A stretch of 64,000 nucleotides of DNA, from contig NZ_JAMLJJ010000005.1 in assembly GCF_023736155.1 (NCBI RefSeq), positions 62,001 through 126,000 of the forward strand, in the 5' to 3' direction. The notes under the pieces are model-generated. The model worked only from the letters and a program-made list of their open reading frames with translations, searched no databases and was not told where the DNA came from. A program made the translations under genes and the position numbers. The stretch's first letter is position 1, and every line of letters starts with the position of its first letter. This document shows positions 1 through 64,000 of the stretch, one piece after another. This stretch comes from Larsenimonas salina (GTDB taxonomy: Bacteria; Pseudomonadota; Gammaproteobacteria; Pseudomonadales; Halomonadaceae).

Positions 1-2
1 CC

Positions 3-674
3 CGTGAATTCACCCGCTACGCCGAAGGCTCGGTGCTGGTGGAGTTCGGCCATACCCGAGTGCTTTGCAACGCAAGCGTGGAGGCCGGGGTGCCGCGCTG
101 GCTTCGGGGCAAGAATCAGGGCTGGGTGACGGCGGAGTACGGCATGCTCCCGCGCGCGACCCATACTCGAGGCGGGCGTGAGGCCTCGCGTGGCAAGCAG
201 GGCGGCCGCACGCTCGAGATTCAGCGGTTGATCGGGCGTAGCCTGCGCGCGGCGGTGGATCTTAAAAAGCTCGGCGAGTTCACCATTACGGTGGATTGTG
301 ATGTGCTTCAGGCCGATGGTGGCACGCGCACGGCAGCGATCACCGGCGGCTGCGTGGCGCTGATGGAGGCGATCCGCCACATGCAGCGCAAGCGCCAGAT
401 CAAGAGTGACCCGTTCAAGCAGCTGGTAAGCTCGGTCTCGGTCGGCATCTACAAGGGCACGCCGGTGCTGGATCTGGATTACGACGAGGATTCCAACGCC
501 GACACCGATCTCAACGTGGTGATGACCGAAGATGGCGGGTTGATCGAGGTGCAGGGCACCGCCGAGCAGGCGCCTTTTTCACGGCTTGAGCTGAACGCGA
601 TGCTGGATCTGGCCGAGAAGGGCGGCAAGGATCTGTTCGTGCATCAGCGCCAGGCGCTGGATGTGCGCGATTGA
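3..674 (+). CDS. rph: Ribonuclease PH, 5' end cut by window edge
   Basis: Phosphorolytic 3'-5' exoribonuclease that trims tRNA 3' ends. The reading frame is open from base 3 ([16 protein letters not shown]...) and gives 223 residues; the E. coli enzyme has 238, so only about 16 N-terminal residues lie outside the window. Family blocks are visible: [44 protein letters not shown] and the DLDYDEDS...DLNVVMT stretch. It stands next to a Crc-like gene and pyrE, the same gene trio found in pseudomonads. The identification is secure. Confidence 0.97.
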
Positions 675-720
675 TCAGACGCGTTTGGCGTCACACCCCT
701 GATCTGGCTGATCGATACAA

Positions 721-746
721 CAACGCCAGCCCGAGAGCTGGCGTTG
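721..746. terminator. Hairpin between convergent rph and crc
   Basis: A perfect 10-base inverted repeat, CAACGCCAGC and GCTGGCGTTG, encloses a 6-base loop. It sits between the ends of two convergent genes, so it can serve both strands. There is no long T run; on the minus strand it is followed by TTGTAT. Confidence 0.7.
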
Positions 747-766
747 TCGGCGAGGGACCGTCGCGC

Positions 767-1528
767 TTACAGAGGCAGATCGTACTCAACGATCAGGGGC
801 GCATGCTCTGAGAACGTGGCGTTGGTGTCGACCCAGGCGTTCTTGATGGTGCGCTGAAGGTTGGGGCCGACGACCTGATAGTCCAGCCGCCAGCCGTCCT
901 GACGCTGGCGCGGCAGGTCGCTGTCGAGCTTGGGCCAGTAGGTGTAGTGGCCGCCATCGCGCTTGATCTCGCGGAAGGTGTCGATGAAGCCCAGTGGCCC
1001 GAACACCTGATCCATGAACGCGCGCTCTTCCGGACGAAAGCCTGGGGTGCCCTGGTAATCGGCCCAGTGGGCCAGATCAATGGTCTTGTGGGCGATGTTC
1101 CAGGTGCCGCAGAGGATGTATTCGCGGCGCTTGCGGCTCAGCTTGGTCAGATACTCGGTGTATTGCGTGATGAAGCGCTGCTTGGCGTGCGGCTCCTCGG
1201 GCATCAAAAACGAGACCACGCTGAACTTGTCGTAGTCGGCCTGCAGAAAGCGGCCTTCGTTGTCGCACTGCTCGAAGCCGAGCCCGTACATGATGGCCTT
1301 CGGAATCTGCTTGCAGTAGATCCCCACGCCCGAGACGCCGTCTTCTTCGGCATCGAGAAAATAGCCTTCGTAGCCTGAGGGGTACAAAAGCGCTTCCTCG
1401 AACTCGAAGCTTTTTTCCTTGAGGTTCTGAATACAGATGACGTCGGCGTCTTGCTCGGCGATCCAGTCGAGCAATCCCCGCTCGACGGCACCTCGGATAC
1501 CATTGACGTTGATGCTGGCGATTTTCAT
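767..1528 (-). CDS. crc: Crc-like ExoIII-fold protein with altered active site
   Basis: Member of the exonuclease III / AP endonuclease superfamily, 253 residues, start chosen at MKIASINVNG. Compared with E. coli ExoIII, several catalytic positions differ: the metal-binding Glu of the LQE motif is Asn (CIQNLK), the Asp of GDxN is Thr (CGTWNI), and the SDH motif reads SEH. The Asp of RxD (RLDYQ) and the final His remain. The Pseudomonas catabolite repression protein Crc shows the same kind of loss and also lies between rph and pyrE. I therefore favour a Crc-type regulator, probably acting with Hfq, over a working nuclease. Databases are likely to call it exodeoxyribonuclease III. Confidence 0.75.
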   Translation of the reverse strand: MKIASINVNGIRGAVERGLLDWIAEQDADVICIQNLKEKSFEFEEALLYPSGYEGYFLDAEEDGVSGVGIYCKQIPKAIMYGLGFEQCDNEGRFLQADYDKFSVVSFLMPEEPHAKQRFITQYTEYLTKLSRKRREYILCGTWNIAHKTIDLAHWADYQGTPGFRPEERAFMDQVFGPLGFIDTFREIKRDGGHYTYWPKLDSDLPRQRQDGWRLDYQVVGPNLQRTIKNAWVDTNATFSEHAPLIVEYDLPL

Positions 1529-1612
1529 ACGTGGTCCCTTGTTTTTCGCGCGTGTATGATACCCGAGCTTTGACCGTTTTGGTAAACCGACTGGCTCATC
1601 AAAGGGAACGAC

Positions 1613-2272
1613 ATGCTTGACTATCAGCGAGAATTCATCGAATTCGCCATTTCCGAAAACGCACTCTCGTTCGGCGAGTTCACTTTGAAGTCCGGTCGGA
1701 TCAGTCCTTATTTTTTCAATGCCGGCTGTTTTCATACCGGTCGAGCACTGGACATGCTCGGTCGATGCTACGCTAATGCCATTGAACGCGCCGGGCTCGA
1801 TATCGATGTGATTTTCGGGCCGGCCTACAAGGGCATTCCGCTGGCATCGGTCACAAGCCTGTCGCTTGCCACCCACCATGACCGCAATTTGCCCTTTGCG
1901 TTCAATCGCAAGGAAGCCAAGGATCACGGTGAAGGCGGGCAGATCGTCGGCGCCGAGCTCGCCGGCCGCATCGCCATCATCGATGATGTGATTACGGCGG
2001 GCACCGCCATCCGTGAAGTCATGGCGCTGATAAACGGTGCCGGAGCCACTGCCGCCGGCGTGATCGTGGCGCTGGATCGTCAGGAACGCGGTCAGGGTGA
2101 AACGAGCGCCATTCAAGAGGTCGAGGCTGAGTTCGGTATGCCGGTCGTGCCGATCGTGACGCTGGATCTCATACTAGAGTACCTTGAAACGTACGCCGGG
2201 GAGTCGCTTCAGGGTCACGCCGAAGCCATTCGTGACTACCGCGCCCGCTATGGTGTCGAGCGCTCGAGCTGA
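1613..2272 (+). CDS. pyrE: Orotate phosphoribosyltransferase
   Basis: Joins orotate to PRPP to make orotidine 5'-phosphate in pyrimidine synthesis. It has 219 residues, the normal length. The PRPP-binding signature [10 protein letters not shown] lies at residues 122-131, and the N-terminal substrate region reads [14 protein letters not shown]. It is transcribed divergently from the Crc-like gene across an 84-base gap. Confidence 0.98.
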
Positions 2273-2324
2273 CCAGGTTGCTGCCGACGTTGTTTCTACC
2301 GACTTCATTCAAGGATGACACACC

Positions 2325-2876
2325 ATGAAAAAAATTCTCTCATGCGCCGCAGGCCTCGGGCTAGCGTTCGCCGCAACGAATTCCTTTGCCCTGAGCCTGA
2401 ACGCCAACACCAGCTCCAACGGCACTCAGGTCAACGCCTCGCAAGGCCTGTTCCCGGGGCTTGACGCCGGCATCGGTTATTTTGAAACCGACGACAACGG
2501 CCACACCAACAAGGCCTATTCCGGCTCGTTGATGTTCTCGCCCTACACGCCGCTGGTCGATCTGAGCGTCGGCGCCCGTTATCAGTACTGGGATGCCCAT
2601 CAAGGCCACGGCGGCGGTGTCGGCCTTGGCGGTTCGGCGTTCGTCGATACCCCGATTCCGCGCGTCTCGGTCGGCGGCTACGGCTTCTATACACCGGAAG
2701 GCCTGAGCCACGGCGACTACGAAAAAGGCTATGAGTACGGCGCCCAGCTTCGGGCAACGCTTCTGGCCAACACCTACGGCTACGTCGGCTATCGCTATGT
2801 GCGCGCCGATTTCGACGGTCATGACACCTCGACCCTCGACAGCGGCCCGGTCTTTGGGGTGAGCGTCGGCTTCTGA
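2325..2876 (+). CDS. yfaZ: YfaZ-family outer membrane protein
   Basis: A 183-residue exported protein of the YfaZ family; its function is not established. A signal peptide is plain ([22 protein letters not shown], cleavage near residue 22), followed by alternating polar and aromatic strands typical of a small beta-barrel and a C-terminal Phe (SVGF), the usual outer membrane assembly signal. Its stop codon overlaps the trmL start in TGATG, so the two are probably co-translated. Confidence 0.85.
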
Positions 2877-3358
2877 TGCTCGACATCGTGCTCTATCAGC
2901 CGGAGATTCCGCCGAACACCGGCAACATCATCCGGCTGTGTGCCAATACGGGGTTTCGCCTGCATCTGATCGAGCCGCTCGGGTTCGTGCTTGATGACAA
3001 GCGCCTGCGCCGCGCCGGGCTCGATTACCACGAATGGGCGCGGGTGCAGGTCCACGTCGATTTTGACGCGTTCATGGCCTCCGTTGCGCCGGCGCGCGTG
3101 TTCGCGGTCTCGACCCGTGGGCGCACCTCGTACACCGAGGCGGGGTTCCAGTCAGGAGATGCGCTGGTGTTCGGCCCCGAAACCCGGGGCCTGCCGCAGG
3201 CCATGATCGATGCGTTGCCGGAAGCTCAGCGGCTTCGCATTCCGATGCTGCCGGAAAGCCGCAGCCTGAACCTGTCGAACGCCTGCGCGGTGATCGTGTT
3301 CGATGCCTGGCGTCAGCTCGGATTCGAGGGCGCGGTGGATCTCGACTGGGGCGCGTAA
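2876..3358 (+). CDS. trmL: tRNA (cytidine/uridine-34-2'-O)-methyltransferase
   Basis: SPOUT methyltransferase of 160 residues that methylates the wobble nucleotide of tRNA-Leu. It shows the [18 protein letters not shown] opening, the FGPETRGLP loop and the C-terminal knot region [19 protein letters not shown]. It is translationally coupled to yfaZ through TGATG and converges with rep, leaving 25 bases between the stops. Confidence 0.97.
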
Positions 3359-3383
3359 GCGCCTCAGTCGTAACGCGTACCGA

Positions 3384-5441
3384 TCAGCCCAGCAGCGAGC
3401 GCAGCCCGGCGATGGCGCTGGCGCCGCGCTCGCGTTTCTTCTCCGGGTCGTCCTTGTCGGGGCGGCCTTCCCACTCCAGATCCTCTTCCGGCAGTTCGTC
3501 CAGAAAGCGGCTCGGGGTGCAGTTCATCATCTCCCCGAACGCCTTGCGCTGGCGGGCAAGGGTCAGGGTCAGCGTCTGGCGGGCACGGGTGATCGCCACG
3601 TAGGCCAGCCGCCGCTCTTCCTCGATGTCGCCGTTTTCGATCGAATTGCGGTGAGGCAAAAGCTCTTCTTCAAGCCCCATCACGTAGACGTGGGGAAACT
3701 CGAGGCCTTTTGAGGCGTGCATGGTCAGAAGCTGCACGCGGTCGGCGTCGTCTTCCTGCGCCTGTTGATCGAGAATGTCGCGCAGCACCAGCCGTGAAAT
3801 CGCGGCCTCGACACTGTCGGTCTCGTCGTCGCTCTCAACGTCGCCGTTGTCATCGGCCTCGCGCTGCATCGATTGCTCGAGCTGATCGACTAAAATCCAG
3901 ACATTGGCCATCCGTTTGTCGGCGATCTGCGGGGCGCTGGCGTTCTGGTAGAGCCAGGCCTCGTAGTCCATTTCTAGAAACATCTGGCGGATGGCAGCGA
4001 TGGATTCGCCCTGATCCATTCGCTTGCGCACGCCGTCGATGAAATGCGCGAACCGGCCCAGGCGCTCGATGGCCCGTTCGGGCAGCACTTCACCGAGCCC
4101 CATCTCATGGCAGGCCGAAAACAGGCTGACGCGGCGCTCGCCGGCGTAGTTGGCGAGCTTTTCGAGCGTGGTCGGGCCGATCTCGCGACGTGGCACGTTG
4201 ACCACCCGCAGGAAGGCGTTGTCGTCGTCGGGGTTGATCAGCACCCGCAGGTAGGCCATCGCGTCCTTGATCTCGTTGCGCGAGAAAAACGAGGTGCCGC
4301 CGGAGAGCTTGTAGGGAATCTGGTAGTGCTGGAGCTTCAGCTCCAAAAGCCGGGCCTGAAAGTTGCCACGATAGAGCACCGCGAAATCACGCCACTGGGC
4401 GGATTCCTTGATCCGTCTAGTCAGCATTTCACTGGCGACCCGCTCGGCCTCGGCCTCCTCGTTGCGGGTGAGCAGCACCCGAATCGCCTCGCCTCGGCCC
4501 TTGTCCGACCACAGCGTCTTTTCATAGACGTGGGGGTTATTACTGATCAGCGTGTTGGCGGCCTTGAGGATGATCGAAGTAGACCGATAGTTCTGCTCGA
4601 GCTTGATGACCTTGAGGCTCGGAAAGTCTTCTCCGAGCTGAATCAGGTTTTCCGGCCGCGCGCCGCGCCAGGCGTAGATCGACTGATCGTCGTCGCCGAC
4701 CACGGTAAAGTTCTGGCGCTCGGCCATCAGCATCCGCACCAGCTGGTACTGGCTCGAGTTGGTGTCCTGATACTCATCGACCAGCATGTAGTGAATGCGC
4801 CGGCGCCACTTGGCCAGCACCTCCGGATGACGCTCGAACAGGGTGACCGGCAGCAGGATCAGGTCGTCGAAATCCACCGCGTTGTAGGCTTTCAGATGGC
4901 GCACATAGTGTTCGTAGATGCGGGCGGCGAACGCCTCGTCTTCGGTCTCGGCGTGAGAGATCGCCTTGCCCGGCAGCACCAGATCGTTCTTCCATTGGGA
5001 GATCAGGCCCTGCACTTTTGAAATCTGCTCGGCATCGACCTGAGCGTCCTTGTGCATCAGATCCTTCAGCAGGGTCTTGGCGTCTTCTGGATCGAACAGC
5101 GAAAAGCCCGGGCGCAGGCCGAGCGTCTTGAGTTCGGCGCGGATGACGTTGAGCCCGAGGGTATGGAAGGTCGACACCGTGAGCCCATGACCGCTCTTGC
5201 CCGGCAGCATCGACTGCACCCGCTCTTTCATCTCGCGGGCGGCCTTGTTGGTGAAGGTTACGGCGGCGATGCGTCGCGCGCTCATGCCACACTCCTGCAC
5301 CAGATAGGCGATCTTGGTCGTGATCACGCTGGTCTTGCCGGAACCTGCGCCCGCAAGCACCAGGCACGGCCCCTCGATGGCGTGCACGGCCTCGCGCTGG
5401 CGTGGATTGAGGCCGTTGATTCGGTCGCGGATATCGGACAT
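3384..5441 (-). CDS. rep: ATP-dependent DNA helicase Rep
   Basis: Superfamily 1A 3'-5' helicase of 685 residues that clears proteins from DNA ahead of replication forks. Walker A is AGAGSGKT at residues 30-37, followed by AAVTFTNKAAREMKERV (motif Ia), LVDEYQDTN (motif II), GDDDQSIYAWRGA (motif III), LEQNYRST (motif IV) and VAITRARQTL (motif VI). The start MSDIRDRINGLNPRQ fits Rep better than UvrD; the frame stays open 70 codons upstream but that stretch is not Rep-like. The C-terminal tail is short, as in Rep. Confidence 0.95.
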   Translation of the reverse strand: MSDIRDRINGLNPRQREAVHAIEGPCLVLAGAGSGKTSVITTKIAYLVQECGMSARRIAAVTFTNKAAREMKERVQSMLPGKSGHGLTVSTFHTLGLNVIRAELKTLGLRPGFSLFDPEDAKTLLKDLMHKDAQVDAEQISKVQGLISQWKNDLVLPGKAISHAETEDEAFAARIYEHYVRHLKAYNAVDFDDLILLPVTLFERHPEVLAKWRRRIHYMLVDEYQDTNSSQYQLVRMLMAERQNFTVVGDDDQSIYAWRGARPENLIQLGEDFPSLKVIKLEQNYRSTSIILKAANTLISNNPHVYEKTLWSDKGRGEAIRVLLTRNEEAEAERVASEMLTRRIKESAQWRDFAVLYRGNFQARLLELKLQHYQIPYKLSGGTSFFSRNEIKDAMAYLRVLINPDDDNAFLRVVNVPRREIGPTTLEKLANYAGERRVSLFSACHEMGLGEVLPERAIERLGRFAHFIDGVRKRMDQGESIAAIRQMFLEMDYEAWLYQNASAPQIADKRMANVWILVDQLEQSMQREADDNGDVESDDETDSVEAAISRLVLRDILDQQAQEDDADRVQLLTMHASKGLEFPHVYVMGLEEELLPHRNSIENGDIEEERRLAYVAITRARQTLTLTLARQRKAFGEMMNCTPSRFLDELPEEDLEWEGRPDKDDPEKKRERGASAIAGLRSLLG

Positions 5442-5616
5442 GGCACACCACCTGTCGAAGTCGGGAGATCGAGCGGAAAGCGCTCTATTATGAGGGATCG
5501 TACCCAGCGAGGCGAGCGGCGTTCGATCCGGTCCGGCGCTTGTATCATGCGTTCGGCTTCGAGCCTTGCCCGGCATTCGCGGCCTAGACCGACGATCCGA
5601 ACGCGCAGTACATGAT

Positions 5617-5833
5617 AAAGCGGCTGAGGCGCTGGTGCGCATCGTGACCACCAGCCTCTGTCACACCGACATGTTCACGCTCTCCGGCAACGACCCAGAA
5701 GGCTTTTTCCCCTGCGCGCTCGGTCACGAGGGCGTTGGCATCGGCGTCAATTCAGCCACGTTCGCGCTGGCAGAATCGCTCGGAGCTTCCGGGCATGGTG
5801 GATGAGTGGCTGTCGGGGCGATTCGCGCGGTGA
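5617..5833 (+). pseudogene. Remnant of frmA (glutathione-dependent formaldehyde dehydrogenase)
   Basis: About 43 residues from base 5617 match the N-terminal part of class III alcohol dehydrogenase: [25 protein letters not shown] and LGHEG. The similarity then stops. A second piece ([17 protein letters not shown], near 5774-5830) in a different frame matches the protein's C-terminal region and ends at a stop at 5831-5833. Roughly 270 central residues, the start codon and the last C-terminal residues are gone. This is a decayed gene with a large internal deletion and a frameshift. Confidence 0.75.
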
Positions 5834-5947
5834 TTCACTAACAGCCGCCTGCGGCTCGGGGTCGCTCTGCGTTACGTCTTCGGTCGAGGTGCGCTACACT
5901 GCGCGCCTTTCGGCGGCTCGGCCCGCCCTTGACCGGAGAACCCTGCC

Positions 5948-6283
5948 ATGTCCCTGCCCAACTGCCCGGCCTGTAACGGCGAGTACGTCTACGAAGACGG
6001 CCCGCTTTTGATCTGCCCCGAATGCGCCCACGAGTGGAACCCGAGCGAGGCCAGCGCTGACGACGACACGCCCGTGGTCAAGGACGCCAACGGCAACGTG
6101 CTCAGTGACGGCGACGCCGTGACGGTGATCAAGGATTTGAAGATCAAGGGCTCGAGCCAGGTTGTAAAGGTCGGCACCAAGGTCAGGAGCATCCGATTGG
6201 TCGAGGGCGATCACGACATCGACTGCAAGATCGACGGCATCGGGGCGATGAAGCTCAAGTCCGAATTCGTCAAGAAGGTCTGA
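5948..6283 (+). CDS. yjdM: Zinc-ribbon protein YjdM (PhnA family)
   Basis: A 111-residue cytoplasmic protein of the family once called PhnA. An N-terminal zinc ribbon with two CxxC pairs (CPAC near residue 6 and CPEC near residue 25) is followed by a small beta domain ([23 protein letters not shown]...). The family's precise role is uncertain and no phosphonate genes are nearby. It follows the frmA remnant and converges with the YgjV-like gene. Confidence 0.93.
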
Positions 6284-6317
6284 AAATGCCGAGAAGGCCT
6301 GAAAATATCAGGAAGGC

Positions 6318-6881
6318 CTAGGCCCGGTAGGTCTGATGACCGTCCGGCTCACCGACGCCGGGCGGCGCGGCGTTTTTTTGCCTGCGCCGAATCAGCCGGG
6401 TGATGGTGATGGCGTTGGCAAGAATCACCATGGCCTCGGCCGTGACCCCACCGATGGACCCCGCCAACAGGTGACTGGCCAGCCAGAACGCCGCCGCAAG
6501 CGCCATACACACGCGCAGCGCAACGCCCTTGAGCAGAAACATGCTGACGGTGCCGATCAGCATGGCCACGAGCGCAGGGGCGTCTGCAAGGCTCTGCCAG
6601 GTAAGCCACGCGGCAAGACCGCTTGCGATCAATACCGCCATCATCACCCCGCGATGGCCTGGATAACGGCGCGCAAGGGCAATGCGCACCATCACCAGTA
6701 CCGACAGGATGGATGCCGTCCAGCTCTGAAAGAACGCGAACTGCAGCGCGAACGCGGCGTTGGCGAGCAGCAGCAGCGCCATCAGGCGGTCATCGCGGGT
6801 ATTTAAAAACGCGAGGATGCACAGCACCAGCGAGGCAAGCCCGAAGAACTGACCGGCGAGGTCGGTAAGTGACTCGAACAT
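6318..6881 (-). CDS. YgjV-like inner membrane protein
   Basis: A 187-residue membrane protein with about five to six hydrophobic segments. The arrangement (MFESLTDLAGQFFGLASLVLCILAF, then ALLLLANAAFALQFAFF and a late ILANAITITRLIRRR) resembles the YgjV family, whose function is unknown. The start was placed at MFESL because the upstream in-frame extension is Arg- and Ala-rich and not membrane-like. Assigned by overall pattern, so moderate certainty. Confidence 0.65.
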   Translation of the reverse strand: MFESLTDLAGQFFGLASLVLCILAFLNTRDDRLMALLLLANAAFALQFAFFQSWTASILSVLVMVRIALARRYPGHRGVMMAVLIASGLAAWLTWQSLADAPALVAMLIGTVSMFLLKGVALRVCMALAAAFWLASHLLAGSIGGVTAEAMVILANAITITRLIRRRQKNAAPPGVGEPDGHQTYRA

Positions 6882-7009
6882 GGGAGCATCCTGTCGACGG
6901 TTGGGCCGCAGCGGGGCCGAACCTGCACCGTAGCATGCACGCGCCCGCCCTGCCGCACAGACGCCCGGCATTGCGACCGCGTGTCTGGCATGACGGGGTG
7001 ATCGCACTC

Positions 7010-7048
7010 AACGTACAACGCCGCCCGGAGAGGGCGGCGTTGTACGTT
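7010..7048. terminator. Strong hairpin downstream of the sugar transferase gene
   Basis: A 16-17 base perfect inverted repeat (ACGTACAACGCCGCCC and its complement) with a loop of about five bases. On the plus strand it is followed by TTTT. It probably ends the minus-strand transferase transcript. Confidence 0.8.
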
Positions 7049-7065
7049 TTGAGGTCTGGCCCGGG

Positions 7066-8343
7066 TCAGCGGGCGCCGGAGCCTGTGAAGACGGTCTTGA
7101 TGGTTCTGATGATGATCAGTACGTCCATCCAGAACGAGAACTTGCGGATGTAGTAGAAATCATACTCGAGCTTTCGCTTCGAGCCCTCGACCTCGGACAC
7201 ATACCCCTGCTCGATCTGGGCCCAGCCGGTGATCCCCGGGCGCACGACGTGACGATAGCGAAAGAAGGGAATGTCCTTTTCATAGGCGGCGGTCAGTGAC
7301 GGCGTTTCCGGGCGCGGGCCGATCAGGCTCATGTCACCTTTCAAGACGTTGAAGATCTGCGGCAGCTCATCGATGCGGTACTTGCGCAACACGCGCCCGA
7401 CGCGGGTGATTCTCGGGTCTTCGACGCCGGCAGTCGGGGTCTGGTTCTCGGGGTTTACGTACATGCTTCGAAGCTTGTAGACGTCGAACTCGATGCCCTG
7501 AAAGCCTGCGCGTTTCTGCTTGAAAAACACCGGGCCCGGATCATCACGCTTGATCATGATGGCAGCGATGGCAATCGGCGGCAGAACCAGCGGCAGCATG
7601 ATGAGCGCCACCACGAAATCCGCTGCGCGCTTGATGAGCTCATAGGTGTTGTTGGTCACCATCAGCCCATAGCGGTTCTGATAGATGTGCTCGAGCCCGA
7701 CCTTGCCGGTCAGTTCCTCGTGAAACCGCTGGGCATCGTGCACCGGAATGCGCTGGATCATGCAGTCAGCCAGAAACCGCTGCCACTCGGGGCTTAATGC
7801 GCTCTTGAGATCGACCACGATGCCATCGATGCGCAGGTCTCTCAGATCCGGCTGCTGAAGCCAGCGCCAGTCGACCACGTTCTGCGTGCAGAAATCCTCC
7901 ACCTGACCGATGGGCACCACGGCGATCTTTCGCACCCGGTAACGGTTACCGATCCAGTAACCGGTGTAGGCCGCCGCCAGTGACAGGGCGTAGGACATCA
8001 GCATCGGTTCGAGCGAGAAGTCGAGCTGGACCGTGGTCAGCAACAGGCCCATCAGAAAGTAGGTGATGGTCATGAACGGCAGGATGTAGATAAGCGCTCT
8101 CGTGCCCGGAAAGCGTGAAATCGAGTGTACTGCGCTGGTCGCGATCAGATAGGCAATGCCGCTTGCCATGATGGTGGTCATCGCGCCCTGGCTGTTCCAC
8201 TGCCAGCCCCAGGTTAGAAGCGCCGGAATGACCGTGGTCAGCACGAACCCCAGGACCAGATTGGTGCGAAAGCTCAGAAGGATCCGTTCGTACCAGCGAG
8301 AGTGGCGAAGTCTGCCGTAGTCGGATTGGTAGGTCATTTGCAT
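7066..8343 (-). CDS. Polyprenyl-phosphate sugar phosphotransferase (WbaP/WcaJ family)
   Basis: Inner membrane priming enzyme that transfers a sugar-1-phosphate to undecaprenyl phosphate to begin an exopolysaccharide or O-unit. The 425 residues have about four N-terminal membrane segments, a soluble middle part, another membrane helix (AADFVVALIMLPLVLPPIAIAA) and the conserved catalytic domain: KRDDPGPVFFKQKRAG, FDVYKLRSM, YRIDELPQIFNVLKGDMSLIGPRPE and VRPGITGWAQI. The start MQMTYQ has GGGAA upstream; the longer in-frame extension looks non-coding. No other polysaccharide genes are adjacent, so it is an orphan. Its sugar cannot be read from sequence. Confidence 0.9.
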   Translation of the reverse strand: MQMTYQSDYGRLRHSRWYERILLSFRTNLVLGFVLTTVIPALLTWGWQWNSQGAMTTIMASGIAYLIATSAVHSISRFPGTRALIYILPFMTITYFLMGLLLTTVQLDFSLEPMLMSYALSLAAAYTGYWIGNRYRVRKIAVVPIGQVEDFCTQNVVDWRWLQQPDLRDLRIDGIVVDLKSALSPEWQRFLADCMIQRIPVHDAQRFHEELTGKVGLEHIYQNRYGLMVTNNTYELIKRAADFVVALIMLPLVLPPIAIAAIMIKRDDPGPVFFKQKRAGFQGIEFDVYKLRSMYVNPENQTPTAGVEDPRITRVGRVLRKYRIDELPQIFNVLKGDMSLIGPRPETPSLTAAYEKDIPFFRYRHVVRPGITGWAQIEQGYVSEVEGSKRKLEYDFYYIRKFSFWMDVLIIIRTIKTVFTGSGAR

Positions 8344-8941
8344 TTTTTTATTCCCACGCGATCCCCTGATCACGTTCCTTGTTGGATATCTGCACGTTAC
8401 GGTCAGAAGCCATTTTCGGTCGGGCCGGGAATCGTGCCTCGATGATATGCCTGAGTCGGTCTCCAACATGCGCTCGATGCACGTAATTACTCGAACACTG
8501 CCGATGTTTTTATAGGGCTTTGAGTCCGCAACAAGACCTGCCTGAAGATAATCTTTATTTAGCGGATGAGAAAGAGAGTGGGCGGGTTAAAAGCACAATT
8601 GGCATATCTTTTAGATAATTTTCAGCGCGGGTCTCAATAAATGGTCAAAGATATTTTTAGATATTTCGTCGACCGTCTGTAGAGAAGTAAAAATAGGTTC
8701 ATTCTCAATGATGACTAACATAAACGCCATTTCTTAGATGCCGTGTAATCCCTTAGGTTTTTTGTGGAGAATATGCGTAAAGCCTTGTGCTACGTGGCCT
8801 GAGCCGAAAAGAGGATTCTGCGCACCGTGCGCGCATCGGCACAGTTCCAGGGCGCTATGATGTTACTTTAAGTTTCAGGTAAAAGTGATTACGGCGACGC
8901 ATAGAGATCCTAAATAATTAAAATAAAGGGAGAATTTCACC

Positions 8942-9076
8942 TTGGTTATTATCGCACTTTATCTAATGTTTATAGTGCCTTTATTGGTCTTCATGGTTGG
9001 GGCGGCAAAAGTGTCGTCAGACAGCGACCGATTTGTAACGCAACGGTTTCCACTGACAGAAGACATAATATTGTAA
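8942..9076 (+). CDS. Possible small single-span membrane protein
   Basis: A 44-codon ORF starting with TTG and preceded by AAAGGGAG about nine bases upstream, a good ribosome binding site. The first 21 residues are almost entirely hydrophobic (VIIALYLMFIVPLLVFMVG), followed by a polar tail (SSDSDRFVTQRFPLTED). This could be a real small membrane protein in the AT-rich gap, but the length is short and TTG is a weak start. No family is recognised. Confidence 0.3.
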   Translation: MVIIALYLMFIVPLLVFMVGAAKVSSDSDRFVTQRFPLTEDIIL

Positions 9077-9259
9077 TGGTTATATTGAACTAAAGTCTAT
9101 TTTAATAGGTGTGTTATTATAAATAGAGATTTTTAAAAAGAGACGATTACTTATTGATAAAAGTCTTGATTAAAAAGGGTAAATTATTGCCTCTGCGGCG
9201 TTTTTCCATGTGTTTTTCCCAAGTATTGATGCGGTGTGACAGGTCATTTTAAGTGTCAT

Positions 9260-9291
9260 CCACAGCGGTGGCGGCTCTGCCATCGCTGTGG
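9260..9291. terminator. Hairpin downstream of the MocR gene
   Basis: CCACAGCGGTGGC pairs with GCCATCGCTGTGG (one G-T wobble) around a 6-base loop. It lies about 75 bases beyond the end of the minus-strand MocR gene. No clear T run follows, so termination is likely but unproven. Confidence 0.45.
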
Positions 9292-9364
9292 ATAACCCGC
9301 GTTATGGATATAACCCGCCTTATGGATAGAAAGCGCCTGGAAGCTCCCGCAGTGCAGGAGCGCG

Positions 9365-10762
9365 CTATACCGTTTCCCAAAGCGTAGGCTCGGGGGCATC
9401 GAGTGCTGCCTTGACGATCTCTAAGGCCTTGGCAAGCTGCGCCCGGTCATGGGCGGCGCTCAGGCACAGCCTGACGGCCTGAGGGGCGGCCGTAGCCCCG
9501 ACGCAAAACGCTTCTCCGGAGGTCAGGCGCACGTTTTGACGTTGAAGCTCATCGATCAGCTGGCTGGCACGAAGCCCTGCCGGCATGTGAATCCATAGAT
9601 AGAACCCCCCTTCGGCGCCCTGTATTCGGTGGCCGTTCAAGGCCTCGATGGCCATGCGGTAGCGGGCCGAGAGCTCGGCGGTCTGCCAGTCGAGTAGGGC
9701 GTCGGCGTCGCCGTGTTCGATCCAGGCGCAGGCAACGCTTGCCATCAACGGCGGCGGCATCCAGCTCTGGGCCCTGAGTGCGGCATTCAATCGACCATGC
9801 AGTACGCTGGGCGCGCGCAACACCCCCGCGCGCAAGCCGCCGCCCAGAAGCTTGGCGACCGAAAACAGATACACAGTGCGCTCCGGCGCAAGCCGGTACA
9901 GCGGCGTACCGCGCCGCTTGTTCGGCGCCATGTAAAGCACCCCATCCTCGATCAGCCACACGTCCTTTTCCCGCGCGAACGCCACCAGCGCTTCTCGCCG
10001 CGGCTGACTCATGGCCACCGTGGTCGGGTTGTGGTGCTCGGGCATCACGTAGATGGCCTTGAACGGCTGCTGCTCAAAGCGCCGCCTCAGCGCCGCGACA
10101 TCGATGCCGTCCTCATCGAGGCCCACCATTGCGGTTTTCAGATGAAGCTGCTGCACGGCGCTGATCAGCCCCGGATAGCTCAGTTCCTCGCACGCAATCC
10201 GCTCCCCCGGCGCCAACAGTGCCAGCAGTGAAATGAAGATGCCGTGCATGCCGCCTTGCGTGATCACCAGTTCCTCGGCCTCGACCGGAAGCTCAAGCGC
10301 CTCGGTCATCCACGTGGCAAAGCGCTGACGACACGCCGCCATGCCGCTTTCCGGCTGATAGCTCAAGAGCTCGGCCAGCGTATCGCCTGCGGCGTTAACG
10401 TGCGCCAGCGCCCGCTGGAAATGACGCACGCGTTCAGGCGTGGGCGGCGGCAGCGACAGACTCAAGTCGATGGTGCCCTGTGACTCGCTCGGCAGCACAT
10501 GCCCGAACGCCGCCGGGCCGCTCGGGCCGTGCACGTAGGTGCCACTGCCGACACGGCCCTCGACCAGGCCGCGCCGTTCGGCGTCGCCGTAGCCCCGGGT
10601 AATGGTGCCGATTGTCACGCCGAGCGCGTCGGCCAGCTGGCGTTGAGGCGGCAGTTTATCGCCGGGCGCCAGCTTGCCTTGATGGATGGCGTGTTCGATG
10701 GCATTCGCCAGCGCCTTGTAGCGCGGGCCGGTCGGTTCAAGATCGGGAGTCCAGATTGTCAT
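9365..10762 (-). CDS. MocR-type regulator (GntR HTH fused to aminotransferase fold)
   Basis: Transcription regulator of 465 residues. Residues 10-75 form a GntR winged helix (LAPGDKLPPQRQLADALGVTIGTITRGY); the rest is a class I aminotransferase fold that normally binds PLP. The PLP lysine lies in SVAKLLGGGLRAG, and the cofactor-pocket region reads HHNPTTVAMSQPRREAL. It is divergent from alaX-lysE, with an inverted repeat in the gap, so it most likely controls that pair in response to an amino acid or amine. The effector is unknown. Confidence 0.88.
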   Translation of the reverse strand: MTIWTPDLEPTGPRYKALANAIEHAIHQGKLAPGDKLPPQRQLADALGVTIGTITRGYGDAERRGLVEGRVGSGTYVHGPSGPAAFGHVLPSESQGTIDLSLSLPPPTPERVRHFQRALAHVNAAGDTLAELLSYQPESGMAACRQRFATWMTEALELPVEAEELVITQGGMHGIFISLLALLAPGERIACEELSYPGLISAVQQLHLKTAMVGLDEDGIDVAALRRRFEQQPFKAIYVMPEHHNPTTVAMSQPRREALVAFAREKDVWLIEDGVLYMAPNKRRGTPLYRLAPERTVYLFSVAKLLGGGLRAGVLRAPSVLHGRLNAALRAQSWMPPPLMASVACAWIEHGDADALLDWQTAELSARYRMAIEALNGHRIQGAEGGFYLWIHMPAGLRASQLIDELQRQNVRLTSGEAFCVGATAAPQAVRLCLSAAHDRAQLAKALEIVKAALDAPEPTLWETV

Positions 10763-10841
10763 GGTGACAATAAATCCGTTGACGCAAATATTGGCGGGAT
10801 TATGCTCGTAATTGTCCCCTTATTGAAGGGGTCGTCTTGAA

Positions 10842-10857
10842 ATTGTACCCATACAAT
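10842..10857. promoter_or_regulatory. Inverted repeat, probable MocR operator
   Basis: ATTGTA-CCCA-TACAAT is a perfect 6-base inverted repeat 13 bases before the alaX start. A related half-site, ATTGTCCCC, lies about 30 bases upstream, and GACAAT follows the MocR start at 10764. The pattern fits multiple sites for the adjacent divergent MocR protein; this is inference from position and symmetry. Confidence 0.5.
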
Positions 10858-10870
10858 CAAGGAGCGCCCC

Positions 10871-11599
10871 ATGTCCGCCACCGTCCGTCAGTTCGATCAC
10901 GCCCCCTATCAGCACGTCATCACGGCCGACGTTCGCGCCGTGGTCGAGCAGGCCGTGGCGGTGGATTGCACCGTGTTCTACCCGTGCGGCGGCGGTCAGA
11001 TGGGCGATACCGGCATGCTCCGCGACGAAGCCGGCCGCTCGATGCCGGTGGTCGATACGGTCAAGGGCGAGCAGGGCCTGATCTGGCACCGCCTTGACGG
11101 CGACGCCCCCGCGGTCGGCGCGCGCGTCGAACTCGAGCTTGACTGGGCGCGCCGCTACCGGCTGATGCAGATGCATACCGCGATGCACCTTCTTTCGGTC
11201 GCGGTGCCGTTTCCCGTGACCGGCGGGCAGATGACCCCGGACAAGGGCCGGCTCGATTTCGACGTCGCCGGTGACGCCCTCGATAAAGAGGCGATTACCG
11301 AGCGCATCAACGACTGGATCACCGAGGATCTGCCGGTGAGCGTTGAATGGATCACGGCCGAGGCGCTTGCCGCCAACCCGGAGCTTGTGAAGACGGTCGG
11401 TGTGGCTCCGCCCACCAATGGCGGCCAGGTGCGGCTGGTGCGCATCGGCGAGATCGACCGTCAGCCCTGCGGCGGCACCCACGTGGCCCGAACCGGTGAA
11501 ATCGCCCCGATCACGGTCAAGAGCATCAAGAACCGCGGGGCGCGCAACCGCCGCATTACGCTTGAATGGCAACCCATCGGTGAAGGAGGTACGTCATGA
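10871..11599 (+). CDS. Alanyl-tRNA editing protein AlaX
   Basis: Free-standing homologue of the AlaRS editing domain; the family hydrolyses mischarged tRNA-Ala. It has 242 residues. The zinc/active site residues are present: HxxxH at H102 and H106 (MHTAMH) and CxxxH at C200-H204 (CGGTH). The N-terminal half resembles the AlaRS beta-barrel (FYPCGGGQMGDTG). It overlaps the LysE gene by ATGA, so the two form an operon, and a MocR regulator faces it. That context suggests a role linked to an exported amino acid. Confidence 0.92.
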   Translation: MSATVRQFDHAPYQHVITADVRAVVEQAVAVDCTVFYPCGGGQMGDTGMLRDEAGRSMPVVDTVKGEQGLIWHRLDGDAPAVGARVELELDWARRYRLMQMHTAMHLLSVAVPFPVTGGQMTPDKGRLDFDVAGDALDKEAITERINDWITEDLPVSVEWITAEALAANPELVKTVGVAPPTNGGQVRLVRIGEIDRQPCGGTHVARTGEIAPITVKSIKNRGARNRRITLEWQPIGEGGTS

Positions 11600-12204
11600 G
11601 TGGATTGTCACTGTCAGGGCTGGCCTCGCTTCTTTTGTTCGCGGTGTCGATGACCGGGACGCCCGGGCCGAACAACGTGATGCTGACGGCCTCCGGCGCA
11701 CGGTTTGGCTACAAGCGCACGCTGCCGCACATTCTTGGCATCATGGCCGGCGGGTTCAGCCTGTTTGTTGCGCTGGCCCTGGGGTTTGGGGCGCTGTTCG
11801 AGCAGGTGCCGGAGCTTCAGGCGATTCTCAAATGGGTCGGGGCGGCGTACCTGTTGTATCTGGCGCTGAAGATCGCCACCGCGCCGCCGCCGGCGCTCGA
11901 ACACGCTGACACCGCCCGGCCCCAGAGCTTCTGGCAGGCGTTCGCGTTTCAGTACGTCAACCCGAAGGTGTGGGTGATGGGCATGGCGCTGATGGCGACG
12001 TTTTTGCCCCACGAAGGCGCGCTGTGGCTGAACGCCATAAGCATTGCGCTTTTGATGGAGCTGGTGGCCTTCCCCTGCATTTCAATGTGGGCCGGCTTCG
12101 GCATGGCGATCTCGCGCTTTCTAACCACCCCGACCCAGTGGCGCGTGTTCAACGGCGTGATGGGCCTGATGACCGCCGCCTGCGTGCTGTTCATCGTGGG
12201 CTGA
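11596..12204 (+). CDS. LysE/RhtB-family amino acid exporter
   Basis: A 202-residue inner membrane protein with about six hydrophobic segments. Family marks are the early GTPGPNNVMLTASGARFGYKRTLPHILGI stretch and FQYVNPKVWVMG in the middle. It is translationally coupled to alaX (ATGA overlap) and followed by a strong terminator. Members export amino acids; the substrate is unknown, though the partner AlaX hints at alanine, serine or a related compound. Confidence 0.9.
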   Translation: MSGLSLSGLASLLLFAVSMTGTPGPNNVMLTASGARFGYKRTLPHILGIMAGGFSLFVALALGFGALFEQVPELQAILKWVGAAYLLYLALKIATAPPPALEHADTARPQSFWQAFAFQYVNPKVWVMGMALMATFLPHEGALWLNAISIALLMELVAFPCISMWAGFGMAISRFLTTPTQWRVFNGVMGLMTAACVLFIVG

Positions 12205-12228
12205 GCTGCGCGCCACACGCACGCCCTG

Positions 12229-12256
12229 AAGGCGCCGGCATCTGCCGGCGCCTTTT
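12229..12256 (+). terminator. Rho-independent terminator of alaX-lysE
   Basis: AAGGCGCCGGCA and TGCCGGCGCCTT form a perfect stem with a TC loop, followed by TTT. It starts 24 bases after the lysE stop. Confidence 0.9.
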
Positions 12257-12332
12257 TAGTACTTGGCATATTGACTGGCTGGCCCATTTACGGGGTGGCC
12301 CATTGGCTGATTAGTCCGAATCGGCGCATCCG

Positions 12333-13139
12333 TCACACGCCGAGGGCGTGCACCCGCTCGATTGCCCGCTCGGTCAGTGCGAGATCATCCCGGGCCAGCG
12401 CGTCGAGCCAGGCCGAAGCAAAGCTTGCCGGCCCTTCGGCCCGTGCCTCGGCAAGTTCGGCGGCAATCGCGGCGTGAAGGTGGGCCGCCGCCAACGCCTC
12501 GAACGGCTCATCACTGACCGCGCCGTACGCCGCCATCAACGCGCCCAGCACACAGCCGGTGCCGGTCACTCTGGGCTGCCAGGCACTGCCGCCGGTGATT
12601 TGCCAGTGGCCCAGTTCGGTCAGTAGGTGATCCTGCTGGCCCGAGATCGCAACGCCTTTCGTATAGGAGAGCAGCGCGTTTGCCGCCTCGGTTGCGTCCT
12701 CGACCGTATGTTGGGTGTCAACGCCGCGGCCGGTGATCGCTTCATCGGCCAGCGCCATGATCTCGGAGGCGTTGCCGCGCACGGCCGTGGGTTGGTACTC
12801 AAGGAGCGTATGAGCGGCAGTGCGACGAAACCGGGTGGCGCCGACGCCGACCGGGTCCAGCACCCATGGGCGATGATCCGCGGCCGCCACCCGCACCGAG
12901 CGGGTCATGGCCTCGAGCGATTCCTGCGTGGGGGTGCCGAGATTGATAAGAAGGGCATCGGCCGAGGCGCTCATCTGTTCGGCGTCGTCTGGGTGATCAG
13001 TCATGACCGGGGCCGCGCCGATCGCCAGCAGTGCGTTGGCCATCGGTGTCACCGTGACGCGGTTGGTCAGGCAGTGCACCAGCGGCGCGCGGGTCTTCAA
13101 GGTCTCGAGCAGCGCACTGGGATCGAAGCGAGTACCCAT
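12333..13139 (-). CDS. thiM: Hydroxyethylthiazole kinase
   Basis: Phosphorylates the thiazole alcohol so it can be salvaged into thiamine. It has 268 residues, the normal length. Visible family motifs include PLVHCLTNRVTVTPMANALLA at the N-terminus, VLDPVGVGAT, RGNASEIMAL and the anion hole/catalytic VTGTGCVLGAL. An AAAGGAG ribosome site precedes the ATG. No thiD or thiE is adjacent, and I see no TPP riboswitch upstream. Confidence 0.96.
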   Translation of the reverse strand: MGTRFDPSALLETLKTRAPLVHCLTNRVTVTPMANALLAIGAAPVMTDHPDDAEQMSASADALLINLGTPTQESLEAMTRSVRVAAADHRPWVLDPVGVGATRFRRTAAHTLLEYQPTAVRGNASEIMALADEAITGRGVDTQHTVEDATEAANALLSYTKGVAISGQQDHLLTELGHWQITGGSAWQPRVTGTGCVLGALMAAYGAVSDEPFEALAAAHLHAAIAAELAEARAEGPASFASAWLDALARDDLALTERAIERVHALGV

Positions 13140-13285
13140 CGAATTCTCCTTTTTCGATATGAATCAGGTGGTGTACAGCATAGCTGCTATCGAATCCGAC
13201 TTAGCGCGCTATGCTTTCAGTATACCAACTCGCGTCAAGATACCGACTCGCCCCAAGAGACCGACCCACTGATGGAACCGACTGC

Positions 13286-15118
13286 ATGACCCTGACTCGA
13301 ACCGTGACCAACCCTGAGCGCGAGCGTGGCTACAGCCCGCTTGAAAACTACGCCGCCATCGGCGAGGGCCGCTCGGTGGCGCTGGTGAACATGGATGGCG
13401 CGATCGACTGGTGGTGCGCCCCCACCATGGACCGTTCGCCGCTGTTCGACCGGCTGCTTGATGCAGAGCACGGTGGTCATTTTGTGCTCACGCCCCGTGG
13501 CCCCTACAGGGCCGAGCGCCGCTACCGGCACAACAGCAACGTGCTGGAAACCACCTTCATTACCGAAAACGGCTCGGCCCGCGTGACCGAGTCGATCAAC
13601 AGCAATACCGCCGGCCGCCTGCCCTGGTGTGAGCTGGCGCGCCGGGTCGACGGCGTGGAAGGGGAGGTCGAGTTCGACATTCAGTTCGTGCCGGGCACGC
13701 AGGTTCAAACCGTCAGCCCCTGGCTTCAAACCACCACGCTCGGTGAGGTCTACAACATCGGCCCGCTGATGGTGATGGTGCGCCACAGTGACGATGTGCA
13801 CGTGACCGAGGCCTCCGACCGCGCACTGACGGCGTGCCTGACGGCCCGTGAGGGCGTGCGCTCGATGGTGGCGCTGTTGGCCGCCGAGGGCGAACCGCTG
13901 GCGGTGCCGTCGATTGACAAGATCGACGAGCGCATCGACGTCAGCGATTTCGCCTGGCGCGACTGGGCCGAAAAGCTCGATTACGACGGTGACTACAAGC
14001 AGTGCGTGCTGCGCTCGGCGCTGGCGCTCAAGTTCCTGCTGTACTCCCCGAGTGGCGCCATCGCCGCCGCCGCGACCACCTCGCTCCCCGAGGGCATCGG
14101 CGGCGAGAAAAACTACGACTACCGCTACGCCTGGGTGCGTGATGCCTGTCTTGTCATCAAGGCGTTCGTACACGCAGGCGCTCTGGAGGAGTGCAAGGCC
14201 GCGTTTTCGTGGCTGACCGCCACCATTCATCGCCATGGGCCGAACATGCGCGCCTGCTATACGCTGGAAGGCGCCCTGGTGCCGGCCGAGCGCTACCCCG
14301 AACTCGAAGGCTACATGGGCTCGCGCCCGGTGCGGGTCGGCAACAACGCCAAGGATCAGCTTCAGACCAGCATGTACGGCGACATGTTGGCCACCGCGTC
14401 GCTGTTCATCGAGGCAGGCCATGTGATCGACATCGCCACCGCCAGGCTTCTAGGCGATCTCGCCAATCAATGCGCCGACCGCTGGCAGCAGAAGGACTGC
14501 GGCATCTGGGAGCTGCCGGAAACGCACCACTACACCCATTCCAAGATGGCGTGCTGGCTGGCGCTTGATCACGCCGTGCGTCTGGCGGACGACGGCCACA
14601 TCGAGCCGACCTGGAAAGCGCGCTGGCAGCGTGAGCGTGACCGCATTGCCGAGTGGGTCGAGGCGAACTGCTGGTCACCCGCGCGTCAGGCCTATGTGTT
14701 CTACCCGGGCACCGAAAAGCTCGACGCCGCCATGTGCCTGACCCACCGCTTCGGCACGGGCGTCAACCCTGAGCGGATGGCGCTGACCTACCGCGCGATT
14801 CGAGAGGAGCTGGGTTCAGGCGCGCTGCTGCACCGTTATTCCGGCGCCGAGCAGGAGGAGGGCGCGTTTCTGGCCTGTTCGTTCTGGATGGTTGAGGCGC
14901 TGGGCGCCACTGGCGAATGCGAGGAGGCGCACAAGCTGATGCAGGGGGTCACCGAAGTCAGCAACAACAACCTCGGCTTGATGCATGAAATGATCGACCC
15001 GGGCAGCGGCCGGGCCCTGGGCAACTTCCCCCAGGGCCTCAGTCATCTGGCGTTGATCTGCGCCGCCAACGTGCTTTCCGGCGGCAAGAGCGAATCGACC
15101 GATCAGGACCCGGCGTAG
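13286..15118 (+). CDS. GH15-family glycosidase (glucoamylase/trehalase type)
   Basis: A 610-residue protein with an N-terminal beta domain (YAAIGEGRSVALVNMDGAIDWWCAPTMDRSPLFDRLLD) and a C-terminal (alpha/alpha)6 barrel of glycoside hydrolase family 15 (LPEGIGGEKNYDYRYAWVRDACLVIKAF; later LGLMHEMIDPGSGRALGNFPQGLSHLALI). No signal peptide is seen, so it is probably cytoplasmic and acts on trehalose or an alpha-glucan. The start MTLTRTVTN is preferred; a longer form of 635 residues is possible, and neither start has a strong ribosome site. Its end overlaps chaC by 16 bases. Confidence 0.9.
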   Translation: MTLTRTVTNPERERGYSPLENYAAIGEGRSVALVNMDGAIDWWCAPTMDRSPLFDRLLDAEHGGHFVLTPRGPYRAERRYRHNSNVLETTFITENGSARVTESINSNTAGRLPWCELARRVDGVEGEVEFDIQFVPGTQVQTVSPWLQTTTLGEVYNIGPLMVMVRHSDDVHVTEASDRALTACLTAREGVRSMVALLAAEGEPLAVPSIDKIDERIDVSDFAWRDWAEKLDYDGDYKQCVLRSALALKFLLYSPSGAIAAAATTSLPEGIGGEKNYDYRYAWVRDACLVIKAFVHAGALEECKAAFSWLTATIHRHGPNMRACYTLEGALVPAERYPELEGYMGSRPVRVGNNAKDQLQTSMYGDMLATASLFIEAGHVIDIATARLLGDLANQCADRWQQKDCGIWELPETHHYTHSKMACWLALDHAVRLADDGHIEPTWKARWQRERDRIAEWVEANCWSPARQAYVFYPGTEKLDAAMCLTHRFGTGVNPERMALTYRAIREELGSGALLHRYSGAEQEEGAFLACSFWMVEALGATGECEEAHKLMQGVTEVSNNNLGLMHEMIDPGSGRALGNFPQGLSHLALICAANVLSGGKSESTDQDPA

Positions 15119-15690
15119 GCGCTCTCGCCGATAAGTTCGCGCAGGTGGCGCTCGATTTCGAACACGTGCGGGTCCTCGTCGTTCAGATCGCGCAGGGAAT
15201 CGGCGAGCTTCAACAGATACTCGCGGTTGGGGCCGCTCGGCCCCTCGGACACCGCGATGTGCGCGGCAATTTCCGCCTCGCTCGCCTCGCCGAGCCAGGC
15301 GGCGTTGTCGGGCCCGGCCCAGTAGACAATGCTGTCGGTCATCTCGTTGGTGTCGAACGTCATTGAGATGGTGCGCCGCAGATAGCCGTTCTTCTCGCGC
15401 ACATCGAGGCTATCGAACACTTCCGGTGTGACCAGATACCCCATGCCCCAGCAGATGGCCTCGGACGATTCGATCAGCGTCGCCACGCGCCCCGGCGCTT
15501 CCGGCGTGCCGCGGTGGTCGTGAGAGCCTTGCCAGAACCGGCGCTCATAGCCGCTGATCCACGCCGGGCGGCGCTTTATGTACTCGAAGCCCGCCTTGAA
15601 GATCAGCGAGCCGTAACCGAACAGCCAGACGGGTTTATCGCCTTCGAAAGCGCTGTTCTGACGATTTATCTCGGTGGTGTCGTGTGCCAT
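15103..15690 (-). CDS. chaC: ChaC-like gamma-glutamylcyclotransferase
   Basis: A 195-residue cytoplasmic enzyme that degrades glutathione to 5-oxoproline and Cys-Gly in characterised ChaC proteins. The substrate loop FGYGSLIF lies near residue 24, and the region around SLDVREKNGYLRR carries the family Glu expected as the catalytic acid/base. The start MAHDTTEINRQ was chosen over a 14-codon extension. Its 3' end overlaps the convergent GH15 gene. Confidence 0.93.
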   Translation of the reverse strand: MAHDTTEINRQNSAFEGDKPVWLFGYGSLIFKAGFEYIKRRPAWISGYERRFWQGSHDHRGTPEAPGRVATLIESSEAICWGMGYLVTPEVFDSLDVREKNGYLRRTISMTFDTNEMTDSIVYWAGPDNAAWLGEASEAEIAAHIAVSEGPSGPNREYLLKLADSLRDLNDEDPHVFEIERHLRELIGESAYAGS

Positions 15691-15730
15691 GAGGTCTCTA
15701 ATCGTTGAGCGAAGGGGTATGCACCCTATC

Positions 15731-15754
15731 AAAAAAAGCGCCCGTCTGAGCGCT
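15731..15754 (-). terminator. Terminator of the cytochrome c5 gene
   Basis: Read on the minus strand: AGCGC, an 8-base loop, GCGCT and then a run of seven T residues. It lies about 25 bases beyond the cytochrome stop and just upstream of chaC. Confidence 0.65.
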
Positions 15755-15778
15755 GTATTTAGGCAGTGCTAATAAAAG

Positions 15779-16102
15779 TTACTGGCTCGGAAGCTCGACT
15801 CCGCTCTGGCCGACCATATACTCCACCGCCGCCTTCACCTGTGCTTCACTCAAGCTTGAATTGCCGCCTTTCGCCGGCATGCCGCCCACGCCCTTGATGG
15901 CGTTGTCATAAAGCGTATCCATGCCGTGGCTCTCGACCAGATGCTGCCAGGTTTTGGTATCACCGACGGTTGGCGCACCGCCGCCCCCACTGTGGCACAT
16001 CGCGCAGTTATCCTGATACACCGATTCGCCCTCGGGCGCGGCCAGGGCCAGTGGTGCCAGCAGCAGCGCACCCAGCGCCAGCGATACAGTCTTTATTCGC
16101 AT
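15779..16102 (-). CDS. Cytochrome c5-type periplasmic cytochrome
   Basis: A small monohaem cytochrome c of 107 residues. A signal peptide ends at ALA-AP (residue 21/22). The haem site is CAMCH at residues 33-37, and the probable axial Met lies in GGMPAKGG near residue 75. The pattern SVYQDNCAMCH...LSEAQVKAAVEYMV is typical of class I cytochrome c5. It should carry electrons in the periplasm; its partner is not evident nearby. Confidence 0.93.
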   Translation of the reverse strand: MRIKTVSLALGALLLAPLALAAPEGESVYQDNCAMCHSGGGGAPTVGDTKTWQHLVESHGMDTLYDNAIKGVGGMPAKGGNSSLSEAQVKAAVEYMVGQSGVELPSQ

Positions 16103-16202
16103 CCTCGATTCTCCGTGTCGCGGTCATGAAACGGGCCACTCAAGCGGCCTCTTGGTACTGTTACTATAGAGCACGCGCCGAGGCCCCGCGTGGTTCGTGA
16201 CA

Positions 16203-16231
16203 TGGACAACGCCTGGGGATATCCGTACAAT
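16203..16231 (+). promoter_or_regulatory. Sigma-70 promoter of tRNA-Arg
   Basis: TGGACA and TACAAT are separated by 17 bases, each differing from consensus by one base, 30 bases before the tRNA. The segment after the -10 box is GC-rich (GCCACGCG), as in stringently controlled stable RNA promoters. Confidence 0.7.
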
Positions 16232-16260
16232 GCCACGCGTCGCTGCAACGGCGACCTCGC

Positions 16261-16337
16261 GCGCCCATAGCTCAGCTGGATAGAGTACTGCCCTCCGAAG
16301 GCAGGGGTCGAAGGTTCGAATCCTTCTGGGCGCGCCA
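16261..16337 (+). tRNA. tRNA-Arg (anticodon CCG)
   Basis: A complete 77-nucleotide cloverleaf. The acceptor stem is GCGCCCA with TGGGCGC and an encoded CCA end. The D stem is GCTC/GAGT. The anticodon stem CTGCC/GGCAG holds the loop CTCCGAA, giving anticodon CCG, which reads the arginine codon CGG. The T arm is GAAGG-TTCGAAT-CCTTC. An AT-rich reverse transcriptase gene on the opposite strand ends two bases beyond the CCA. Confidence 0.97.
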
Positions 16338-16339
16338 TC

Positions 16340-17965
16340 TTACTCTTTTTGCTCAGAAAGCCAGTTTTTAAAGCTTAGTGTTTCTTCCCTGCTGTCAAAT
16401 ACGTATCCAAACTTTAGATACTCGCAATAGCTTTCTGCCAAAGTTATTCCGTTATCCCAAGTTATAAAATTAACCTTGTAATCTTTTAGGATTCTGAAAG
16501 TTTCATCATCTTCATAAGGCTTTTTTATCAGATCTTTTGAGTATAGCTGGTAGAGAAATATCCAGTTTTGATCTTTTTCAAAATCTGTTTTTTTAATTAA
16601 AGAGCATGCATAGTCTAATATCGCTGCCTCAGCAGGTTTGTAATCTGACAATATTGCTAGACTAACTGGGTCTTTTAACTTTAATACTTCATAAATGCTG
16701 TCTTTATATATTCTAAGGTTGTTTTTTATAAGTATGTATAGAGCCCACGCAACGCCATCCGATCTTCCGTCTTTTGAGTGTTCTTGTAGAATTGAGTTGA
16801 TTTTTTCCTCTAACGGGCTGATTAAATAAAAAGAGCCACCTTCGGGTGCTTCGATTTTATCTAAAAATGGCAAAAGTACGGGGTAGTGCCAGCTTAAGTT
16901 AATTATATATTTGGCAATTGATTCACTGTGCTCTGACGGTATGTAATTTATTATTGAGCTAAAGGCGAATTTTAAAACGCTTCCGTCAGGAGTTTTTTGA
17001 TTGATCCTTATAGCGTAATCAACGAAGTTTATTACTTCAGAAATAGAGAATTCAGTATTTCTTTTGTTTGGTCCAAGGCTAAATGGTTTAGCTCTATTAA
17101 GCTCTATAACCCAGTCGGGGCAAAGGGGCTCAGGTTGTTCAATAATTGAGGTCTTTGTTAAATTCAATGTAAGTTTGAATTTAGATAGCTCATTTCCTAA
17201 CGTACGTATAAAGCTTTGTGCTTCTTCATGCGTTTTACATAAGCACGTGTAGTCATCTATATATCTGACGAATTCGAACCCTTGGATGCCAAGTTTTTCA
17301 TCGATTTTGCTTAATATTATCTCTGCACATAGGCTTGATGTAGCGGGACCTATAGGGATACCTAGAGTTTCTTTTCTCTTAGACATTCTAACTGTAGTGT
17401 CTAAATCTTCAGACCAGTGCTTTTCTCGTAATGGTCGTTTTTTAGAGAGGTTGTCTTTCGTGTTCTTGAATCCTCTTAAAGCCCATTCGAAAGAGTGAGA
17501 GTAAACTGATCCAAAGAAATTGGATATATCTGTATGGACTCTAAATTTTTTGGCAAAAGATAAATCGAGAAGATTTGTGACTTTATCATCATATTTTTCA
17601 TAGTTCATGATGAAAGCTCGGCCATCGTTATGCTGGTTTGGTCTTATGATGCTAAATTCATTAGTGTATAGACTTTCTAAGTGCTCCCAGTTTTCTATGA
17701 AACATTTGACAACGTCAGAGTGAGCTTTAGGATGAACAAGGCTTAAAATGCGTGGAACGTTATTGTATCTGGTAGCTCGGTATTCTACTAAATCATATCC
17801 TTCCGATCTTTTTCTGCATTCGGCTAACATTTCAGATATTTCAGGTGTAAAACTTTTACTAGAGACACATGGTGGTAGCTCCCAAGTACCTTCCTTTTGA
17901 TTTGGGAAATAGTTCCATCGTGTTAATGCCTCGTGTAAATGCCTTTTATCGCTATTGAAAATCAT
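16340..17965 (-). CDS. Reverse transcriptase of probable antiviral (UG/Abi-like) type
   Basis: A 541-residue protein. The polymerase part holds motif A (VHTDISNFFGSVYSHS, catalytic D146), motif B (GIPIGPATSSLCAEIIL, residues 202-218), motif C (RYIDDYTCLC, D237 and D238) and motif D (KLTLNLTKTSII, residues 264-275). All three catalytic aspartates are present. An upstream block (VEYRATRYNNVPRIL, IIRPNQHNDGRAFIM) and a long helical C-terminal half (about 300-541) do not fit group II intron, retron or DGR enzymes; they resemble the UG/Abi defence reverse transcriptases. No maturase or endonuclease domain is seen. AAGGA precedes the ATG. The gene is markedly AT-rich and abuts tRNA-Arg, which suggests acquisition by transfer. 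The exact class is not assigned. Confidence 0.88.
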   Translation of the reverse strand: MIFNSDKRHLHEALTRWNYFPNQKEGTWELPPCVSSKSFTPEISEMLAECRKRSEGYDLVEYRATRYNNVPRILSLVHPKAHSDVVKCFIENWEHLESLYTNEFSIIRPNQHNDGRAFIMNYEKYDDKVTNLLDLSFAKKFRVHTDISNFFGSVYSHSFEWALRGFKNTKDNLSKKRPLREKHWSEDLDTTVRMSKRKETLGIPIGPATSSLCAEIILSKIDEKLGIQGFEFVRYIDDYTCLCKTHEEAQSFIRTLGNELSKFKLTLNLTKTSIIEQPEPLCPDWVIELNRAKPFSLGPNKRNTEFSISEVINFVDYAIRINQKTPDGSVLKFAFSSIINYIPSEHSESIAKYIINLSWHYPVLLPFLDKIEAPEGGSFYLISPLEEKINSILQEHSKDGRSDGVAWALYILIKNNLRIYKDSIYEVLKLKDPVSLAILSDYKPAEAAILDYACSLIKKTDFEKDQNWIFLYQLYSKDLIKKPYEDDETFRILKDYKVNFITWDNGITLAESYCEYLKFGYVFDSREETLSFKNWLSEQKE

Positions 17966-18049
17966 CCTGTATCCTTTTGTTTGTTTATAATTATTTTGTC
18001 TTTTGAATTTTGATAGCGCTTGTAAGTGGTAGCTATAATTTTTTATTAC

Positions 18050-18679
18050 TCACCGATGCGACACCGCCAACGCCCCGCCGGCGGCGATGAACAGCCCGCC
18101 GGTGGTGCGGTTAAATAGCCGCACGCGGCGGGGGCTCTTGAACCAGCGGCCGATGGCGCCGCCGAGCGCGGCGTAGGTGGTCATGGCGGTGAAGTCGACC
18201 GCGAGCCACGTCAGCGCAAGCAGGGTGAGCTGGGGCATAAGCGGCAGGCTCATATCCAGGAAGTTTGGGAACAGCGCGCCGAAGAACAGCAGATCCTTGG
18301 GGTTGCTGAGGCCGATGCCGAGCCCCTTGCGAAAGCGCCTGCCCGCCGATGCCGCCGGTAGGGGCGCGTCCTCCGCCGTCGTGTCCACCGGTGCGGCCGG
18401 GCTCCGCCAGGCCTGCACCCCCAGATAGATCAGATACCCCGCCCCGATGATCTTGAGTGCGAGAAAGGCAAGCTCCGAGGTCGCAAGAATCGCCCCGAGC
18501 CCGAGGGCAGATAACCCCATCAGCATCAGTGAGGCGGTGACGTCGCCGGTCACCGAGGCCAGCGCCCGGCGCCGGCCGACCCGCACGCCCTGATGCATGC
18601 ACAAAAGTGCGACAGGGCCTGGAAACGCGATCAACGCGGTAATCACGCTTAGGTAGGTCAACCAGATCGCCAGATCCAT
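18050..18679 (-). CDS. LysE/RhtB-family exporter
   Basis: A 209-residue inner membrane protein with six hydrophobic segments. Family marks are ITALIAFPGPVALLCMHQGVRVGRRRAL near the N-terminus and GIGLSNPKDLLFFGALFPNF in the middle. The ATG at 18679 is preferred because AGGAG lies five bases upstream; an in-frame GTG two codons earlier overlaps that site. The substrate is unknown. Codon and base use return to the GC-rich norm here, marking the far edge of the reverse transcriptase segment. Confidence 0.9.
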   Translation of the reverse strand: MDLAIWLTYLSVITALIAFPGPVALLCMHQGVRVGRRRALASVTGDVTASLMLMGLSALGLGAILATSELAFLALKIIGAGYLIYLGVQAWRSPAAPVDTTAEDAPLPAASAGRRFRKGLGIGLSNPKDLLFFGALFPNFLDMSLPLMPQLTLLALTWLAVDFTAMTTYAALGGAIGRWFKSPRRVRLFNRTTGGLFIAAGGALAVSHR

Positions 18680-18966
18680 GGGCACTCCTGCGGATGAGGG
18701 GCGACGGGGCGAGCGCGTCGCGCGGTTCTATAAGAAGGCCCTGATTCTGTCTCAAACCCGCGGACTGGACAATCCGTGGTAGTGCTGCAATTACTTCAAT
18801 AGAGCGCGCGGTGGCCCGAGAGCGTTAAGGAAACCCTCATGCAACGTTAATAAAACGATAAGTTTTCGTTGCTATTACTTGCACGCTCACGGCGCAGCGG
18901 GCAAGGCGAGCCCCGCGCGCGTTACTGAATAGCATTGATCGTCCACCCCACTAAAAGGCCTGCCCG

Positions 18967-19797
18967 ATGTCTTCTCCCCTGCTTTCGGTGTTGATTCCCG
19001 CCAAGGATGAAGCCGGCAATCTGCCCGGCCTGCTCGATGAAATCGCCGCGGCGCTCGGGGAGGTTCCGCATGAAGTCATCGTGGTCGATGACGCCTCAAG
19101 CGATGAGACCTGGACACTTCTGACCCGCCGCGCCGAGCGTGATGCGCGCCTGCGCCCGCTTCGTCACGCGAAAAGCGCGGGGCAGAGCACCTCGGTGTGG
19201 CAGGCCGCCTGGGCGGCGCGTGGGGAGTGGCTGGCAACGCTTGACGGCGATGGCCAGAACGACCCGGCGGATCTTCCGGCGGCGCTTGCCAAGGCCCGCG
19301 AGACCGGCGTAACGCTGGTGGCGGGGCACCGCACCAACCGGCGCGATGACTGGCTCAAGCGGGTGTCCTCGAAAATCGCCAACCGGGTGCGCGGTGCGCT
19401 GCTCGATGACGCCACGCCAGACACCGGCTGCGGGCTGAAGGTCATTCGGCGCTCGGCGTTTCTGGCGCTTCCCTATTTCGATCACATGCACCGCTTTTTG
19501 CCGGCGCTGGTGCGGGCCCAGGGCGGCTCCTGCGTGTCGGTGCCGGTCAATCACCGCCCGCGCGGGGCCGGGCGCTCGCACTACGGCCTCAACAACCGGC
19601 TGTGGGTGGGACTTGTCGATATGGTCGGGGTGATGTGGCTGCGTCGGCGCAGCAGGCTGCCGGCGACGTTCATCTTCGAATCCGGGCGCGAGTCCGAATC
19701 CGAGCCCCGGCCCGAGACCGCCTCCGAGGCCGAATCCAACAAAAGAAACGCGCCGGAGCTCGAGCGGCCGGCCGCCTCCGGGCAGGTGACGCCGTGA
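18967..19797 (+). CDS. GT2 glycosyltransferase, polyprenyl-phosphate sugar synthase type
   Basis: A 276-residue GT-A fold enzyme related to dolichol-phosphate mannose synthase and ArnC. Visible are LSVLIPAKDEAGNLPGLL, EVIVVDDASSDETW, the DxD-type LDGDGQNDP and the acceptor region TPDTGCGLKVIRRSAF. Unlike ArnC it lacks a pair of C-terminal membrane helices and ends in a Glu- and Pro-rich tail. It probably charges undecaprenyl phosphate with a sugar for the two GT39 enzymes downstream. The next gene overlaps its stop in TGATG. Confidence 0.88.
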   Translation: MSSPLLSVLIPAKDEAGNLPGLLDEIAAALGEVPHEVIVVDDASSDETWTLLTRRAERDARLRPLRHAKSAGQSTSVWQAAWAARGEWLATLDGDGQNDPADLPAALAKARETGVTLVAGHRTNRRDDWLKRVSSKIANRVRGALLDDATPDTGCGLKVIRRSAFLALPYFDHMHRFLPALVRAQGGSCVSVPVNHRPRGAGRSHYGLNNRLWVGLVDMVGVMWLRRRSRLPATFIFESGRESESEPRPETASEAESNKRNAPELERPAASGQVTP

Positions 19798-20084
19798 TGC
19801 CCGAGTGGGGCTGGGTCGCGCTCGGGTTTGTCGGCCAGGCGCTCTTTTCGATGCGCTTCATCATCCAGTGGCTTGCAAGCGAGCGCGCCCGGCGCAGCAT
19901 CGTGCCGGTCACGTTCTGGTTCTTCAGCCTCGGCGGCGGCGCCACGCTCCTGATCTACGCGATCTACCGCAAGGACCCGGTGTTCATCGTCGGCCAGGGC
20001 TCCGGCCTTGTGATCTACGTCCGCAATCTGATGCTGATTCGTCGGGAGCAACGCCAGGCGGCGCCGCCCGAGACGACCCCTTAA
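19797..20084 (+). CDS. Small membrane protein with LpxB N-terminal-like domain
   Basis: A 95-residue protein of the LAB_N type (lipid A biosynthesis, N-terminal domain). Three hydrophobic segments are visible (LGFVGQALFSMRFIIQWLASE, PVTFWFFSLGGGATLLIYAIY, FIVGQGSGLVIYVRNLML). Such proteins commonly sit beside polyprenyl-phosphate glycosyltransferases of this type; they may serve as the membrane partner that the soluble GT2 lacks. It starts within the GT2 stop codon and is followed 16 bases later by a GT39 gene. Confidence 0.85.
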   Translation: MPEWGWVALGFVGQALFSMRFIIQWLASERARRSIVPVTFWFFSLGGGATLLIYAIYRKDPVFIVGQGSGLVIYVRNLMLIRREQRQAAPPETTP

Positions 20085-20100
20085 GCGACAGGAGCCTTGC

Positions 20101-21834
20101 ATGCGCCCTTTGAACCTTGCGCCGTCGGTCACGGCGTACCGCATTGCCTGGGCGCTGCTCGCGCTCACGGCCCTCGTCCTGATCGGCATCGGCACCGGGC
20201 TTCGTGACCCGTGGCCGGCCGATGAACCCCGCTTTGCGCTCAACGCGCTCGAGATGCTGCGCACCGGCCAGTTCTGGTTCCCGCACCGGGCCGGAGAGCT
20301 CTACCCCGATAAACCGCCAGTGTTCATGTGGGCCTCGGCGCTGTCGATCTGGCTGACGGGCTCCGTCCGGCTCGGGTTTTTGATCCCGACCGCCCTGAGC
20401 GCGTTCGGGACGCTTCTGCTGGTGGTTGATCTCAGCCGGCGCGTCTGGGGCCGCCGGGTGGCAATCTTCTCAGGCGTTGCGCTTCTGAGCGCGCTTCAGT
20501 TCATGCTGCAGGCGAAAACCGCCCAGATCGACATGATGCTGACGCTGTTCACCACCCTTGGCAGCTACGGCATTTTGCGCCACGCGCTGCTCGGGCCGTC
20601 GAAGGGCTGGTGGCTTGCCGGCTGGGCGGCGATGGGCGTGGGCATTTTGACCAAGGGCGTCGGCATTCTGCCGCTGGCGTTGCTGCCGGCGCTGTTCTGG
20701 TTCGCATTCCGGCGCAAGGTGTCGCCGGTGGGTGGGCGTGATCTGTTAAAGGGCGCTGGCGTTCTTCTTGCGGTCGTCGCGGCCTGGGGCGTGCCGATGA
20801 TTCTGATCGCGACCTTCGGCGACGACCCGAGCCTTGCCGCCTACCGCGACAACATTCTCTTCAAGCAGACCGGCGAGCGCTACACCGACTCGTGGGTGCA
20901 CGTGAAGCCCTGGTACTACTACCTGACAAGCGTGCTGCCGTGGGCGTGGATGCCGCTGGTGCTGGCGCTGCCCTGGGCGGTACCGGCCTGGGCGCGCCGG
21001 TTGAGGCGCGGTGACGCCCGCGTACTGATGCCGCTGAGCGCGCTGGTGCTGATCGTGATGTTCTTTTCACTCTCGCCCGGCAAGCGCGGCGTCTACATGC
21101 TGCCGACGCTGCCGCTATTGGTGTGGTCTCTGGCGCCACTGTTGCCGGGGCTCTGGCGTCGCGCACGGCTTCAGTGGCTGGGGGCGGGGCTGTTGGCGCT
21201 GATGGGGGCGGTGCTTCTGGTAGCGGGTGTACTCGGCGCGCTTGGCCTGCCTTCGCTTGAGGCGCTGGCCGAGCGCCACGGCGTGCATCCCTGGGGCTGG
21301 TGGGTGGTGCTCGGCCTTGCCGCGGCAGTGCTTCTGGCCTGGCGCGGCCCGCGCCGGGGGCTCGAGGCGCTCGGGCTGTGGCTTTTGGTGTTCTGGGTCA
21401 GCTGGTCGACCTGGGCCTACGCCCTGCAGGACCACGCCCGCTCCCCGCGAGACATGATGACCCACGTCGAATCGATCACCGGGCAGGGCACCTGGCTTGC
21501 GCTGCCGGACGCCGACGAGGAGTTCGTGCTGCAGGCGCGCCAGCCAAGCGTTCAGTTCGGCCATGAAACCCCCACCGCCGCACAGTTTTCCCGCGCCTTT
21601 GCCTGGCTTCAGGCCGAGCCAGACCGCTGGCTGTTCGCACGCCGACGGCAGGCGGATGACTACCCCTGCATCGATCGCACCCGCATGCAGGACCTTGGCG
21701 TGCAAAACGGCGATCACTGGTGGCTGATCCCGGCGGCCGCGACGCGCACGTGCACAGGCGATGCGTCAGCGGCGCCGGTATTGGTCGCGCCGACCACGCT
21801 CCCGGACCCCGCCGGCACCGCCCCGACGCGGTGA
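20101..21834 (+). CDS. ArnT-like GT39 glycosyltransferase, first copy
   Basis: A 577-residue integral membrane transferase that uses polyprenyl-phosphate sugars as donors on the periplasmic side. The first periplasmic loop carries the catalytic acidic pair (RDPWPADEPRFALNA) and the HRAGELYPDKPPVFMW signature of the ArnT family; about twelve membrane segments follow, then a periplasmic C-terminal domain. Second half of the operon that begins at 18967. Its target could be lipid A or another glycan. Confidence 0.88.
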   Translation: MRPLNLAPSVTAYRIAWALLALTALVLIGIGTGLRDPWPADEPRFALNALEMLRTGQFWFPHRAGELYPDKPPVFMWASALSIWLTGSVRLGFLIPTALSAFGTLLLVVDLSRRVWGRRVAIFSGVALLSALQFMLQAKTAQIDMMLTLFTTLGSYGILRHALLGPSKGWWLAGWAAMGVGILTKGVGILPLALLPALFWFAFRRKVSPVGGRDLLKGAGVLLAVVAAWGVPMILIATFGDDPSLAAYRDNILFKQTGERYTDSWVHVKPWYYYLTSVLPWAWMPLVLALPWAVPAWARRLRRGDARVLMPLSALVLIVMFFSLSPGKRGVYMLPTLPLLVWSLAPLLPGLWRRARLQWLGAGLLALMGAVLLVAGVLGALGLPSLEALAERHGVHPWGWWVVLGLAAAVLLAWRGPRRGLEALGLWLLVFWVSWSTWAYALQDHARSPRDMMTHVESITGQGTWLALPDADEEFVLQARQPSVQFGHETPTAAQFSRAFAWLQAEPDRWLFARRRQADDYPCIDRTRMQDLGVQNGDHWWLIPAAATRTCTGDASAAPVLVAPTTLPDPAGTAPTR

Positions 21835-21928
21835 GGCGCGGGGCGGTTGGATAAAGCGCGTCACGTAATACTTTCTTAAGTCGGCGAGGCCATGATGACG
21901 CTCGCTACCGTTTTGGACCGAGGCCATC

Positions 21929-23557
21929 ATGGCAACGACCTGTCGCATCTCCCCCATCCGCGCGCTTGCCGCGCCGCGTGCCCACCGAGCGCTGGTGGTG
22001 ATGGCGCTGCTGTGGTTGGCGATGGTGGTGAGCGCGCTGTGTCGCCCGCTGTTGCCCATCGGCGAGACGCGCTACGTCTCGGTGGCCTGGGAAATGTGGG
22101 CGGGTCACCATTTCTGGGTGCCGGTGATGAACGGCGCGCCCTACGCCGATAAACCGCCGCTGCTGTTCTGGTTGATTCACGCAGGCTGGGCGGTGTTCGG
22201 CGTCAACGCCTGGTGGCCGAGGCTGATCTCGCCGCTGGCCTCGCTTTTGGCCCTGGTGCAGCTCTATCGCATCGCCCGTGGGCTCGGTTACGCCCCGGCG
22301 CAGGCCCGGTGGGCGCCGCTGGTGCTCTTGACCCTACTGCTGTGGCAGCTTTACAGCGGCGCGCTGATGTTCGATGTGCTTCTGAGCGCGTGTCTGCTCG
22401 GCGCCATTGCACCGCTTGTAAGTGGCGCGTTTGACGCTCGCCGGGCGCTGGCCTGCGGCCTGTGGCTGGGCGCGGCGCTGCTGGCCAAGGGGCCGGTGGC
22501 GCTGGTCACCTTTCTTCCGATTCTCGCAACTAGCCCCTGCTGGCGAGCCGAGCCATTGAGCGGCGCGCAGTGGCGGCGCGTGCTGGGTGCGCTCGGCCTT
22601 GGCAGTGCGCTTCTGCTTGGTTGGGCGCTGACGGCGGCCTGGGCGGGCGGGGGTGAGTTCGCCCGCATGCTTCTCTGGGGGCAGACCGTTGATCGTCTGC
22701 ACGATTCGATGGCCCACGCCCGGCCCTGGTGGTGGTATCTGCCCTGGCTTGTGGTGCTGCTCTTTCCCTGGTCCCTGTGGCCGTCGGCGTGGCCCGGCCT
22801 GCCGCGTCGTCGTCATCAGCGTCTGGCTTGGTTCTGGACGCTGCCGGCCCTGGCGGTGTTTTCCCTGATCAGCGGCAAGCAGGTGCACTACCTCATGCCG
22901 GTGCTGCCGGGCGTTGCGCTTCTGGTGATGGATCGACTGACCCGTCCTTCATGCTCTGGTTCGGCGTCCATGAAGCCGGCGTCCTTGAAGCCAGTAGCAC
23001 TGGCGCTTGCCGGGCTGGGCGTCGCCGTTTCGGGGGCGCTGGTGTTCGGCGTCGGGGCGGTCGACACCACCCTGATCTCGCCATTCGGCGCCGTGCTTCT
23101 GATCGGGCTTGGCGCGCTTCTTTGGTATCAGCCGGCCCGGAACACTCTTGCCACCGCGCGCACGCTGGCCGTGGCCTGCACGGCGTCGGTGGTGATCGTG
23201 GTGCAGGTGATGCTGTTTCCGCTGTGGCAGCGCGAAAGCGTGATCGGCCCGGCGGAACTGATCGGGTCACTTCAGCGAGAGGGCGTGCCGGTGGCCTACG
23301 TCGGCGGCAACTATCAGGCGACCTTTCAGTTCGCTGGCCGCCTGCGCACGCCGTTGGCGCCGGTGTCGGATTCACGCGCGCTTTGTCGGTTTCGTACCGC
23401 CCACCCCGAGGGCTGGGCCGTCGGGCGCACGCGAACGCTCACGCCCTGGCTTGAGGGCCACGCGCTTCGCCGAACCTTTCTCTACCGAAGCGGCACGCTG
23501 GTGGTGCTGCCAATCGGCACCGACGTTCGACCCAATGCCTCGGAGAGCTGCCCGTGA
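21929..23557 (+). CDS. ArnT-like GT39 glycosyltransferase, second copy
   Basis: A 542-residue membrane protein paralogous to the preceding gene. It shows the same first-loop pattern (LPIGETRYVSVAWEMW, then NGAPYADKPPLLFWL) and a similar set of membrane helices with a smaller C-terminal domain. Two such enzymes in one operon suggest two acceptor positions or two acceptors. A 94-base gap precedes it; the epimerase gene follows after 76 bases. Confidence 0.87.
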   Translation: MATTCRISPIRALAAPRAHRALVVMALLWLAMVVSALCRPLLPIGETRYVSVAWEMWAGHHFWVPVMNGAPYADKPPLLFWLIHAGWAVFGVNAWWPRLISPLASLLALVQLYRIARGLGYAPAQARWAPLVLLTLLLWQLYSGALMFDVLLSACLLGAIAPLVSGAFDARRALACGLWLGAALLAKGPVALVTFLPILATSPCWRAEPLSGAQWRRVLGALGLGSALLLGWALTAAWAGGGEFARMLLWGQTVDRLHDSMAHARPWWWYLPWLVVLLFPWSLWPSAWPGLPRRRHQRLAWFWTLPALAVFSLISGKQVHYLMPVLPGVALLVMDRLTRPSCSGSASMKPASLKPVALALAGLGVAVSGALVFGVGAVDTTLISPFGAVLLIGLGALLWYQPARNTLATARTLAVACTASVVIVVQVMLFPLWQRESVIGPAELIGSLQREGVPVAYVGGNYQATFQFAGRLRTPLAPVSDSRALCRFRTAHPEGWAVGRTRTLTPWLEGHALRRTFLYRSGTLVVLPIGTDVRPNASESCP

Positions 23558-23633
23558 GCACCGCCTACCTGCGTCTACCGCTTTTTTTCAACGATCTGAT
23601 CCTAGATTGCCCGTCTCGATTACAGGAGTCCGC

Positions 23634-24674
23634 ATGACCATTCTCGTTACCGGCGCGGCCGGCTTCATCGGGTTTCACCTCGCCAACCGTCTGGCGCGGG
23701 AAGGGCATCGCGTGGTGGCGCTCGATAATCTCAACGACTATTACGCGGTGTCGCTCAAGAAGGCGCGGCTCGCCCAGCTTGAGGGGCCGCACATCGAGAC
23801 GATCGATGTGGCGGATCTGCCCGCGCTCGAGGCGCTGTTCGCCCGCGAGCGGTTTACCCGGGTGGTGCACCTGGCGGCGCAGGCCGGGGTGCGGCATTCG
23901 GTTGCGCACCCCCACGAGTACGGTCGCAGCAACATGATCGGGTTTTTGAACATCCTTGATGTGTGCACCCGCTTTGACGTTGAGCACCTGCTCTACGCAT
24001 CGTCGAGTTCGGTGTACGGGCGTCAGGAGACGCTGCCGTTCCGGGAGAGTGACCCGGTCGACCGCCCGGCTTCGCTCTACGCCGCCTCCAAGCGCGCCAA
24101 CGAGATGATGGCCTACAGCTACGCCGACCTGCACCGGCTGCCCGCGACCGGGCTGCGGTTCTTTACGGTCTACGGCCCCTGGGGCCGCCCGGACATGGCA
24201 CCGAGCCTGTTCGCGGAGCGTCTGATGCGCGGCGAGCCGATCGATATCTTCAACCACGGCCAGATGGCGCGGGATTTCACGTTTGTCGATGACATCGTCG
24301 AGTCGATCGTCCGCCTGATTCCGAAGGCGCCCGGCGCGAACGGTGAGACGCCGCACGCGATCTACAACGTCGGCCGGGGCGAGCCGGTCTCGCTTCTGAG
24401 CTTCGTCGAGCTGTTGGAGCGGGCGCTCGGCGTCAAGGCGCAAAAGCGCTTCAAGCCGATGCAGCCGGGCGATGTCGAGCGCACCTGGGCCGATACCAGT
24501 GCGCTTCAGGCGGTCACCGGCTACCGGCCACAGGTGTCGCTCGAGGTGGGCATCGAGCGCTTCGTCGACTGGATCAAACGCTATCATGGCGCCCCGTCAA
24601 GCACGGTGAAAGCGCCCCGCCAGCCGCAGTCGGGCGGGCCCGTCATGCGCGACCTGCACTCGGTTCGGGTGTGA
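23634..24674 (+). CDS. NAD-dependent nucleotide-sugar epimerase (UDP-glucuronate 4-epimerase type)
   Basis: A 346-residue short-chain dehydrogenase/reductase with the NAD motif GAAGFIGFH at residues 7-15, the hinge HLAAQAGVRHSV, and the catalytic triad region with SSSSVYG and YAASKRANE (YxxxK). The sequences LDNLNDYY and FFTVYGPWGRPDMA match UDP-glucuronate 4-epimerases, which make UDP-galacturonate. The start at ATG 23634 has ACAGGAG upstream. As the last operon gene it probably supplies the donor sugar to the GT2. Confidence 0.85.
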   Translation: MTILVTGAAGFIGFHLANRLAREGHRVVALDNLNDYYAVSLKKARLAQLEGPHIETIDVADLPALEALFARERFTRVVHLAAQAGVRHSVAHPHEYGRSNMIGFLNILDVCTRFDVEHLLYASSSSVYGRQETLPFRESDPVDRPASLYAASKRANEMMAYSYADLHRLPATGLRFFTVYGPWGRPDMAPSLFAERLMRGEPIDIFNHGQMARDFTFVDDIVESIVRLIPKAPGANGETPHAIYNVGRGEPVSLLSFVELLERALGVKAQKRFKPMQPGDVERTWADTSALQAVTGYRPQVSLEVGIERFVDWIKRYHGAPSSTVKAPRQPQSGGPVMRDLHSVRV

Positions 24675-24835
24675 ACGCACCGTCCGGGTGTCGTCGGGCG
24701 TGATACTAGGTGGCGCAGGAAAGGGTAAGAAAGGGCAGGAAAGGGCCGCGTGTCGATGCCGGGTTGCCCCGCCTGCCCGGCCTGTTAGAGTAACGCCGCA
24801 CATGAGTTTCGAGTTGGTTCAGGGCCCTGCGCATC

Positions 24836-25300
24836 ATGAAGTATCTGCTTGTCTTTATTGCCGTTATCCTTTGGTGCACAACGATCTACACCTTTGCCGT
24901 GACTAAGCGGCACTGCGCCTATTCCCACGTCTATGGCAAGGATCTATGCCTGGTTGCCAAAACGCTTGCCGAGCGTGAGCGCGAGGATGACCGGCCGATC
25001 CAGTTCGACCCCGATATTCACGTGCGCCATGTGCACGCCCGAGACAGCACACTCTCGTTCGATGCCCACATGAACGAGACCAAGCAGGACATCATTGAGC
25101 GCATCTGGGGCCTTCCCGTCGCCCAGCAGAAGGTGGACACCTTTCTTGCCGGGCACTTGAGCTACGGCATCTGCCACTACGCGGCCAATCAGTGGCTTGA
25201 GACCTTTCTGATCAACAAGGGCACCGCTGAGTACCACGTGCTTGATCGCAACGGCCAGAGCATCGGCGAGACCACGCTTACGCGCCTTCGCTGTCGCTGA
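24836..25300 (+). CDS. Uncharacterised membrane-anchored or secreted protein
   Basis: A 154-residue protein I do not recognise. The N-terminus is a hydrophobic helix (YLLVFIAVILWCTTIYTFAV, residues 3-22) that can be a signal anchor or signal peptide. The rest is polar, with Cys residues near 27, 38, 112 and 153, enough for two disulfides if exported. The gene has its own upstream gap of 161 bases that contains short AGGAAAGGG repeats. Base composition matches its neighbours. Confidence 0.7.
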   Translation: MKYLLVFIAVILWCTTIYTFAVTKRHCAYSHVYGKDLCLVAKTLAEREREDDRPIQFDPDIHVRHVHARDSTLSFDAHMNETKQDIIERIWGLPVAQQKVDTFLAGHLSYGICHYAANQWLETFLINKGTAEYHVLDRNGQSIGETTLTRLRCR

Positions 25301-25361
25301 CGGTATCGACGCGTGCTTACATCACGTCATGACTGCTTCTGTTCGAGCGCCTATTCTTAGT

Positions 25362-25374
25362 TGAATTTCATTCA
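25362..25374. promoter_or_regulatory. MetR-type binding site
   Basis: TGAATTTCATTCA fits the known MetR consensus TGAANNNNNTTCA, with T at the centre. It lies 126 bases before a MetE-like gene. No metR gene is in the window; the assignment rests on the match and the target gene. Confidence 0.6.
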
Positions 25375-25499
25375 TGATAGTCGCGAAAAGACACCAATGG
25401 TCGAGTGCTACCGCAAAGTGCATCATTAGCACCCTCACTAAATCACAGGCGGTGTCCATGACCTAACGTCGATGGGTGCTGTATTAAAAGGACAAGATC

Positions 25500-26606
25500 A
25501 TGTCTTACCAAGAGCCGTTTCGCGCCGACATCGTCGGCAGTTTCCTTCGCCCGGCCGCGCTCAAGCAGGCCCGCACGAAGTTTCAGCAGGGCGAGATCGG
25601 ACGTGCCGAGCTCAAGGCGGTGGAAGACCGTGAAATCAAGCACGTGGTCGAGCAGCAGGAAGCACTGGGGCTCAAGGTCGTCACCGACGGTGAATTCCGC
25701 CGCGCCTGGTGGCACTTCGATTTTCTCGAACACCTGAACGGCGCGACCGGGTATCAGGGCGAGCAGGGCATTCAGTTTCAGGGCGTTCAGACCTCGGCCA
25801 AGCAGGTGCGAATCGACGGCAAGGTCGGTTTTAACCCCGAGCACCCGATGCTCGAGCACTTTCGCTACCTCGATAGCGTCTCGACCGTCACGCCCAAGAT
25901 GACGATTCCAAGCCCGAGCGTGCTGCATTTTCGAAACGCTGGCACCATCGACCAAAGCGTCTACCCCTCGCGCGAGGCGTTCTTCACGGACCTTGCCGAC
26001 ACCTACCGCGACGCCGTGCAGGCGTTCTACCGCGCCGGGTGCCGCTATCTCCAGCTCGACGACACCGTCTGGGCCTATCTCTGCTCCGATAAGGAGCTGG
26101 CGGCGGCCGCGGCGCGCGGGCTCGACACCGCCCACCTTCAATCGATCTACGCCGATGTGATCAACCATGCGCTGGCCGACAAGCCCGATGACCTGCACGT
26201 CAGCCTGCACGTGTGCCGCGGCAACTTCCGCTCGACCTGGATCAGCGAAGGCGGCTATGAGCCGGTGGCCGAGACGCTCTTCGGCAAGGTCGGGATCGAT
26301 GCCTGGTTTCTGGAGTACGACAGCGACCGCGCCGGCAGCTTCGACCCGCTGCGGTTCATTCCGGAAGGCCATCAGCAGGCGGTGCTCGGGTTGATCACCA
26401 CCAAGGTCGGTGCGCTCGAGGACGAAGGCGCCGTGCGAGCACGTCTCGAGGAGGCGACCCGGTTCGTTGCCAAGAATCAGCTCTGCCTGAGCCCGCAGTG
26501 CGGGTTCGCCTCGACCGAGGAGGGCAATGATCTGGCCGAACAGGCTCAGTGGGACAAGCTCAGATTGACGCTCGACATCGCCAGGCGGTTCTGGGGGCAG
26601 GGGTAA
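25500..26606 (+). CDS. MetE-like core methyltransferase (cobalamin-independent)
   Basis: A 368-residue protein equal to the C-terminal catalytic half of MetE, like B. subtilis YxjG/YxjH. The N-terminal MetE repeat is absent. Zinc ligands are expected in SLHVCRGN (His and Cys) and LSPQCGFAS (Cys), with LEYDS carrying the family Glu. VGSFLRP and VTDGEFRRAWWHFDF form the N-terminal substrate region. It probably makes methionine from homocysteine, but the methyl donor of such core proteins is not certain. A MetR-type box lies upstream and a bidirectional terminator follows. Confidence 0.88.
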   Translation: MSYQEPFRADIVGSFLRPAALKQARTKFQQGEIGRAELKAVEDREIKHVVEQQEALGLKVVTDGEFRRAWWHFDFLEHLNGATGYQGEQGIQFQGVQTSAKQVRIDGKVGFNPEHPMLEHFRYLDSVSTVTPKMTIPSPSVLHFRNAGTIDQSVYPSREAFFTDLADTYRDAVQAFYRAGCRYLQLDDTVWAYLCSDKELAAAAARGLDTAHLQSIYADVINHALADKPDDLHVSLHVCRGNFRSTWISEGGYEPVAETLFGKVGIDAWFLEYDSDRAGSFDPLRFIPEGHQQAVLGLITTKVGALEDEGAVRARLEEATRFVAKNQLCLSPQCGFASTEEGNDLAEQAQWDKLRLTLDIARRFWGQG

Positions 26607-26620
26607 GCGCGACGTTGTCG

Positions 26621-26664
26621 CACAAAAAAACCGGCGGCCCTTGAGAGGTCGCCGGTTTTTTTGT
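26621..26664. terminator. Bidirectional terminator
   Basis: AAAAAAACCGGCG and CGCCGGTTTTTTT flank a loop of about 13 bases whose GGCC/GGTC ends may extend the stem. T runs on both strands serve the MetE-like gene and the convergent ygiD. Confidence 0.9.
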
Positions 26665-26703
26665 GCGCGCTTGATGCGTAAGGCGTTTTACGGCAAGTGC
26701 GGC

Positions 26704-27507
26704 TCAGGCGCTGTGACGAAGCGCCGCCGCGCTCTGCCGGCGTGTGAAGAGATAAGCGTCCATGGCCAGCGCCTGTTCCGAGATCACCGGATTGACGCGG
26801 GTCGGCGCGGCCGCGTCGGCGGCGCCGAGCGCGACGAACAGCGGCAGTAGATGCTCCTCGCTTGGGTGGGCACGCCGGGCGCCCGGGGCAAGCGCCCGGT
26901 AGTTCATCAGTTCGGCGTCCTGACGGGTTTCGAGGCGTGAGCTGACCCACTGCTGGAACGCCTCGACGTAGACCGCGATGGACGGCGCTTTATTGCCTGC
27001 GTCGGTGAGGTTGTGGGTGATGCTGCCTGATGCGATCAGGAGCGTGTCGTCATCCAGTGCCTCACAAAGATGCTGGCCCAGCGTGTAGTGCCACTCGGCG
27101 CTGGCCCGAGCGTTGATCGACAGCCCAACGACCGGGATGTCGGCGTCCGGGTAAAGATGTCGAAGCGGGGCCCACATGCCGTGATCCAGCCCGCGTCGGT
27201 GATCGACCTGCGCCTCGACCCCGCCGGCGTTCAGGCACTCGGCCACGTCATTGGCAAGCTGCGGGTCGCCCGGTGCCGGGTAGCGAATCCGGTATAGGGG
27301 CGTCGGAAAGCCGTAGAAATCGTGAATCGTCTCCGGGAACGCGCTTTCGGTCAGGCGAACCGGGGTGGTCGACCAGTGGGCCGAGGCCACCACGATGCGC
27401 TTTGGATGGGGCAGGGACTGGGCCAGCGCCTGCCAGGCGCGGGCACTCTTGCTTTGATCGATCGCCTCGAGCGGCGAGCCGTGTGAAATGAACAGTGCGT
27501 GTGCCAT
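26704..27507 (-). CDS. ygiD: LigB-type extradiol dioxygenase (YgiD, DOPA dioxygenase family)
   Basis: A 267-residue class III extradiol ring-cleavage dioxygenase. Metal ligands are expected at HGSP (His 9), the SAHW region and the GSITHNL His; HDFYGFP and GLDHGMWAPL are further family blocks. Members cleave L-DOPA-like catechols; the physiological substrate is unknown. An AGGAGGT ribosome site precedes the ATG. It follows doxX in the same direction after 31 bases, so doxX-ygiD is probably one operon. Confidence 0.92.
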   Translation of the reverse strand: MAHALFISHGSPLEAIDQSKSARAWQALAQSLPHPKRIVVASAHWSTTPVRLTESAFPETIHDFYGFPTPLYRIRYPAPGDPQLANDVAECLNAGGVEAQVDHRRGLDHGMWAPLRHLYPDADIPVVGLSINARASAEWHYTLGQHLCEALDDDTLLIASGSITHNLTDAGNKAPSIAVYVEAFQQWVSSRLETRQDAELMNYRALAPGARRAHPSEEHLLPLFVALGAADAAAPTRVNPVISEQALAMDAYLFTRRQSAAALRHSA

Positions 27508-27538
27508 GAGCCTACCTCCTGTCTGTGATAGCACGCGT

Positions 27539-27925
27539 TCAGTTGCGATTGATTAGCCCGGGAAGTGTCAGCTTGCCGCCATCGAGAACGCTCAGGGCAA
27601 GCGCCGTCACTGCCAGAAAGGCCGGGTACTCCCAGCCGCCGCCCGGCGCGGTGAACATCCAGCCGTTGCCCAGGTGCGGCATACTGGCACCGACCAGCTC
27701 GAGCCCGGTAATCGGCCAGGCAACCCAGGCCGGAAGCCCGATGGACTCAAAGAACTGACCGGTGCCCGCCAGTGTCCAGACCAGGACCTTGGTCAAACCG
27801 TGTGCAATGAACATGACGCCAAGCGCCAGGCGCAGCAGCAGCGAGGCGATGTCGTGGCTTGCGATGACCGAGGTCGATGAGTCGGAAGAAGCGGAGGCGG
27901 TGAAAGTGGTGGGAGACGTTGACAT
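27539..27925 (-). CDS. DoxX-family membrane protein
   Basis: A 128-residue inner membrane protein with about four hydrophobic segments; LLLRLALGVMFIAHGLTKV is the typical DoxX opening helix. A Ser/Thr-rich N-terminal segment precedes it. It lies upstream of ygiD and opposite a LysR-type gene, an arrangement common for quinone or catechol stress genes. Function is not established. Confidence 0.88.
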   Translation of the reverse strand: MSTSPTTFTASASSDSSTSVIASHDIASLLLRLALGVMFIAHGLTKVLVWTLAGTGQFFESIGLPAWVAWPITGLELVGASMPHLGNGWMFTAPGGGWEYPAFLAVTALALSVLDGGKLTLPGLINRN

Positions 27926-28043
27926 GAGCGGGCTCCAGAATCGTTGAACACAAAATGCGTTGGAATGTGCGCAGTTTGATTGCTTCCTTGGATGGGATAA
28001 ACATGCTAATCAAAGAGATATTGTGTTCGATCTGGAAACAATC

Positions 28044-28940
28044 ATGGATACCGTGACGGCTTTGAAGGTCTTTTCCGAGGTGGCGCATCATGGGGCGTTC
28101 ACCGCCGCCGCCGAGCGTTTATCGATGTCGCGTTCCTCGGTCAGCAAGCACATCGCCTTTCTTGAACAGCGCTTCGGCGCACGGTTACTCAACCGCACCA
28201 CGCGGCGGCTCAGCCTGACCGAGGCCGGCCGGGAGGTGCTTGCGCGCACCGAGATCATCCTGCGGGAGTTTTCAGAGCTCGAGGGGGCGCTTCACGAGGA
28301 TCAGGCCTCGCTCAGTGGACGTCTACGCGTTAGTGCGCCGCACTCGTTCGGAACGCGCTATCTGGGCCCGATTCTTGCCGATTACCGCACGCGTTATCCT
28401 TCGGTCACGCTCGAGCTGTTTTTGAGCGACCGGCAGATTGATCTGGTGGAGGAGGGCTTTGATATGGCGCTTCGCATCGGCGCGCTGGAGGATTCGACGC
28501 TCGTGGCGCGCCGCATCGGCGACATTCGTATCTTGCTGTGCGCCTCGCCGGAGTACCTGGCACGGGTTGGCACGCCCACGCACCCCTGGGAGCTTTCCCG
28601 TCATCAGGGGCTTCATTATCGCTACGCAAGCCGCGGGCAGCGCTGGCAGTTTACCCGCGAGGACCAGGAGTACAGTGCGGTCGCGCGCGCAGGAATGACC
28701 GCCAACAGCGGCGAGGTGCTTAGAGACATGGCAATCGCCGGGCTCGGCATCACGCTGCAGCCCGAGTTCATGCTGAAGGAGGCTCTCGAGCGCGGGGCGC
28801 TTGTACGAGTACTGCCGGACTACGATCACATCATGCTGGGCCTTTACTGTGTCTATGCCCACCGCAATCAAATGACGCCGCGACTTCGAAGCTTGATCGA
28901 GCATCTGCATCAGTGGGTCAACACCCATGGCGTGCCATGA
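28044..28940 (+). CDS. LysR-type regulator divergent from doxX-ygiD
   Basis: A 298-residue LysR protein. The HTH occupies residues 1-60 (ALKVFSEVAHHGAFTAAAERLSMSRSSVSKHIAFLEQRFGARLLNRTTRRLSLTEAG) and a periplasmic-binding-like effector domain follows. It belongs to the CrgA/YhjC-like branch by its effector domain pattern (VSAPHSFGTRYLGPIL). Start ATG 28044 was chosen because the HTH begins directly there. It faces doxX; GAACACAA (27945) and TTGTGTTC (28020) form a distant inverted repeat in the gap that may bind it. Confidence 0.92.
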   Translation: MDTVTALKVFSEVAHHGAFTAAAERLSMSRSSVSKHIAFLEQRFGARLLNRTTRRLSLTEAGREVLARTEIILREFSELEGALHEDQASLSGRLRVSAPHSFGTRYLGPILADYRTRYPSVTLELFLSDRQIDLVEEGFDMALRIGALEDSTLVARRIGDIRILLCASPEYLARVGTPTHPWELSRHQGLHYRYASRGQRWQFTREDQEYSAVARAGMTANSGEVLRDMAIAGLGITLQPEFMLKEALERGALVRVLPDYDHIMLGLYCVYAHRNQMTPRLRSLIEHLHQWVNTHGVP

Positions 28941-28953
28941 GCGGTCGCGCTCG

Positions 28954-29907
28954 TTACCGCGTGGGTGCCGCCGGTGGCGCGTCGTCGCCTGCCTCGGGCG
29001 TCGATGGGTTCTTGAGCGTCGATGGGTCCTTGAGTGTCGGGTCCTTGAGTATTGATCGGTCCTTGAGCGTCAACGGCTCCTTGAACGTCAGCGTTCGATA
29101 GGGGAAGGGAATCTCGATACCGGCGGTATCCAGTGCGCGCTTGATGGCGGTGACGACCTTATCCCGACTTTGGTGCATGTCGATCGGCTGCGAGGCGGCC
29201 CACCACCGGACGGTGAAGTCGAGCGAGGAGGCGTTGAATTCGCGCGCGTAGACCTCGACCCCGCGCTGATGCTCGATCTCCTCGATGTGCGACAGGGCTT
29301 CAAGAATCACGCGCCGGGCGGTGTCGATGTCCTCGCTGTAGGCCACGCCGACGACCAGATCGAATCGTCGAATGGGCAGATCCGTCAGTACGTGCACCGG
29401 GTTCTTGAACAGGAAACTGTTCGGCACCAGTACGAGCTGGCCGTCGGTCTTTCGAAGGTAGGTCTCTCGCACCGTGATCTTTTCAACGCGCCCGCGCACC
29501 TGCTCGCATTCGACGAAATCGTTGATGCGCATCGGGCGGCGCAGCATGATGAGTACGCCCGCGAAGAAGTTCTCGAAGATATCCTTGAACGCGAGCCCCA
29601 CCGCGACCGACCCGAGCCCCAGTACGGTCAAAAGCTTGCCAGGCGTCAGGCTTGGAAAGATCACCGTCGCGGCGATCAGAGTACCGATGACCCACACCGT
29701 CACCCGCATCAGGCTGACCAGAAGCTCGGTCAGCGCCGGGCGGATCGACGAGCGCGCAAGCGAGGTTCGGATCACGTAGCCTAGAAACGCTGCAACACCC
29801 CAGGTCAGAAGCAGACAGATCGCGGCGACGACGAGCAAGGGCATGACCTCGACAAACCCCAGCCACATGCTCTGCGCTCTTTGATACAGCGGCTCGATCA
29901 GCGTCAT
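28954..29907 (-). CDS. MscS-family mechanosensitive channel
   Basis: A 317-residue inner membrane channel that releases solutes on osmotic downshock. Two or three N-terminal helices precede the pore-lining helix (VLGLGSVAVGLAFKDIFENFFAGVLIML), followed by the beta domain (DFVECEQVRGRVEKITVRETYLRKTDGQLVLVPNS). The last 40 or so residues are a low-complexity tail of LKDPST-like units encoded by a degenerate minisatellite. It converges with the upstream LysR gene, leaving 13 bases. Confidence 0.93.
   Translation of the reverse strand: MTLIEPLYQRAQSMWLGFVEVMPLLVVAAICLLLTWGVAAFLGYVIRTSLARSSIRPALTELLVSLMRVTVWVIGTLIAATVIFPSLTPGKLLTVLGLGSVAVGLAFKDIFENFFAGVLIMLRRPMRINDFVECEQVRGRVEKITVRETYLRKTDGQLVLVPNSFLFKNPVHVLTDLPIRRFDLVVGVAYSEDIDTARRVILEALSHIEEIEHQRGVEVYAREFNASSLDFTVRWWAASQPIDMHQSRDKVVTAIKRALDTAGIEIPFPYRTLTFKEPLTLKDRSILKDPTLKDPSTLKNPSTPEAGDDAPPAAPTR
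29000..29095. repeat. Degenerate tandem repeat in the MscS C-terminal coding region
   Basis: About five imperfect units of 13-20 bases built on TCGATGGGTCCTTGAGCG. On the coding strand they give LKDRSILKDPTLKDPSTLKNPST-type repeats. Unit number could vary between strains, though not all units are multiples of three. Confidence 0.75.
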
Positions 29908-30069
29908 GCGTGTTCTCCGTGAGTCAGTCCGGTCTAGTGACTATAAACCGAGCCGAGGGCGCGTGCTCACGATTGCGGTTTGACAGTCGCCAGCCGGGCT
30001 GGTGGAGTAGCGAGCCCAGCCAACGCTTTTCGAGGCGTTGGCTTTCCAATGACATGTGAATCCATTGCC

Positions 30070-30957
30070 ATGCGCTTCGATCTGACCTCGTTGAACCTGT
30101 TTCTGGCCGTCGCTGAAGAGAAAAGCCTGACGCGTGCGTCCAAGCGGGCGCACTTGGCTGTCTCCGCGATTAGTAAACGAATTGCGGAGCTTGAGCAGCA
30201 CGTCGGTGCGCCGCTGTTCACCCGGTTCTCTCGCGGGGTCGAGTTGACGCCGGCCGGTCAGTCGATGCTGAGCTATGCGCGTCAGGTATTCGAGACACTC
30301 CACCTGATGGAGCAAGAGCTGGGTGACTATTCGGCCGGGATCAAGGGGCAGCTCCGTCTCCACGCGACGACCTCGTCACTGGCTCAGTTTTTGCCGCGCG
30401 ATATCGAAACGTTTTCGGCACTGTATCCGGGGATCCGGTTCGACATCGAGGAGCGGGTGGGGGCCGCCATTGTCAGAGCCGTTACCGACGGCCGAGCCGA
30501 TCTCGGTATCTTTGCCAGCCGGACCCCGGCCCCAGATCTTGAAACGATCCACTACCGCAGTGATGAGCTGGCGGTCGCCGTGTCGCTGGATCATGCGCTT
30601 GCAGAGCGTGACATGGTGCGCTTCAGTGAGGTAACTCGCTACGAATTCATCGCCTCCCACGCCGAAAGCGCGCTGTATGCGCTGGCCACCCAGGAGGCGG
30701 CCAAACTGCATCTGTCACTCAAGGTGCGTATTCGGGTAAGCAGTTTCGACTGCATGTGCCAGCTGGTGGCCGGTCGGCTGGGCATCGCTATTTTGCCGCT
30801 TCACGTCATCAGGATTTATGCGCAGTCGTTGCCGATTGTCGGGCTGACGCTGGATGAAAGCTGGGCGAAGCGCGATCTGCAAATCGGCATGCGCAGCTTC
30901 AGTTCGTTGCCCGCCACCGCCCGGGCCTTTGTCGAGCACCTGGGGAATTCCGATTGA
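30070..30957 (+). CDS. LysR-type regulator of the tricarboxylate island
   Basis: A 295-residue LysR protein with an N-terminal HTH (LNLFLAVAEEKSLTRASKRAHLAVSAISKRIAELEQHVGAPLFTRFSRGVELTPAG) and an effector domain. The start MRFDLTSLN was taken for its fit to LysR N-termini; a MTCESIA start six codons earlier is possible. It reads in the same direction as the aconitase gene 122 bases downstream. E. coli has a LysR gene, ybhD, beside a comparable set of genes, so control of this island is likely. Confidence 0.9.
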   Translation: MRFDLTSLNLFLAVAEEKSLTRASKRAHLAVSAISKRIAELEQHVGAPLFTRFSRGVELTPAGQSMLSYARQVFETLHLMEQELGDYSAGIKGQLRLHATTSSLAQFLPRDIETFSALYPGIRFDIEERVGAAIVRAVTDGRADLGIFASRTPAPDLETIHYRSDELAVAVSLDHALAERDMVRFSEVTRYEFIASHAESALYALATQEAAKLHLSLKVRIRVSSFDCMCQLVAGRLGIAILPLHVIRIYAQSLPIVGLTLDESWAKRDLQIGMRSFSSLPATARAFVEHLGNSD

Positions 30958-31079
30958 GCGGCGGTCGTTCTCGCACGGAGAACGCTCTTTTGGCGAAGCT
31001 TCAATATTGCTCTGGGAAAAGATGAAGTAGCGTGTCATGACTCGTGCCACCGACCGGGCACACAAGGAGATCATGGCTG

Positions 31080-33755
31080 ATGTTTCCCACCTCGAACGAG
31101 ATGTTACCGCGGACGCTGGACGTTGCCGGTACGCCCTACCGTTACCTGGCGCTTTCGGATATCGTCGCGCCCGAGCACCTGGGTCGGATACCCTATTCCC
31201 TGCGTTTGTTACTTGAAAACGTGGCACGCCGCTGCCCTGAGCGGCTGGCCGATTTTACCTCGTTTCTGTATGGCGAGGGGGGGAAGGGTGAGGTCAGCTA
31301 TTACCCCAATCGGTTGATGTTTCACGACACCACCTGCCTGCCGGCGCTGGCCGATTTCGCCGGGATGCGTGATGCCGTCGATGAAATGAATGGCGATGCT
31401 CGTCGCATCAATCCGGCCATTCCGGCGGTGCTGGCCATCGATCACTCGGTGATCGTCGAGCACTTCGACGCCCCTGACGCCTTTGCCCGTAACCTGGACA
31501 TCGATTTTCATCGCAACGCCGAGCGCTATCGTTTTTTGAAGTGGGCCGAGCGCAGTTTGGATAATTTCCGGGTCGTACCACCGGGGACTGGCATCATCCA
31601 TCAGGTCAATATGGAGTCGCTGGCCACGGTGGTGTGGACTACACCCGCCGAGGATGGCGGGCCGGACTGGATTCACCCGGACAACATGGTTGCTACTGAC
31701 AGTCACACGCCGATGATCAATGCCCTCGGTGTGCTGGCGTGGGGTGTGGGTGGCCTGGAGGGCCAGGCCGCGCTTCTTGGCGAGCCGGTTACCCTGACGC
31801 TGCCGGAGGTGGTGGGCATTCGTTTGACCGGCGCATTGCCACCGACGGTTACGGCGATGGATCTGGCCCTGCGTGTGGCGGAACTGTTGCGTGCCGAGGG
31901 TGTGGTCGGAAAGTTCGTCGAGTTTCACGGCCCAGGACTTGATGGCCTGAGCCTGGCCGCACGCGGCACGGTGGCCAACATGGCGCCTGAGTACGGCGCG
32001 ACGGTGGTGTTTTTTCCGTTCGATGACATCACCATGGACTATCTGGCGCTTTCCGGCCGCGACGCGTCGCTACGCGAGCGGGTGGGAACCTATCTCAATG
32101 CACAGGGGCTGTGGCGCCATGCTGACGACCCCGAACCAGAGTTCGATCGGCATCTGGCGATCGATCTTTCCGCGATCGAGCCTAGTGTAGCTGGGCCGCA
32201 TCAGCCTCATCAACGCCACGACCTGAGCGCGCTGGCATCGTCCTATCAGGCGCTCGGTCGCCCGTCGACACCCGCGGCTTCGCCGCTGGCGACCAGCCGC
32301 AGCGGCGCTCTGGCGCTGCCGGAGTGGGCCGAGTCGCTGGATCACGGCGCGGTAGTGATCGCTGCGATAACCAGTTGCACCAATACAGCCAACCCGGCGG
32401 AAGTGATTCAGGCCGGGCTGCTGGCGCGTAATGCCCGCCGGCTAGGGCTTGAGCGTAAGCCATGGGTCAAGTCGTCGTTGTCGCCAGGGTCGCGGGTGGT
32501 GATCGATTACCTGCGCCGCTCCGCGCTGCAAAACGAGCTTGATGCGCTCGGCTTCGCGCTGACCGGCATTGGCTGCATGACCTGTATCGGCAACTCCGGC
32601 AGCCTGATTCCTGAAGTAGAAGCCCGCGTCGATGCGGGACTTGACGGCGTCGCGGTGCTGTCCGGTAACCGCAATTTCCAGGGGCGGGTCAATCCGCGAG
32701 TGTCGTCAGGCTATCTGATGTCTCCGGCGCTGGTGGTGGCCTATGCCATTGCCGGAGACATCACCCGTGACATCACCCGTGAGCCTTTGAGCTACACCGC
32801 CGCCGGTGAGCCGGTGTACCTGGCCGAGCTGATGCCGACTGATGAAGAGATCGAGGCCGTGATTCGCGAGACGGTGCGCCCGGAAGACTACGCCGCGCGC
32901 AATGACAGCCTGTGGACCGGCAGCGACCACTGGCAGCAGCTCGATGCCGAGGGCAGCTTGCGATTCCCCTGGCTGCGCGAGTCGACGTATCTTCGCAGGC
33001 CGGCCTACCTGGAAAGCGTACCGCCCAGCGCGCGCGATACGCTCGCGATTCATGGTGCGCGTGTCCTCATGCAGCTGGGTGATAACGTGACCACCGACCA
33101 TATTTCCCCGGCAGGTGCGATTCCGTCGGATAGCCTGGCCGGTGAGTACCTGCTGGGCATGGGCGAGGCGAAAGGCGATCTCAATCAGTATTCCACGCGC
33201 CGCAGCAATCACGAGGTCATGCTGCGCGGGGCCTATACCAATCGACGGGTGAGCAATCAGCTGCCGGGAACCCAGGTGGGCGAGGGTGTCTGGACACGGC
33301 CGTTGGATGGCGGTGAGCCTCGTCCTCTATTCGAGGCGGCTCAGAGTTATATTGCCGCGGGGGTGCCGCTGGTGGTGTTTGCCGGCATCAATTATGGCGC
33401 GGGCTCCAGCCGTGACTGGGCGGCCAAGGCACAGGCATTGATGGGGGTGCGGGCCGTCATCGCACGCAGTTTCGAGCGGATCCATCGCAGCAACCTGATC
33501 GGAATGGGCGTATTGCCGCTGCTGCTGCCGGCCGACGTCGATGCGGCGTCGCTCGAGCTTGGTGGTGAGGAAACCTTCGACCTTGATCTATCCGATGAGC
33601 TAGTGGTGGGGCCGAACCCGGTTTCCCTGCGCATCCATCAAGACGGGCAGACCCGAACGGTGGCATTGACGCTGAACGTCGACTCCTCACAGGAACGATC
33701 CTACCTGCGTCATGGCGGCATCCTGCCCTATGTCGTGCGCAAGACACTGCAGTAA
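31080..33755 (+). CDS. Aconitase-family hydratase (AcnA type)
   Basis: An 891-residue [4Fe-4S] hydratase. Cluster Cys are C433 (TSCTNT) and C499/C502 (GCMTC). Other family blocks are IDHSVIVEHF, GIIHQVNMESL, DSHTPMINALGV, DNVTTDHISPAGAIP and YGAGSSRDWAAKA. The ATG at 31080 has AGGAG ten bases upstream; an out-of-frame ATG at 31073 is closer but gives no aconitase sequence. Its place between a LysR gene and a lactonase/Tct cluster argues for a dedicated catabolic isomerase, like E. coli YbhJ, rather than the main citric acid cycle enzyme. Confidence 0.93.
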   Translation: MFPTSNEMLPRTLDVAGTPYRYLALSDIVAPEHLGRIPYSLRLLLENVARRCPERLADFTSFLYGEGGKGEVSYYPNRLMFHDTTCLPALADFAGMRDAVDEMNGDARRINPAIPAVLAIDHSVIVEHFDAPDAFARNLDIDFHRNAERYRFLKWAERSLDNFRVVPPGTGIIHQVNMESLATVVWTTPAEDGGPDWIHPDNMVATDSHTPMINALGVLAWGVGGLEGQAALLGEPVTLTLPEVVGIRLTGALPPTVTAMDLALRVAELLRAEGVVGKFVEFHGPGLDGLSLAARGTVANMAPEYGATVVFFPFDDITMDYLALSGRDASLRERVGTYLNAQGLWRHADDPEPEFDRHLAIDLSAIEPSVAGPHQPHQRHDLSALASSYQALGRPSTPAASPLATSRSGALALPEWAESLDHGAVVIAAITSCTNTANPAEVIQAGLLARNARRLGLERKPWVKSSLSPGSRVVIDYLRRSALQNELDALGFALTGIGCMTCIGNSGSLIPEVEARVDAGLDGVAVLSGNRNFQGRVNPRVSSGYLMSPALVVAYAIAGDITRDITREPLSYTAAGEPVYLAELMPTDEEIEAVIRETVRPEDYAARNDSLWTGSDHWQQLDAEGSLRFPWLRESTYLRRPAYLESVPPSARDTLAIHGARVLMQLGDNVTTDHISPAGAIPSDSLAGEYLLGMGEAKGDLNQYSTRRSNHEVMLRGAYTNRRVSNQLPGTQVGEGVWTRPLDGGEPRPLFEAAQSYIAAGVPLVVFAGINYGAGSSRDWAAKAQALMGVRAVIARSFERIHRSNLIGMGVLPLLLPADVDAASLELGGEETFDLDLSDELVVGPNPVSLRIHQDGQTRTVALTLNVDSSQERSYLRHGGILPYVVRKTLQ

Positions 33756-33850
33756 GTGGACACGATGCGGACGATGCACCGCGCACCTGAGATAACGCGC
33801 GCGAGGCAGAGCGCTGATCTGACCCGAGCGTAGAGATAGAGAGAGGGATT

Positions 33851-34912
33851 ATGCTGGCTTACATCGGATGTCGCACTACTCAGCGTCGCCAGGCGCGAGG
33901 CAAGGGAATCGAGGTGTATCGGGTTGAGCAGGAGGGGAGAGTATGGACCCACGTTCAGCGCGTTGATGGATTGACCAATCCGTCGTATTTGATTCTGAAT
34001 CGGGCGGGGAATCGGTTGTACTGCATTCATGGTGATCGCAGCGACATCAGCGCCTTTTCGGTACACCCGGTCAGCGGTGAGCTGACGCTGTTGAATCAGG
34101 CCAGCACGGGCGGGGCCAATCCGGTGCATCTGGCACTGGATCCCGAAGAGCGTTTCATCGTGGTCTCGAACCATATTTCAAGCTCGGTCGCGGTTATCGC
34201 GCTTGAAAGCGACGGCCGCCTGAAAGGCGTCGTCGATCTGGTCGAGTTAAGCGGCACAGTCGGGCCGCATCGGGTAGAACAGCCGTTTCCCAAGCCTCAT
34301 GCCAACCCCTTTACGCCGGATGGGCGCCACGTCATCGTGCCGGACAAGGGCCTGGACTGCCTGTTCGTGTATCCGTTCGACGCACGGCGCGGGTGGCTTG
34401 ATGCCGAACATGCTCTCAAGGTCAGCTCACGTGAAGGTGCTGGCCCTCGCCACATCGATTTTCATCCTGATCTGCCTCGGGCCTACGTGATCAACGAGCT
34501 GGATTCGACACTTGCGACGTATGCCCTTGATATCGCCTCCGGAGGGCTTGAGCCTCTTCAGATCCTGCCAAGCACTGCAGCAACGTTTACCGGTAACAAC
34601 CGAGCTGCCGGCGTGGTGGTGGCCCCGTCCGGGCAGTACGTGCTGGCCTCGAACCGCGGAGAAGACAGCCTTGCGCTGTATCGCGTGGATCCTTCCAGCG
34701 GCGAGCTTGCGTATCGGCGAACCGTACCATCGGGAGGGCGCACGCCGCGCTTCGTGGGGTTCGATCCGTGCTTCGGTCTCTTGCACGTCGCGAACGAAGA
34801 TAGTGATGAACTCATAAGCTTTGATGTGGCCGGCCTTGCCGATCAGTGCATCGATCCCGTGCATCGGCTGGCAACACCCAGCCCAGTTTGTCTGGCGTTT
34901 CGGGACGACTGA
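33851..34912 (+). CDS. YbhE/Pgl-type lactonase (seven-bladed propeller)
   Basis: A 353-residue beta-propeller protein of the 6-phosphogluconolactonase/carboxymuconate cyclase family. Repeats such as GGANPVHLALDPEERFIVVSNH, GPHRVEQPFPKPHANPFTPDGRHVIVPDKG and GAGPRHIDFHPDLPRAYVINEL are typical blades. It lies 95 bases after the aconitase gene and 120 before the first TctC. In this context it may open or close a lactone of a tricarboxylate-related substrate rather than act on phosphogluconolactone. Confidence 0.88.
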   Translation: MLAYIGCRTTQRRQARGKGIEVYRVEQEGRVWTHVQRVDGLTNPSYLILNRAGNRLYCIHGDRSDISAFSVHPVSGELTLLNQASTGGANPVHLALDPEERFIVVSNHISSSVAVIALESDGRLKGVVDLVELSGTVGPHRVEQPFPKPHANPFTPDGRHVIVPDKGLDCLFVYPFDARRGWLDAEHALKVSSREGAGPRHIDFHPDLPRAYVINELDSTLATYALDIASGGLEPLQILPSTAATFTGNNRAAGVVVAPSGQYVLASNRGEDSLALYRVDPSSGELAYRRTVPSGGRTPRFVGFDPCFGLLHVANEDSDELISFDVAGLADQCIDPVHRLATPSPVCLAFRDD

Positions 34913-35032
34913 CATCGAAACGCCTGCAATAGCCCCTCGGCGTCAGGCCGTGCATTCACAGGATTCGAATGCTGCCACATGTTGTCGAGTCGGTTTGAAT
35001 CGTCTGGTTAGATAACAATGAGGAGAAGCACC

Positions 35033-36007
35033 ATGCCAGCAAAACACTGGATCTCAGCGGTCTGTCTCGCTGCATTCGTATCCCCGCTATGCGTTGCGGC
35101 CGAGCAACCGGAAAATCGTCTGGAATGCCTGGCCCCGGCGGATCCGGGGGGTGGTTGGGATTTCACCTGCCGTCAGTTCGCGGCCAGCCTTCGCAGTCTC
35201 GGAATCACCGATAAGTCGATGCAGACCATCAACATGGCCGGCGCAGCCGGTGGCGTTGCCTACGCCCATGTGGTCAGCAAGCGCAATGGCAACGATGGCA
35301 CCATCGTTGCGGCGTCGTCATCGAACGCGATACGCCTGGCGCAGAATCAATATCCCGGCATGACCTCGGACGACGTGACCTGGCTGGGTGCGCTTGGTGC
35401 GGACTACGCCGTATTGGCTGTGCGTCAGGATTCGAAGTTACACACGCTACAGGACATGTTTGACGCGCTGTCGAAGAACATCAAATCGGTCAAGTTCTCC
35501 GGCGGCAGCGGTGTGTTGGGTCTGGATCAGGTAAACCTGCTTCGGGTGCTGTCGAAAGGCGGCATCGACTCGGTACGCAACGTCACCTATCTGGACTTCA
35601 ATAATGGCGCCAACGCGATCACTCAGGTGCTGGGTGGCCATCTCGACGTCGTTAGCGGCGATATTTCGGAAGTCTCGAGCTTCATAGAAAGTGGTGACTT
35701 GAGGGTGCTGGCTGTGCTGTCGGACAAGCGGTTGCCGCCGCCGCTCGATAACCTGCCAACTGCAAGGGAGCAGGGTGTCGATGTCGTCGCGCCGAACTGG
35801 CGCGGGTTTTATGCTCCGGCCGGCATCAGCGCGTCTGACAAGAAATTTTGGACTGATGCTATCGACACGGTTTATCAAAGCGATCACTGGAAGGAAATCA
35901 TGCGGCGTAACGGGTTGGTGCCGTTCCACATGACCGGTGATGAGTTTGAAAACTTCGTCAAGGATCAGATCGCGTCGCTGAATGAGACGATGCAGATGAT
36001 CAAATGA
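35033..36007 (+). CDS. TctC-family periplasmic binding protein, first copy
   Basis: A 324-residue solute-binding protein for a tripartite tricarboxylate transporter. A signal peptide ends near CVAA (about residue 22). Family marks are the opening LAPADPGGGWDFTCR, NMAGAAGGVAYAHV and APNWRGFYAPAGI. The ATG at 35033 is preferred as GAGGAG lies eight bases upstream; the ATG at 35018 overlaps that site. A terminator follows, separating it from the second TctC. Confidence 0.92.
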   Translation: MPAKHWISAVCLAAFVSPLCVAAEQPENRLECLAPADPGGGWDFTCRQFAASLRSLGITDKSMQTINMAGAAGGVAYAHVVSKRNGNDGTIVAASSSNAIRLAQNQYPGMTSDDVTWLGALGADYAVLAVRQDSKLHTLQDMFDALSKNIKSVKFSGGSGVLGLDQVNLLRVLSKGGIDSVRNVTYLDFNNGANAITQVLGGHLDVVSGDISEVSSFIESGDLRVLAVLSDKRLPPPLDNLPTAREQGVDVVAPNWRGFYAPAGISASDKKFWTDAIDTVYQSDHWKEIMRRNGLVPFHMTGDEFENFVKDQIASLNETMQMIK

Positions 36008-36024
36008 CCGTTCTGCTTTGAATG

Positions 36025-36046
36025 AAGGCCCGGAAGGGCCTTTTTT
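36025..36046 (+). terminator. Rho-independent terminator after first TctC
   Basis: AAGGCCC-GGAA-GGGCCTT followed by TTTT. It lies 17 bases beyond the stop. The remaining 270 bases up to the second TctC are AT-richer and probably hold a promoter (TTATTATGA near 36150). Confidence 0.88.
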
Positions 36047-36316
36047 CATGCCTGAAGGTTGGGCCGGGCGCGTGGCTACATCGTCGCTGGTGCTAGACAT
36101 AGGTCTATGCCGCTGATGATGTTTTTCATGAATAACCCTTTTATATCAGTTGGTTATTATGATTGTCTGGCATGATAACGCCCTGTTTCCCAAACGAGAA
36201 TTCTCAAGCCCAAGTGCCAGGCATAGGCTGGCGTCATGCGTGGTGAGTGACGCCATGCTTGTGGGGAGCGGCGAGCTAGTGGCTTCCCGAACGCTTTGCC
36301 AGGGTGAGGATGACTC

Positions 36317-37303
36317 ATGAAAAAAACGATAACCGCCGCCGTTTTGGCCTCCACCTTTTTTGCAGTGTCGATGCCCGCCATGGCGTTCGAGCCCTCTGCA
36401 AAAACCGAATGTATTGCCCCCTCGGATCCGGGCGGTGGCTGGGACTTTACCTGCCGTACCGCAGGCCGAGTGATGTCTGAATTGGGGCTGGTGCCAGGTA
36501 ACGTTCAGACCATCAACATGCCCGGCGCCGGCGGTGGGGTTGCCTTTGCGCACGTGGTCAGTAAGCGTTCCGGCGACGATAACCTGTTGATCGCCGCCTC
36601 CACGGCGGTCCCTACCCGTCTGGCCCAGAACCAGTTTCCGGGCATGAATAAGGACATGGTGACGTGGATTGCCACCGTGGGCTCTGATTACGGCGTGATC
36701 GCGGTGCCGAAGGATTCGCCCTATCAAGATTTGAACGACCTGATGAGTGCAATCAAACACGATCCGAAATCGGTCAAGTTCGCGGGCGCCAGTGCCTCTG
36801 GTGGCTGGGACCACTTGAAAGTGCTGATCGCTGCCAAGGCGGCTGGCATCAAGACGCTGCGCCAAATCCCCTATTTGTCCTACAACAACGGCGGCAGTGC
36901 CCTGACGCAGGTTGTGGGTGGTCATGTCAGCGCCTTTACCGGTGACGTTTCCGAAGCGCGCGGTTTCTGGGAGTCCGGCGATATCCGAATTCTGGCCGTG
37001 CTCTCACCGGAGCGGCTGCCGGGCGAATTTTCGGACATCCCTACTGCGCGTGAGCAAGGCATTGATGCCATTGGCCCTAACTGGCGCGGGTTCTATATGC
37101 CGGCTGACATCGACGACGAGGCCCGTGACTATTGGATCAATGCGGTCAATACCCTCTATGAAAGCGATGAGTGGAAAAAGGTCATGAAAGCCAATGGCCT
37201 GATGCCGTTTCACCACAGCGGTGCGGACTTCGACGCCTTCATGGCGCAGCAGGTCAAGGACATTCATGAGCTTTCGGTCGAACTTGGACTTCTACACCAA
37301 TGA
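36317..37303 (+). CDS. TctC-family periplasmic binding protein, second copy
   Basis: A 328-residue binding protein with a clear signal peptide (MKKTITAAVLASTFFAVSMPAMA, 23 residues). It is a close paralogue of the preceding TctC (IAPSDPGGGWDFTCR, NMPGAGGGVAFAHVVSKRSGDD, GPNWRGFYMPADI). Its stop overlaps the TctB start by ATGA, so it is the natural partner of the TctAB membrane proteins. The first copy may widen substrate range or act as a sensor. Confidence 0.93.
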   Translation: MKKTITAAVLASTFFAVSMPAMAFEPSAKTECIAPSDPGGGWDFTCRTAGRVMSELGLVPGNVQTINMPGAGGGVAFAHVVSKRSGDDNLLIAASTAVPTRLAQNQFPGMNKDMVTWIATVGSDYGVIAVPKDSPYQDLNDLMSAIKHDPKSVKFAGASASGGWDHLKVLIAAKAAGIKTLRQIPYLSYNNGGSALTQVVGGHVSAFTGDVSEARGFWESGDIRILAVLSPERLPGEFSDIPTAREQGIDAIGPNWRGFYMPADIDDEARDYWINAVNTLYESDEWKKVMKANGLMPFHHSGADFDAFMAQQVKDIHELSVELGLLHQ

Positions 37304-37746
37304 GTAAACTCAATGATCGGGTCTTCGGCTTGCTCATGCTGGTGCTGGCCGTGGCCTACTACTATGGCGCTACCCAGTTTCCAGCCCCCTTTGGGGGAAT
37401 GGAGGCTGTTGGCCCGGACACGTTTCCCAAACTGCTGGCCGTCATTCTCGGCATCTGCAGCCTCTACATGATGGTGAAGCCTGACCCGGACAATGCCTGG
37501 CCGGAAGGCAAGACCTTCCTCGAGCTGGGCATCGCCGTGGCAACACTTGTGGTGTACGCCTTTCTAATGGAGCCGCTGGGCTTCATCCTTTCGACGACTC
37601 TGGCTGTCGGCACGCTCTGCTGGCGAATGGGGGCCCGGCCGTCCAGGGCGTATCTGACCGGGTTGATCAGCGGTGCGGTGGTCTTCGTACTGTTTACCTA
37701 TGGACTTGAGCTGCCATTGCCGGCCGGCCTGCTGGAGATGAACTGA
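37300..37746 (+). CDS. tctB: TctB-family small membrane subunit
   Basis: A 148-residue inner membrane protein with four hydrophobic segments, the normal size of the small subunit of tripartite tricarboxylate transporters. FGLLMLVLAVAYYYGATQF and GPDTFPKLLAVILGICSLYMM are typical. It overlaps both neighbours: ATGA with TctC and TGATG with TctA. Confidence 0.92.
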   Translation: MSKLNDRVFGLLMLVLAVAYYYGATQFPAPFGGMEAVGPDTFPKLLAVILGICSLYMMVKPDPDNAWPEGKTFLELGIAVATLVVYAFLMEPLGFILSTTLAVGTLCWRMGARPSRAYLTGLISGAVVFVLFTYGLELPLPAGLLEMN

Positions 37747-39266
37747 TGGAAACGCTGCATTATCTATCGATCGGCTTCGGCGTTGCCCTGCAGCCGGAAA
37801 ACCTGCTGTTTGCCTTGATGGGGTGTTTCATCGGCACGCTGATCGGCGCGTTGCCCGGGCTAGGGCCAGCCAATGGTGTGGCCATTCTGATCCCGTTGGC
37901 ATTCACGCTGGGACTCAAGCCGGAAACGGCCCTGATCATGCTGACGGCGGTTTACGCTGGTGCGATGTATGGTGGCCGAATTTCTTCGATCCTTCTTAAT
38001 ATCCCAGGCGATGAGCCGGCGATGATGACCTGTCTGGATGGTTACCCCATGGCGCGTCAGGGCAAGGCCGCTGAGGCGCTGGCCATTTCCGCCATTGCAT
38101 CCTGCATGGGCAGTCTGATCGCGACGATCGGGCTTATCCTGCTTGCGCCAATTTTGGCACGGTTTGCGTTGACCTTTGGCCCGGCCGAATACTTTGCCCT
38201 GTTCGTGCTGGCGTTTGCCACACTTGGCGGTATTACTGGCAAGAATCCAATGAAAACGCTGATGGCTGCAGCACTTGGTCTGATCATTGCCACCATGGGG
38301 ATTGATCTGTCGACCGGCACCCAGCGCTATACTTTCGGAATTCTTGAGTTGTATGAGGGGGTCGACTTCATCATCGCCATTGTCGGGCTCTTCGCCGTGT
38401 CAGAGCTGTTGTTCTTTATCGAAGACAAGGCCGGGATTGGCCGGGCAATGATCAAGGTCAATCCACTCAAGCTGAACTGGCGCGAGATCCGCTCGATTCT
38501 TCCTACTACCGTTCGTGGCGGCGTACTGGGGTTTATCGCCGGCGTGTTGCCGGGGGCTGGGGCATCGCTTGGCAGCTTCATTTCCTACACCCTTGAGAAA
38601 AAGATCCTCGGTAAGAAAGGTAATTTTGGCGAAGGGGATCCGCGGGGGGTTGCTGCGCCGGAAGCCGGAAACAATGGGGCGTCCAGTGGCGCACTGGTTC
38701 CGATGTTGACGCTCGGAGTTCCTGGCAGTGGCACGACGGCTGTGCTTCTGGCGATGCTGGTGTCGCTTAACATCACCCCTGGACCGATGATGTTCACCCA
38801 GCACGCTGATCTGGTGTGGGGTGTTATCGCGGCTCTGCTGGTCGGCAACATCATGCTATTACTGCTGAACATTCCGATGGTCGGCGTATTTGTGAAGATC
38901 CTGTCGGTGCCTCCGATGTTCCTTTTACCGATCGTGACCATGGTGGCTTTTGTCGGAATCTACTCGATCAGCCATTCGGTGTTCGATCTGTCTTTCATGA
39001 TCGGCTTTGGCGTTGCCGGCTATGTTCTGCGCAAGCTGGAGGTGCCGCTGGTGCCAGTCATTCTTGGGCTGCTGTTAGGGCCTGAAATGGAGAAGAATCT
39101 GCGCCATTCGATGCAAATTTCCGATGGCGACTGGTCGATTCTTTGGAGCAGTAACTTGTCGATCGGCCTGTGGCTGATCGCCATTATCGGGCTGCTGCTG
39201 CCGGTGGTGGTTGGGCCGATTTTGCGTCGTCGGATGCAGGCGGCCCAATCCAGGACCGATGGGTAG
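37746..39266 (+). CDS. tctA: TctA-family large membrane subunit
   Basis: A 506-residue permease with about twelve membrane segments. Conserved TctA blocks: GTLIGALPGLGPANGVAILIPL, MYGGRISSILLNIPGDEPAMMT, GVLPGAGASLGSFISY, and VPMLTLGVPGSGTTAVLLAML. Together with TctB and a TctC protein it takes up a di- or tricarboxylate by ion coupling. The neighbouring aconitase suggests citrate, aconitate or a methylated relative. Confidence 0.95.
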   Translation: METLHYLSIGFGVALQPENLLFALMGCFIGTLIGALPGLGPANGVAILIPLAFTLGLKPETALIMLTAVYAGAMYGGRISSILLNIPGDEPAMMTCLDGYPMARQGKAAEALAISAIASCMGSLIATIGLILLAPILARFALTFGPAEYFALFVLAFATLGGITGKNPMKTLMAAALGLIIATMGIDLSTGTQRYTFGILELYEGVDFIIAIVGLFAVSELLFFIEDKAGIGRAMIKVNPLKLNWREIRSILPTTVRGGVLGFIAGVLPGAGASLGSFISYTLEKKILGKKGNFGEGDPRGVAAPEAGNNGASSGALVPMLTLGVPGSGTTAVLLAMLVSLNITPGPMMFTQHADLVWGVIAALLVGNIMLLLLNIPMVGVFVKILSVPPMFLLPIVTMVAFVGIYSISHSVFDLSFMIGFGVAGYVLRKLEVPLVPVILGLLLGPEMEKNLRHSMQISDGDWSILWSSNLSIGLWLIAIIGLLLPVVVGPILRRRMQAAQSRTDG

Positions 39267-39326
39267 AGGGTTGGACTGGGCATCCGTTCTGGCTGCACGG
39301 GTGCCGCTACTTTCGAGGGCGATGTA

Positions 39327-40058
39327 ATGGATGATCGTTTATCTCATGTGCGGGCCGAACTGGCACCGACGGGTCGGTTGTGTGTTGCCATTAATTACGG
39401 CAATCCGGTACTTGCCCAGCGTGATAAAGACGGCGCGCCTGCGGGCGTTTCCGCAGCGCTTGCGCGTGCTCTGGCAGCGGAACTTGGCGTAAGCGTTGAG
39501 TTCGCCACGTTCGATGCGGCCGGTGATGTCTTTGCGGCGATCGATGAGGACCGGTGGCGTGTGGCCTTTTTGGCTCGTGACCCCGTGAGGGCGGAGAAGC
39601 TTTACTTTACCGAGCCTTACGTCAGTATCGAGGGGACGTATTTGGTTCCAGACGCCGCGCCCGACCAGACGGTCGAAGATTTGGATCGAGACGGTGCCTG
39701 CATCTCGGTCGGTAAGGGCGCAGCCTATGATCTTTTTTTGACTCGAACTCTGACAAGGGCCTCATTACGACGGGCGCCGACGTCGGCTGATGCAGTGAAC
39801 GTCTTTGTCGAGCAGCAACTGAGCGCTGCCGCTGGCGTGCGTCAGCCGCTGGAGGCGTATGCGGCTGAGCATTCAGGGTATCGCGTATTGCCTGGGCGGT
39901 TTACGGCCATCGAACAGTGCATCGCTGTTGCTGGTGTCGCCGCTTCGGGGCCTGTGACGTCCTATGTCGATGCGTTCATGGCTCGAATGAAACAGAGCGA
40001 TATAGTTAAGTGTGCGCTCAAAAAAAGCGGGCACCCAGAAAATCTTGCAACCCCCTAG
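39327..40058 (+). CDS. Family 3 solute-binding-like protein without signal peptide
   Basis: A 243-residue protein of the polar amino acid binding protein fold (SBP_bac_3): GRLCVAINYGNPVLAQ, PAGVSAALARALAAELGV, RVAFLARDPVRAEKLYFTEPYVSIEGTYLV. No signal peptide or lipobox is present and an upstream in-frame extension is not available, so it should be cytoplasmic. GAGGG lies before the ATG. It follows tctA by 60 bases in the same direction and might act as an intracellular ligand sensor or enzyme. Two Cys near the middle and end are unexplained. Confidence 0.8.
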   Translation: MDDRLSHVRAELAPTGRLCVAINYGNPVLAQRDKDGAPAGVSAALARALAAELGVSVEFATFDAAGDVFAAIDEDRWRVAFLARDPVRAEKLYFTEPYVSIEGTYLVPDAAPDQTVEDLDRDGACISVGKGAAYDLFLTRTLTRASLRRAPTSADAVNVFVEQQLSAAAGVRQPLEAYAAEHSGYRVLPGRFTAIEQCIAVAGVAASGPVTSYVDAFMARMKQSDIVKCALKKSGHPENLATP

Positions 40059-40101
40059 GTCTTAGGCTCCTGTCGGCGTCAAATATTGGAGAGTGAGGGT
40101 A

Positions 40102-40638
40102 ATGGCGCTTGATCGAACGCAACGCCGTGTCTTGCGCGGTATGGCGCTTGGCATGATGAGTGCCGTAATGATTGTCCTGCTTGGCAGGTGGCTCGACCCG
40201 TTTTCGCTTGAGGCGCGGGCGACGCTTGCGGATCGAGTGCAGCTCGCCGCTGCCGCGATGAGCGTACCCGCGCTGTGCGTGATGGTCACTGTCGGACGAC
40301 TGGCGGCGCATCGGTTTATTACGCCTGAAGACATCGACGGAGGCGGGCTTGCGGCGGGGTCGGGGACAGCAAAGCTATTGCAGGCCTTGATTCAGAACAC
40401 GCTCGAACAGGCGGTGCTGGCGATTGTTGCCTACGGGCTGTGGGCGGCCTTCATGCCGCCTCGTTGGCTATCGGTCGTGCCGCTGGCGGCGGGCCTTTTT
40501 TTGGTCGGACGCGTTCTTTTCTGTGCAGGCTATCGCCGGGGCGCCCCGGCCAGGGCGCTTGGCTTTACGCTCTGTTTTTACCCATCGTCACTGATGCTTG
40601 TGGGGGCGAGCGTTAAGGGGCTTGCGACGCTGTTCTGA
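40102..40638 (+). CDS. MAPEG-family membrane protein
   Basis: A 178-residue membrane protein with four hydrophobic segments, fitting the MAPEG superfamily (membrane-associated proteins in eicosanoid and glutathione metabolism). RFITPEDIDGG and the QNTLEQAVLAIVAYGLWA helix are characteristic. The ATG at 40102 has GAGGG upstream. Function is unknown; some relatives bind glutathione. It converges with the HPP gene, leaving 8 bases. Confidence 0.82.
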   Translation: MALDRTQRRVLRGMALGMMSAVMIVLLGRWLDPFSLEARATLADRVQLAAAAMSVPALCVMVTVGRLAAHRFITPEDIDGGGLAAGSGTAKLLQALIQNTLEQAVLAIVAYGLWAAFMPPRWLSVVPLAAGLFLVGRVLFCAGYRRGAPARALGFTLCFYPSSLMLVGASVKGLATLF

Positions 40639-40646
40639 CTCAGTCC

Positions 40647-41183
40647 CTAAAGCCAGTGCACCGGGTAGCGGCGATGGCGGGCGAGGTTATTGACCACGAT
40701 CGCGATCAAGAGCATCAACAAACAGCCCGTACCGACCGGAAAAAACGCATACCCCCAGCCGAGCTGGTGCAGTTCATCCGAGCCGATCACGGCGATCAGT
40801 GCCGTGGCACCGCCGGGCGGATGCAGCGAGTGGGTCAGCTGCATGATCAGAATTGCGGTCGAGACCGCAACCGCCGCAGCGATCCAGTTATCACCAATAA
40901 ACTGCCAGGCGATAACGCCACAGAGCGCCGATAATACGTTGCCGAGTAGAACGTTGCGGGGCTGGGCGAGGGGGCTTTCAGGCGCGGCGTAGAGCAGCAC
41001 TGAGGTTGCGCCGAACGAGCCGACCATCAAAAGGGCGTGGGCCTCGATCGACTGCGCGCTGATCCAGCCCACGCCTGCGATGCCTAAAAAGGCGCCGACC
41101 CAGGACCAGAGGGCATCACTGATGCTCGGGGGTGGGCGATTCGCCGGCTCGCCTTTCATTTTGCCGATGTACTGCTTGACCAT
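40647..41183 (-). CDS. HPP-family membrane protein
   Basis: A 178-residue membrane protein with the motif SLHPPGGATALIAV that names the HPP family, and about four or five hydrophobic segments. Plant and cyanobacterial relatives transport nitrite into plastids or cells; here the substrate is unknown. The start MVKQYIGKMKGEP was chosen; a start at 41213 is also open but its ribosome site is too close. Confidence 0.8.
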   Translation of the reverse strand: MVKQYIGKMKGEPANRPPPSISDALWSWVGAFLGIAGVGWISAQSIEAHALLMVGSFGATSVLLYAAPESPLAQPRNVLLGNVLSALCGVIAWQFIGDNWIAAAVAVSTAILIMQLTHSLHPPGGATALIAVIGSDELHQLGWGYAFFPVGTGCLLMLLIAIVVNNLARHRRYPVHWL

Positions 41184-41297
41184 GATCTGAGACCCTGCAC
41201 CAAAAAGAGGCATATCCTGCCAAAAGCCGCTAGGCGACTGAAATAAGCAATGCCTATGGGTGTCTCTAATCACAAGGGCTTTGAAGCCGGATCGGTG

Positions 41298-41993
41298 TCA
41301 CTCGGGGGGCTCTGACTTTGGATCCAATTCCAGTAGTTCGTCGTAGCGGATACCGATGTAGGCATGTTCGCGCATCAGAAGCTCAACCCGGGCGCCCTCG
41401 CCGTGGGCAAGCGCCTGCACGATGCTCTGGTGCTGCACCTGGGCGACGCAGAGCTTGCGGTACTCCCGGCCAAGGCGCTCGGTGTCGATGATGAGTGAAT
41501 CGGCGGAGGCGAACGGCAGGTGGTCGTTTCGCTGAATGGCGTCCTGAATGACCTGGCTGCCGGTCGCGCCGAGAATGGTTGTGTGAAACCGGGAGTTGAG
41601 TGCGCTCCAACGGGTGACGTCCTCGGCGGTCAGATGGCCCTTGGCGAGCACGGCGTGCCCCTCGTCGAGGCAGGCGTTCAGACGCTCGAGGGTTGCCGTC
41701 GAGAGCCCCTGTTCCGCCAGACGACGCGCGGCCAGGCCTTCGAGCACGCCCCGCACCTCGAGGGCACACAGCACATCGGCGTCGGTGAAGGCGCGTACCC
41801 GAAAGCCCCGCTTGCCAGCCCGTTCCAGCAATCCTTCCTGTTCCAGCGTTCGAAATGCCAGCCGCACCGGGGTACGCGAGACGCCGAGGTCGTTGGCGAC
41901 CTGAAGCTCGGCAAGGCGCTCACCGGCGGGATACACCCCCTCGCTGATCGATTTTCTGAGGCGTGCTACCACGCTCATCGTGCCTGAACTCAC
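41298..41993 (-). CDS. vanR: VanR, GntR/FCD-family repressor of vanAB
   Basis: A 231-residue regulator. The winged helix (ARLRKSISEGVYPAGERLAELQVANDLGVSRTPVRLAFRTLEQEGLLE) is followed by an FCD ligand domain with metal-site His residues (NSRFHTTIL and VQHQSIVQA). The GTG at 41993 is preferred because AAAGGA lies seven bases upstream; the next in-frame ATG is 41978. It is divergent from vanA and the gap contains GGATCC-centred palindromes like the Caulobacter VanR operator. It should repress vanAB until vanillate is present. Confidence 0.88.
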   Translation of the reverse strand: MSSGTMSVVARLRKSISEGVYPAGERLAELQVANDLGVSRTPVRLAFRTLEQEGLLERAGKRGFRVRAFTDADVLCALEVRGVLEGLAARRLAEQGLSTATLERLNACLDEGHAVLAKGHLTAEDVTRWSALNSRFHTTILGATGSQVIQDAIQRNDHLPFASADSLIIDTERLGREYRKLCVAQVQHQSIVQALAHGEGARVELLMREHAYIGIRYDELLELDPKSEPPE

Positions 41994-42036
41994 TGTTTTT
42001 TCCTTTGTGCATGCAAGGTTAGCGGGTTTTGCCAAA

Positions 42037-42048
42037 ATTGGATCCAAC
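42037..42048. promoter_or_regulatory. VanR operator 1
   Basis: ATTGGATCCAAC differs by one base from the known Caulobacter VanR site ATTGGATCCAAT. It lies 44 bases upstream of the vanR start. Confidence 0.75.
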
Positions 42049-42089
42049 TAAAGCATATCTTGTCCAATAATGGCATTGGTGCCTTTATT

Positions 42090-42102
42090 ATGGGATCCAT
42101 AA
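42090..42102. promoter_or_regulatory. VanR operator 2
   Basis: ATGGGATCCATA shares the GGATCC core and flanking symmetry with operator 1, and lies 40 bases before vanA. A looser inverted repeat, CCAAT-N6-ATTGG at 42064-42079, stands between the two. Confidence 0.65.
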
Positions 42103-42141
42103 CAAGAAAAAACCCCTGACCCGTGAAATGAGGAGTACATC

Positions 42142-43200
42142 ATGTTTCCAAAGAATACGTGGTATGTCGCCTGCACACCCGATGAAATGGATGGCAAGCC
42201 GCTGGGCCGCACGGTCTGCAACGAAAAGATCGTGTTCTTTCGCGCCGAGGAAGGCAAGGTCGCGGCCGTTGAGGATTTTTGCCCTCACCGAGGAGCGCCG
42301 CTGTCGCTTGGGTTTGTGCGCGATGGCCAGCTGGTGTGTGGGTATCACGGCCTAGAAATGAGCTGCTCCGGCAAGTGCTCGAGCATGCCGGGGCAGCGCG
42401 TGCGCGGCTTCCCGAGCATTCGCGCCTACCCGGTGGAAGAGCGCCACGGCTTTATCTGGGTCTGGACCGGTGACGCCGAGCAGGCCGACCCTGCGCTTAT
42501 TCCCGAGCTTCACTGGGCCAACGACCCGGCCTGGGCCTATGGCGGCGGCCTGTATCACGTCGGCTGCGATTACCGGCTGATGGTCGATAACCTGATGGAT
42601 CTGACCCACGAAACCTACGTGCACGCCTCGAGCATCGGCCAGCCCGAAATCGAGGAGTCTGCCCCTGAGACCAAGGTCGAGGGCGATGAGGTCATCACCA
42701 GCCGGTACATGGAAAACATCTCGGCGCCGCCGTTCTGGCAGGCCGCGCTCAGGGGCAACAACCTCTCGGACGACCAGCCGGTGGACCGCTGGCAGGTCTG
42801 TCGCTTCACACCGCCCAGCCACGTGTTGATCGATGTGGGCGTGGCGCTTGCCGGCAAGGGCGGCATCGACGCGCCGGCCGAATTCAAGGCTTCGAGCACG
42901 GTGGTCGATTTCATCACCCCCGAGACCGATACCTCGATCTGGTATTTCTGGGGAATGGCACGCAACTTCAATCCCGAGGATCAGGAACTGACCGACCGCA
43001 TCCGCGAAGGGCAGGGCACGATTTTCGCCGAAGACCTCGAGATCCTCGAAGCCCAGCAACAAAACCTTCTCAAATACCCTGACCGCAAGCTTTTGATGCT
43101 CAATATCGATGGCGGCGGCGTGCAGGCGCGCCGCGTGATTGACCGCGTCCTCAAGGAGGAGCAGTCGGCGTCCCCATCCACCTCGGCCAAGGCCGGGTGA
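42142..43200 (+). CDS. vanA: Vanillate O-demethylase, oxygenase subunit
   Basis: A 352-residue Rieske non-haem iron oxygenase that removes the methyl group of vanillate to give protocatechuate and formaldehyde. The Rieske cluster ligands are C47, H49, C66 and H69 (CPHRG and CGYHG). The mononuclear iron site lies in DNLMDLTHETYVH. Its partner reductase vanB follows after 61 bases. An intact frmA for the formaldehyde product is not in the window; only its remnant is. Confidence 0.93.
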   Translation: MFPKNTWYVACTPDEMDGKPLGRTVCNEKIVFFRAEEGKVAAVEDFCPHRGAPLSLGFVRDGQLVCGYHGLEMSCSGKCSSMPGQRVRGFPSIRAYPVEERHGFIWVWTGDAEQADPALIPELHWANDPAWAYGGGLYHVGCDYRLMVDNLMDLTHETYVHASSIGQPEIEESAPETKVEGDEVITSRYMENISAPPFWQAALRGNNLSDDQPVDRWQVCRFTPPSHVLIDVGVALAGKGGIDAPAEFKASSTVVDFITPETDTSIWYFWGMARNFNPEDQELTDRIREGQGTIFAEDLEILEAQQQNLLKYPDRKLLMLNIDGGGVQARRVIDRVLKEEQSASPSTSAKAG

Positions 43201-43261
43201 GTTCATGCAGGCGGGGCGGGCGCGGCGACATGCGCGCGTCCGCCCGCAGGAGGGAAGCATC

Positions 43262-44233
43262 ATGAGTACCAATGACACGCTGTCGCTGTTCGTGAGGGTA
43301 GTATCCCGGCGCGAGGAAGCCGAGGGCATCGCAAGCTTCGAGCTGGCCGACCCCCATGAGCGTGCGCTGCCGGCCTTCAGCGCCGGTGCCCACATCGATG
43401 TGCGCATCAATGACGAGATCATTCGTCAGTATTCACTGTGCGGCCACTCTGAAAAAAACGACCGCTACCGCATCGCCGTGCTGCGTGAGGTCGAGTCCCG
43501 CGGTGGGTCGGCGGGCATGCACGACAGTATCCACGAAGGCGATCTTCTACAGATCAGTGCGCCGAAAAATCATTTCCCGCTCGAACCCGCCCGCCGGGTG
43601 GTGCTGTTTGCCGGCGGCATCGGCATCACGCCGCTTTTGTGCATGGCCGAGCACTTGGCCAACACCGACACCGAGTTCGAACTGCACTACTGCGCCCGTT
43701 CGCGCGCGCGCATGGCGTTTCTCGATGACATCGCCGCCTCGCCCTTCGCCGATCGGCTAAGCACTTACTGCGATGACAACCCGGAGGCTGGCACGCTGGA
43801 CGTGGCGGCCTCGGTGGGGGCGCCTGAGCCGGACACACATGTGTATGTCTGCGGCCCGGCCGGCTTTATCGATCACGTGCTCACGACCTGCAAGGACGCC
43901 GGCTGGCCCACGGAGCAGCTTCACACCGAGTATTTTTCAGGCGTACAGGTCGACAGCGCCGATAACGACAGCTTCGAGGTCAAGCTCGCAAGCAGTGGCG
44001 CCACCTTTACGATTCCTGCCGACAAGACCGTGCATCAGGTGCTTGCGGAAAACGGCATCGAGATCATGGTGTCCTGCGAGGAAGGGGTATGTGGCACCTG
44101 CCTGACCCGGGTGCTGGAAGGCGAGCCTGATCATCGTGATCTGTATCTGGAAGAGCACGAGCGCGCTGCCAACGATCAGTTCACGCCGTGTTGCTCTCGG
44201 GCCAAGAGCAAGTGTTTGGTGCTCGACCTTTAG
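43262..44233 (+). CDS. vanB: Vanillate O-demethylase, reductase subunit
   Basis: A 323-residue reductase passing electrons from NAD(P)H through FMN and a [2Fe-2S] centre to VanA. In order: flavin domain (RQYSLCGH), nucleotide-binding domain (FAGGIGITPLLCMAEHL, YVCGPAGFIDHVL) and a C-terminal plant-type ferredoxin domain (CEEGVCGTC with a final Cys in FTPCCSRAKS). The ATG at 43262 has GGAGGG upstream. This domain order is that of class IA phthalate dioxygenase-type reductases. Confidence 0.94.
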   Translation: MSTNDTLSLFVRVVSRREEAEGIASFELADPHERALPAFSAGAHIDVRINDEIIRQYSLCGHSEKNDRYRIAVLREVESRGGSAGMHDSIHEGDLLQISAPKNHFPLEPARRVVLFAGGIGITPLLCMAEHLANTDTEFELHYCARSRARMAFLDDIAASPFADRLSTYCDDNPEAGTLDVAASVGAPEPDTHVYVCGPAGFIDHVLTTCKDAGWPTEQLHTEYFSGVQVDSADNDSFEVKLASSGATFTIPADKTVHQVLAENGIEIMVSCEEGVCGTCLTRVLEGEPDHRDLYLEEHERAANDQFTPCCSRAKSKCLVLDL

Positions 44234-44317
44234 CCGGAGGCTTGGTCCTGTACTGCGAAGGGCATGAGCGCGGTAGACATGAGCGCAGTGCGCATGAGTG
44301 CAGAAGAAGGTATGAAC

Positions 44318-44347
44318 ACGCCGACCCGAGCGGTATCGGGTCGGCGT
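44318..44347. terminator. Hairpin between vanB and the PEBP gene
   Basis: A perfect 12-base stem, ACGCCGACCCGA and TCGGGTCGGCGT, with a 6-base loop. It stands between convergent genes and can serve both, though T runs are weak. Confidence 0.75.
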
Positions 44348-44353
44348 CAGATC

Positions 44354-44890
44354 TCAATCCTTGGATATGCCGAAGTAGCCGGTAAGCGTTGCCCGGGCGA
44401 TCACATTGGCGCCGAGCGCGAAGGTGGCCAGCGCAGGCGTTGCGTCGTTTGGAATGTCGAGTGCCTTGACGTCGAGGGCGTGCACCACAAATACGTAGCG
44501 ATGCGGGTCGTCACCCGGGGGCGGCGCTGCACCGCCGAAACCGCGGTAGCTGTAGTCGTTATTGAGCGTGAACCCGGATGAGAGTGCGCCCTCGGCGCCG
44601 GCATTGGCTTCAAGCGAGGTCACGCTTGGCGGCAGGTTGATGACGGTCCAGTGCCAGAAGCCGCTCATGTTCGGTGCGTCCGGGTCGAAACAGCTCAGCA
44701 CGAAGCTTTTGGTGTCCTCCGGAAACCCGGACCAGCTCAGCGCCGGGGAAATGTTTTCACCGCCAAGTCCAAAGCCTGAAAACTTGTGGCGGTCGGTCAA
44801 TTGACCGCCCTCGTCAAACTCCGGGCTTGTCAGGGTAAACGCGGGAACCTCGGGCAGTGACGCCAGCGGGTCAACGTCATAGTTGGCCAT
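44354..44890 (-). CDS. YbhB/YbcL-family PEBP-like protein
   Basis: A 178-residue phosphatidylethanolamine-binding protein (Raf kinase inhibitor-like) fold. Ligand-pocket motifs are SCFDPDAPNMSGFWHWTVINLP and GFGGAAPPPGDDPHRYVFVVHAL. No signal peptide is visible. The bacterial role is unclear. It converges with vanB. Confidence 0.93.
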   Translation of the reverse strand: MANYDVDPLASLPEVPAFTLTSPEFDEGGQLTDRHKFSGFGLGGENISPALSWSGFPEDTKSFVLSCFDPDAPNMSGFWHWTVINLPPSVTSLEANAGAEGALSSGFTLNNDYSYRGFGGAAPPPGDDPHRYVFVVHALDVKALDIPNDATPALATFALGANVIARATLTGYFGISKD

Positions 44891-45103
44891 CGTCTCTCCT
44901 TGTAATCAGTCATGCCATCAAAACACGTCTCTCTAAACGTAGCGCCTTACGGTGTCTCGATGCCAGCCGAGCAGCCATATCGCCAATACCATAAGGCAAC
45001 CTGAAATTAATAAAAAATAATAAATGAATCCCTCCGCAGGCCGTTGAACACCAATGGGCGCGCCCGTTCGAACGTTTGATGGTGATCCAGAAGGAGGCCT
45101 TCC

Positions 45104-46474
45104 GTGATTCAGCTGAAATACCCGCAACATCTAAAACGCCTGGTCGAGGCGATTCGTCGGTCGATGGCGGTAATCGAGTTCGATGAACAGGGCACGATCC
45201 TCAGGGCCAACGACATGTTTCTCTCGACCATGGGGTTTACCCGGGAGGCGCTGGTTGGCAAGCATCACAGCATGCTGTGCCCGCGTGCCTTCGCTGAGAG
45301 CGAGGAGTATCACACGCTTTGGACCAGGCTCAGGGCGGGCGAGTTCGTCAATGGTCGCTGCAAGCGGGTGACCTATTCAGGCGACCCGATCTGGCTGGAG
45401 GCATCCTACAACCCGATTCGTGACCGGCACGGCCGGGTCACTCGCGTCGTCAAGTTCGCCACCGACATCAGCGCGCAGGTGAAAAAGGATGAGGAGATCG
45501 GCCACCTGATGACGGCGATCAACCGGTCGATGGCCGTGATCGAGTTCACGCCGGAAGGCCGGATTCTTCACGCCAACCAGAATTTTCTCGAAACCGTCGG
45601 CTATCGGCTCGAGGACATCGAGGGTCAGCATCATCGGATATTCTGCGAACCCCGCTACGCCGCGTCGAGCGAGTACAAGCGGTTCTGGGCCCGCCTTAAT
45701 GCCGGTGAGTTCATGTCGGACCAGTTTCGACGCATCGACAGCCGCGGTAACGAACTGTGGCTCGAGGCCACGTACAATCCTGTATTCGACGATGATGGGA
45801 ACCTTTACAAGGTCATCAAGTTCGCCACCGACATTACCTCTCGCGTGCTCAGGGAAACCCAGGGCATCCAGATGGCCTTTGAAGTCTCGGAAAATACCAA
45901 TACCAACGCCGACCGGGGCAGCAGCATCATCGAAAATGCCATCAATGAGATTCAGCAGATTTCCGTTCAGATCGATCAGACTTCCAGCGTGCTCGATACG
46001 CTTAACCAGCGGGTGATGGAGGTGAGTGGGATCATCGATACGATTCATTCGATCGCCGAGCAGACCACCCTGCTTTCACTGAACGCCGCGATCGAGGCGG
46101 CGCGGGCGGGCGAGCATGGCCGGGGGTTCTCGGTGGTTGCCCATGAAGTGCGGCAACTCGCTCAGCGAAGCTCGGAGGCCACCGAAAGCATCACCGCCAC
46201 GGTAAGCAATCTGCAGGCGCTGACCCAGAGCGCGAACACCAGCATGGCGTCTTGCCTCGGGCGGGTCGAGACCGGCGTGCGGCTGGCCGGCGAGGCGGGT
46301 GAGGCCATCATGGAGATCAGTAACGGCACCCACGAAGTCGTCTCGGCCATTCGTCACATGGCCTCGACTGATGCGGAGGAGCTGATCGACGAGCCTGCGC
46401 CGTCATCTGCATCGACCGCCGAGGCGCCCAGGCGCGATGAGGCATCTGCTCGGGCCGTGTTCGTGGCGCACTAA
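45104..46474 (+). CDS. Soluble PAS-PAS chemoreceptor (BdlA-like)
   Basis: A 456-residue methyl-accepting protein with no membrane segment or HAMP. Two PAS domains (about residues 8-125 and 130-248) share parallel sequences such as [18 protein letters not shown] and [18 protein letters not shown], showing internal duplication. A short signalling hairpin follows ([37 protein letters not shown]). The layout matches Pseudomonas BdlA, which governs biofilm dispersal, and Aer-type energy sensors. It begins with GTG, supported by AAGGAGG. No che genes are nearby. Confidence 0.9.
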
Positions 46475-46516
46475 CCGGCCGTACCTGTCGGCAATGGACA
46501 CCCTGGCAATCGAGCG

Positions 46517-46855
46517 TCAGAGCAAACGAGTGCCGTTGGGCACAGGGCTGTCCGGTACGGCCAGGGCGACGTGGCCGTCTTCGTTGTGAAAGCCTGTCAC
46601 CAGACACTGGGACTTGATGGGGCCGATCTGCTTGTCCGGGAAGTTCAGTACCGCCATCACCTGCCGGCCGATCAGAGTATCCGGGGTATACAGGTCGGTA
46701 ATCTGGGCGCTCGATTTCTTGATGCCGATGTCGTCCCCAAAATCGACATGCAGGATATAGGCGGGTTTTCGAGCCGCCTCGAACACCTCAGCATGAACGA
46801 TGGTGCCCGCGCGCAGGTCGATCTGCATGAAGTCGTCGATACCAATCTCTGACAC
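46517..46855 (-). CDS. csaA: CsaA-type tRNA-binding domain protein
   Basis: A 112-residue OB-fold protein related to the C-terminal tRNA-binding domain of MetRS; B. subtilis CsaA has chaperone and export activity. The full-length pattern reads IDDFMQIDLRAGTIVHAEVFEAARKPAYILHVDFG and CLVTGFHNEDGHVALAVPDSPVPNGTRL. The GTG at 46855 is preferred since AGGAG lies seven bases upstream and gives the normal family N-terminus; an ATG eight codons earlier is possible. Confidence 0.92.
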   Translation of the reverse strand: MSEIGIDDFMQIDLRAGTIVHAEVFEAARKPAYILHVDFGDDIGIKKSSAQITDLYTPDTLIGRQVMAVLNFPDKQIGPIKSQCLVTGFHNEDGHVALAVPDSPVPNGTRLL

Positions 46856-47254
46856 GTCATCGCTCCTGGTTGAATCCATGAATAGTCATTATGAGAGTAT
46901 CCTGATGCAGTGGCGCTGTGAACGGTGCGGCTGCGTTAGAGTGGCGGGTTTATCGATATCGATGACCGGCCTGACGACCTTTCATGAGCGGCAGTCATGC
47001 CGCTTGGCGCCAGCGTACGGCTGGCGCTTGGCGTGTCGTGTCGATAGCCAGTCTCGGCGCTTTTTTTATGCGCGGTGCTGGTCGTTTGGGTCCATCGCAG
47101 CGAGGGTGATGCGTAGGCGTGAGAGCTAGGTGTGAGAGCTAGGTGTGAGAGCTAGGTGTGGCGGTCCGAAATCGCCCCAGTGAGTGATACAGGCTCGCTG
47201 ACCGGCGCAGATGCGTTACGCTTTGGGTTCACCCGAGACACAATGAGAGACAGC
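46856..47254. other. Intergenic region upstream of the CDF exporter
   Basis: About 400 bases without a convincing gene. It holds a hairpin (GCGCCAGC-GTACG-GCTGGCGC, 47007-47027), a T-rich tract near 47061, and three tandem 13-base repeats at 47119-47157. It should contain the promoter and control region of the exporter gene. Confidence 0.6.
47119..47157. repeat. Three perfect tandem copies of a 13-base unit
   Basis: The unit GTGAGAGCTAGGT occurs three times without change, about 98 bases before the chosen start of the CDF gene. It may be a set of regulator sites or a simple slippage product. Confidence 0.9.
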
Positions 47255-48259
47255 ATGTCGGATTACCATCACGACGGACACGGACACGGACACGGACACG
47301 GACACGGACACGGACACGATCACGGGCATGACCACGGCCATCACGCACATGGGCTGGGTGGCCACCACCATCATGGCAGCGGCAAGGTTCTTGTCATTTC
47401 GCTGGTCTTCACGCTTGCCTTCGCGGTAGTCGAGGCCATCGGCGGGGTACTTGCCAATTCGCTGGCGCTTTTGTCCGATGCAGGCCACATGGTCACGGAT
47501 TCGCTGTCGCTCGGCGTGGGCGCCATTGCGTCCTGGATCGCGCAGCGCCCGGCTTCGCGCAAGCACTCCTACGGATTGCAGCGTGCCGAGATCATCGGGG
47601 CCCTGTTCAATGTCGTGTTCATGTATGTCGTGGTGCTGGCGATCGTGATCAGCGCCATCGAGCGCCTTTTCTCCCCCCGGGATGTCGGTGGGCTGACCGT
47701 GATGGGCATCGCGTTCATCGGTCTTTTAATCAACCTAGCGGTCGGGGCGATCCTGCTGCGCGGTGAGCAGAACATGAACGTGCGTGGGGCGCTGCTGCAC
47801 GTACTGGGGGATTTGCTTGGCTCGGTCGCGGCTATCGCGGCAGGGGTGGTGATCTGGCTGACGGGCTGGATGCCGATCGACCCGATTCTTTCACTTCTGG
47901 TCAGCGGTCTGATTGCGGTCTCGGCCACACGTCTGTTTCGTGATGTGCTTCGAGTTCTTATGGAAGGCGTGCCGCGCGGGATGGACACCCAGGACGTGCA
48001 CACGGCGCTGATCGAGGTCGAGGGCGTGCATGGCGTTCACGACCTTCACATCTGGTCGATCTCCTCAAGCGATATCGCGCTGTCGGCCCATCTGGCGGTG
48101 GAGCGGCTGGAGCAATGGCCCACGGTGCTGCCCGCGGTGCGGCAGGTGCTGTCGACCCGGTTTGGCATTGACCACATCACGCTTCAGCCCGAAATCGCAG
48201 CGGACAATGACGGCTGTGGTCAAACCGACCACTGCGGCGTACCGACCCCGAGCGGCTGA
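47255..48259 (+). CDS. CDF-family zinc/divalent cation exporter with His-rich N-terminus
   Basis: A 334-residue cation diffusion facilitator (ZitB/CzcD type) that exports zinc or similar ions by proton antiport. The first 45 residues are a His-Gly-Asp segment. Six membrane helices follow, with metal-site residues in LLSDAGHMVTDSLS (helix 2) and HVLGDLLGS (helix 5), and a cytoplasmic C-terminal domain (HDLHIWSISSSDIALSAHL). Start ATG 47255 was chosen; ATG 47243 is in frame four codons earlier. Confidence 0.93.
   Translation: MSDYHHDGHGHGHGHGHGHGHDHGHDHGHHAHGLGGHHHHGSGKVLVISLVFTLAFAVVEAIGGVLANSLALLSDAGHMVTDSLSLGVGAIASWIAQRPASRKHSYGLQRAEIIGALFNVVFMYVVVLAIVISAIERLFSPRDVGGLTVMGIAFIGLLINLAVGAILLRGEQNMNVRGALLHVLGDLLGSVAAIAAGVVIWLTGWMPIDPILSLLVSGLIAVSATRLFRDVLRVLMEGVPRGMDTQDVHTALIEVEGVHGVHDLHIWSISSSDIALSAHLAVERLEQWPTVLPAVRQVLSTRFGIDHITLQPEIAADNDGCGQTDHCGVPTPSG
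47276..47317. repeat. Seven tandem GGACAC hexamers in the exporter coding region
   Basis: Seven perfect copies encode (Gly-His)7 in the N-terminal metal-binding segment. The 6-base unit keeps the frame when copy number changes, so the number of metal-binding pairs could vary between isolates. Confidence 0.95.
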
Positions 48260-48391
48260 GGTCCGTGCGTGATGCCCTGTGCTTTTTTGTATGTTTTTTG
48301 TGCAATGGTTCAACGTTTCGCGGCGTTTCCGGTCTATTTTCAACGGTGCGCGGGGAGGGCTTCGCGCTCAGGAACAAAAGGAGTGGAGTGC

Positions 48392-49756
48392 ATGGTACAG
48401 GGATACGTTCGTAACGCCTGGCTTGGCCTTGGCGGCGTTACCGCGCTGATTGTTGGCGGAGCTCAGGCGTTTGCCATGCCCTCGGTATTTCCGACCGGGG
48501 TTACCCTGCATGACCCCGAGGCCGCCTACCAGGGCTATGTGCTGTTTCCGGGGAGCGACCAGAACACGCATCTGATCGACATGGACGGCAACGAGGTGCA
48601 TCGCTGGGCGTATCGCTCTTTTCCGCCGGTGCCGTTGACGCCTGAACAGGCCGACGGCGAGCGCGGCCGACTTCTGGTTCAGTCCGGACGGGTCGACACG
48701 CCCAAGGGGCCTTCCGGGCCTGGCAACGGGTTGACCAACGCCTCGATCGCGGAGGTGGACTGGTCTGGCGCCAAGCACTGGACATGGGGCACCCAGGACG
48801 CTCCGGCCGCGCAGCATCACGACATGAGCCGGCTGCCCAACGGCAATACGCTGCTTCTGAGCGCGAAAGCGCGCCACCTGCCGGGCTTTGCTGTCCCTGA
48901 GGTGGTCGATAATGACATCGTCGAGGTGCGCCCCGATGGCTCGGTCGCCTGGCGCTGGAAAGCGTCCGAGCATCTTGAACAGATGGGCTTTTCCAGGGAG
49001 GCGCTGTCGCGGCTCAAGGCCTCAGACGACCCGGACTTTCTGCACCTCAATACCGTGACCCCGCTCGGGCCGAATCAGTGGTTCGACGACGGCGACGCTC
49101 GGTTTGCACCGGATAATCTGATGGTCAACGCCCGTAACGCCAATGTGGCCTTCATCGTCGATCGGAAAACGGGCGACATCGTTTGGCGGCTCGGGCCGGA
49201 CTTCGAGCAAACGCGCGCAAGCACCAGCCGCACGCTGCCAAGGCCGGTCGATCAATTGATCGGCGCCCACGACGTGCATCTGATTCCAAAAGGCCTGCCC
49301 GGCGCGGGAAATCTGTTGATCTTTGATAATCAGGGAAATGCCGGCTTTCCACCGGCCGATCAGAGCATTTTCTCGTTTTCTCGCGTGCTCGAGGTCAATC
49401 CGCGCACGAAGGAGATCGTCTGGCTCTACACGGCCGATCAATCCGGGCGCGAGGCCTGGAGCTTCTACAGTGCATTCATCAGCAGTGCCCAGCGCCTGCC
49501 TAACGGCAATACGCTGATCGATGAAGGTCAGGACGGGCGGCTCTTTCAGGTCACGCCGAAGGGACGGATCGTCTGGGAGTACGTCAGCCCCTTCTTTGGC
49601 AAGAGCGAGCCGGACAATACCTACGTCACGAACGGTGTCTATCGAGCAGAGCTTCTCGACTACGATTGGGCGCCAAAGGGAACGCCGCATGCCTCGCACG
49701 CGGTCACTCCCCAGTGCACGCCCACACGTCAGGTACTGGATTGCACCCGGCCTTGA
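48392..49756 (+). CDS. Arylsulfotransferase-like secreted beta-propeller protein
   Basis: A 454-residue protein with a signal peptide (GGVTALIVGGAQAFA, cleavage near residue 28). Repeats typical of the arylsulfate sulfotransferase family include HHDMSRLPNGNTLLLSA, IVEVRPDGSVAWRW, HDVHLIPKGLPGAGNLLIFDN and LPNGNTLIDEGQDGRLFQV. The family transfers sulfate between phenols in the periplasm in some members, but many homologues are uncharacterised. AAAGGAG lies upstream of the ATG. It converges with the cell wall hydrolase gene. Confidence 0.8.
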   Translation: MVQGYVRNAWLGLGGVTALIVGGAQAFAMPSVFPTGVTLHDPEAAYQGYVLFPGSDQNTHLIDMDGNEVHRWAYRSFPPVPLTPEQADGERGRLLVQSGRVDTPKGPSGPGNGLTNASIAEVDWSGAKHWTWGTQDAPAAQHHDMSRLPNGNTLLLSAKARHLPGFAVPEVVDNDIVEVRPDGSVAWRWKASEHLEQMGFSREALSRLKASDDPDFLHLNTVTPLGPNQWFDDGDARFAPDNLMVNARNANVAFIVDRKTGDIVWRLGPDFEQTRASTSRTLPRPVDQLIGAHDVHLIPKGLPGAGNLLIFDNQGNAGFPPADQSIFSFSRVLEVNPRTKEIVWLYTADQSGREAWSFYSAFISSAQRLPNGNTLIDEGQDGRLFQVTPKGRIVWEYVSPFFGKSEPDNTYVTNGVYRAELLDYDWAPKGTPHASHAVTPQCTPTRQVLDCTRP

Positions 49757-49767
49757 GCCAGGGTGGT

Positions 49768-50364
49768 TCACTTCTCGGGTCGATAGAACTCGAACGAGCC
49801 GGTTTCGGCGGTCTTAGTGAAGAGGTCTGCCCAATAGGGCGATACGCGCTTGTCGTGGAAATAGAGCGCCCCCCGGGTCGGGTCGCCCAGATCGCCGTTG
49901 AGCGCTTGGCGCGCGATCTCACGGGCCTCGATGTATTCTCCGAGTTCACGGGCCTGATCCGGTCTGCCATCGCACCACCAGGAAAACTGGCAGCGGCCGG
50001 TCTCCGAGCCTTGTGTGACCACGCCGCAGATGGTGTCCGGGAAAGCCTGATCGCTCAGCCGGTTCATCACCACGCTTGCAACGCCTGCCATGTTCCGGCG
50101 GTCGGTGCCCTTGGCTTCCCAGTAGACCGAGCGGGCGAGGCAGCTGACGGGGTCTTCGAGCGGGGCATCGCCCTTGGGATCGATGGCGGCGGCGCCGGCC
50201 TTGGTCAGCGTGACCGGAGCGGGTTTGGAATGTGCGGCGCGCTGCTCGAGGACCTTGGCCTTGTCGAGGGCCTTTTCGGCCAGAGCGGATTGGGCGACGG
50301 CCCAGGCGGGCACGGTTTGAATCAACATCACAAGCGCCATCAGAGCGCTGGCAGCCTTGATCAT
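49768..50364 (-). CDS. Cell wall hydrolase of the SleB family
   Basis: A 198-residue protein with a signal peptide (MIKAASALMALVMLIQTVPAWA, 22 residues) and a C-terminal Hydrolase_2/SleB domain: CLARSVYWEAKGTDRRNMAGVASVVMNRL with the catalytic-type Glu, then FPDTICGVVTQGS, CQFSWWCDG and ALYFH. It probably cuts peptidoglycan as a lytic transglycosylase in the periplasm. Divergent from the two-component genes. Confidence 0.9.
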   Translation of the reverse strand: MIKAASALMALVMLIQTVPAWAVAQSALAEKALDKAKVLEQRAAHSKPAPVTLTKAGAAAIDPKGDAPLEDPVSCLARSVYWEAKGTDRRNMAGVASVVMNRLSDQAFPDTICGVVTQGSETGRCQFSWWCDGRPDQARELGEYIEAREIARQALNGDLGDPTRGALYFHDKRVSPYWADLFTKTAETGSFEFYRPEK

Positions 50365-50487
50365 CAATGACGTCCTTGAAAAGCGATGCCGCTATAGTAC
50401 GGGCAATCGGGGTGACTGAAAACGTCGGTCAGCTGTTCTTCAGTCTGAGCGGTCACACTGTCAGCCATCAATGCGGGCGGAAGAACC

Positions 50488-51159
50488 ATGAAGATATTGC
50501 TGGTGGAAGACGATGAGCTCCTGGCCGAAAGCCTGGCCGAACGGCTGGGTGAGGAAGGCTACAGCGTCGATCTGGCCGGTGACTGTCAAAGCGCCGACGC
50601 GCTGGCAGACACCGAGCAGTACGCTGCCGTGCTGCTCGATCTGGGGCTGCCGGATGGCTCGGGGCTTTCAATGCTCAAACGCTGGCGAGCGGCCGATGGG
50701 CGGGTGCCGGTGCTGGCGCTCACCGCCCGCGACAGTTGGGAAGACAAGGTTGAGGGGCTTCAGGGCGGCGCCGACGATTACGTGACAAAGCCCTTTCACG
50801 AGCCGGAACTTCTGGCACGCCTTCAGGCGCTAATTCGGCGCGCCAGCGGCCAGGCAAGCGCCAGACTGGTGGTGGCCGACCTCGAGCTTGATGAGGCGCT
50901 CAAGCGGCTTCGTGTGGCAGGCGGTGACTGGCAGACATTGACCGCGACCGAGTACCGGCTGTTGCGCTTTCTGATGCATTACCCCGACCGCGTGCATTCC
51001 AAGACGCAGCTGCTCGACCAGCTCTACGCCCTGGATCAGGACGTCTCGAGCCCCAACATGATCGAGGTCTACGTCGCGCGGCTGCGAGGCCGGGTCGGGC
51101 GCGCCCGGATCGAGACGCGTCGAGGAGTCGGGTATGTCCTTCATTCGAATCTCGCGTAG
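50488..51159 (+). CDS. OmpR-family response regulator
   Basis: A 223-residue regulator. The receiver domain has the acidic pair EDD (residues 7-9), phosphoacceptor D51 in LLDLGLPDGSG, T/S in LTARDSWEDKVEG and K in DDYVTKPF. The C-terminal winged helix reads LTATEYRLLRFLMHYPDRVHSKTQLLDQLY...VYVARLRGRVG. The receiver is of the PhoP/QseB kind. The histidine kinase gene overlaps by 26 bases and copAB follows, so copper or envelope stress response is the likely role. Confidence 0.95.
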   Translation: MKILLVEDDELLAESLAERLGEEGYSVDLAGDCQSADALADTEQYAAVLLDLGLPDGSGLSMLKRWRAADGRVPVLALTARDSWEDKVEGLQGGADDYVTKPFHEPELLARLQALIRRASGQASARLVVADLELDEALKRLRVAGGDWQTLTATEYRLLRFLMHYPDRVHSKTQLLDQLYALDQDVSSPNMIEVYVARLRGRVGRARIETRRGVGYVLHSNLA

Positions 51160-52447
51160 CCTGCGCCTTCGCTTGATGCTCAGTCTGTCGCTGGTGGCGG
51201 TAGTCATCATGGGGCTGACCTGGGTACTCCATGGCATGTTGTTGCAGAGTACGGCCCGTGAGTTTCTGGCCGGGCGCCTCGCTCAGGAAGCCCAGCACCT
51301 CCTGGCCGAGGCGGAACGCGGCGCTCGCCCTGGCGACCGTTCTGGCGGCTCGGCCGGGCCGGGGCTTGATGCCTTTCACCATGTCTATCTGGTGCGCCGC
51401 GGTGAGCAGGTGGTCGCCTCGACGCCCTCCGCGCGTATACCGCTTGCGCCTTACCTGGACGGACCCGCGCGCCAGACTATCGATCTGACGTGGCAGGGGC
51501 GCCATCTGCTGGCCTGGCGCGAGCGCGGCGAGGTTGACGGTCAACCGGTCACGGTATTGGTGGGGGAGGACTTCGCGCAGGTCGAGCACGGCCTTGCCCG
51601 GCTTCACCGCTGGGTTGGCGCGATCGCCGTGCTGGTGTCGGTGGTGCTTCTGGGGTTGAGCCTTCTGGCCGTGCAGCGCTCGCTGCGCCCGTTGGATGCG
51701 CTCGCCCGTCAGCTGGCGGCGCTGCGACGCGGAGAGCGGGAGGCGCTGTCGCTCAAGACCGTCTCCGAGCTTGACGGGGTCGTCGGCCAGCTCAACGAGT
51801 TCGTCGAGGAGCAGCGCTATCGTCAGGCGCGTTCCAGAGAGCTTCTGGCCAATCTGTCTCATGGTCTCAAGACGCCGCTGGCGGCCATCATCCAGGCGCT
51901 TCAGGGCAGCAAACCGCTGAGCGACACGCGCCGCAGCCAGATTCTTCACCGCCTGCACGCCATCGATGAGCAGCTCACCAATGAGCTCAAGCGCTCGCGA
52001 ATCGCGGGTCAGGCCACCGGTCAGCGGCGCCTTTGCACGGAGGACCTCGAGGCCATGCAGGCGCTGCTTGCAACGCTTTACCCCGCCATTGAGCTTCGCT
52101 TCGAGCCGAGGATGAGTGCGCTGACCCACCTGCCGCTGGAGCGGCAGGACGCCATGGAGCTTCTGGGTATCGTACTCGACAACGCCGCAAAGTGGGCGCG
52201 AGCGCGGGTCGTTGTCTCAAGTGACCGCCCCGAGTGCGTGATCATCGACGATGACGGCCCGGGCGTGCCCGCGCATCAACGAGCGCTTCTCGGCACACGC
52301 GGCACACGCCTTGATGAGCAGCGCCCGGGCCACGGCCTCGGGCTTTCGATCCTGCGTCAGATGGTCGAGCGCTATCGCGGCGAGGTGCGCTTTGAAGCCT
52401 CACCGCTTGGGGGGCTTCGCGTTACGCTGCACCTGCTTTCAAAGTGA
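51134..52447 (+). CDS. Sensor histidine kinase paired with the response regulator
   Basis: A 437-residue inner membrane kinase. Two membrane helices (about 12-35 and 160-178) flank a periplasmic domain of about 120 residues. The HAMP-like linker is followed by the phosphoacceptor box NLSHGLKTPLAAI, the N box LDNAAKWA, and ATP-binding motifs DDDGPGVP and GHGLGLSI. The N-terminal part resembles PhoQ-like sensors. It overlaps the regulator gene and precedes copA by 81 bases. Confidence 0.94.
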   Translation: MSFIRISRSLRLRLMLSLSLVAVVIMGLTWVLHGMLLQSTAREFLAGRLAQEAQHLLAEAERGARPGDRSGGSAGPGLDAFHHVYLVRRGEQVVASTPSARIPLAPYLDGPARQTIDLTWQGRHLLAWRERGEVDGQPVTVLVGEDFAQVEHGLARLHRWVGAIAVLVSVVLLGLSLLAVQRSLRPLDALARQLAALRRGEREALSLKTVSELDGVVGQLNEFVEEQRYRQARSRELLANLSHGLKTPLAAIIQALQGSKPLSDTRRSQILHRLHAIDEQLTNELKRSRIAGQATGQRRLCTEDLEAMQALLATLYPAIELRFEPRMSALTHLPLERQDAMELLGIVLDNAAKWARARVVVSSDRPECVIIDDDGPGVPAHQRALLGTRGTRLDEQRPGHGLGLSILRQMVERYRGEVRFEASPLGGLRVTLHLLSK

Positions 52448-52528
52448 GTCACTCAGGGTGCTGTCAGCTTGACCGGGTAACATCGTGCCTTATCAGCCAG
52501 AATCATCACGACGGTGAGGGTCATCACG

Positions 52529-54430
52529 ATGGATAAAGCCTTTCAACAGCGCCGGGCACTGCTCAAGGCACTCGCTGCCCTGGGGGCGTTTGGCGCCGTG
52601 AGCGCCATGATGCCGGCCGCCGCGCGAGGTGCGACCGCCTCTGTCGCGCCGGGCCACCTCGGGCGTGTTCAGGGTGGGCGACCACGCGATGTGGTCTTTG
52701 ATGCCCATATCCGAAAGGATACCTTCCAGCTCGGTGACCGCAGCGGCAGCGCCTACAGCGTCAATCACGTCATCCCCTCACCACTGATCGAGCTGTGGGA
52801 AGGGCATACAGCGCGGCTTCGGGTTCATAACCACCTTGACCAGCCCACCTCGCTTCACTGGCACGGCCTGTTGCTGCCGTTTCAGATGGATGGCGTACCG
52901 GGTGTGGCGTTCGAGGGCGTTGCGCCGAACACGACGTTCGAGGCGCATTTTCCGGTACGACAGACCGGCACCTACTGGTACCACAGCCACTCCGGCATGC
53001 AGGAACAGAAAGGGTTGATCGGGCCCTTGGTGGTGCATCCGGCGGGGCCGGACCCCTACTCCGCCGACCGGGATTTCGTCATCGTCCTGAACGACTGGAC
53101 CTTCGAAGACCCGCACCGAATCATGGCCAAGCTCAAGGCGCAAAGCGATTACTACAACCTCGACGAGCGCACGGTCGGTGATTTCTTCGACGACGTGGCG
53201 ACCAAGGGGTGGTCGACCACGCTCGAGGAGCGGCGAATGTGGGGCGAAATGCGCATGACCCCGCGTGATATCGCCGATGTCACCGCCATGACCTACGACT
53301 ACCTGCTCAATGGCCACGCGTCGGCCTCCCCGTGGGAAGGGCTGTTCGCCCCGGGCGAGACCGTGCGACTTCGATTCATCAACGCCTCCGCCATGACCTA
53401 TTTCAATATCCGTATTCCGGGGCTTGCGATGACGGTGATCGAGGCTGACGGCCAGCCGGTGTCGCCGGTCGAGACCGACGAGTTCCAGATCGCGGTAGCG
53501 GAAACGTTCGATGTTCTCATCACGCCCGACGCCCGGCCCTACACGTTGATGTGCGAAAGCATGGACCGCACCGGTTTCGCGGCCGGCACCCTGACCCCGC
53601 GCCTTGGCGCGCGAGCCCCCGTACCGGCGCTTCGTCCACCGCCCCGGCGCACGATGGCCGATATGAACATGGCTGGCATGGACATGGGCGATATGGACAT
53701 GGACGGCGCGGCTATGTCCGGGCATGACATGGCCGGAAAGAGCCTGTCTGAGAAGAGCATGTCCGGAAAAAACGCGCCTTCTGAATCGCATGCGTCGAGC
53801 GGCCACGCCATGGCCGGCCACGGCTCAATGGCGCATGGCGCCCATGACGGTCGTGACAAACATAGCGGAGAAAGCGGTCATGACGGACACGCGATGGCGG
53901 CCGGGCACGGCAGTGAGTCTCCGGGCGACATTCGGGTGCCGGCCACGATGGACAATCGGCTCGATGAGCCGGGCACCGGACTCGAGGGGCTCGATCACCG
54001 CGTGCTGCGCTACAGCGAACTGCGTCGCCCGGTGCCGATCGAGGACCAGCGCGCACCGAGCCGCACCATCGAGCTGCACCTGACCGGCAACATGACGCGC
54101 TACATGTGGTCATTCGATGGCGTGGCCTACAGCGACTCGACCCCGATCGATCTGGTCTATGGCGAGCGGGTGCGGCTGGTGCTGGTCAATAACACCATGA
54201 TGGAGCACCCCATTCATCTGCACGGCATGTTCATGGCGCTCGAGAACGATCAGGGCGCACACCTGCCGCTCAAGCACACCATCAGCGTACGGCCGGCGGC
54301 TCGAGTGTCGCTGTTGATCACTGCCGATGAACCGGGCCGCTGGGCCTTTCACTGTCATCTGCTCTACCACATGGACATGGGCATGTTCCGGGTGGTGCGT
54401 GTCCTTGATAAGGAGAGCGCTCATGCGTGA
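52529..54430 (+). CDS. copA: Multicopper oxidase CopA with Met/His-rich insert
   Basis: A 633-residue periplasmic copper oxidase. A Tat-type signal (QQRRALLKAL, Arg pair at 8-9) precedes three cupredoxin domains. Copper ligands lie in LHWHG, YWYHSHSG, HPIHLHG and HCHLLYHMDMGM. Between domains 2 and 3 an insert of about 100 residues is rich in Met, His, Asp and Gly (MNMAGMDMGDMDM, GHAMAGHGSMAHG), which should bind copper. It oxidises or sequesters Cu(I). Start ATG 52529 was chosen over an upstream GTG. copB overlaps its end by 8 bases. Confidence 0.95.
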   Translation: MDKAFQQRRALLKALAALGAFGAVSAMMPAAARGATASVAPGHLGRVQGGRPRDVVFDAHIRKDTFQLGDRSGSAYSVNHVIPSPLIELWEGHTARLRVHNHLDQPTSLHWHGLLLPFQMDGVPGVAFEGVAPNTTFEAHFPVRQTGTYWYHSHSGMQEQKGLIGPLVVHPAGPDPYSADRDFVIVLNDWTFEDPHRIMAKLKAQSDYYNLDERTVGDFFDDVATKGWSTTLEERRMWGEMRMTPRDIADVTAMTYDYLLNGHASASPWEGLFAPGETVRLRFINASAMTYFNIRIPGLAMTVIEADGQPVSPVETDEFQIAVAETFDVLITPDARPYTLMCESMDRTGFAAGTLTPRLGARAPVPALRPPPRRTMADMNMAGMDMGDMDMDGAAMSGHDMAGKSLSEKSMSGKNAPSESHASSGHAMAGHGSMAHGAHDGRDKHSGESGHDGHAMAAGHGSESPGDIRVPATMDNRLDEPGTGLEGLDHRVLRYSELRRPVPIEDQRAPSRTIELHLTGNMTRYMWSFDGVAYSDSTPIDLVYGERVRLVLVNNTMMEHPIHLHGMFMALENDQGAHLPLKHTISVRPAARVSLLITADEPGRWAFHCHLLYHMDMGMFRVVRVLDKESAHA

Positions 54431-55244
54431 GTCGATCGGTCGTTGGACGTGTCTCGTTGTGTCGCTTGCCATGGCGCTCGGGATGGGTACGCAGGCCCAG
54501 TCAGCGCCTCGCACCCAGCCGCTGCCCGGCAAGGCCTCGCTCGATGAGGTGGTGCCAGCCCACGCCGACCCACGAAGCGGCTCGCCCGCTCATTGGGCGC
54601 CGCCGGTCGATGACAAGGCGGCCTATCACACCGTGCGGCTGGACCGGCTCGAGCATCAGGGTACAGGCGACCGCGAGGCCTACGTGTGGGACGCCGAGGC
54701 CTGGTGGGGCAACGACCGCCATAGGCTCTGGCTCAAGACCGAAGGCGAGGGCGATTGGCGCACAGGCGAGCGTGATCACGCCGAAGTGCAGGCGCTTTAC
54801 AACCGGATGTGGGACGACTTCTGGGACGTGCAGGTCGGTCTGCGTCACGACATCGACCCCCATCCGAGCCGAAGCTACGGCGTATTCGGGCTGCAGGGGC
54901 TGGCGCCGTACGGCATCGATACCGAAGCGTCGCTGTTTGTGAGCGAGCGCGGGGACACCAGTGCGCGGCTCGAACTCGAGTATGAGTGGCTGATTACCCA
55001 GCGCTGGGTGCTGTCGCCGCGCCTTGAAGTCAACGCCTCTGCCCAGCGCCTGGATGAGCTCGACATCGGTCAGGGCATCACCACCAGTGAGACCGGCCTC
55101 AGACTCGGCTACGACGTTACCCGGCAGGTGTCGCCCTACGTGGGCATCAGCTGGCAGAACACCTACGGTGAAACCCGGCGCATGCGTGATCGGGACGAGG
55201 CTGACCGGTTCGCGGTCGTGGCCGGCATCAGCGCCTGGTACTGA
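54423..55244 (+). CDS. copB: Copper resistance outer membrane protein CopB
   Basis: A 273-residue outer membrane protein. A signal peptide ends near QAQSA (about residue 26). The CopB pattern is clear: RLDRLEHQ, YVWDAEAWWGNDRHRLWLKTEGEG, VGLRHDIDPHPSRSYGVFGLQGLAPYG and a C-terminal aromatic residue (AWY). The usual Met-rich N-terminal segment of some CopB proteins is missing. It is translationally coupled to copA. Confidence 0.94.
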   Translation: MRESIGRWTCLVVSLAMALGMGTQAQSAPRTQPLPGKASLDEVVPAHADPRSGSPAHWAPPVDDKAAYHTVRLDRLEHQGTGDREAYVWDAEAWWGNDRHRLWLKTEGEGDWRTGERDHAEVQALYNRMWDDFWDVQVGLRHDIDPHPSRSYGVFGLQGLAPYGIDTEASLFVSERGDTSARLELEYEWLITQRWVLSPRLEVNASAQRLDELDIGQGITTSETGLRLGYDVTRQVSPYVGISWQNTYGETRRMRDRDEADRFAVVAGISAWY

Positions 55245-55346
55245 CGCAAGTGCCTGCGTGTACGACCGAGTGCGGAACGTTTTCGTAATCTCTGCGTAGC
55301 TCGATTAGACTGAGCGGCTTGATTTCAAGGTCGACAACAATGGGGT

Positions 55347-56255
55347 ATGCGCGTTATGCGAGAGCGTCAACAGCTGGCGAGCGTCGCGGTGGTAGTGATC
55401 GGCGCCTTCTGGGGGCTTTACTGGTGGCCAGTGCGCGCACTCGAGGGCACGGTGCTCGAAGGTGCCTGTGGCACGCTCCTGATCGTTTTGATCTCGGCGC
55501 TGGTGCTTTCGCCGGTGGCGCTCATGCGCTGGCGCGAGCTCAAGGACAGCCAGCTTTCGACCCTGTTGGTCATTGCGCTCGGGGGCGCGGGATTCGCGCT
55601 GTATTCCATCGGGTTGAGCTATGGACGCGTGGCGATTGTCATCTTGATGTTCTATCTGACCCCAGTGTGGAGCACGCTGATCGGCCGATTGCTGGGTTGG
55701 CCGACCCCTTGGCTTCGTTACGCGGTTATCGCGCTTGGGCTTATCGGACTGTTACTGGTGTTAAGCGGGGGCGAGTCGCTGCCGATGCCGAGCACACTAG
55801 GAGACTGGCTTGGTCTCACCTCAGGCTTTCTGTGGGCGGTGTGCTCGATCGGCATGCAGCTTCGTAGCGTCCCGAGCGCCATGACCTCGACTTTCGTGTT
55901 CTCGCTCGGGGCGGTCGTGATGTCGCTGGTGCTTGCGTTGACGATGGGCGAGCCGGTGTCTGCGTTGGGGGCGTTCGACTGGGGCGGGAGCTGGTACTGG
56001 ATCGCACTGCTTGGCGTTGTGTGGTGGGCGGTGATGCTGTCGGTTCTGCTCTGGGCCAACACGCATCTTGAGCCTGCGCGACTGGCGATCCTTTTGATGA
56101 GCGAGGTCATCATCGGCGTATTTTCTGCCGCGATCTGGGCCGGAGAGCCACTCGGCGTGGTGGAAATGATCGGCGGCGTACTGGTCGTTGGCGCCGCGCT
56201 TTTGGAGGTGATGCCGGTGCGTCGAGGCACGGCCCGCCCCCGGACGCGTCATTGA
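55347..56255 (+). CDS. EamA/DMT-superfamily transporter
   Basis: A 302-residue inner membrane protein with ten hydrophobic segments in two EamA halves (VVVIGAFWGLYWWPVRAL; later GDWLGLTSGFLWAVCSIGMQL). SYGRVAIVILMFYLTPVWSTLIGRLL and LLMSEVIIGVFSAAIWAGEPL are the usual late helices of each half. Probable metabolite exporter; substrate unknown. It converges with hmp. Confidence 0.92.
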   Translation: MRVMRERQQLASVAVVVIGAFWGLYWWPVRALEGTVLEGACGTLLIVLISALVLSPVALMRWRELKDSQLSTLLVIALGGAGFALYSIGLSYGRVAIVILMFYLTPVWSTLIGRLLGWPTPWLRYAVIALGLIGLLLVLSGGESLPMPSTLGDWLGLTSGFLWAVCSIGMQLRSVPSAMTSTFVFSLGAVVMSLVLALTMGEPVSALGAFDWGGSWYWIALLGVVWWAVMLSVLLWANTHLEPARLAILLMSEVIIGVFSAAIWAGEPLGVVEMIGGVLVVGAALLEVMPVRRGTARPRTRH

Positions 56256-56284
56256 GTCAAAGGCAGGCCGCGCGAGCGTCGAAA

Positions 56285-57460
56285 TCAGGTGGTCTGATCG
56301 CTTAAGGGGCCGAAGCACTCATAGTGCCGGTGCGCCTCGGGCACACCGAGGGCATCGAGGGTGTGCTCGACGTCGATCATGAAGGCGTTGGGCCCGGTGA
56401 AGTAGCAGGTCGGCTGTGACGCCAGCGGCAGCAGGTCGGCGAGCGCTGAGCGATCGATGTGGCCCTTGTCAGACGAGCCATCGGCGGCCTGACTGAAGCG
56501 GTAGTGCACCTCGAGCTGACCCGGGTAGCGGGTTTTAAGTGCGTCGAGCTCGTTTTTGAACGGGCAGTGCTCGGGATGGGTCGCGCCGTGGAGGTAGCTC
56601 ACCTGACGGCCCTGGGCGAGCGCCTGACGGGCGAGGGTAATCATTGGTGTCTGACCGATGCCGGCACTGACCAGCGCCACCGGCGCCGTGCGACGATCAA
56701 GGGTCAGAAGGCCAATCGGCGGGCAGAGGTGTAGGGTGTTACCCACCGCCATCTCGTCATCCAGATAACGACTCGCCTTCCCAAGGCTCTCTTTTTTAAC
56801 GGTGATCTGATAGTAGGGCGCACCGACCGGGCCGGTCAGGCTGTATTGGCGGTACAGTCGGGTACCTTCAAGTGTCAGGCGAAGGCCGAGGTACTGGCCG
56901 GCCTCAAACGCCGCAATCGGCTTGTCGTCGTGGGGGGTAAAGCGCAGTGACACGACGCCTTCATCTTCTTCGGTGCGCTCGCTGAGCACGAACGGACGCC
57001 AGCCCCGCCAGCCACCGCGCTTGATGTCGTTGTCGTGATAGATCCGCTCTTCCCGGGCGATCAGGTCATTGGCCATCGCCCAGTAAAGCGCGCCCCAGGC
57101 GTCCTCCACCTCCGGCGTGAACGCCTCGCCCAGCACCTCGCCTGTGGTTTCGAGCAGGCATTCACCCACGATGCGGTAATGCTCCGGCTCGATCTGAAGT
57201 GCGGCGTGCTTGTGCGCAATGGTGCCGAGAATGCCGTCGAGCGCCTCGTTGTCCTCGTAGTTCATCACATACGACACGATGGAGTTGCCGAGCGCGCGCG
57301 GCTGGGCACCGGTCTGTTGATGGCGCGGATTGAACAGCGGTGCGATTTCAGGGTAGCGCGCGAACATCATCGGGTAGAAACGGGTAGTGATGGTGGTGAT
57401 ATGCTGCGCGACCACGGGGGCGGTGTCGGCGATAATCTGGCGTTGAGCGAGTGTGATCAT
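56285..57460 (-). CDS. hmp: Flavohaemoglobin, nitric oxide dioxygenase
   Basis: A 391-residue cytoplasmic enzyme that converts NO to nitrate with O2 and NAD(P)H. The globin domain carries the proximal His in IAHKHAALQIEPEHY near residue 85. The FAD domain has RLYRQYSLTGP, and the NAD domain has VSAGIGQTPMITLA and YLHGATHPEHCPFKNEL. Its upstream region holds a sigma-54 promoter and NorR boxes, so NO induces it through the divergent norR product. Confidence 0.96.
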   Translation of the reverse strand: MITLAQRQIIADTAPVVAQHITTITTRFYPMMFARYPEIAPLFNPRHQQTGAQPRALGNSIVSYVMNYEDNEALDGILGTIAHKHAALQIEPEHYRIVGECLLETTGEVLGEAFTPEVEDAWGALYWAMANDLIAREERIYHDNDIKRGGWRGWRPFVLSERTEEDEGVVSLRFTPHDDKPIAAFEAGQYLGLRLTLEGTRLYRQYSLTGPVGAPYYQITVKKESLGKASRYLDDEMAVGNTLHLCPPIGLLTLDRRTAPVALVSAGIGQTPMITLARQALAQGRQVSYLHGATHPEHCPFKNELDALKTRYPGQLEVHYRFSQAADGSSDKGHIDRSALADLLPLASQPTCYFTGPNAFMIDVEHTLDALGVPEAHRHYECFGPLSDQTT

Positions 57461-57498
57461 GGCAGTCTCCTGGTGTTTAAAGGGTGTACCTTAGTTAG

Positions 57499-57515
57499 AG
57501 CAATAAGCGTGCCAA
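57499..57515 (-). promoter_or_regulatory. Sigma-54 promoter of hmp
   Basis: On the minus strand TTGGCAC-GCTTA-TTGCT matches the -24/-12 consensus TGGCAC-N5-TTGC at every conserved base. It lies 39 bases upstream of the hmp start codon, with NorR sites further upstream as expected for an enhancer-dependent promoter. Confidence 0.88.
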
Positions 57516-57558
57516 TGTATAACGCCTTGATTTTTAATGGCTTGAATGCCGTCACGTT

Positions 57559-57611
57559 GTGTTTTATACAACGGCGGGCGATGTCGAATGGACATCAGGT
57601 GTCTAAATGAC
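57559..57611. promoter_or_regulatory. Three NorR enhancer sites
   Basis: Three GT-N7-AC elements, the core of known NorR sites: GTGTTTTATAC (57559-57569), GTCGAATGGAC (57583-57593, within the palindrome GATGTC-N5-GACATC) and GTCTAAATGAC (57601-57611, TGTC-N5-GACA). Three sites is the number found upstream of E. coli norVW. The third overlaps the norR start codon, which could let NorR repress itself. Confidence 0.75.
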
Positions 57612-59112
57612 AACGATTTATCTCGAGATCCAGAACCTTCTGAACCGGCTCGCGCGCAATGAAACACCGTCCTGGCAGCCGCTTCTTGATGCGCTGCTCA
57701 AGCAGTATCCGGGCGACGCCGCCACCTTGATGGTGCGTGAGGGGAACGCCCTGATGCCGGTTGCAGTGCGTGGGCTGCCAAGCGATGTGCGCGGCCGGGC
57801 GTTTCAGCTCGACGCCCATCCACGGCTTGCCGTGATTGCCAAGGCTGAGGGCGTGCACCGGTTCGCCCCTGACGACCCCTTGCCTGACCCGTTCGATGGG
57901 CTGATCGATACCGAGGGTGACGCGCTTCGCGTGCATGACTGCATGGGCGTGGCGCTTCGCGGTCAGGGCCGCATGATCGGCATGCTGACGCTGGATGCGC
58001 TTGAGGCCGGGCAGTTCGACGATGTCGATTATGGTGAGCTCGGGGCCATGGCCGGGCTTTTGGGGGCAAGCCTTGATATGGCGCTGTGCGCCCGCCAGAC
58101 CCGGGCGCAGCTCAAGGATGTATTGAATCGAAGCGGGGCGGGGTTGCCCGCGCAGTCGCTCACCTGGCGAAGTGATGTCATGCGCCAGCTCGATGATGAA
58201 ATCGCGCTGGTCGCCCAAAGCGAGATGAGCGTTCTGATTCAGGGCGAGACCGGGGTCGGCAAGGAGCGCATCGCGACTCAGGTGCACGCGCGCTCGCCGC
58301 GCCGCGATGGCCCCCTGATCAAGCTCAACTGCGCGGCGCTGTCGCCGTCGCTGATCGAAAGCGAGCTGTTTGGCCACGTCAAGGGCGCCTTCTCCGGCGC
58401 GTTTTCCTCTCGCCGCGGGCACTTCGCGCTGGCCGATGGCGGCACGCTGTTTCTCGATGAAGTGGGGGAGCTGCCGCTGGCGCTGCAGCCAAAGCTTCTG
58501 CGTGTGCTGCAGGAGGGCGAGTATCAGCCGCTTGGCAGTGAGCACACCCGCACCACCAGCGTTCGAGTGGTCGCCGCCACCAATCGCGACCTTGAACGTG
58601 AAGTGGCCGAGGGGCGTTTTCGGGCCGATCTCTACCACCGCCTGTGCGTGTATCCGCTGGTGGTGCCGCCGCTCCGGGTTCGTGGCGAGGACGTGTTGCT
58701 GCTGGCCGGCACCTTTTTAGAGGAAAACCGCAGCCGGTTTGGGCTTCGAAATCTGCGCCTCTCCCCAGGCGCCGAGGCGGCACTTTCGGATTACTGCTGG
58801 CCCGGCAACGTGCGCGAGCTGGAGCACGTTCTGAGCCGGGCGACCCTGAAGGCGCGGCCCCGCCCCGGAGACGTTCTGACGCTCACGGCCGATCACCTCG
58901 ACCTTGCCCTGAGTGGCGCCACCGCTGCGGTGCCGGCGCCTGCACGCGAGGAGACCGCTCAGCCGCTTCGCGAGGCCGTCGAGGCCTTCCAGCGCCGACA
59001 CATCGAGGCCGTACACATCCAGTGCGATGGCAATTGGGCGGAAACCGCCCGTCGGCTCGGGCTTGATCGCGGCAATCTGCACCGTCTGGCGACTCGGCTC
59101 GGCCTCAAATAG
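57607..59112 (+). CDS. norR: NorR, NO-responsive sigma-54 activator
   Basis: A 501-residue enhancer-binding protein. The GAF domain (about residues 1-170) binds NO through a non-haem iron. The AAA+ domain has Walker A GETGVGKE, the sigma-54 contact loop GAFSGA at 260-265 (usually GAFTGA) and Walker B GGTLFLDEVGEL; a C-terminal Fis-type HTH (NWAETARRLGLDRGNLHRLATRLGLK) ends the protein. It is divergent from hmp, its probable only local target; no norVW genes are in the window. Confidence 0.95.
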   Translation: MTTIYLEIQNLLNRLARNETPSWQPLLDALLKQYPGDAATLMVREGNALMPVAVRGLPSDVRGRAFQLDAHPRLAVIAKAEGVHRFAPDDPLPDPFDGLIDTEGDALRVHDCMGVALRGQGRMIGMLTLDALEAGQFDDVDYGELGAMAGLLGASLDMALCARQTRAQLKDVLNRSGAGLPAQSLTWRSDVMRQLDDEIALVAQSEMSVLIQGETGVGKERIATQVHARSPRRDGPLIKLNCAALSPSLIESELFGHVKGAFSGAFSSRRGHFALADGGTLFLDEVGELPLALQPKLLRVLQEGEYQPLGSEHTRTTSVRVVAATNRDLEREVAEGRFRADLYHRLCVYPLVVPPLRVRGEDVLLLAGTFLEENRSRFGLRNLRLSPGAEAALSDYCWPGNVRELEHVLSRATLKARPRPGDVLTLTADHLDLALSGATAAVPAPAREETAQPLREAVEAFQRRHIEAVHIQCDGNWAETARRLGLDRGNLHRLATRLGLK

Positions 59113-59232
59113 AGCACCCACCGGTTTCGTGAATGAGCCTGATCGCGGCCCGAGTGGCTGAAGCGGCGTTTGTAATACTTTACAATCCGCCGCCCGGGCG
59201 TCAGCCCGGATTCAGTTCACATAGGACGGCTC

Positions 59233-60642
59233 ATGTCATCACAGGCAACTTCCAACGATTTCAAACGTACGATGCAAAGCCGGCATTTGGTCATGCTCTC
59301 GCTGGGTGGCGTGATCGGAACCGGTCTCTTTCTGAGCTCGGGCTATACGGTCAATCAGGCTGGCCCGCTGGGGGCGATCATCGCCTACCTGATCGGTGGG
59401 CTGGTGGTCTATCTGGTCATGATGTGCCTTGGCGAGCTGGCCGTCGAAATGCCCGAGACCGGCTCGTTCAATACCTACGCCACCCGCACCATTGGCCCGG
59501 GCACCGGCTATACCGTGGCCTGGCTCTACTGGCTGACCTGGACCGTGGCGCTTGGCTCCGAATTCACCGCCGCCGGGCTTTTGATGCAGCACTGGTTCAG
59601 TGATGTGCCGGTGTGGGCTTGGAGCGCGCTGTTTGCCGCCATCATCTTTTTGCTCAATGCCTTTTCCTCGCGAGTGTTCGCTGAAACCGAGTTCTGGCTC
59701 TCCCTGATCAAGGTGTTGACGGTGCTTGCGTTCATCGTGATTGGCGCCGCGGGCATCTTCGGGTTGACGCCCGCCGCGCAAGGCCACGGCGCGCCGCTTT
59801 TGAGCAACCTGACCGCCGATGGCTGGTTCCCGACCGGCGTCATGCCGATCCTGATGACGATGCTTGCGGTGAGCTTTGCCTTCTCTGGCACCGAGCTGAT
59901 CGGCATTGCCGCCGGGGAAACCGTCGAGCCCGAGAAGAACGTGCCGCGGGCGATCAAGGCGACCCTCTGGCGGCTGGTCATCTTTTTCGTCGGCACCATT
60001 ATCGTGATCGCCGCGCTTTTGCCGTGGCAGGAGGCCAGTGTGCTCGAAAGCCCGTTTGTCGCGGTGTTTTCGAAAACCGGCATTCCCTACGCGGCCGACA
60101 TCATGAACTTCGTCATCATCACCGCACTTTTGTCGGCGGCCAATTCCGGGCTTTATGCGGCCTCGCGCATGCTGTGGTCGCTTGCCGAGCAGAAGACGCT
60201 GCCGCAGATGTTCGGGCGTGTCACCCGCGGCGGCGTGCCATTGAACGCCATCATTTTCAGCATGATCGGCGGGCTGTTTTCGCTGCTGTCGAGCCGGTTC
60301 GCACCGGACACGGTCTACATCGCACTGGTGTCGATCTCGGGCTTTGCCGTGGTTGCGGTGTGGATGGTGATTGCGGCCAGCCAGTTCATGTTTCGACGCC
60401 AGTACCTCGCCGCCGGTCATGACCCGGCGCGCCTTGGCTATCGCGCACCGCTGTACCCGCTGGTGCCGCTGCTGGCGTTCGGGTTCTGCGCGCTGTCATT
60501 GATCGGCATCGCCTTCGACCCCTCCCAGCGGGTCGCGCTCTATTTCGGGCTGCCGTTCGTGGCCCTGTGTTATTTGATGTATTACCTGACGCGGCCCGAG
60601 GTACCGGGCAACGCGCAGCCTGAGGAGAGACCCCATGACTGA
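59233..60642 (+). CDS. mmuP: S-methylmethionine permease (APC family)
   Basis: A 469-residue amino acid permease with twelve membrane segments. [35 protein letters not shown] is the usual first-helix signature of AAT-type permeases, and [25 protein letters not shown] is the helix 6 region. Sequence alone fits several amino acid permeases; the assignment to S-methylmethionine rests on the mmuM gene, whose start overlaps its end by 8 bases. Confidence 0.88.
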
Positions 60643-61597
60643 CCCGATCAAGACGCTTCTGGCCGAAACGCCCTTTGCGGTGGTGGATGGCGCGCTTGCC
60701 ACCGAACTCGAGCGGCTCGGCTGCGATTTGAACGACAGCCTGTGGTCGGCGCGGGTGCTGTCTGAAGCGCCCGAGTTGATCACGCAGGTACATCGCTCGT
60801 ATTTCGAAGCCGGTGCCGACATCACGATCACCTCGAGTTATCAGGCCACGTTCGAGGGCTTCATGGCGCGCGGCATGAGCCATGACGCCGCCCGCGGCCT
60901 GATCCAGCGCTCGGTCGCGCTTGCCGTTGAGGCGCGCGATGCGTTCTGGGCCGAGCAGGTCGATTCAACGCGCGCCCGCCCGCTGGTGGCGGCGTCCATC
61001 GGCCCGTACGGCGCCTATCTGGCCGACGGCTCGGAGTACCGAGGCGATTACGCGGTAGGCGAGGACGAACTGGTGGCGTTTCATCGCCCGCGGATCGAAG
61101 CGCTTCTTGAGGCGGGCGCGGATCTTTTCGCCTGCGAGACGCTGCCGTCGCTGGTGGAAGCGCGAGCGCTGGTGCGCGTGCTGTCGGAGTTTCCTGCGGC
61201 GCGGGCCTGGATCACGTTTTCAGCCAAGGATGACCGGCACATCAGCGAAGGCACGCCGATTGCCGAGTGCGCGGCGTTTCTGGACGGCCAGCCTCAAGTG
61301 GTCGCGACGGGTGTGAATTGCACCGCACTTCGGTTTATCGAGCCGCTGCTGGTCGCGATGGCCTCGGTCACTGATACGCCGCTGGTGGTTTATCCCAATT
61401 CCGGCGAGCAGTACGACCCGGTGACCAAGCAGTGGCACAGCACTGAGGACATGGCCTGCGACCATGACGGTTCGGCGTTTTCCGCGCTGGTGCCCCTGTG
61501 GCTGAGCGCCGGCGCCCGGCTGATCGGCGGCTGCTGTCGCACAGGCCCCGAGGACGTCAAGGCCATCGCCGCACTCAGAGACGCGCTTGACGCGTAG
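60635..61597 (+). CDS. mmuM: Homocysteine S-methyltransferase
   Basis: A 320-residue zinc enzyme that transfers a methyl group from S-methylmethionine to homocysteine, giving two methionines. Zinc ligands are expected at GVNC and GGCC. Other marks are [51 protein letters not shown] and [10 protein letters not shown]. It is translationally coupled to mmuP and followed by a terminator. Confidence 0.95.
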
Positions 61598-61617
61598 CCC
61601 CAGGGCAGTGATCGAAC

Positions 61618-61642
61618 AGGCCGCTCACAGGGCGGCCTTTTT
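61618..61642 (+). terminator. Rho-independent terminator of mmuPM
   Basis: AGGCCGC, a 7-base loop, GCGGCCT and then TTTT. It starts 21 bases after the mmuM stop. Confidence 0.88.
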
Positions 61643-61795
61643 GTTTGGGGCCGGTCGAAAGGCGTTAAAGAGCAGTCGATGGCGCAGACAACAATGAGCA
61701 GGGGCGAATATACGATGCTGGCCTGGTCGTCAGTGCGCTTAAATACAGGGCGTGGCTGAGGCCCTTTTCCGTAGCGTTTACCGAGGTTCGATTTT

Positions 61796-62680
61796 ATGCA
61801 TGCACAACGCGTTCCCCTTTGGCCGGTCGGCTTGCTGATGGTGTCCATGATGTCGATTCAGGGCGGGGCGTCGCTTGCCAAGCAGCTGTTTCCGATGGTC
61901 GGTGCCTCGGGGGCGACCGCATGTCGCTTGATTGCCGGGGCGCTTTTGCTGTTGCTGGTTCTAAGGCCCTGGCGCAAGCGCCCGAGCGCGCGGGACTGGA
62001 AGCTGCTGACGGTCTACGGTGTTTCGCTTGGTGTCATGAACTATCTACTGTATCAGTCGATCGACCGCATTCCGCTCGGCATTGCGGTGGCGCTCGAGTT
62101 TACCGGGCCGCTGGCGGTGGCGACCCTCAAGTCACATCGGGCCGTGGATCTTTTGTGGGTGGCGCTGGCGCTTGGGGGCATTGTGCTCTTGATGCCCCAC
62201 GACAGCCTGAACGGCTCGCTTGACCCGCTCGGGGTGGCGTTCGCGCTTGGAGCGGGTGCGTGCTGGGGGATCTACATCTGGTTCGGTCAGAAGGTCGGCA
62301 CCGATTTCGGCGCCGAAGGCGTGGCGATCGGGGTGACGATCGCCGCGCTTGTGATCGCACCGATCGGGCTTGCCCAAAGCGGGTTCGAGGGCTTCAGCTG
62401 GAGCATCGTGCCCCTGGTGGCGATGGTGGCACTCCTTTCGACGGCGCTGCCCTACGCCCTTGAAATCGTCGCGCTCAGGCACTTGCCGACCACCATGTTC
62501 GGCACCTTGATGAGTCTCGAGCCGGCGCTTGCGGCCTTGTCGGGGCTTTTGTTTCTGGCCGAGTTCCTGACGCTCGTTCAGTGGCTTGCCATTAGCGCCA
62601 TCATGGCGGCGTCCATCGGCACCACGCTTACCGGGCGCTCACGAAACAAATCCTGGGAAAGCGCGCCCGTGCCGGATTGA
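61796..62680 (+). CDS. rhtA: RhtA-type threonine/homoserine exporter
   Basis: A 294-residue EamA-type inner membrane protein with ten hydrophobic segments. The blocks SIQGGASLAKQLFPMVGASGATACRLIAGALLL, YGVSLGVMNYLLYQSIDRIPLGIAVALEFTGPLAVA and LPYALEIVALRHLPTTMFGTLMSLEPALAAL match E. coli RhtA closely. Exports threonine and homoserine and related amino acids in E. coli. It stands alone between terminators. Confidence 0.92.
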   Translation: MHAQRVPLWPVGLLMVSMMSIQGGASLAKQLFPMVGASGATACRLIAGALLLLLVLRPWRKRPSARDWKLLTVYGVSLGVMNYLLYQSIDRIPLGIAVALEFTGPLAVATLKSHRAVDLLWVALALGGIVLLMPHDSLNGSLDPLGVAFALGAGACWGIYIWFGQKVGTDFGAEGVAIGVTIAALVIAPIGLAQSGFEGFSWSIVPLVAMVALLSTALPYALEIVALRHLPTTMFGTLMSLEPALAALSGLLFLAEFLTLVQWLAISAIMAASIGTTLTGRSRNKSWESAPVPD

Positions 62681-62752
62681 GTGTGACGGGCGCGGTGTCG
62701 TGACTAAGCGTCTGGCAGGGGCGGGCGCACACCGAGGTTTTAGGTCGTTCTG

Positions 62753-62774
62753 GCCCGCCCTAGGGCGGGCTTTT
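62753..62774 (+). terminator. Rho-independent terminator of rhtA
   Basis: GCCCGCCC-TA-GGGCGGGC followed by TTTT, about 70 bases after the rhtA stop. Confidence 0.85.
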
Positions 62775-62855
62775 CAAGAAGCGCATGGCCAAGTAGTGCC
62801 TGTGCGTGTCAGCGCCGGGGTCGAAGGGCGTCGGCATGGGAGAGGGTATTTATTA

Positions 62856-64000
62856 ATGACGTCTGCATGTTCTCGCACATCTACGGCCACTGACGTGCCG
62901 GCCAATTCGACCGGAAAGGTGGTCGCCGCCAGCCTGATCGGGACCACGATCGAGTTCTACGATTTCTATATCTATGGCATCGCCGCGGCGCTGGTCATTG
63001 GCCCGATGTTCTTTCCGGCGACCTCCGAGGCCGCGCAATCGATGGCGGCGTTCATGAGTTTCGGTCTGGCGTTTCTGGCGCGCCCGCTTGGGGCCTTCAT
63101 CTTTGGTCATTTCGGTGACCGGCTCGGGCGCAAGACCACACTGGTGGCGAGTCTCATGCTGATGGGCGGGTCGACGGCGCTGATTGGCTGTCTGCCCGGG
63201 TATGACCATTGGGGCGTCATGGCACCGCTGGCCCTGTGCGTGCTGCGGTTTTGCCAGGGCCTCGGGCTTGGGGGCGAGTGGGGCGGTGCGGCGCTGCTTG
63301 CCACTGAAAACGCGCCCGAGGGCAAGCGCGCGTGGTTTGGCATGTTCCCACAGCTTGGTCCGTCGTTCGGTTTCCTGCTGGCCAATGGGGTGTTCTGGGG
63401 GCTATTGGTGATGTTGGGCGAGGAAGCGTTCAAGGACTGGGGCTGGCGACTGCCGTTTCTGCTCAGTGCCGTGCTGGTTGCGGTCGGGCTCTTCGTTCGA
63501 ATGAGTCTGAGTGAGTCCGCCGTCTTTACCAAGGCCAGTGCTTCGGCGCCTGCCGAGCCCCGGCTGCCGTTTATGGATGTGATGGCGCATCATAAGCGCC
63601 CCCTGCTGCAAGGGACGTTTGCGATGGTGGCGTGCTACGCGCTTTTTTACACCAGTGCGGTGTTTGCGCTGAGCTATGGCACCCGAAGCCTTGGCTATGA
63701 CAAGCAGGCGTTTCTTGGGCTTTTATGCATCGCGGTGGTGTTCATGGCCATCATGACGCCCATTTCTGCCGCGCTTTGTGACCGGCTTGGCCGCAAGCCG
63801 GTATTGATCGCGGGAATGCTGATTACCATTGCCTCGGGGCTATCGCTCGGGCCCTGGCTCGGTAGCGGAACCACGGTTGGAGCACTTGCGTTTCTATGTC
63901 TGTCGCTTGGCGCCATGGGGCTGATCTTTGCGCCGATGGGGGCGCTGTTGCCGGAGCTGTTTCCGACCCGTGTGCGCTACACCGGGGCCTCGGCGGCCTA
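62856..64000 (+). CDS. MHS-family (MFS) transporter, 3' end cut by window edge
   Basis: The first 381 residues of a major facilitator protein of the metabolite:H+ symporter group (ProP, ShiA, KgtP relatives, about 430 residues). Marks are the opening ASLIGTTIEFYDFYIYGIAAALV, the RPLGAFIFGHFGDRLGRKTTL loop, GLGLGGEWGGAALLATENAP and a second DRLGRKPVLIAG loop. AGAGGG lies nine bases before the ATG. The reading frame is open to the last base. Substrate unknown. Confidence 0.92.
   Translation, partial: MTSACSRTSTATDVPANSTGKVVAASLIGTTIEFYDFYIYGIAAALVIGPMFFPATSEAAQSMAAFMSFGLAFLARPLGAFIFGHFGDRLGRKTTLVASLMLMGGSTALIGCLPGYDHWGVMAPLALCVLRFCQGLGLGGEWGGAALLATENAPEGKRAWFGMFPQLGPSFGFLLANGVFWGLLVMLGEEAFKDWGWRLPFLLSAVLVAVGLFVRMSLSESAVFTKASASAPAEPRLPFMDVMAHHKRPLLQGTFAMVACYALFYTSAVFALSYGTRSLGYDKQAFLGLLCIAVVFMAIMTPISAALCDRLGRKPVLIAGMLITIASGLSLGPWLGSGTTVGALAFLCLSLGAMGLIFAPMGALLPELFPTRVRYTGASAA

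Follow-up and report, generated by a model that had tools for sequence, protein, structure and literature searches.

An AT-rich reverse transcriptase gene lodged against a tRNA-Arg(CCG) gene of Larsenimonas salina encodes, almost certainly, a full-length member of the DRT4 (UG15) family, and by analogy with studied DRT4 proteins it is expected to act as a one-gene anti-phage defence system. The likeliest account of its position is that a satellite of P4-like make-up left it there. We consider highly probable the account as a whole, in which drt4 is a defence gene that would work by the DRT4 mechanism and would have come in as satellite cargo, the remainder of the satellite being lost later; that the window copy is a satellite remnant is, taken by itself, the reading that we favour on balance.

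A single reverse transcriptase gene adjoins tRNA-Arg(CCG)

The gene lies within the 64,000-nucleotide stretch of DNA analysed here (the window), where the following features were located:

16261-16337, plus strand: tRNA-Arg(CCG), intact (ARAGORN; Rfam RF00005, 67.5 bits)
16338-18049, no strand given: AT-rich segment without counterpart in the sister genome, running from the end of the tRNA up to the LysE-like stop codon (blastn against L039)
16340-17965, minus strand: drt4, UG15, a class 1 UG/Abi antiviral reverse transcriptase of 541 aa (NF041749.1, PADLOC, PDB sequences, fold)
17966-18049, no strand given: drt4 leader, 84 bases, AT-rich, holding an outward sigma-70-like site
18050-18685, minus strand: LysE-like gene (labelled so in the initial annotation), next after drt4

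The drt4 frame starts with ATG and runs uninterrupted for 541 codons, and no other gene separates the tRNA from the LysE-like gene. The initial annotation had described an AT-rich gene whose stop codon lies two bases from the CCA end of the tRNA, and both points were borne out: the gap comprises positions 16338-16339, and GC content is 35.7% in the drt4 ORF and 35.2% in the insert (16338-18049) vs 61.5% in the window. The lowest-GC segment of 1626 bases (35.4%, step of 50 bases) starts at 16401, within the drt4 insert. A second GC dip (45-48%) was seen at 8001-9500, around the gap between two minus-strand genes; positions 8470-9364 within it hold no ORF of at least 60 aa. The sigma-70-like site of the leader (18010-18039, TTGATA-18-TATAAT, 11 of 12 consensus bases) lies on the plus strand and points outward, and at least one equally good site occurred in 5 of 100 simulated sequences. 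Ahead of drt4, whose expression we presume, the minus strand gave no sigma-70-like promoter.

The protein belongs to the DRT4 (UG15) family

Sequence models and a predicted fold point to a UG/Abi-type antiviral reverse transcriptase encoded by a single gene, as had been proposed. The class, which the initial annotation had thought could not be fixed, leaving room for a lineage not yet tested, is DRT4/UG15. In the profile search that it had called for, the NCBIfam equivalog model Drt4 (NF041749.1) was matched at 654.1 bits against a cut-off of 450, over model positions 1-489 of 489, and Drt4 models took five of the top six PADLOC rows (best 1.5e-204), with Drt6 fourth (6.1e-91). The solved UG15/DRT4 chains (PDB sequences) match the drt4 product at ~3e-139 over residues 2-537 of 541. 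RVT_1 alone was found by Pfam at E <= 1, and the product therefore has no maturase or endonuclease domain, as read at the outset.

We modelled the protein with AlphaFold2 from an 11-row alignment (mean pLDDT 81, pTM 0.83). When the predicted model was compared with the PDB using Foldseek, UG15 9l9s (9l9s_B) aligned at a TM of 0.89 over 543 columns and DRT4 9vdo at 0.84 by query and 0.91 by target length, followed by DRT6 (0.72), AbiK (~0.64) and Abi-P2 (0.44-0.51). The helical tail noticed earlier is also present in the model, which is nearly all helix from residue 284 onward and has a C-terminal helical domain as in the solved UG15/DRT4 structures.

The tree that had likewise been called for was built from 20 hand-chosen rows with long outgroup branches. 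It places the ten DRT4 rows in one group, with support of 88/88 that is below the starred level; a single branch separates them from the remaining rows in 94% of 200 bootstrap trees. The window and Salinicola halophilus proteins are sisters (100/100). One further protein (L028) was excluded from the alignment, the tree and the identity counts because its frame ends after 266 codons. Identity between the window protein and the nine other DRT4 proteins ranges from 41 to 60%, so that, judged by its sequence, it is a divergent new DRT4 within a family that is already known, with structures solved and a mechanism reported.

Active site and expected mechanism

All three catalytic aspartates are kept at the positions that the initial annotation had named (D146, D237 and D238, the last two in a YIDDY motif) and are invariant in the 11-row alignment. 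The tyrosines Y19, Y62, Y122, Y155, Y235 and Y472 are invariant in ten DRT4 proteins. DRT4 is reported to prime on a conserved tyrosine (PMC13314766), and the priming residue of AbiK, Y44, is described as sitting in a long loop (PMC9508834). In our predicted model, the first two helices are joined by the loop that holds Y19, and Y62 is part of a strand. Both are possible candidates for the priming tyrosine, and our guess is Y19.

According to a review, DRT4 synthesizes single-stranded DNA of random sequence with no need of a template, and this DNA is toxic to infected cells (PMC13213688); a preprint lists DRT4 among hexameric assemblies (PMC13174585). By analogy with the solved and assayed DRT4 proteins, the window protein would be expected to assemble as a hexamer, to start synthesis on a tyrosine of its own and to add nucleotides template-free, yielding random single-stranded DNA. 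While a phage infects the cell, the 3' end of this DNA would be shielded from nucleases by a DNA-binding protein of the phage (ORF55 in the studied case), and the shielded DNA would build up until the infected cell is stopped. Given the homology, it is very probable that the window protein shares the mechanism of the studied DRT4.

The window protein resembles the known DRT4 (UG15) proteins in its full-length homology (~2-537 of 541), its catalytic triad, and its combination of a reverse transcriptase with a helical C-terminal domain. Like them, it is encoded by a single gene. No known ncRNA family was found beside it: within 15700-19000, a search of Rfam, which covers described RNA families, gave the tRNA alone at gathering score and three other matches below theirs. 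It differs from them in that the window copy stands alone against a tRNA in a genome of the Halomonadaceae, to which S. halophilus also belongs. DRT6 comes next both in fold and in the PADLOC models, but has 21% identity in the structural alignment and scores far under Drt4. AbiK and Abi-P2, described as protein-primed, template-independent polymerases (PMC9508834), share the fold at the lower TM values given above but only 14-17% identity, and their proven priming residues, Y44 and Y61, lie in loops of their own.

The same tRNA carries different inserts in related genomes

An identical copy of the window tRNA-Arg(CCG) is found in both congeners and in S. halophilus. The initial annotation had singled out the interval from this tRNA to the LysE-like gene for comparison; drt4 is absent from both congener genomes. 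In a blastn comparison with the sister genome G002 (locus L039), window positions 14001-16354 align at 96.2%, and homology comes back at 18050 (95.4%). The left end of the drt4 insert coincides with the end of the tRNA, which we regard as telling. We considered position 18050 as a border common to the window and sister inserts and dropped it, because any pairwise alignment shows a single restart point; it is where the two sequences become alike again and not necessarily the end of both inserts. The interval in the sister genome, ~3.7 kb, holds a tyrosine integrase (394 aa), a DUF6392 protein (155 aa) and an S-type pyocin (516 aa), the pyocin and its DUF6392 neighbour lying behind the integrase (L039:4082-6102). 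The other congener, G001, has a lone 567-aa methyltransferase/HNH gene immediately following the same tRNA. Within this genus, one tRNA is followed by a different insert in each of three genomes.

The distribution of drt4 is patchy. Only 2 of 275 family genomes carry it (E <= 1e-60), namely the window genome and that of S. halophilus (G194, locus L020), and both copies adjoin tRNA-Arg(CCG). A class-level sample of 369 genomes gave two above the curated Drt4 cut-off, the window genome included. Among plasmids one match only was found (42%, Pseudoalteromonas piscicida; E <= 1e-60), and among phages six records matched (E <= 1e-10), each covering 31-37% of the query. This patchiness, the differing inserts after the same tRNA, and the occurrence of a related integrase lineage at tRNAs described below uphold the earlier proposal of an acquired gene at a tRNA integration hotspot; the contrary pattern that it had named, the same neighbours in all related strains, was not encountered, since 2 of 2 congeners are without drt4. 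An empty site, in which the LysE-like gene follows directly on the tRNA, was looked for at 32 loci (from 31 of 32 family genomes matching the tRNA in a sample of 101, and L020) and not found among the first seven ORFs downstream. Within that range the LysE-like gene occurs in L039 only, behind its insert.

A satellite of S. halophilus carries drt4 at the same tRNA

The order of genes in S. halophilus is tRNA-Arg(CCG), integrase, drt4, and then genes for Toprim and DUF927 proteins, with drt4 tail-to-tail with the integrase and one base between their stop codons. Its DRT4 is 60% identical to that of the window, and its integrase is 86% identical to the one in sister genome G002. Upstream of the tRNA, the window and S. 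halophilus have a cytochrome-like gene (assigned by eye) in common, 75% identical over 123 bases, and they therefore appear to represent the same chromosomal site. Judged by gene content, the S. halophilus drt4 lies inside a satellite of P4-like make-up, and this related genus likely shows the source element of drt4.

Among the 275 family genomes, 29 carry the integrase lineage, at 32 places in all (E <= 1e-130), and the window's own genome gave no match at this threshold. The integrase adjoins a tRNA, located just upstream, in 30 of 30 loci read with ARAGORN (10 Arg-CCG, 17 Arg-CCT, 2 Arg-TCG and 1 Asn-GTT), and a second pass found a tRNA beside it in all 32 places. The window tRNA-Arg(CCG) is thus a site type used by related integrases. 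One locus at tRNA-Arg(CCG), L086 (L086:1578-15577), which has its genus label in common with S. halophilus, looks like a complete satellite of P4-like make-up, with an integrase, a transcription regulator, a primase, a helicase and a Psu-like protein; a 79-aa gene in S. halophilus resembles, by eye, the regulator matched there. The L086 element ends near an imperfect copy of the tRNA end at +13.9 kb, and it also holds the Hachiman genes HamC/HamA/HamB, which are situated at the far end of the element, before the tentative attR, and not beside the integrase. Ogr/Delta and AlpA were found in L170, and no match to sid or epsilon was found among the satellite proteins scanned (selected ORFs). The Ogr/Delta zinc finger of L170 is fused to an isochorismatase domain (268 aa, L170:1743-2549, next to the integrase), and ORFs similar to this fusion in size and start are present in L174, L175 and L176.

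Repeats of the tRNA end were sought at these loci. Neither the surroundings of the window insert, nor the sister, nor 10.6 kb of S. halophilus gave a copy of the tRNA 3' end (attR), and none with <=3 mismatches was found elsewhere in the window. With the last 22 tRNA bases, the best downstream match at the 32 integrase loci was never above the best of 20 shuffles. The first 16 of these 22 bases have imperfect copies in L086, L087, L088 and L090 (0 of 30 shuffles as good), and no copy was found by the 16-base search in L085, L089, L020, L039 or the window. We call att repeats in the former four tentatively; L087 and L090 have no integrase among the first seven downstream ORFs.

We also scanned chosen proteins for defence cargo. 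A first set of ten proteins comprised one from L040 and nine, selected for their size or AT-richness, from 9 of the 32 integrase loci; four proteins from L086 and one from L039 were added, and the total does not represent a rate. Strong model matches were obtained for RmrA (L165), SoFic (L179), PDC-S49 (L184) and HamC/HamA/HamB (L086). Partial matches were to PDC-M68A (L186, N-terminal part) and AbiJ (L178; PADLOC 3.9e-12, Pfam AbiJ_NTD3 7.4e-49), and those of L180 and L040 were weak. Both L039 genes, L088, L166 and the 136-aa gene of L086 had no PADLOC match. The genes matching RmrA, SoFic, AbiJ, PDC-S49 and PDC-M68A, chosen as described, lie <=2.2 kb from integrases. P4-like satellites of E. 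coli are reported to have a psu-int hotspot with many kinds of defence genes beside the integrase (Rousset et al. 2022, PMC9122126). The S. halophilus drt4 similarly fills the slot directly beside a satellite integrase; the satellites of the window's family differ in adjoining tRNA-Arg genes, and the window keeps no satellite part. A limited search of the literature at the level of titles found none plainly about a tRNA-Arg satellite or defence site in Halomonas.

It should be noted that an integrase of this lineage was seen at just one of the nine DRT4 loci examined, that of S. halophilus; its absence from the other eight counts against a general link between DRT4 and this integrase. At one DRT4 locus, in Thiohalophilus thiocyanatoxydans (L027:4675-13809), drt4 shares four bases with the gene before it and is flanked by genes resembling, by eye, type I restriction-modification subunits. 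The window's genome also has a DRT3 pair (L041:5719-9116; G000:C12:255718-259115), consisting of Drt3a (447 aa, 1.1e-109) and Drt3b (687 aa, 1.2e-186); a tRNA-Arg(TCG) lies ~1.8 kb away, and this tRNA was the one Rfam match to reach a gathering score in L041.

How drt4 came to lie against the tRNA

We suggest that a satellite of P4-like make-up, with a tyrosine integrase specific for tRNA-Arg, would have brought in drt4 as cargo, and that integrase and backbone would have been lost afterwards, so that the defence gene alone now abuts the tRNA. Because the window holds neither an integrase nor an att copy, the satellite origin draws on the comparison with S. halophilus (60% identity) and not on relics, and for the same reason we rejected a full satellite at the window locus, where drt4 stands alone. 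The gene might instead have reached the tRNA as a single-gene unit, through homologous recombination or a satellite integrase acting in trans, and never, in this lineage, have belonged to a full satellite. We consider this unlikely, although it would fit both the window insert, which is drt4 without an integrase, and the lone methyltransferase/HNH gene of G001 after the same tRNA. In S. halophilus, however, drt4 has the same orientation and sits beside the integrase within a satellite, the interval of sister G002 still has an integrase, and the window shows no att repeat of the kind that would delimit a mobile single-gene unit.

Other explanations concern the protein itself. It could be a decayed or repurposed reverse transcriptase with no function in defence, as the missing satellite parts and the lack of a sigma-70-like promoter on the drt4 strand might suggest, but a frame that is full-length and uninterrupted, retains the catalytic triad and C-terminal domain, and scores 654 bits to an equivalog model makes this improbable. 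A group II intron, retron or diversity-generating reverse transcriptase would have the RVT_1 domain in common with it, and group_II_RT_mat and the retron St85 RT model do register, at 53.3 and 35.9 bits. These scores, however, are far under the model cut-offs (300 and 235) and under the 654 bits of Drt4, there is no maturase domain, only the tRNA reaches a gathering score in Rfam (15700-19000), and group II, retron and DGR structures among the best 50 matches listed have a TM by query of 0.26-0.34. The initial annotation had found no retron features and would have given way to a best match of this kind; none was obtained, the probability of such an identity is negligible, and a group II intron or retron origin was rejected on scores and fold. 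Satellite cargo with later loss is the likeliest history. The observation that started this analysis was correct and its readings as defence and as a hotspot hold, while the hope of an untested lineage fails.

Implications

We tentatively propose that satellites of P4-like make-up with tRNA-Arg-specific integrases may all dock at the tRNA-Arg genes of this family, where single defence genes such as drt4 stay behind after satellite loss or move in as bare cassettes; we put this forward as a conjecture that may well prove wrong. The divergence of this DRT4 (41-60% identity) makes it a useful test of how far individual residues and the phage trigger are conserved. With three inserts after one tRNA in one genus and a likely source in a related genus, the locus is a clear case for tracing how satellite cargo becomes resident immunity. 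If the proposal is true, it would describe one way in which hosts come to keep a resident one-gene immunity from their satellites.
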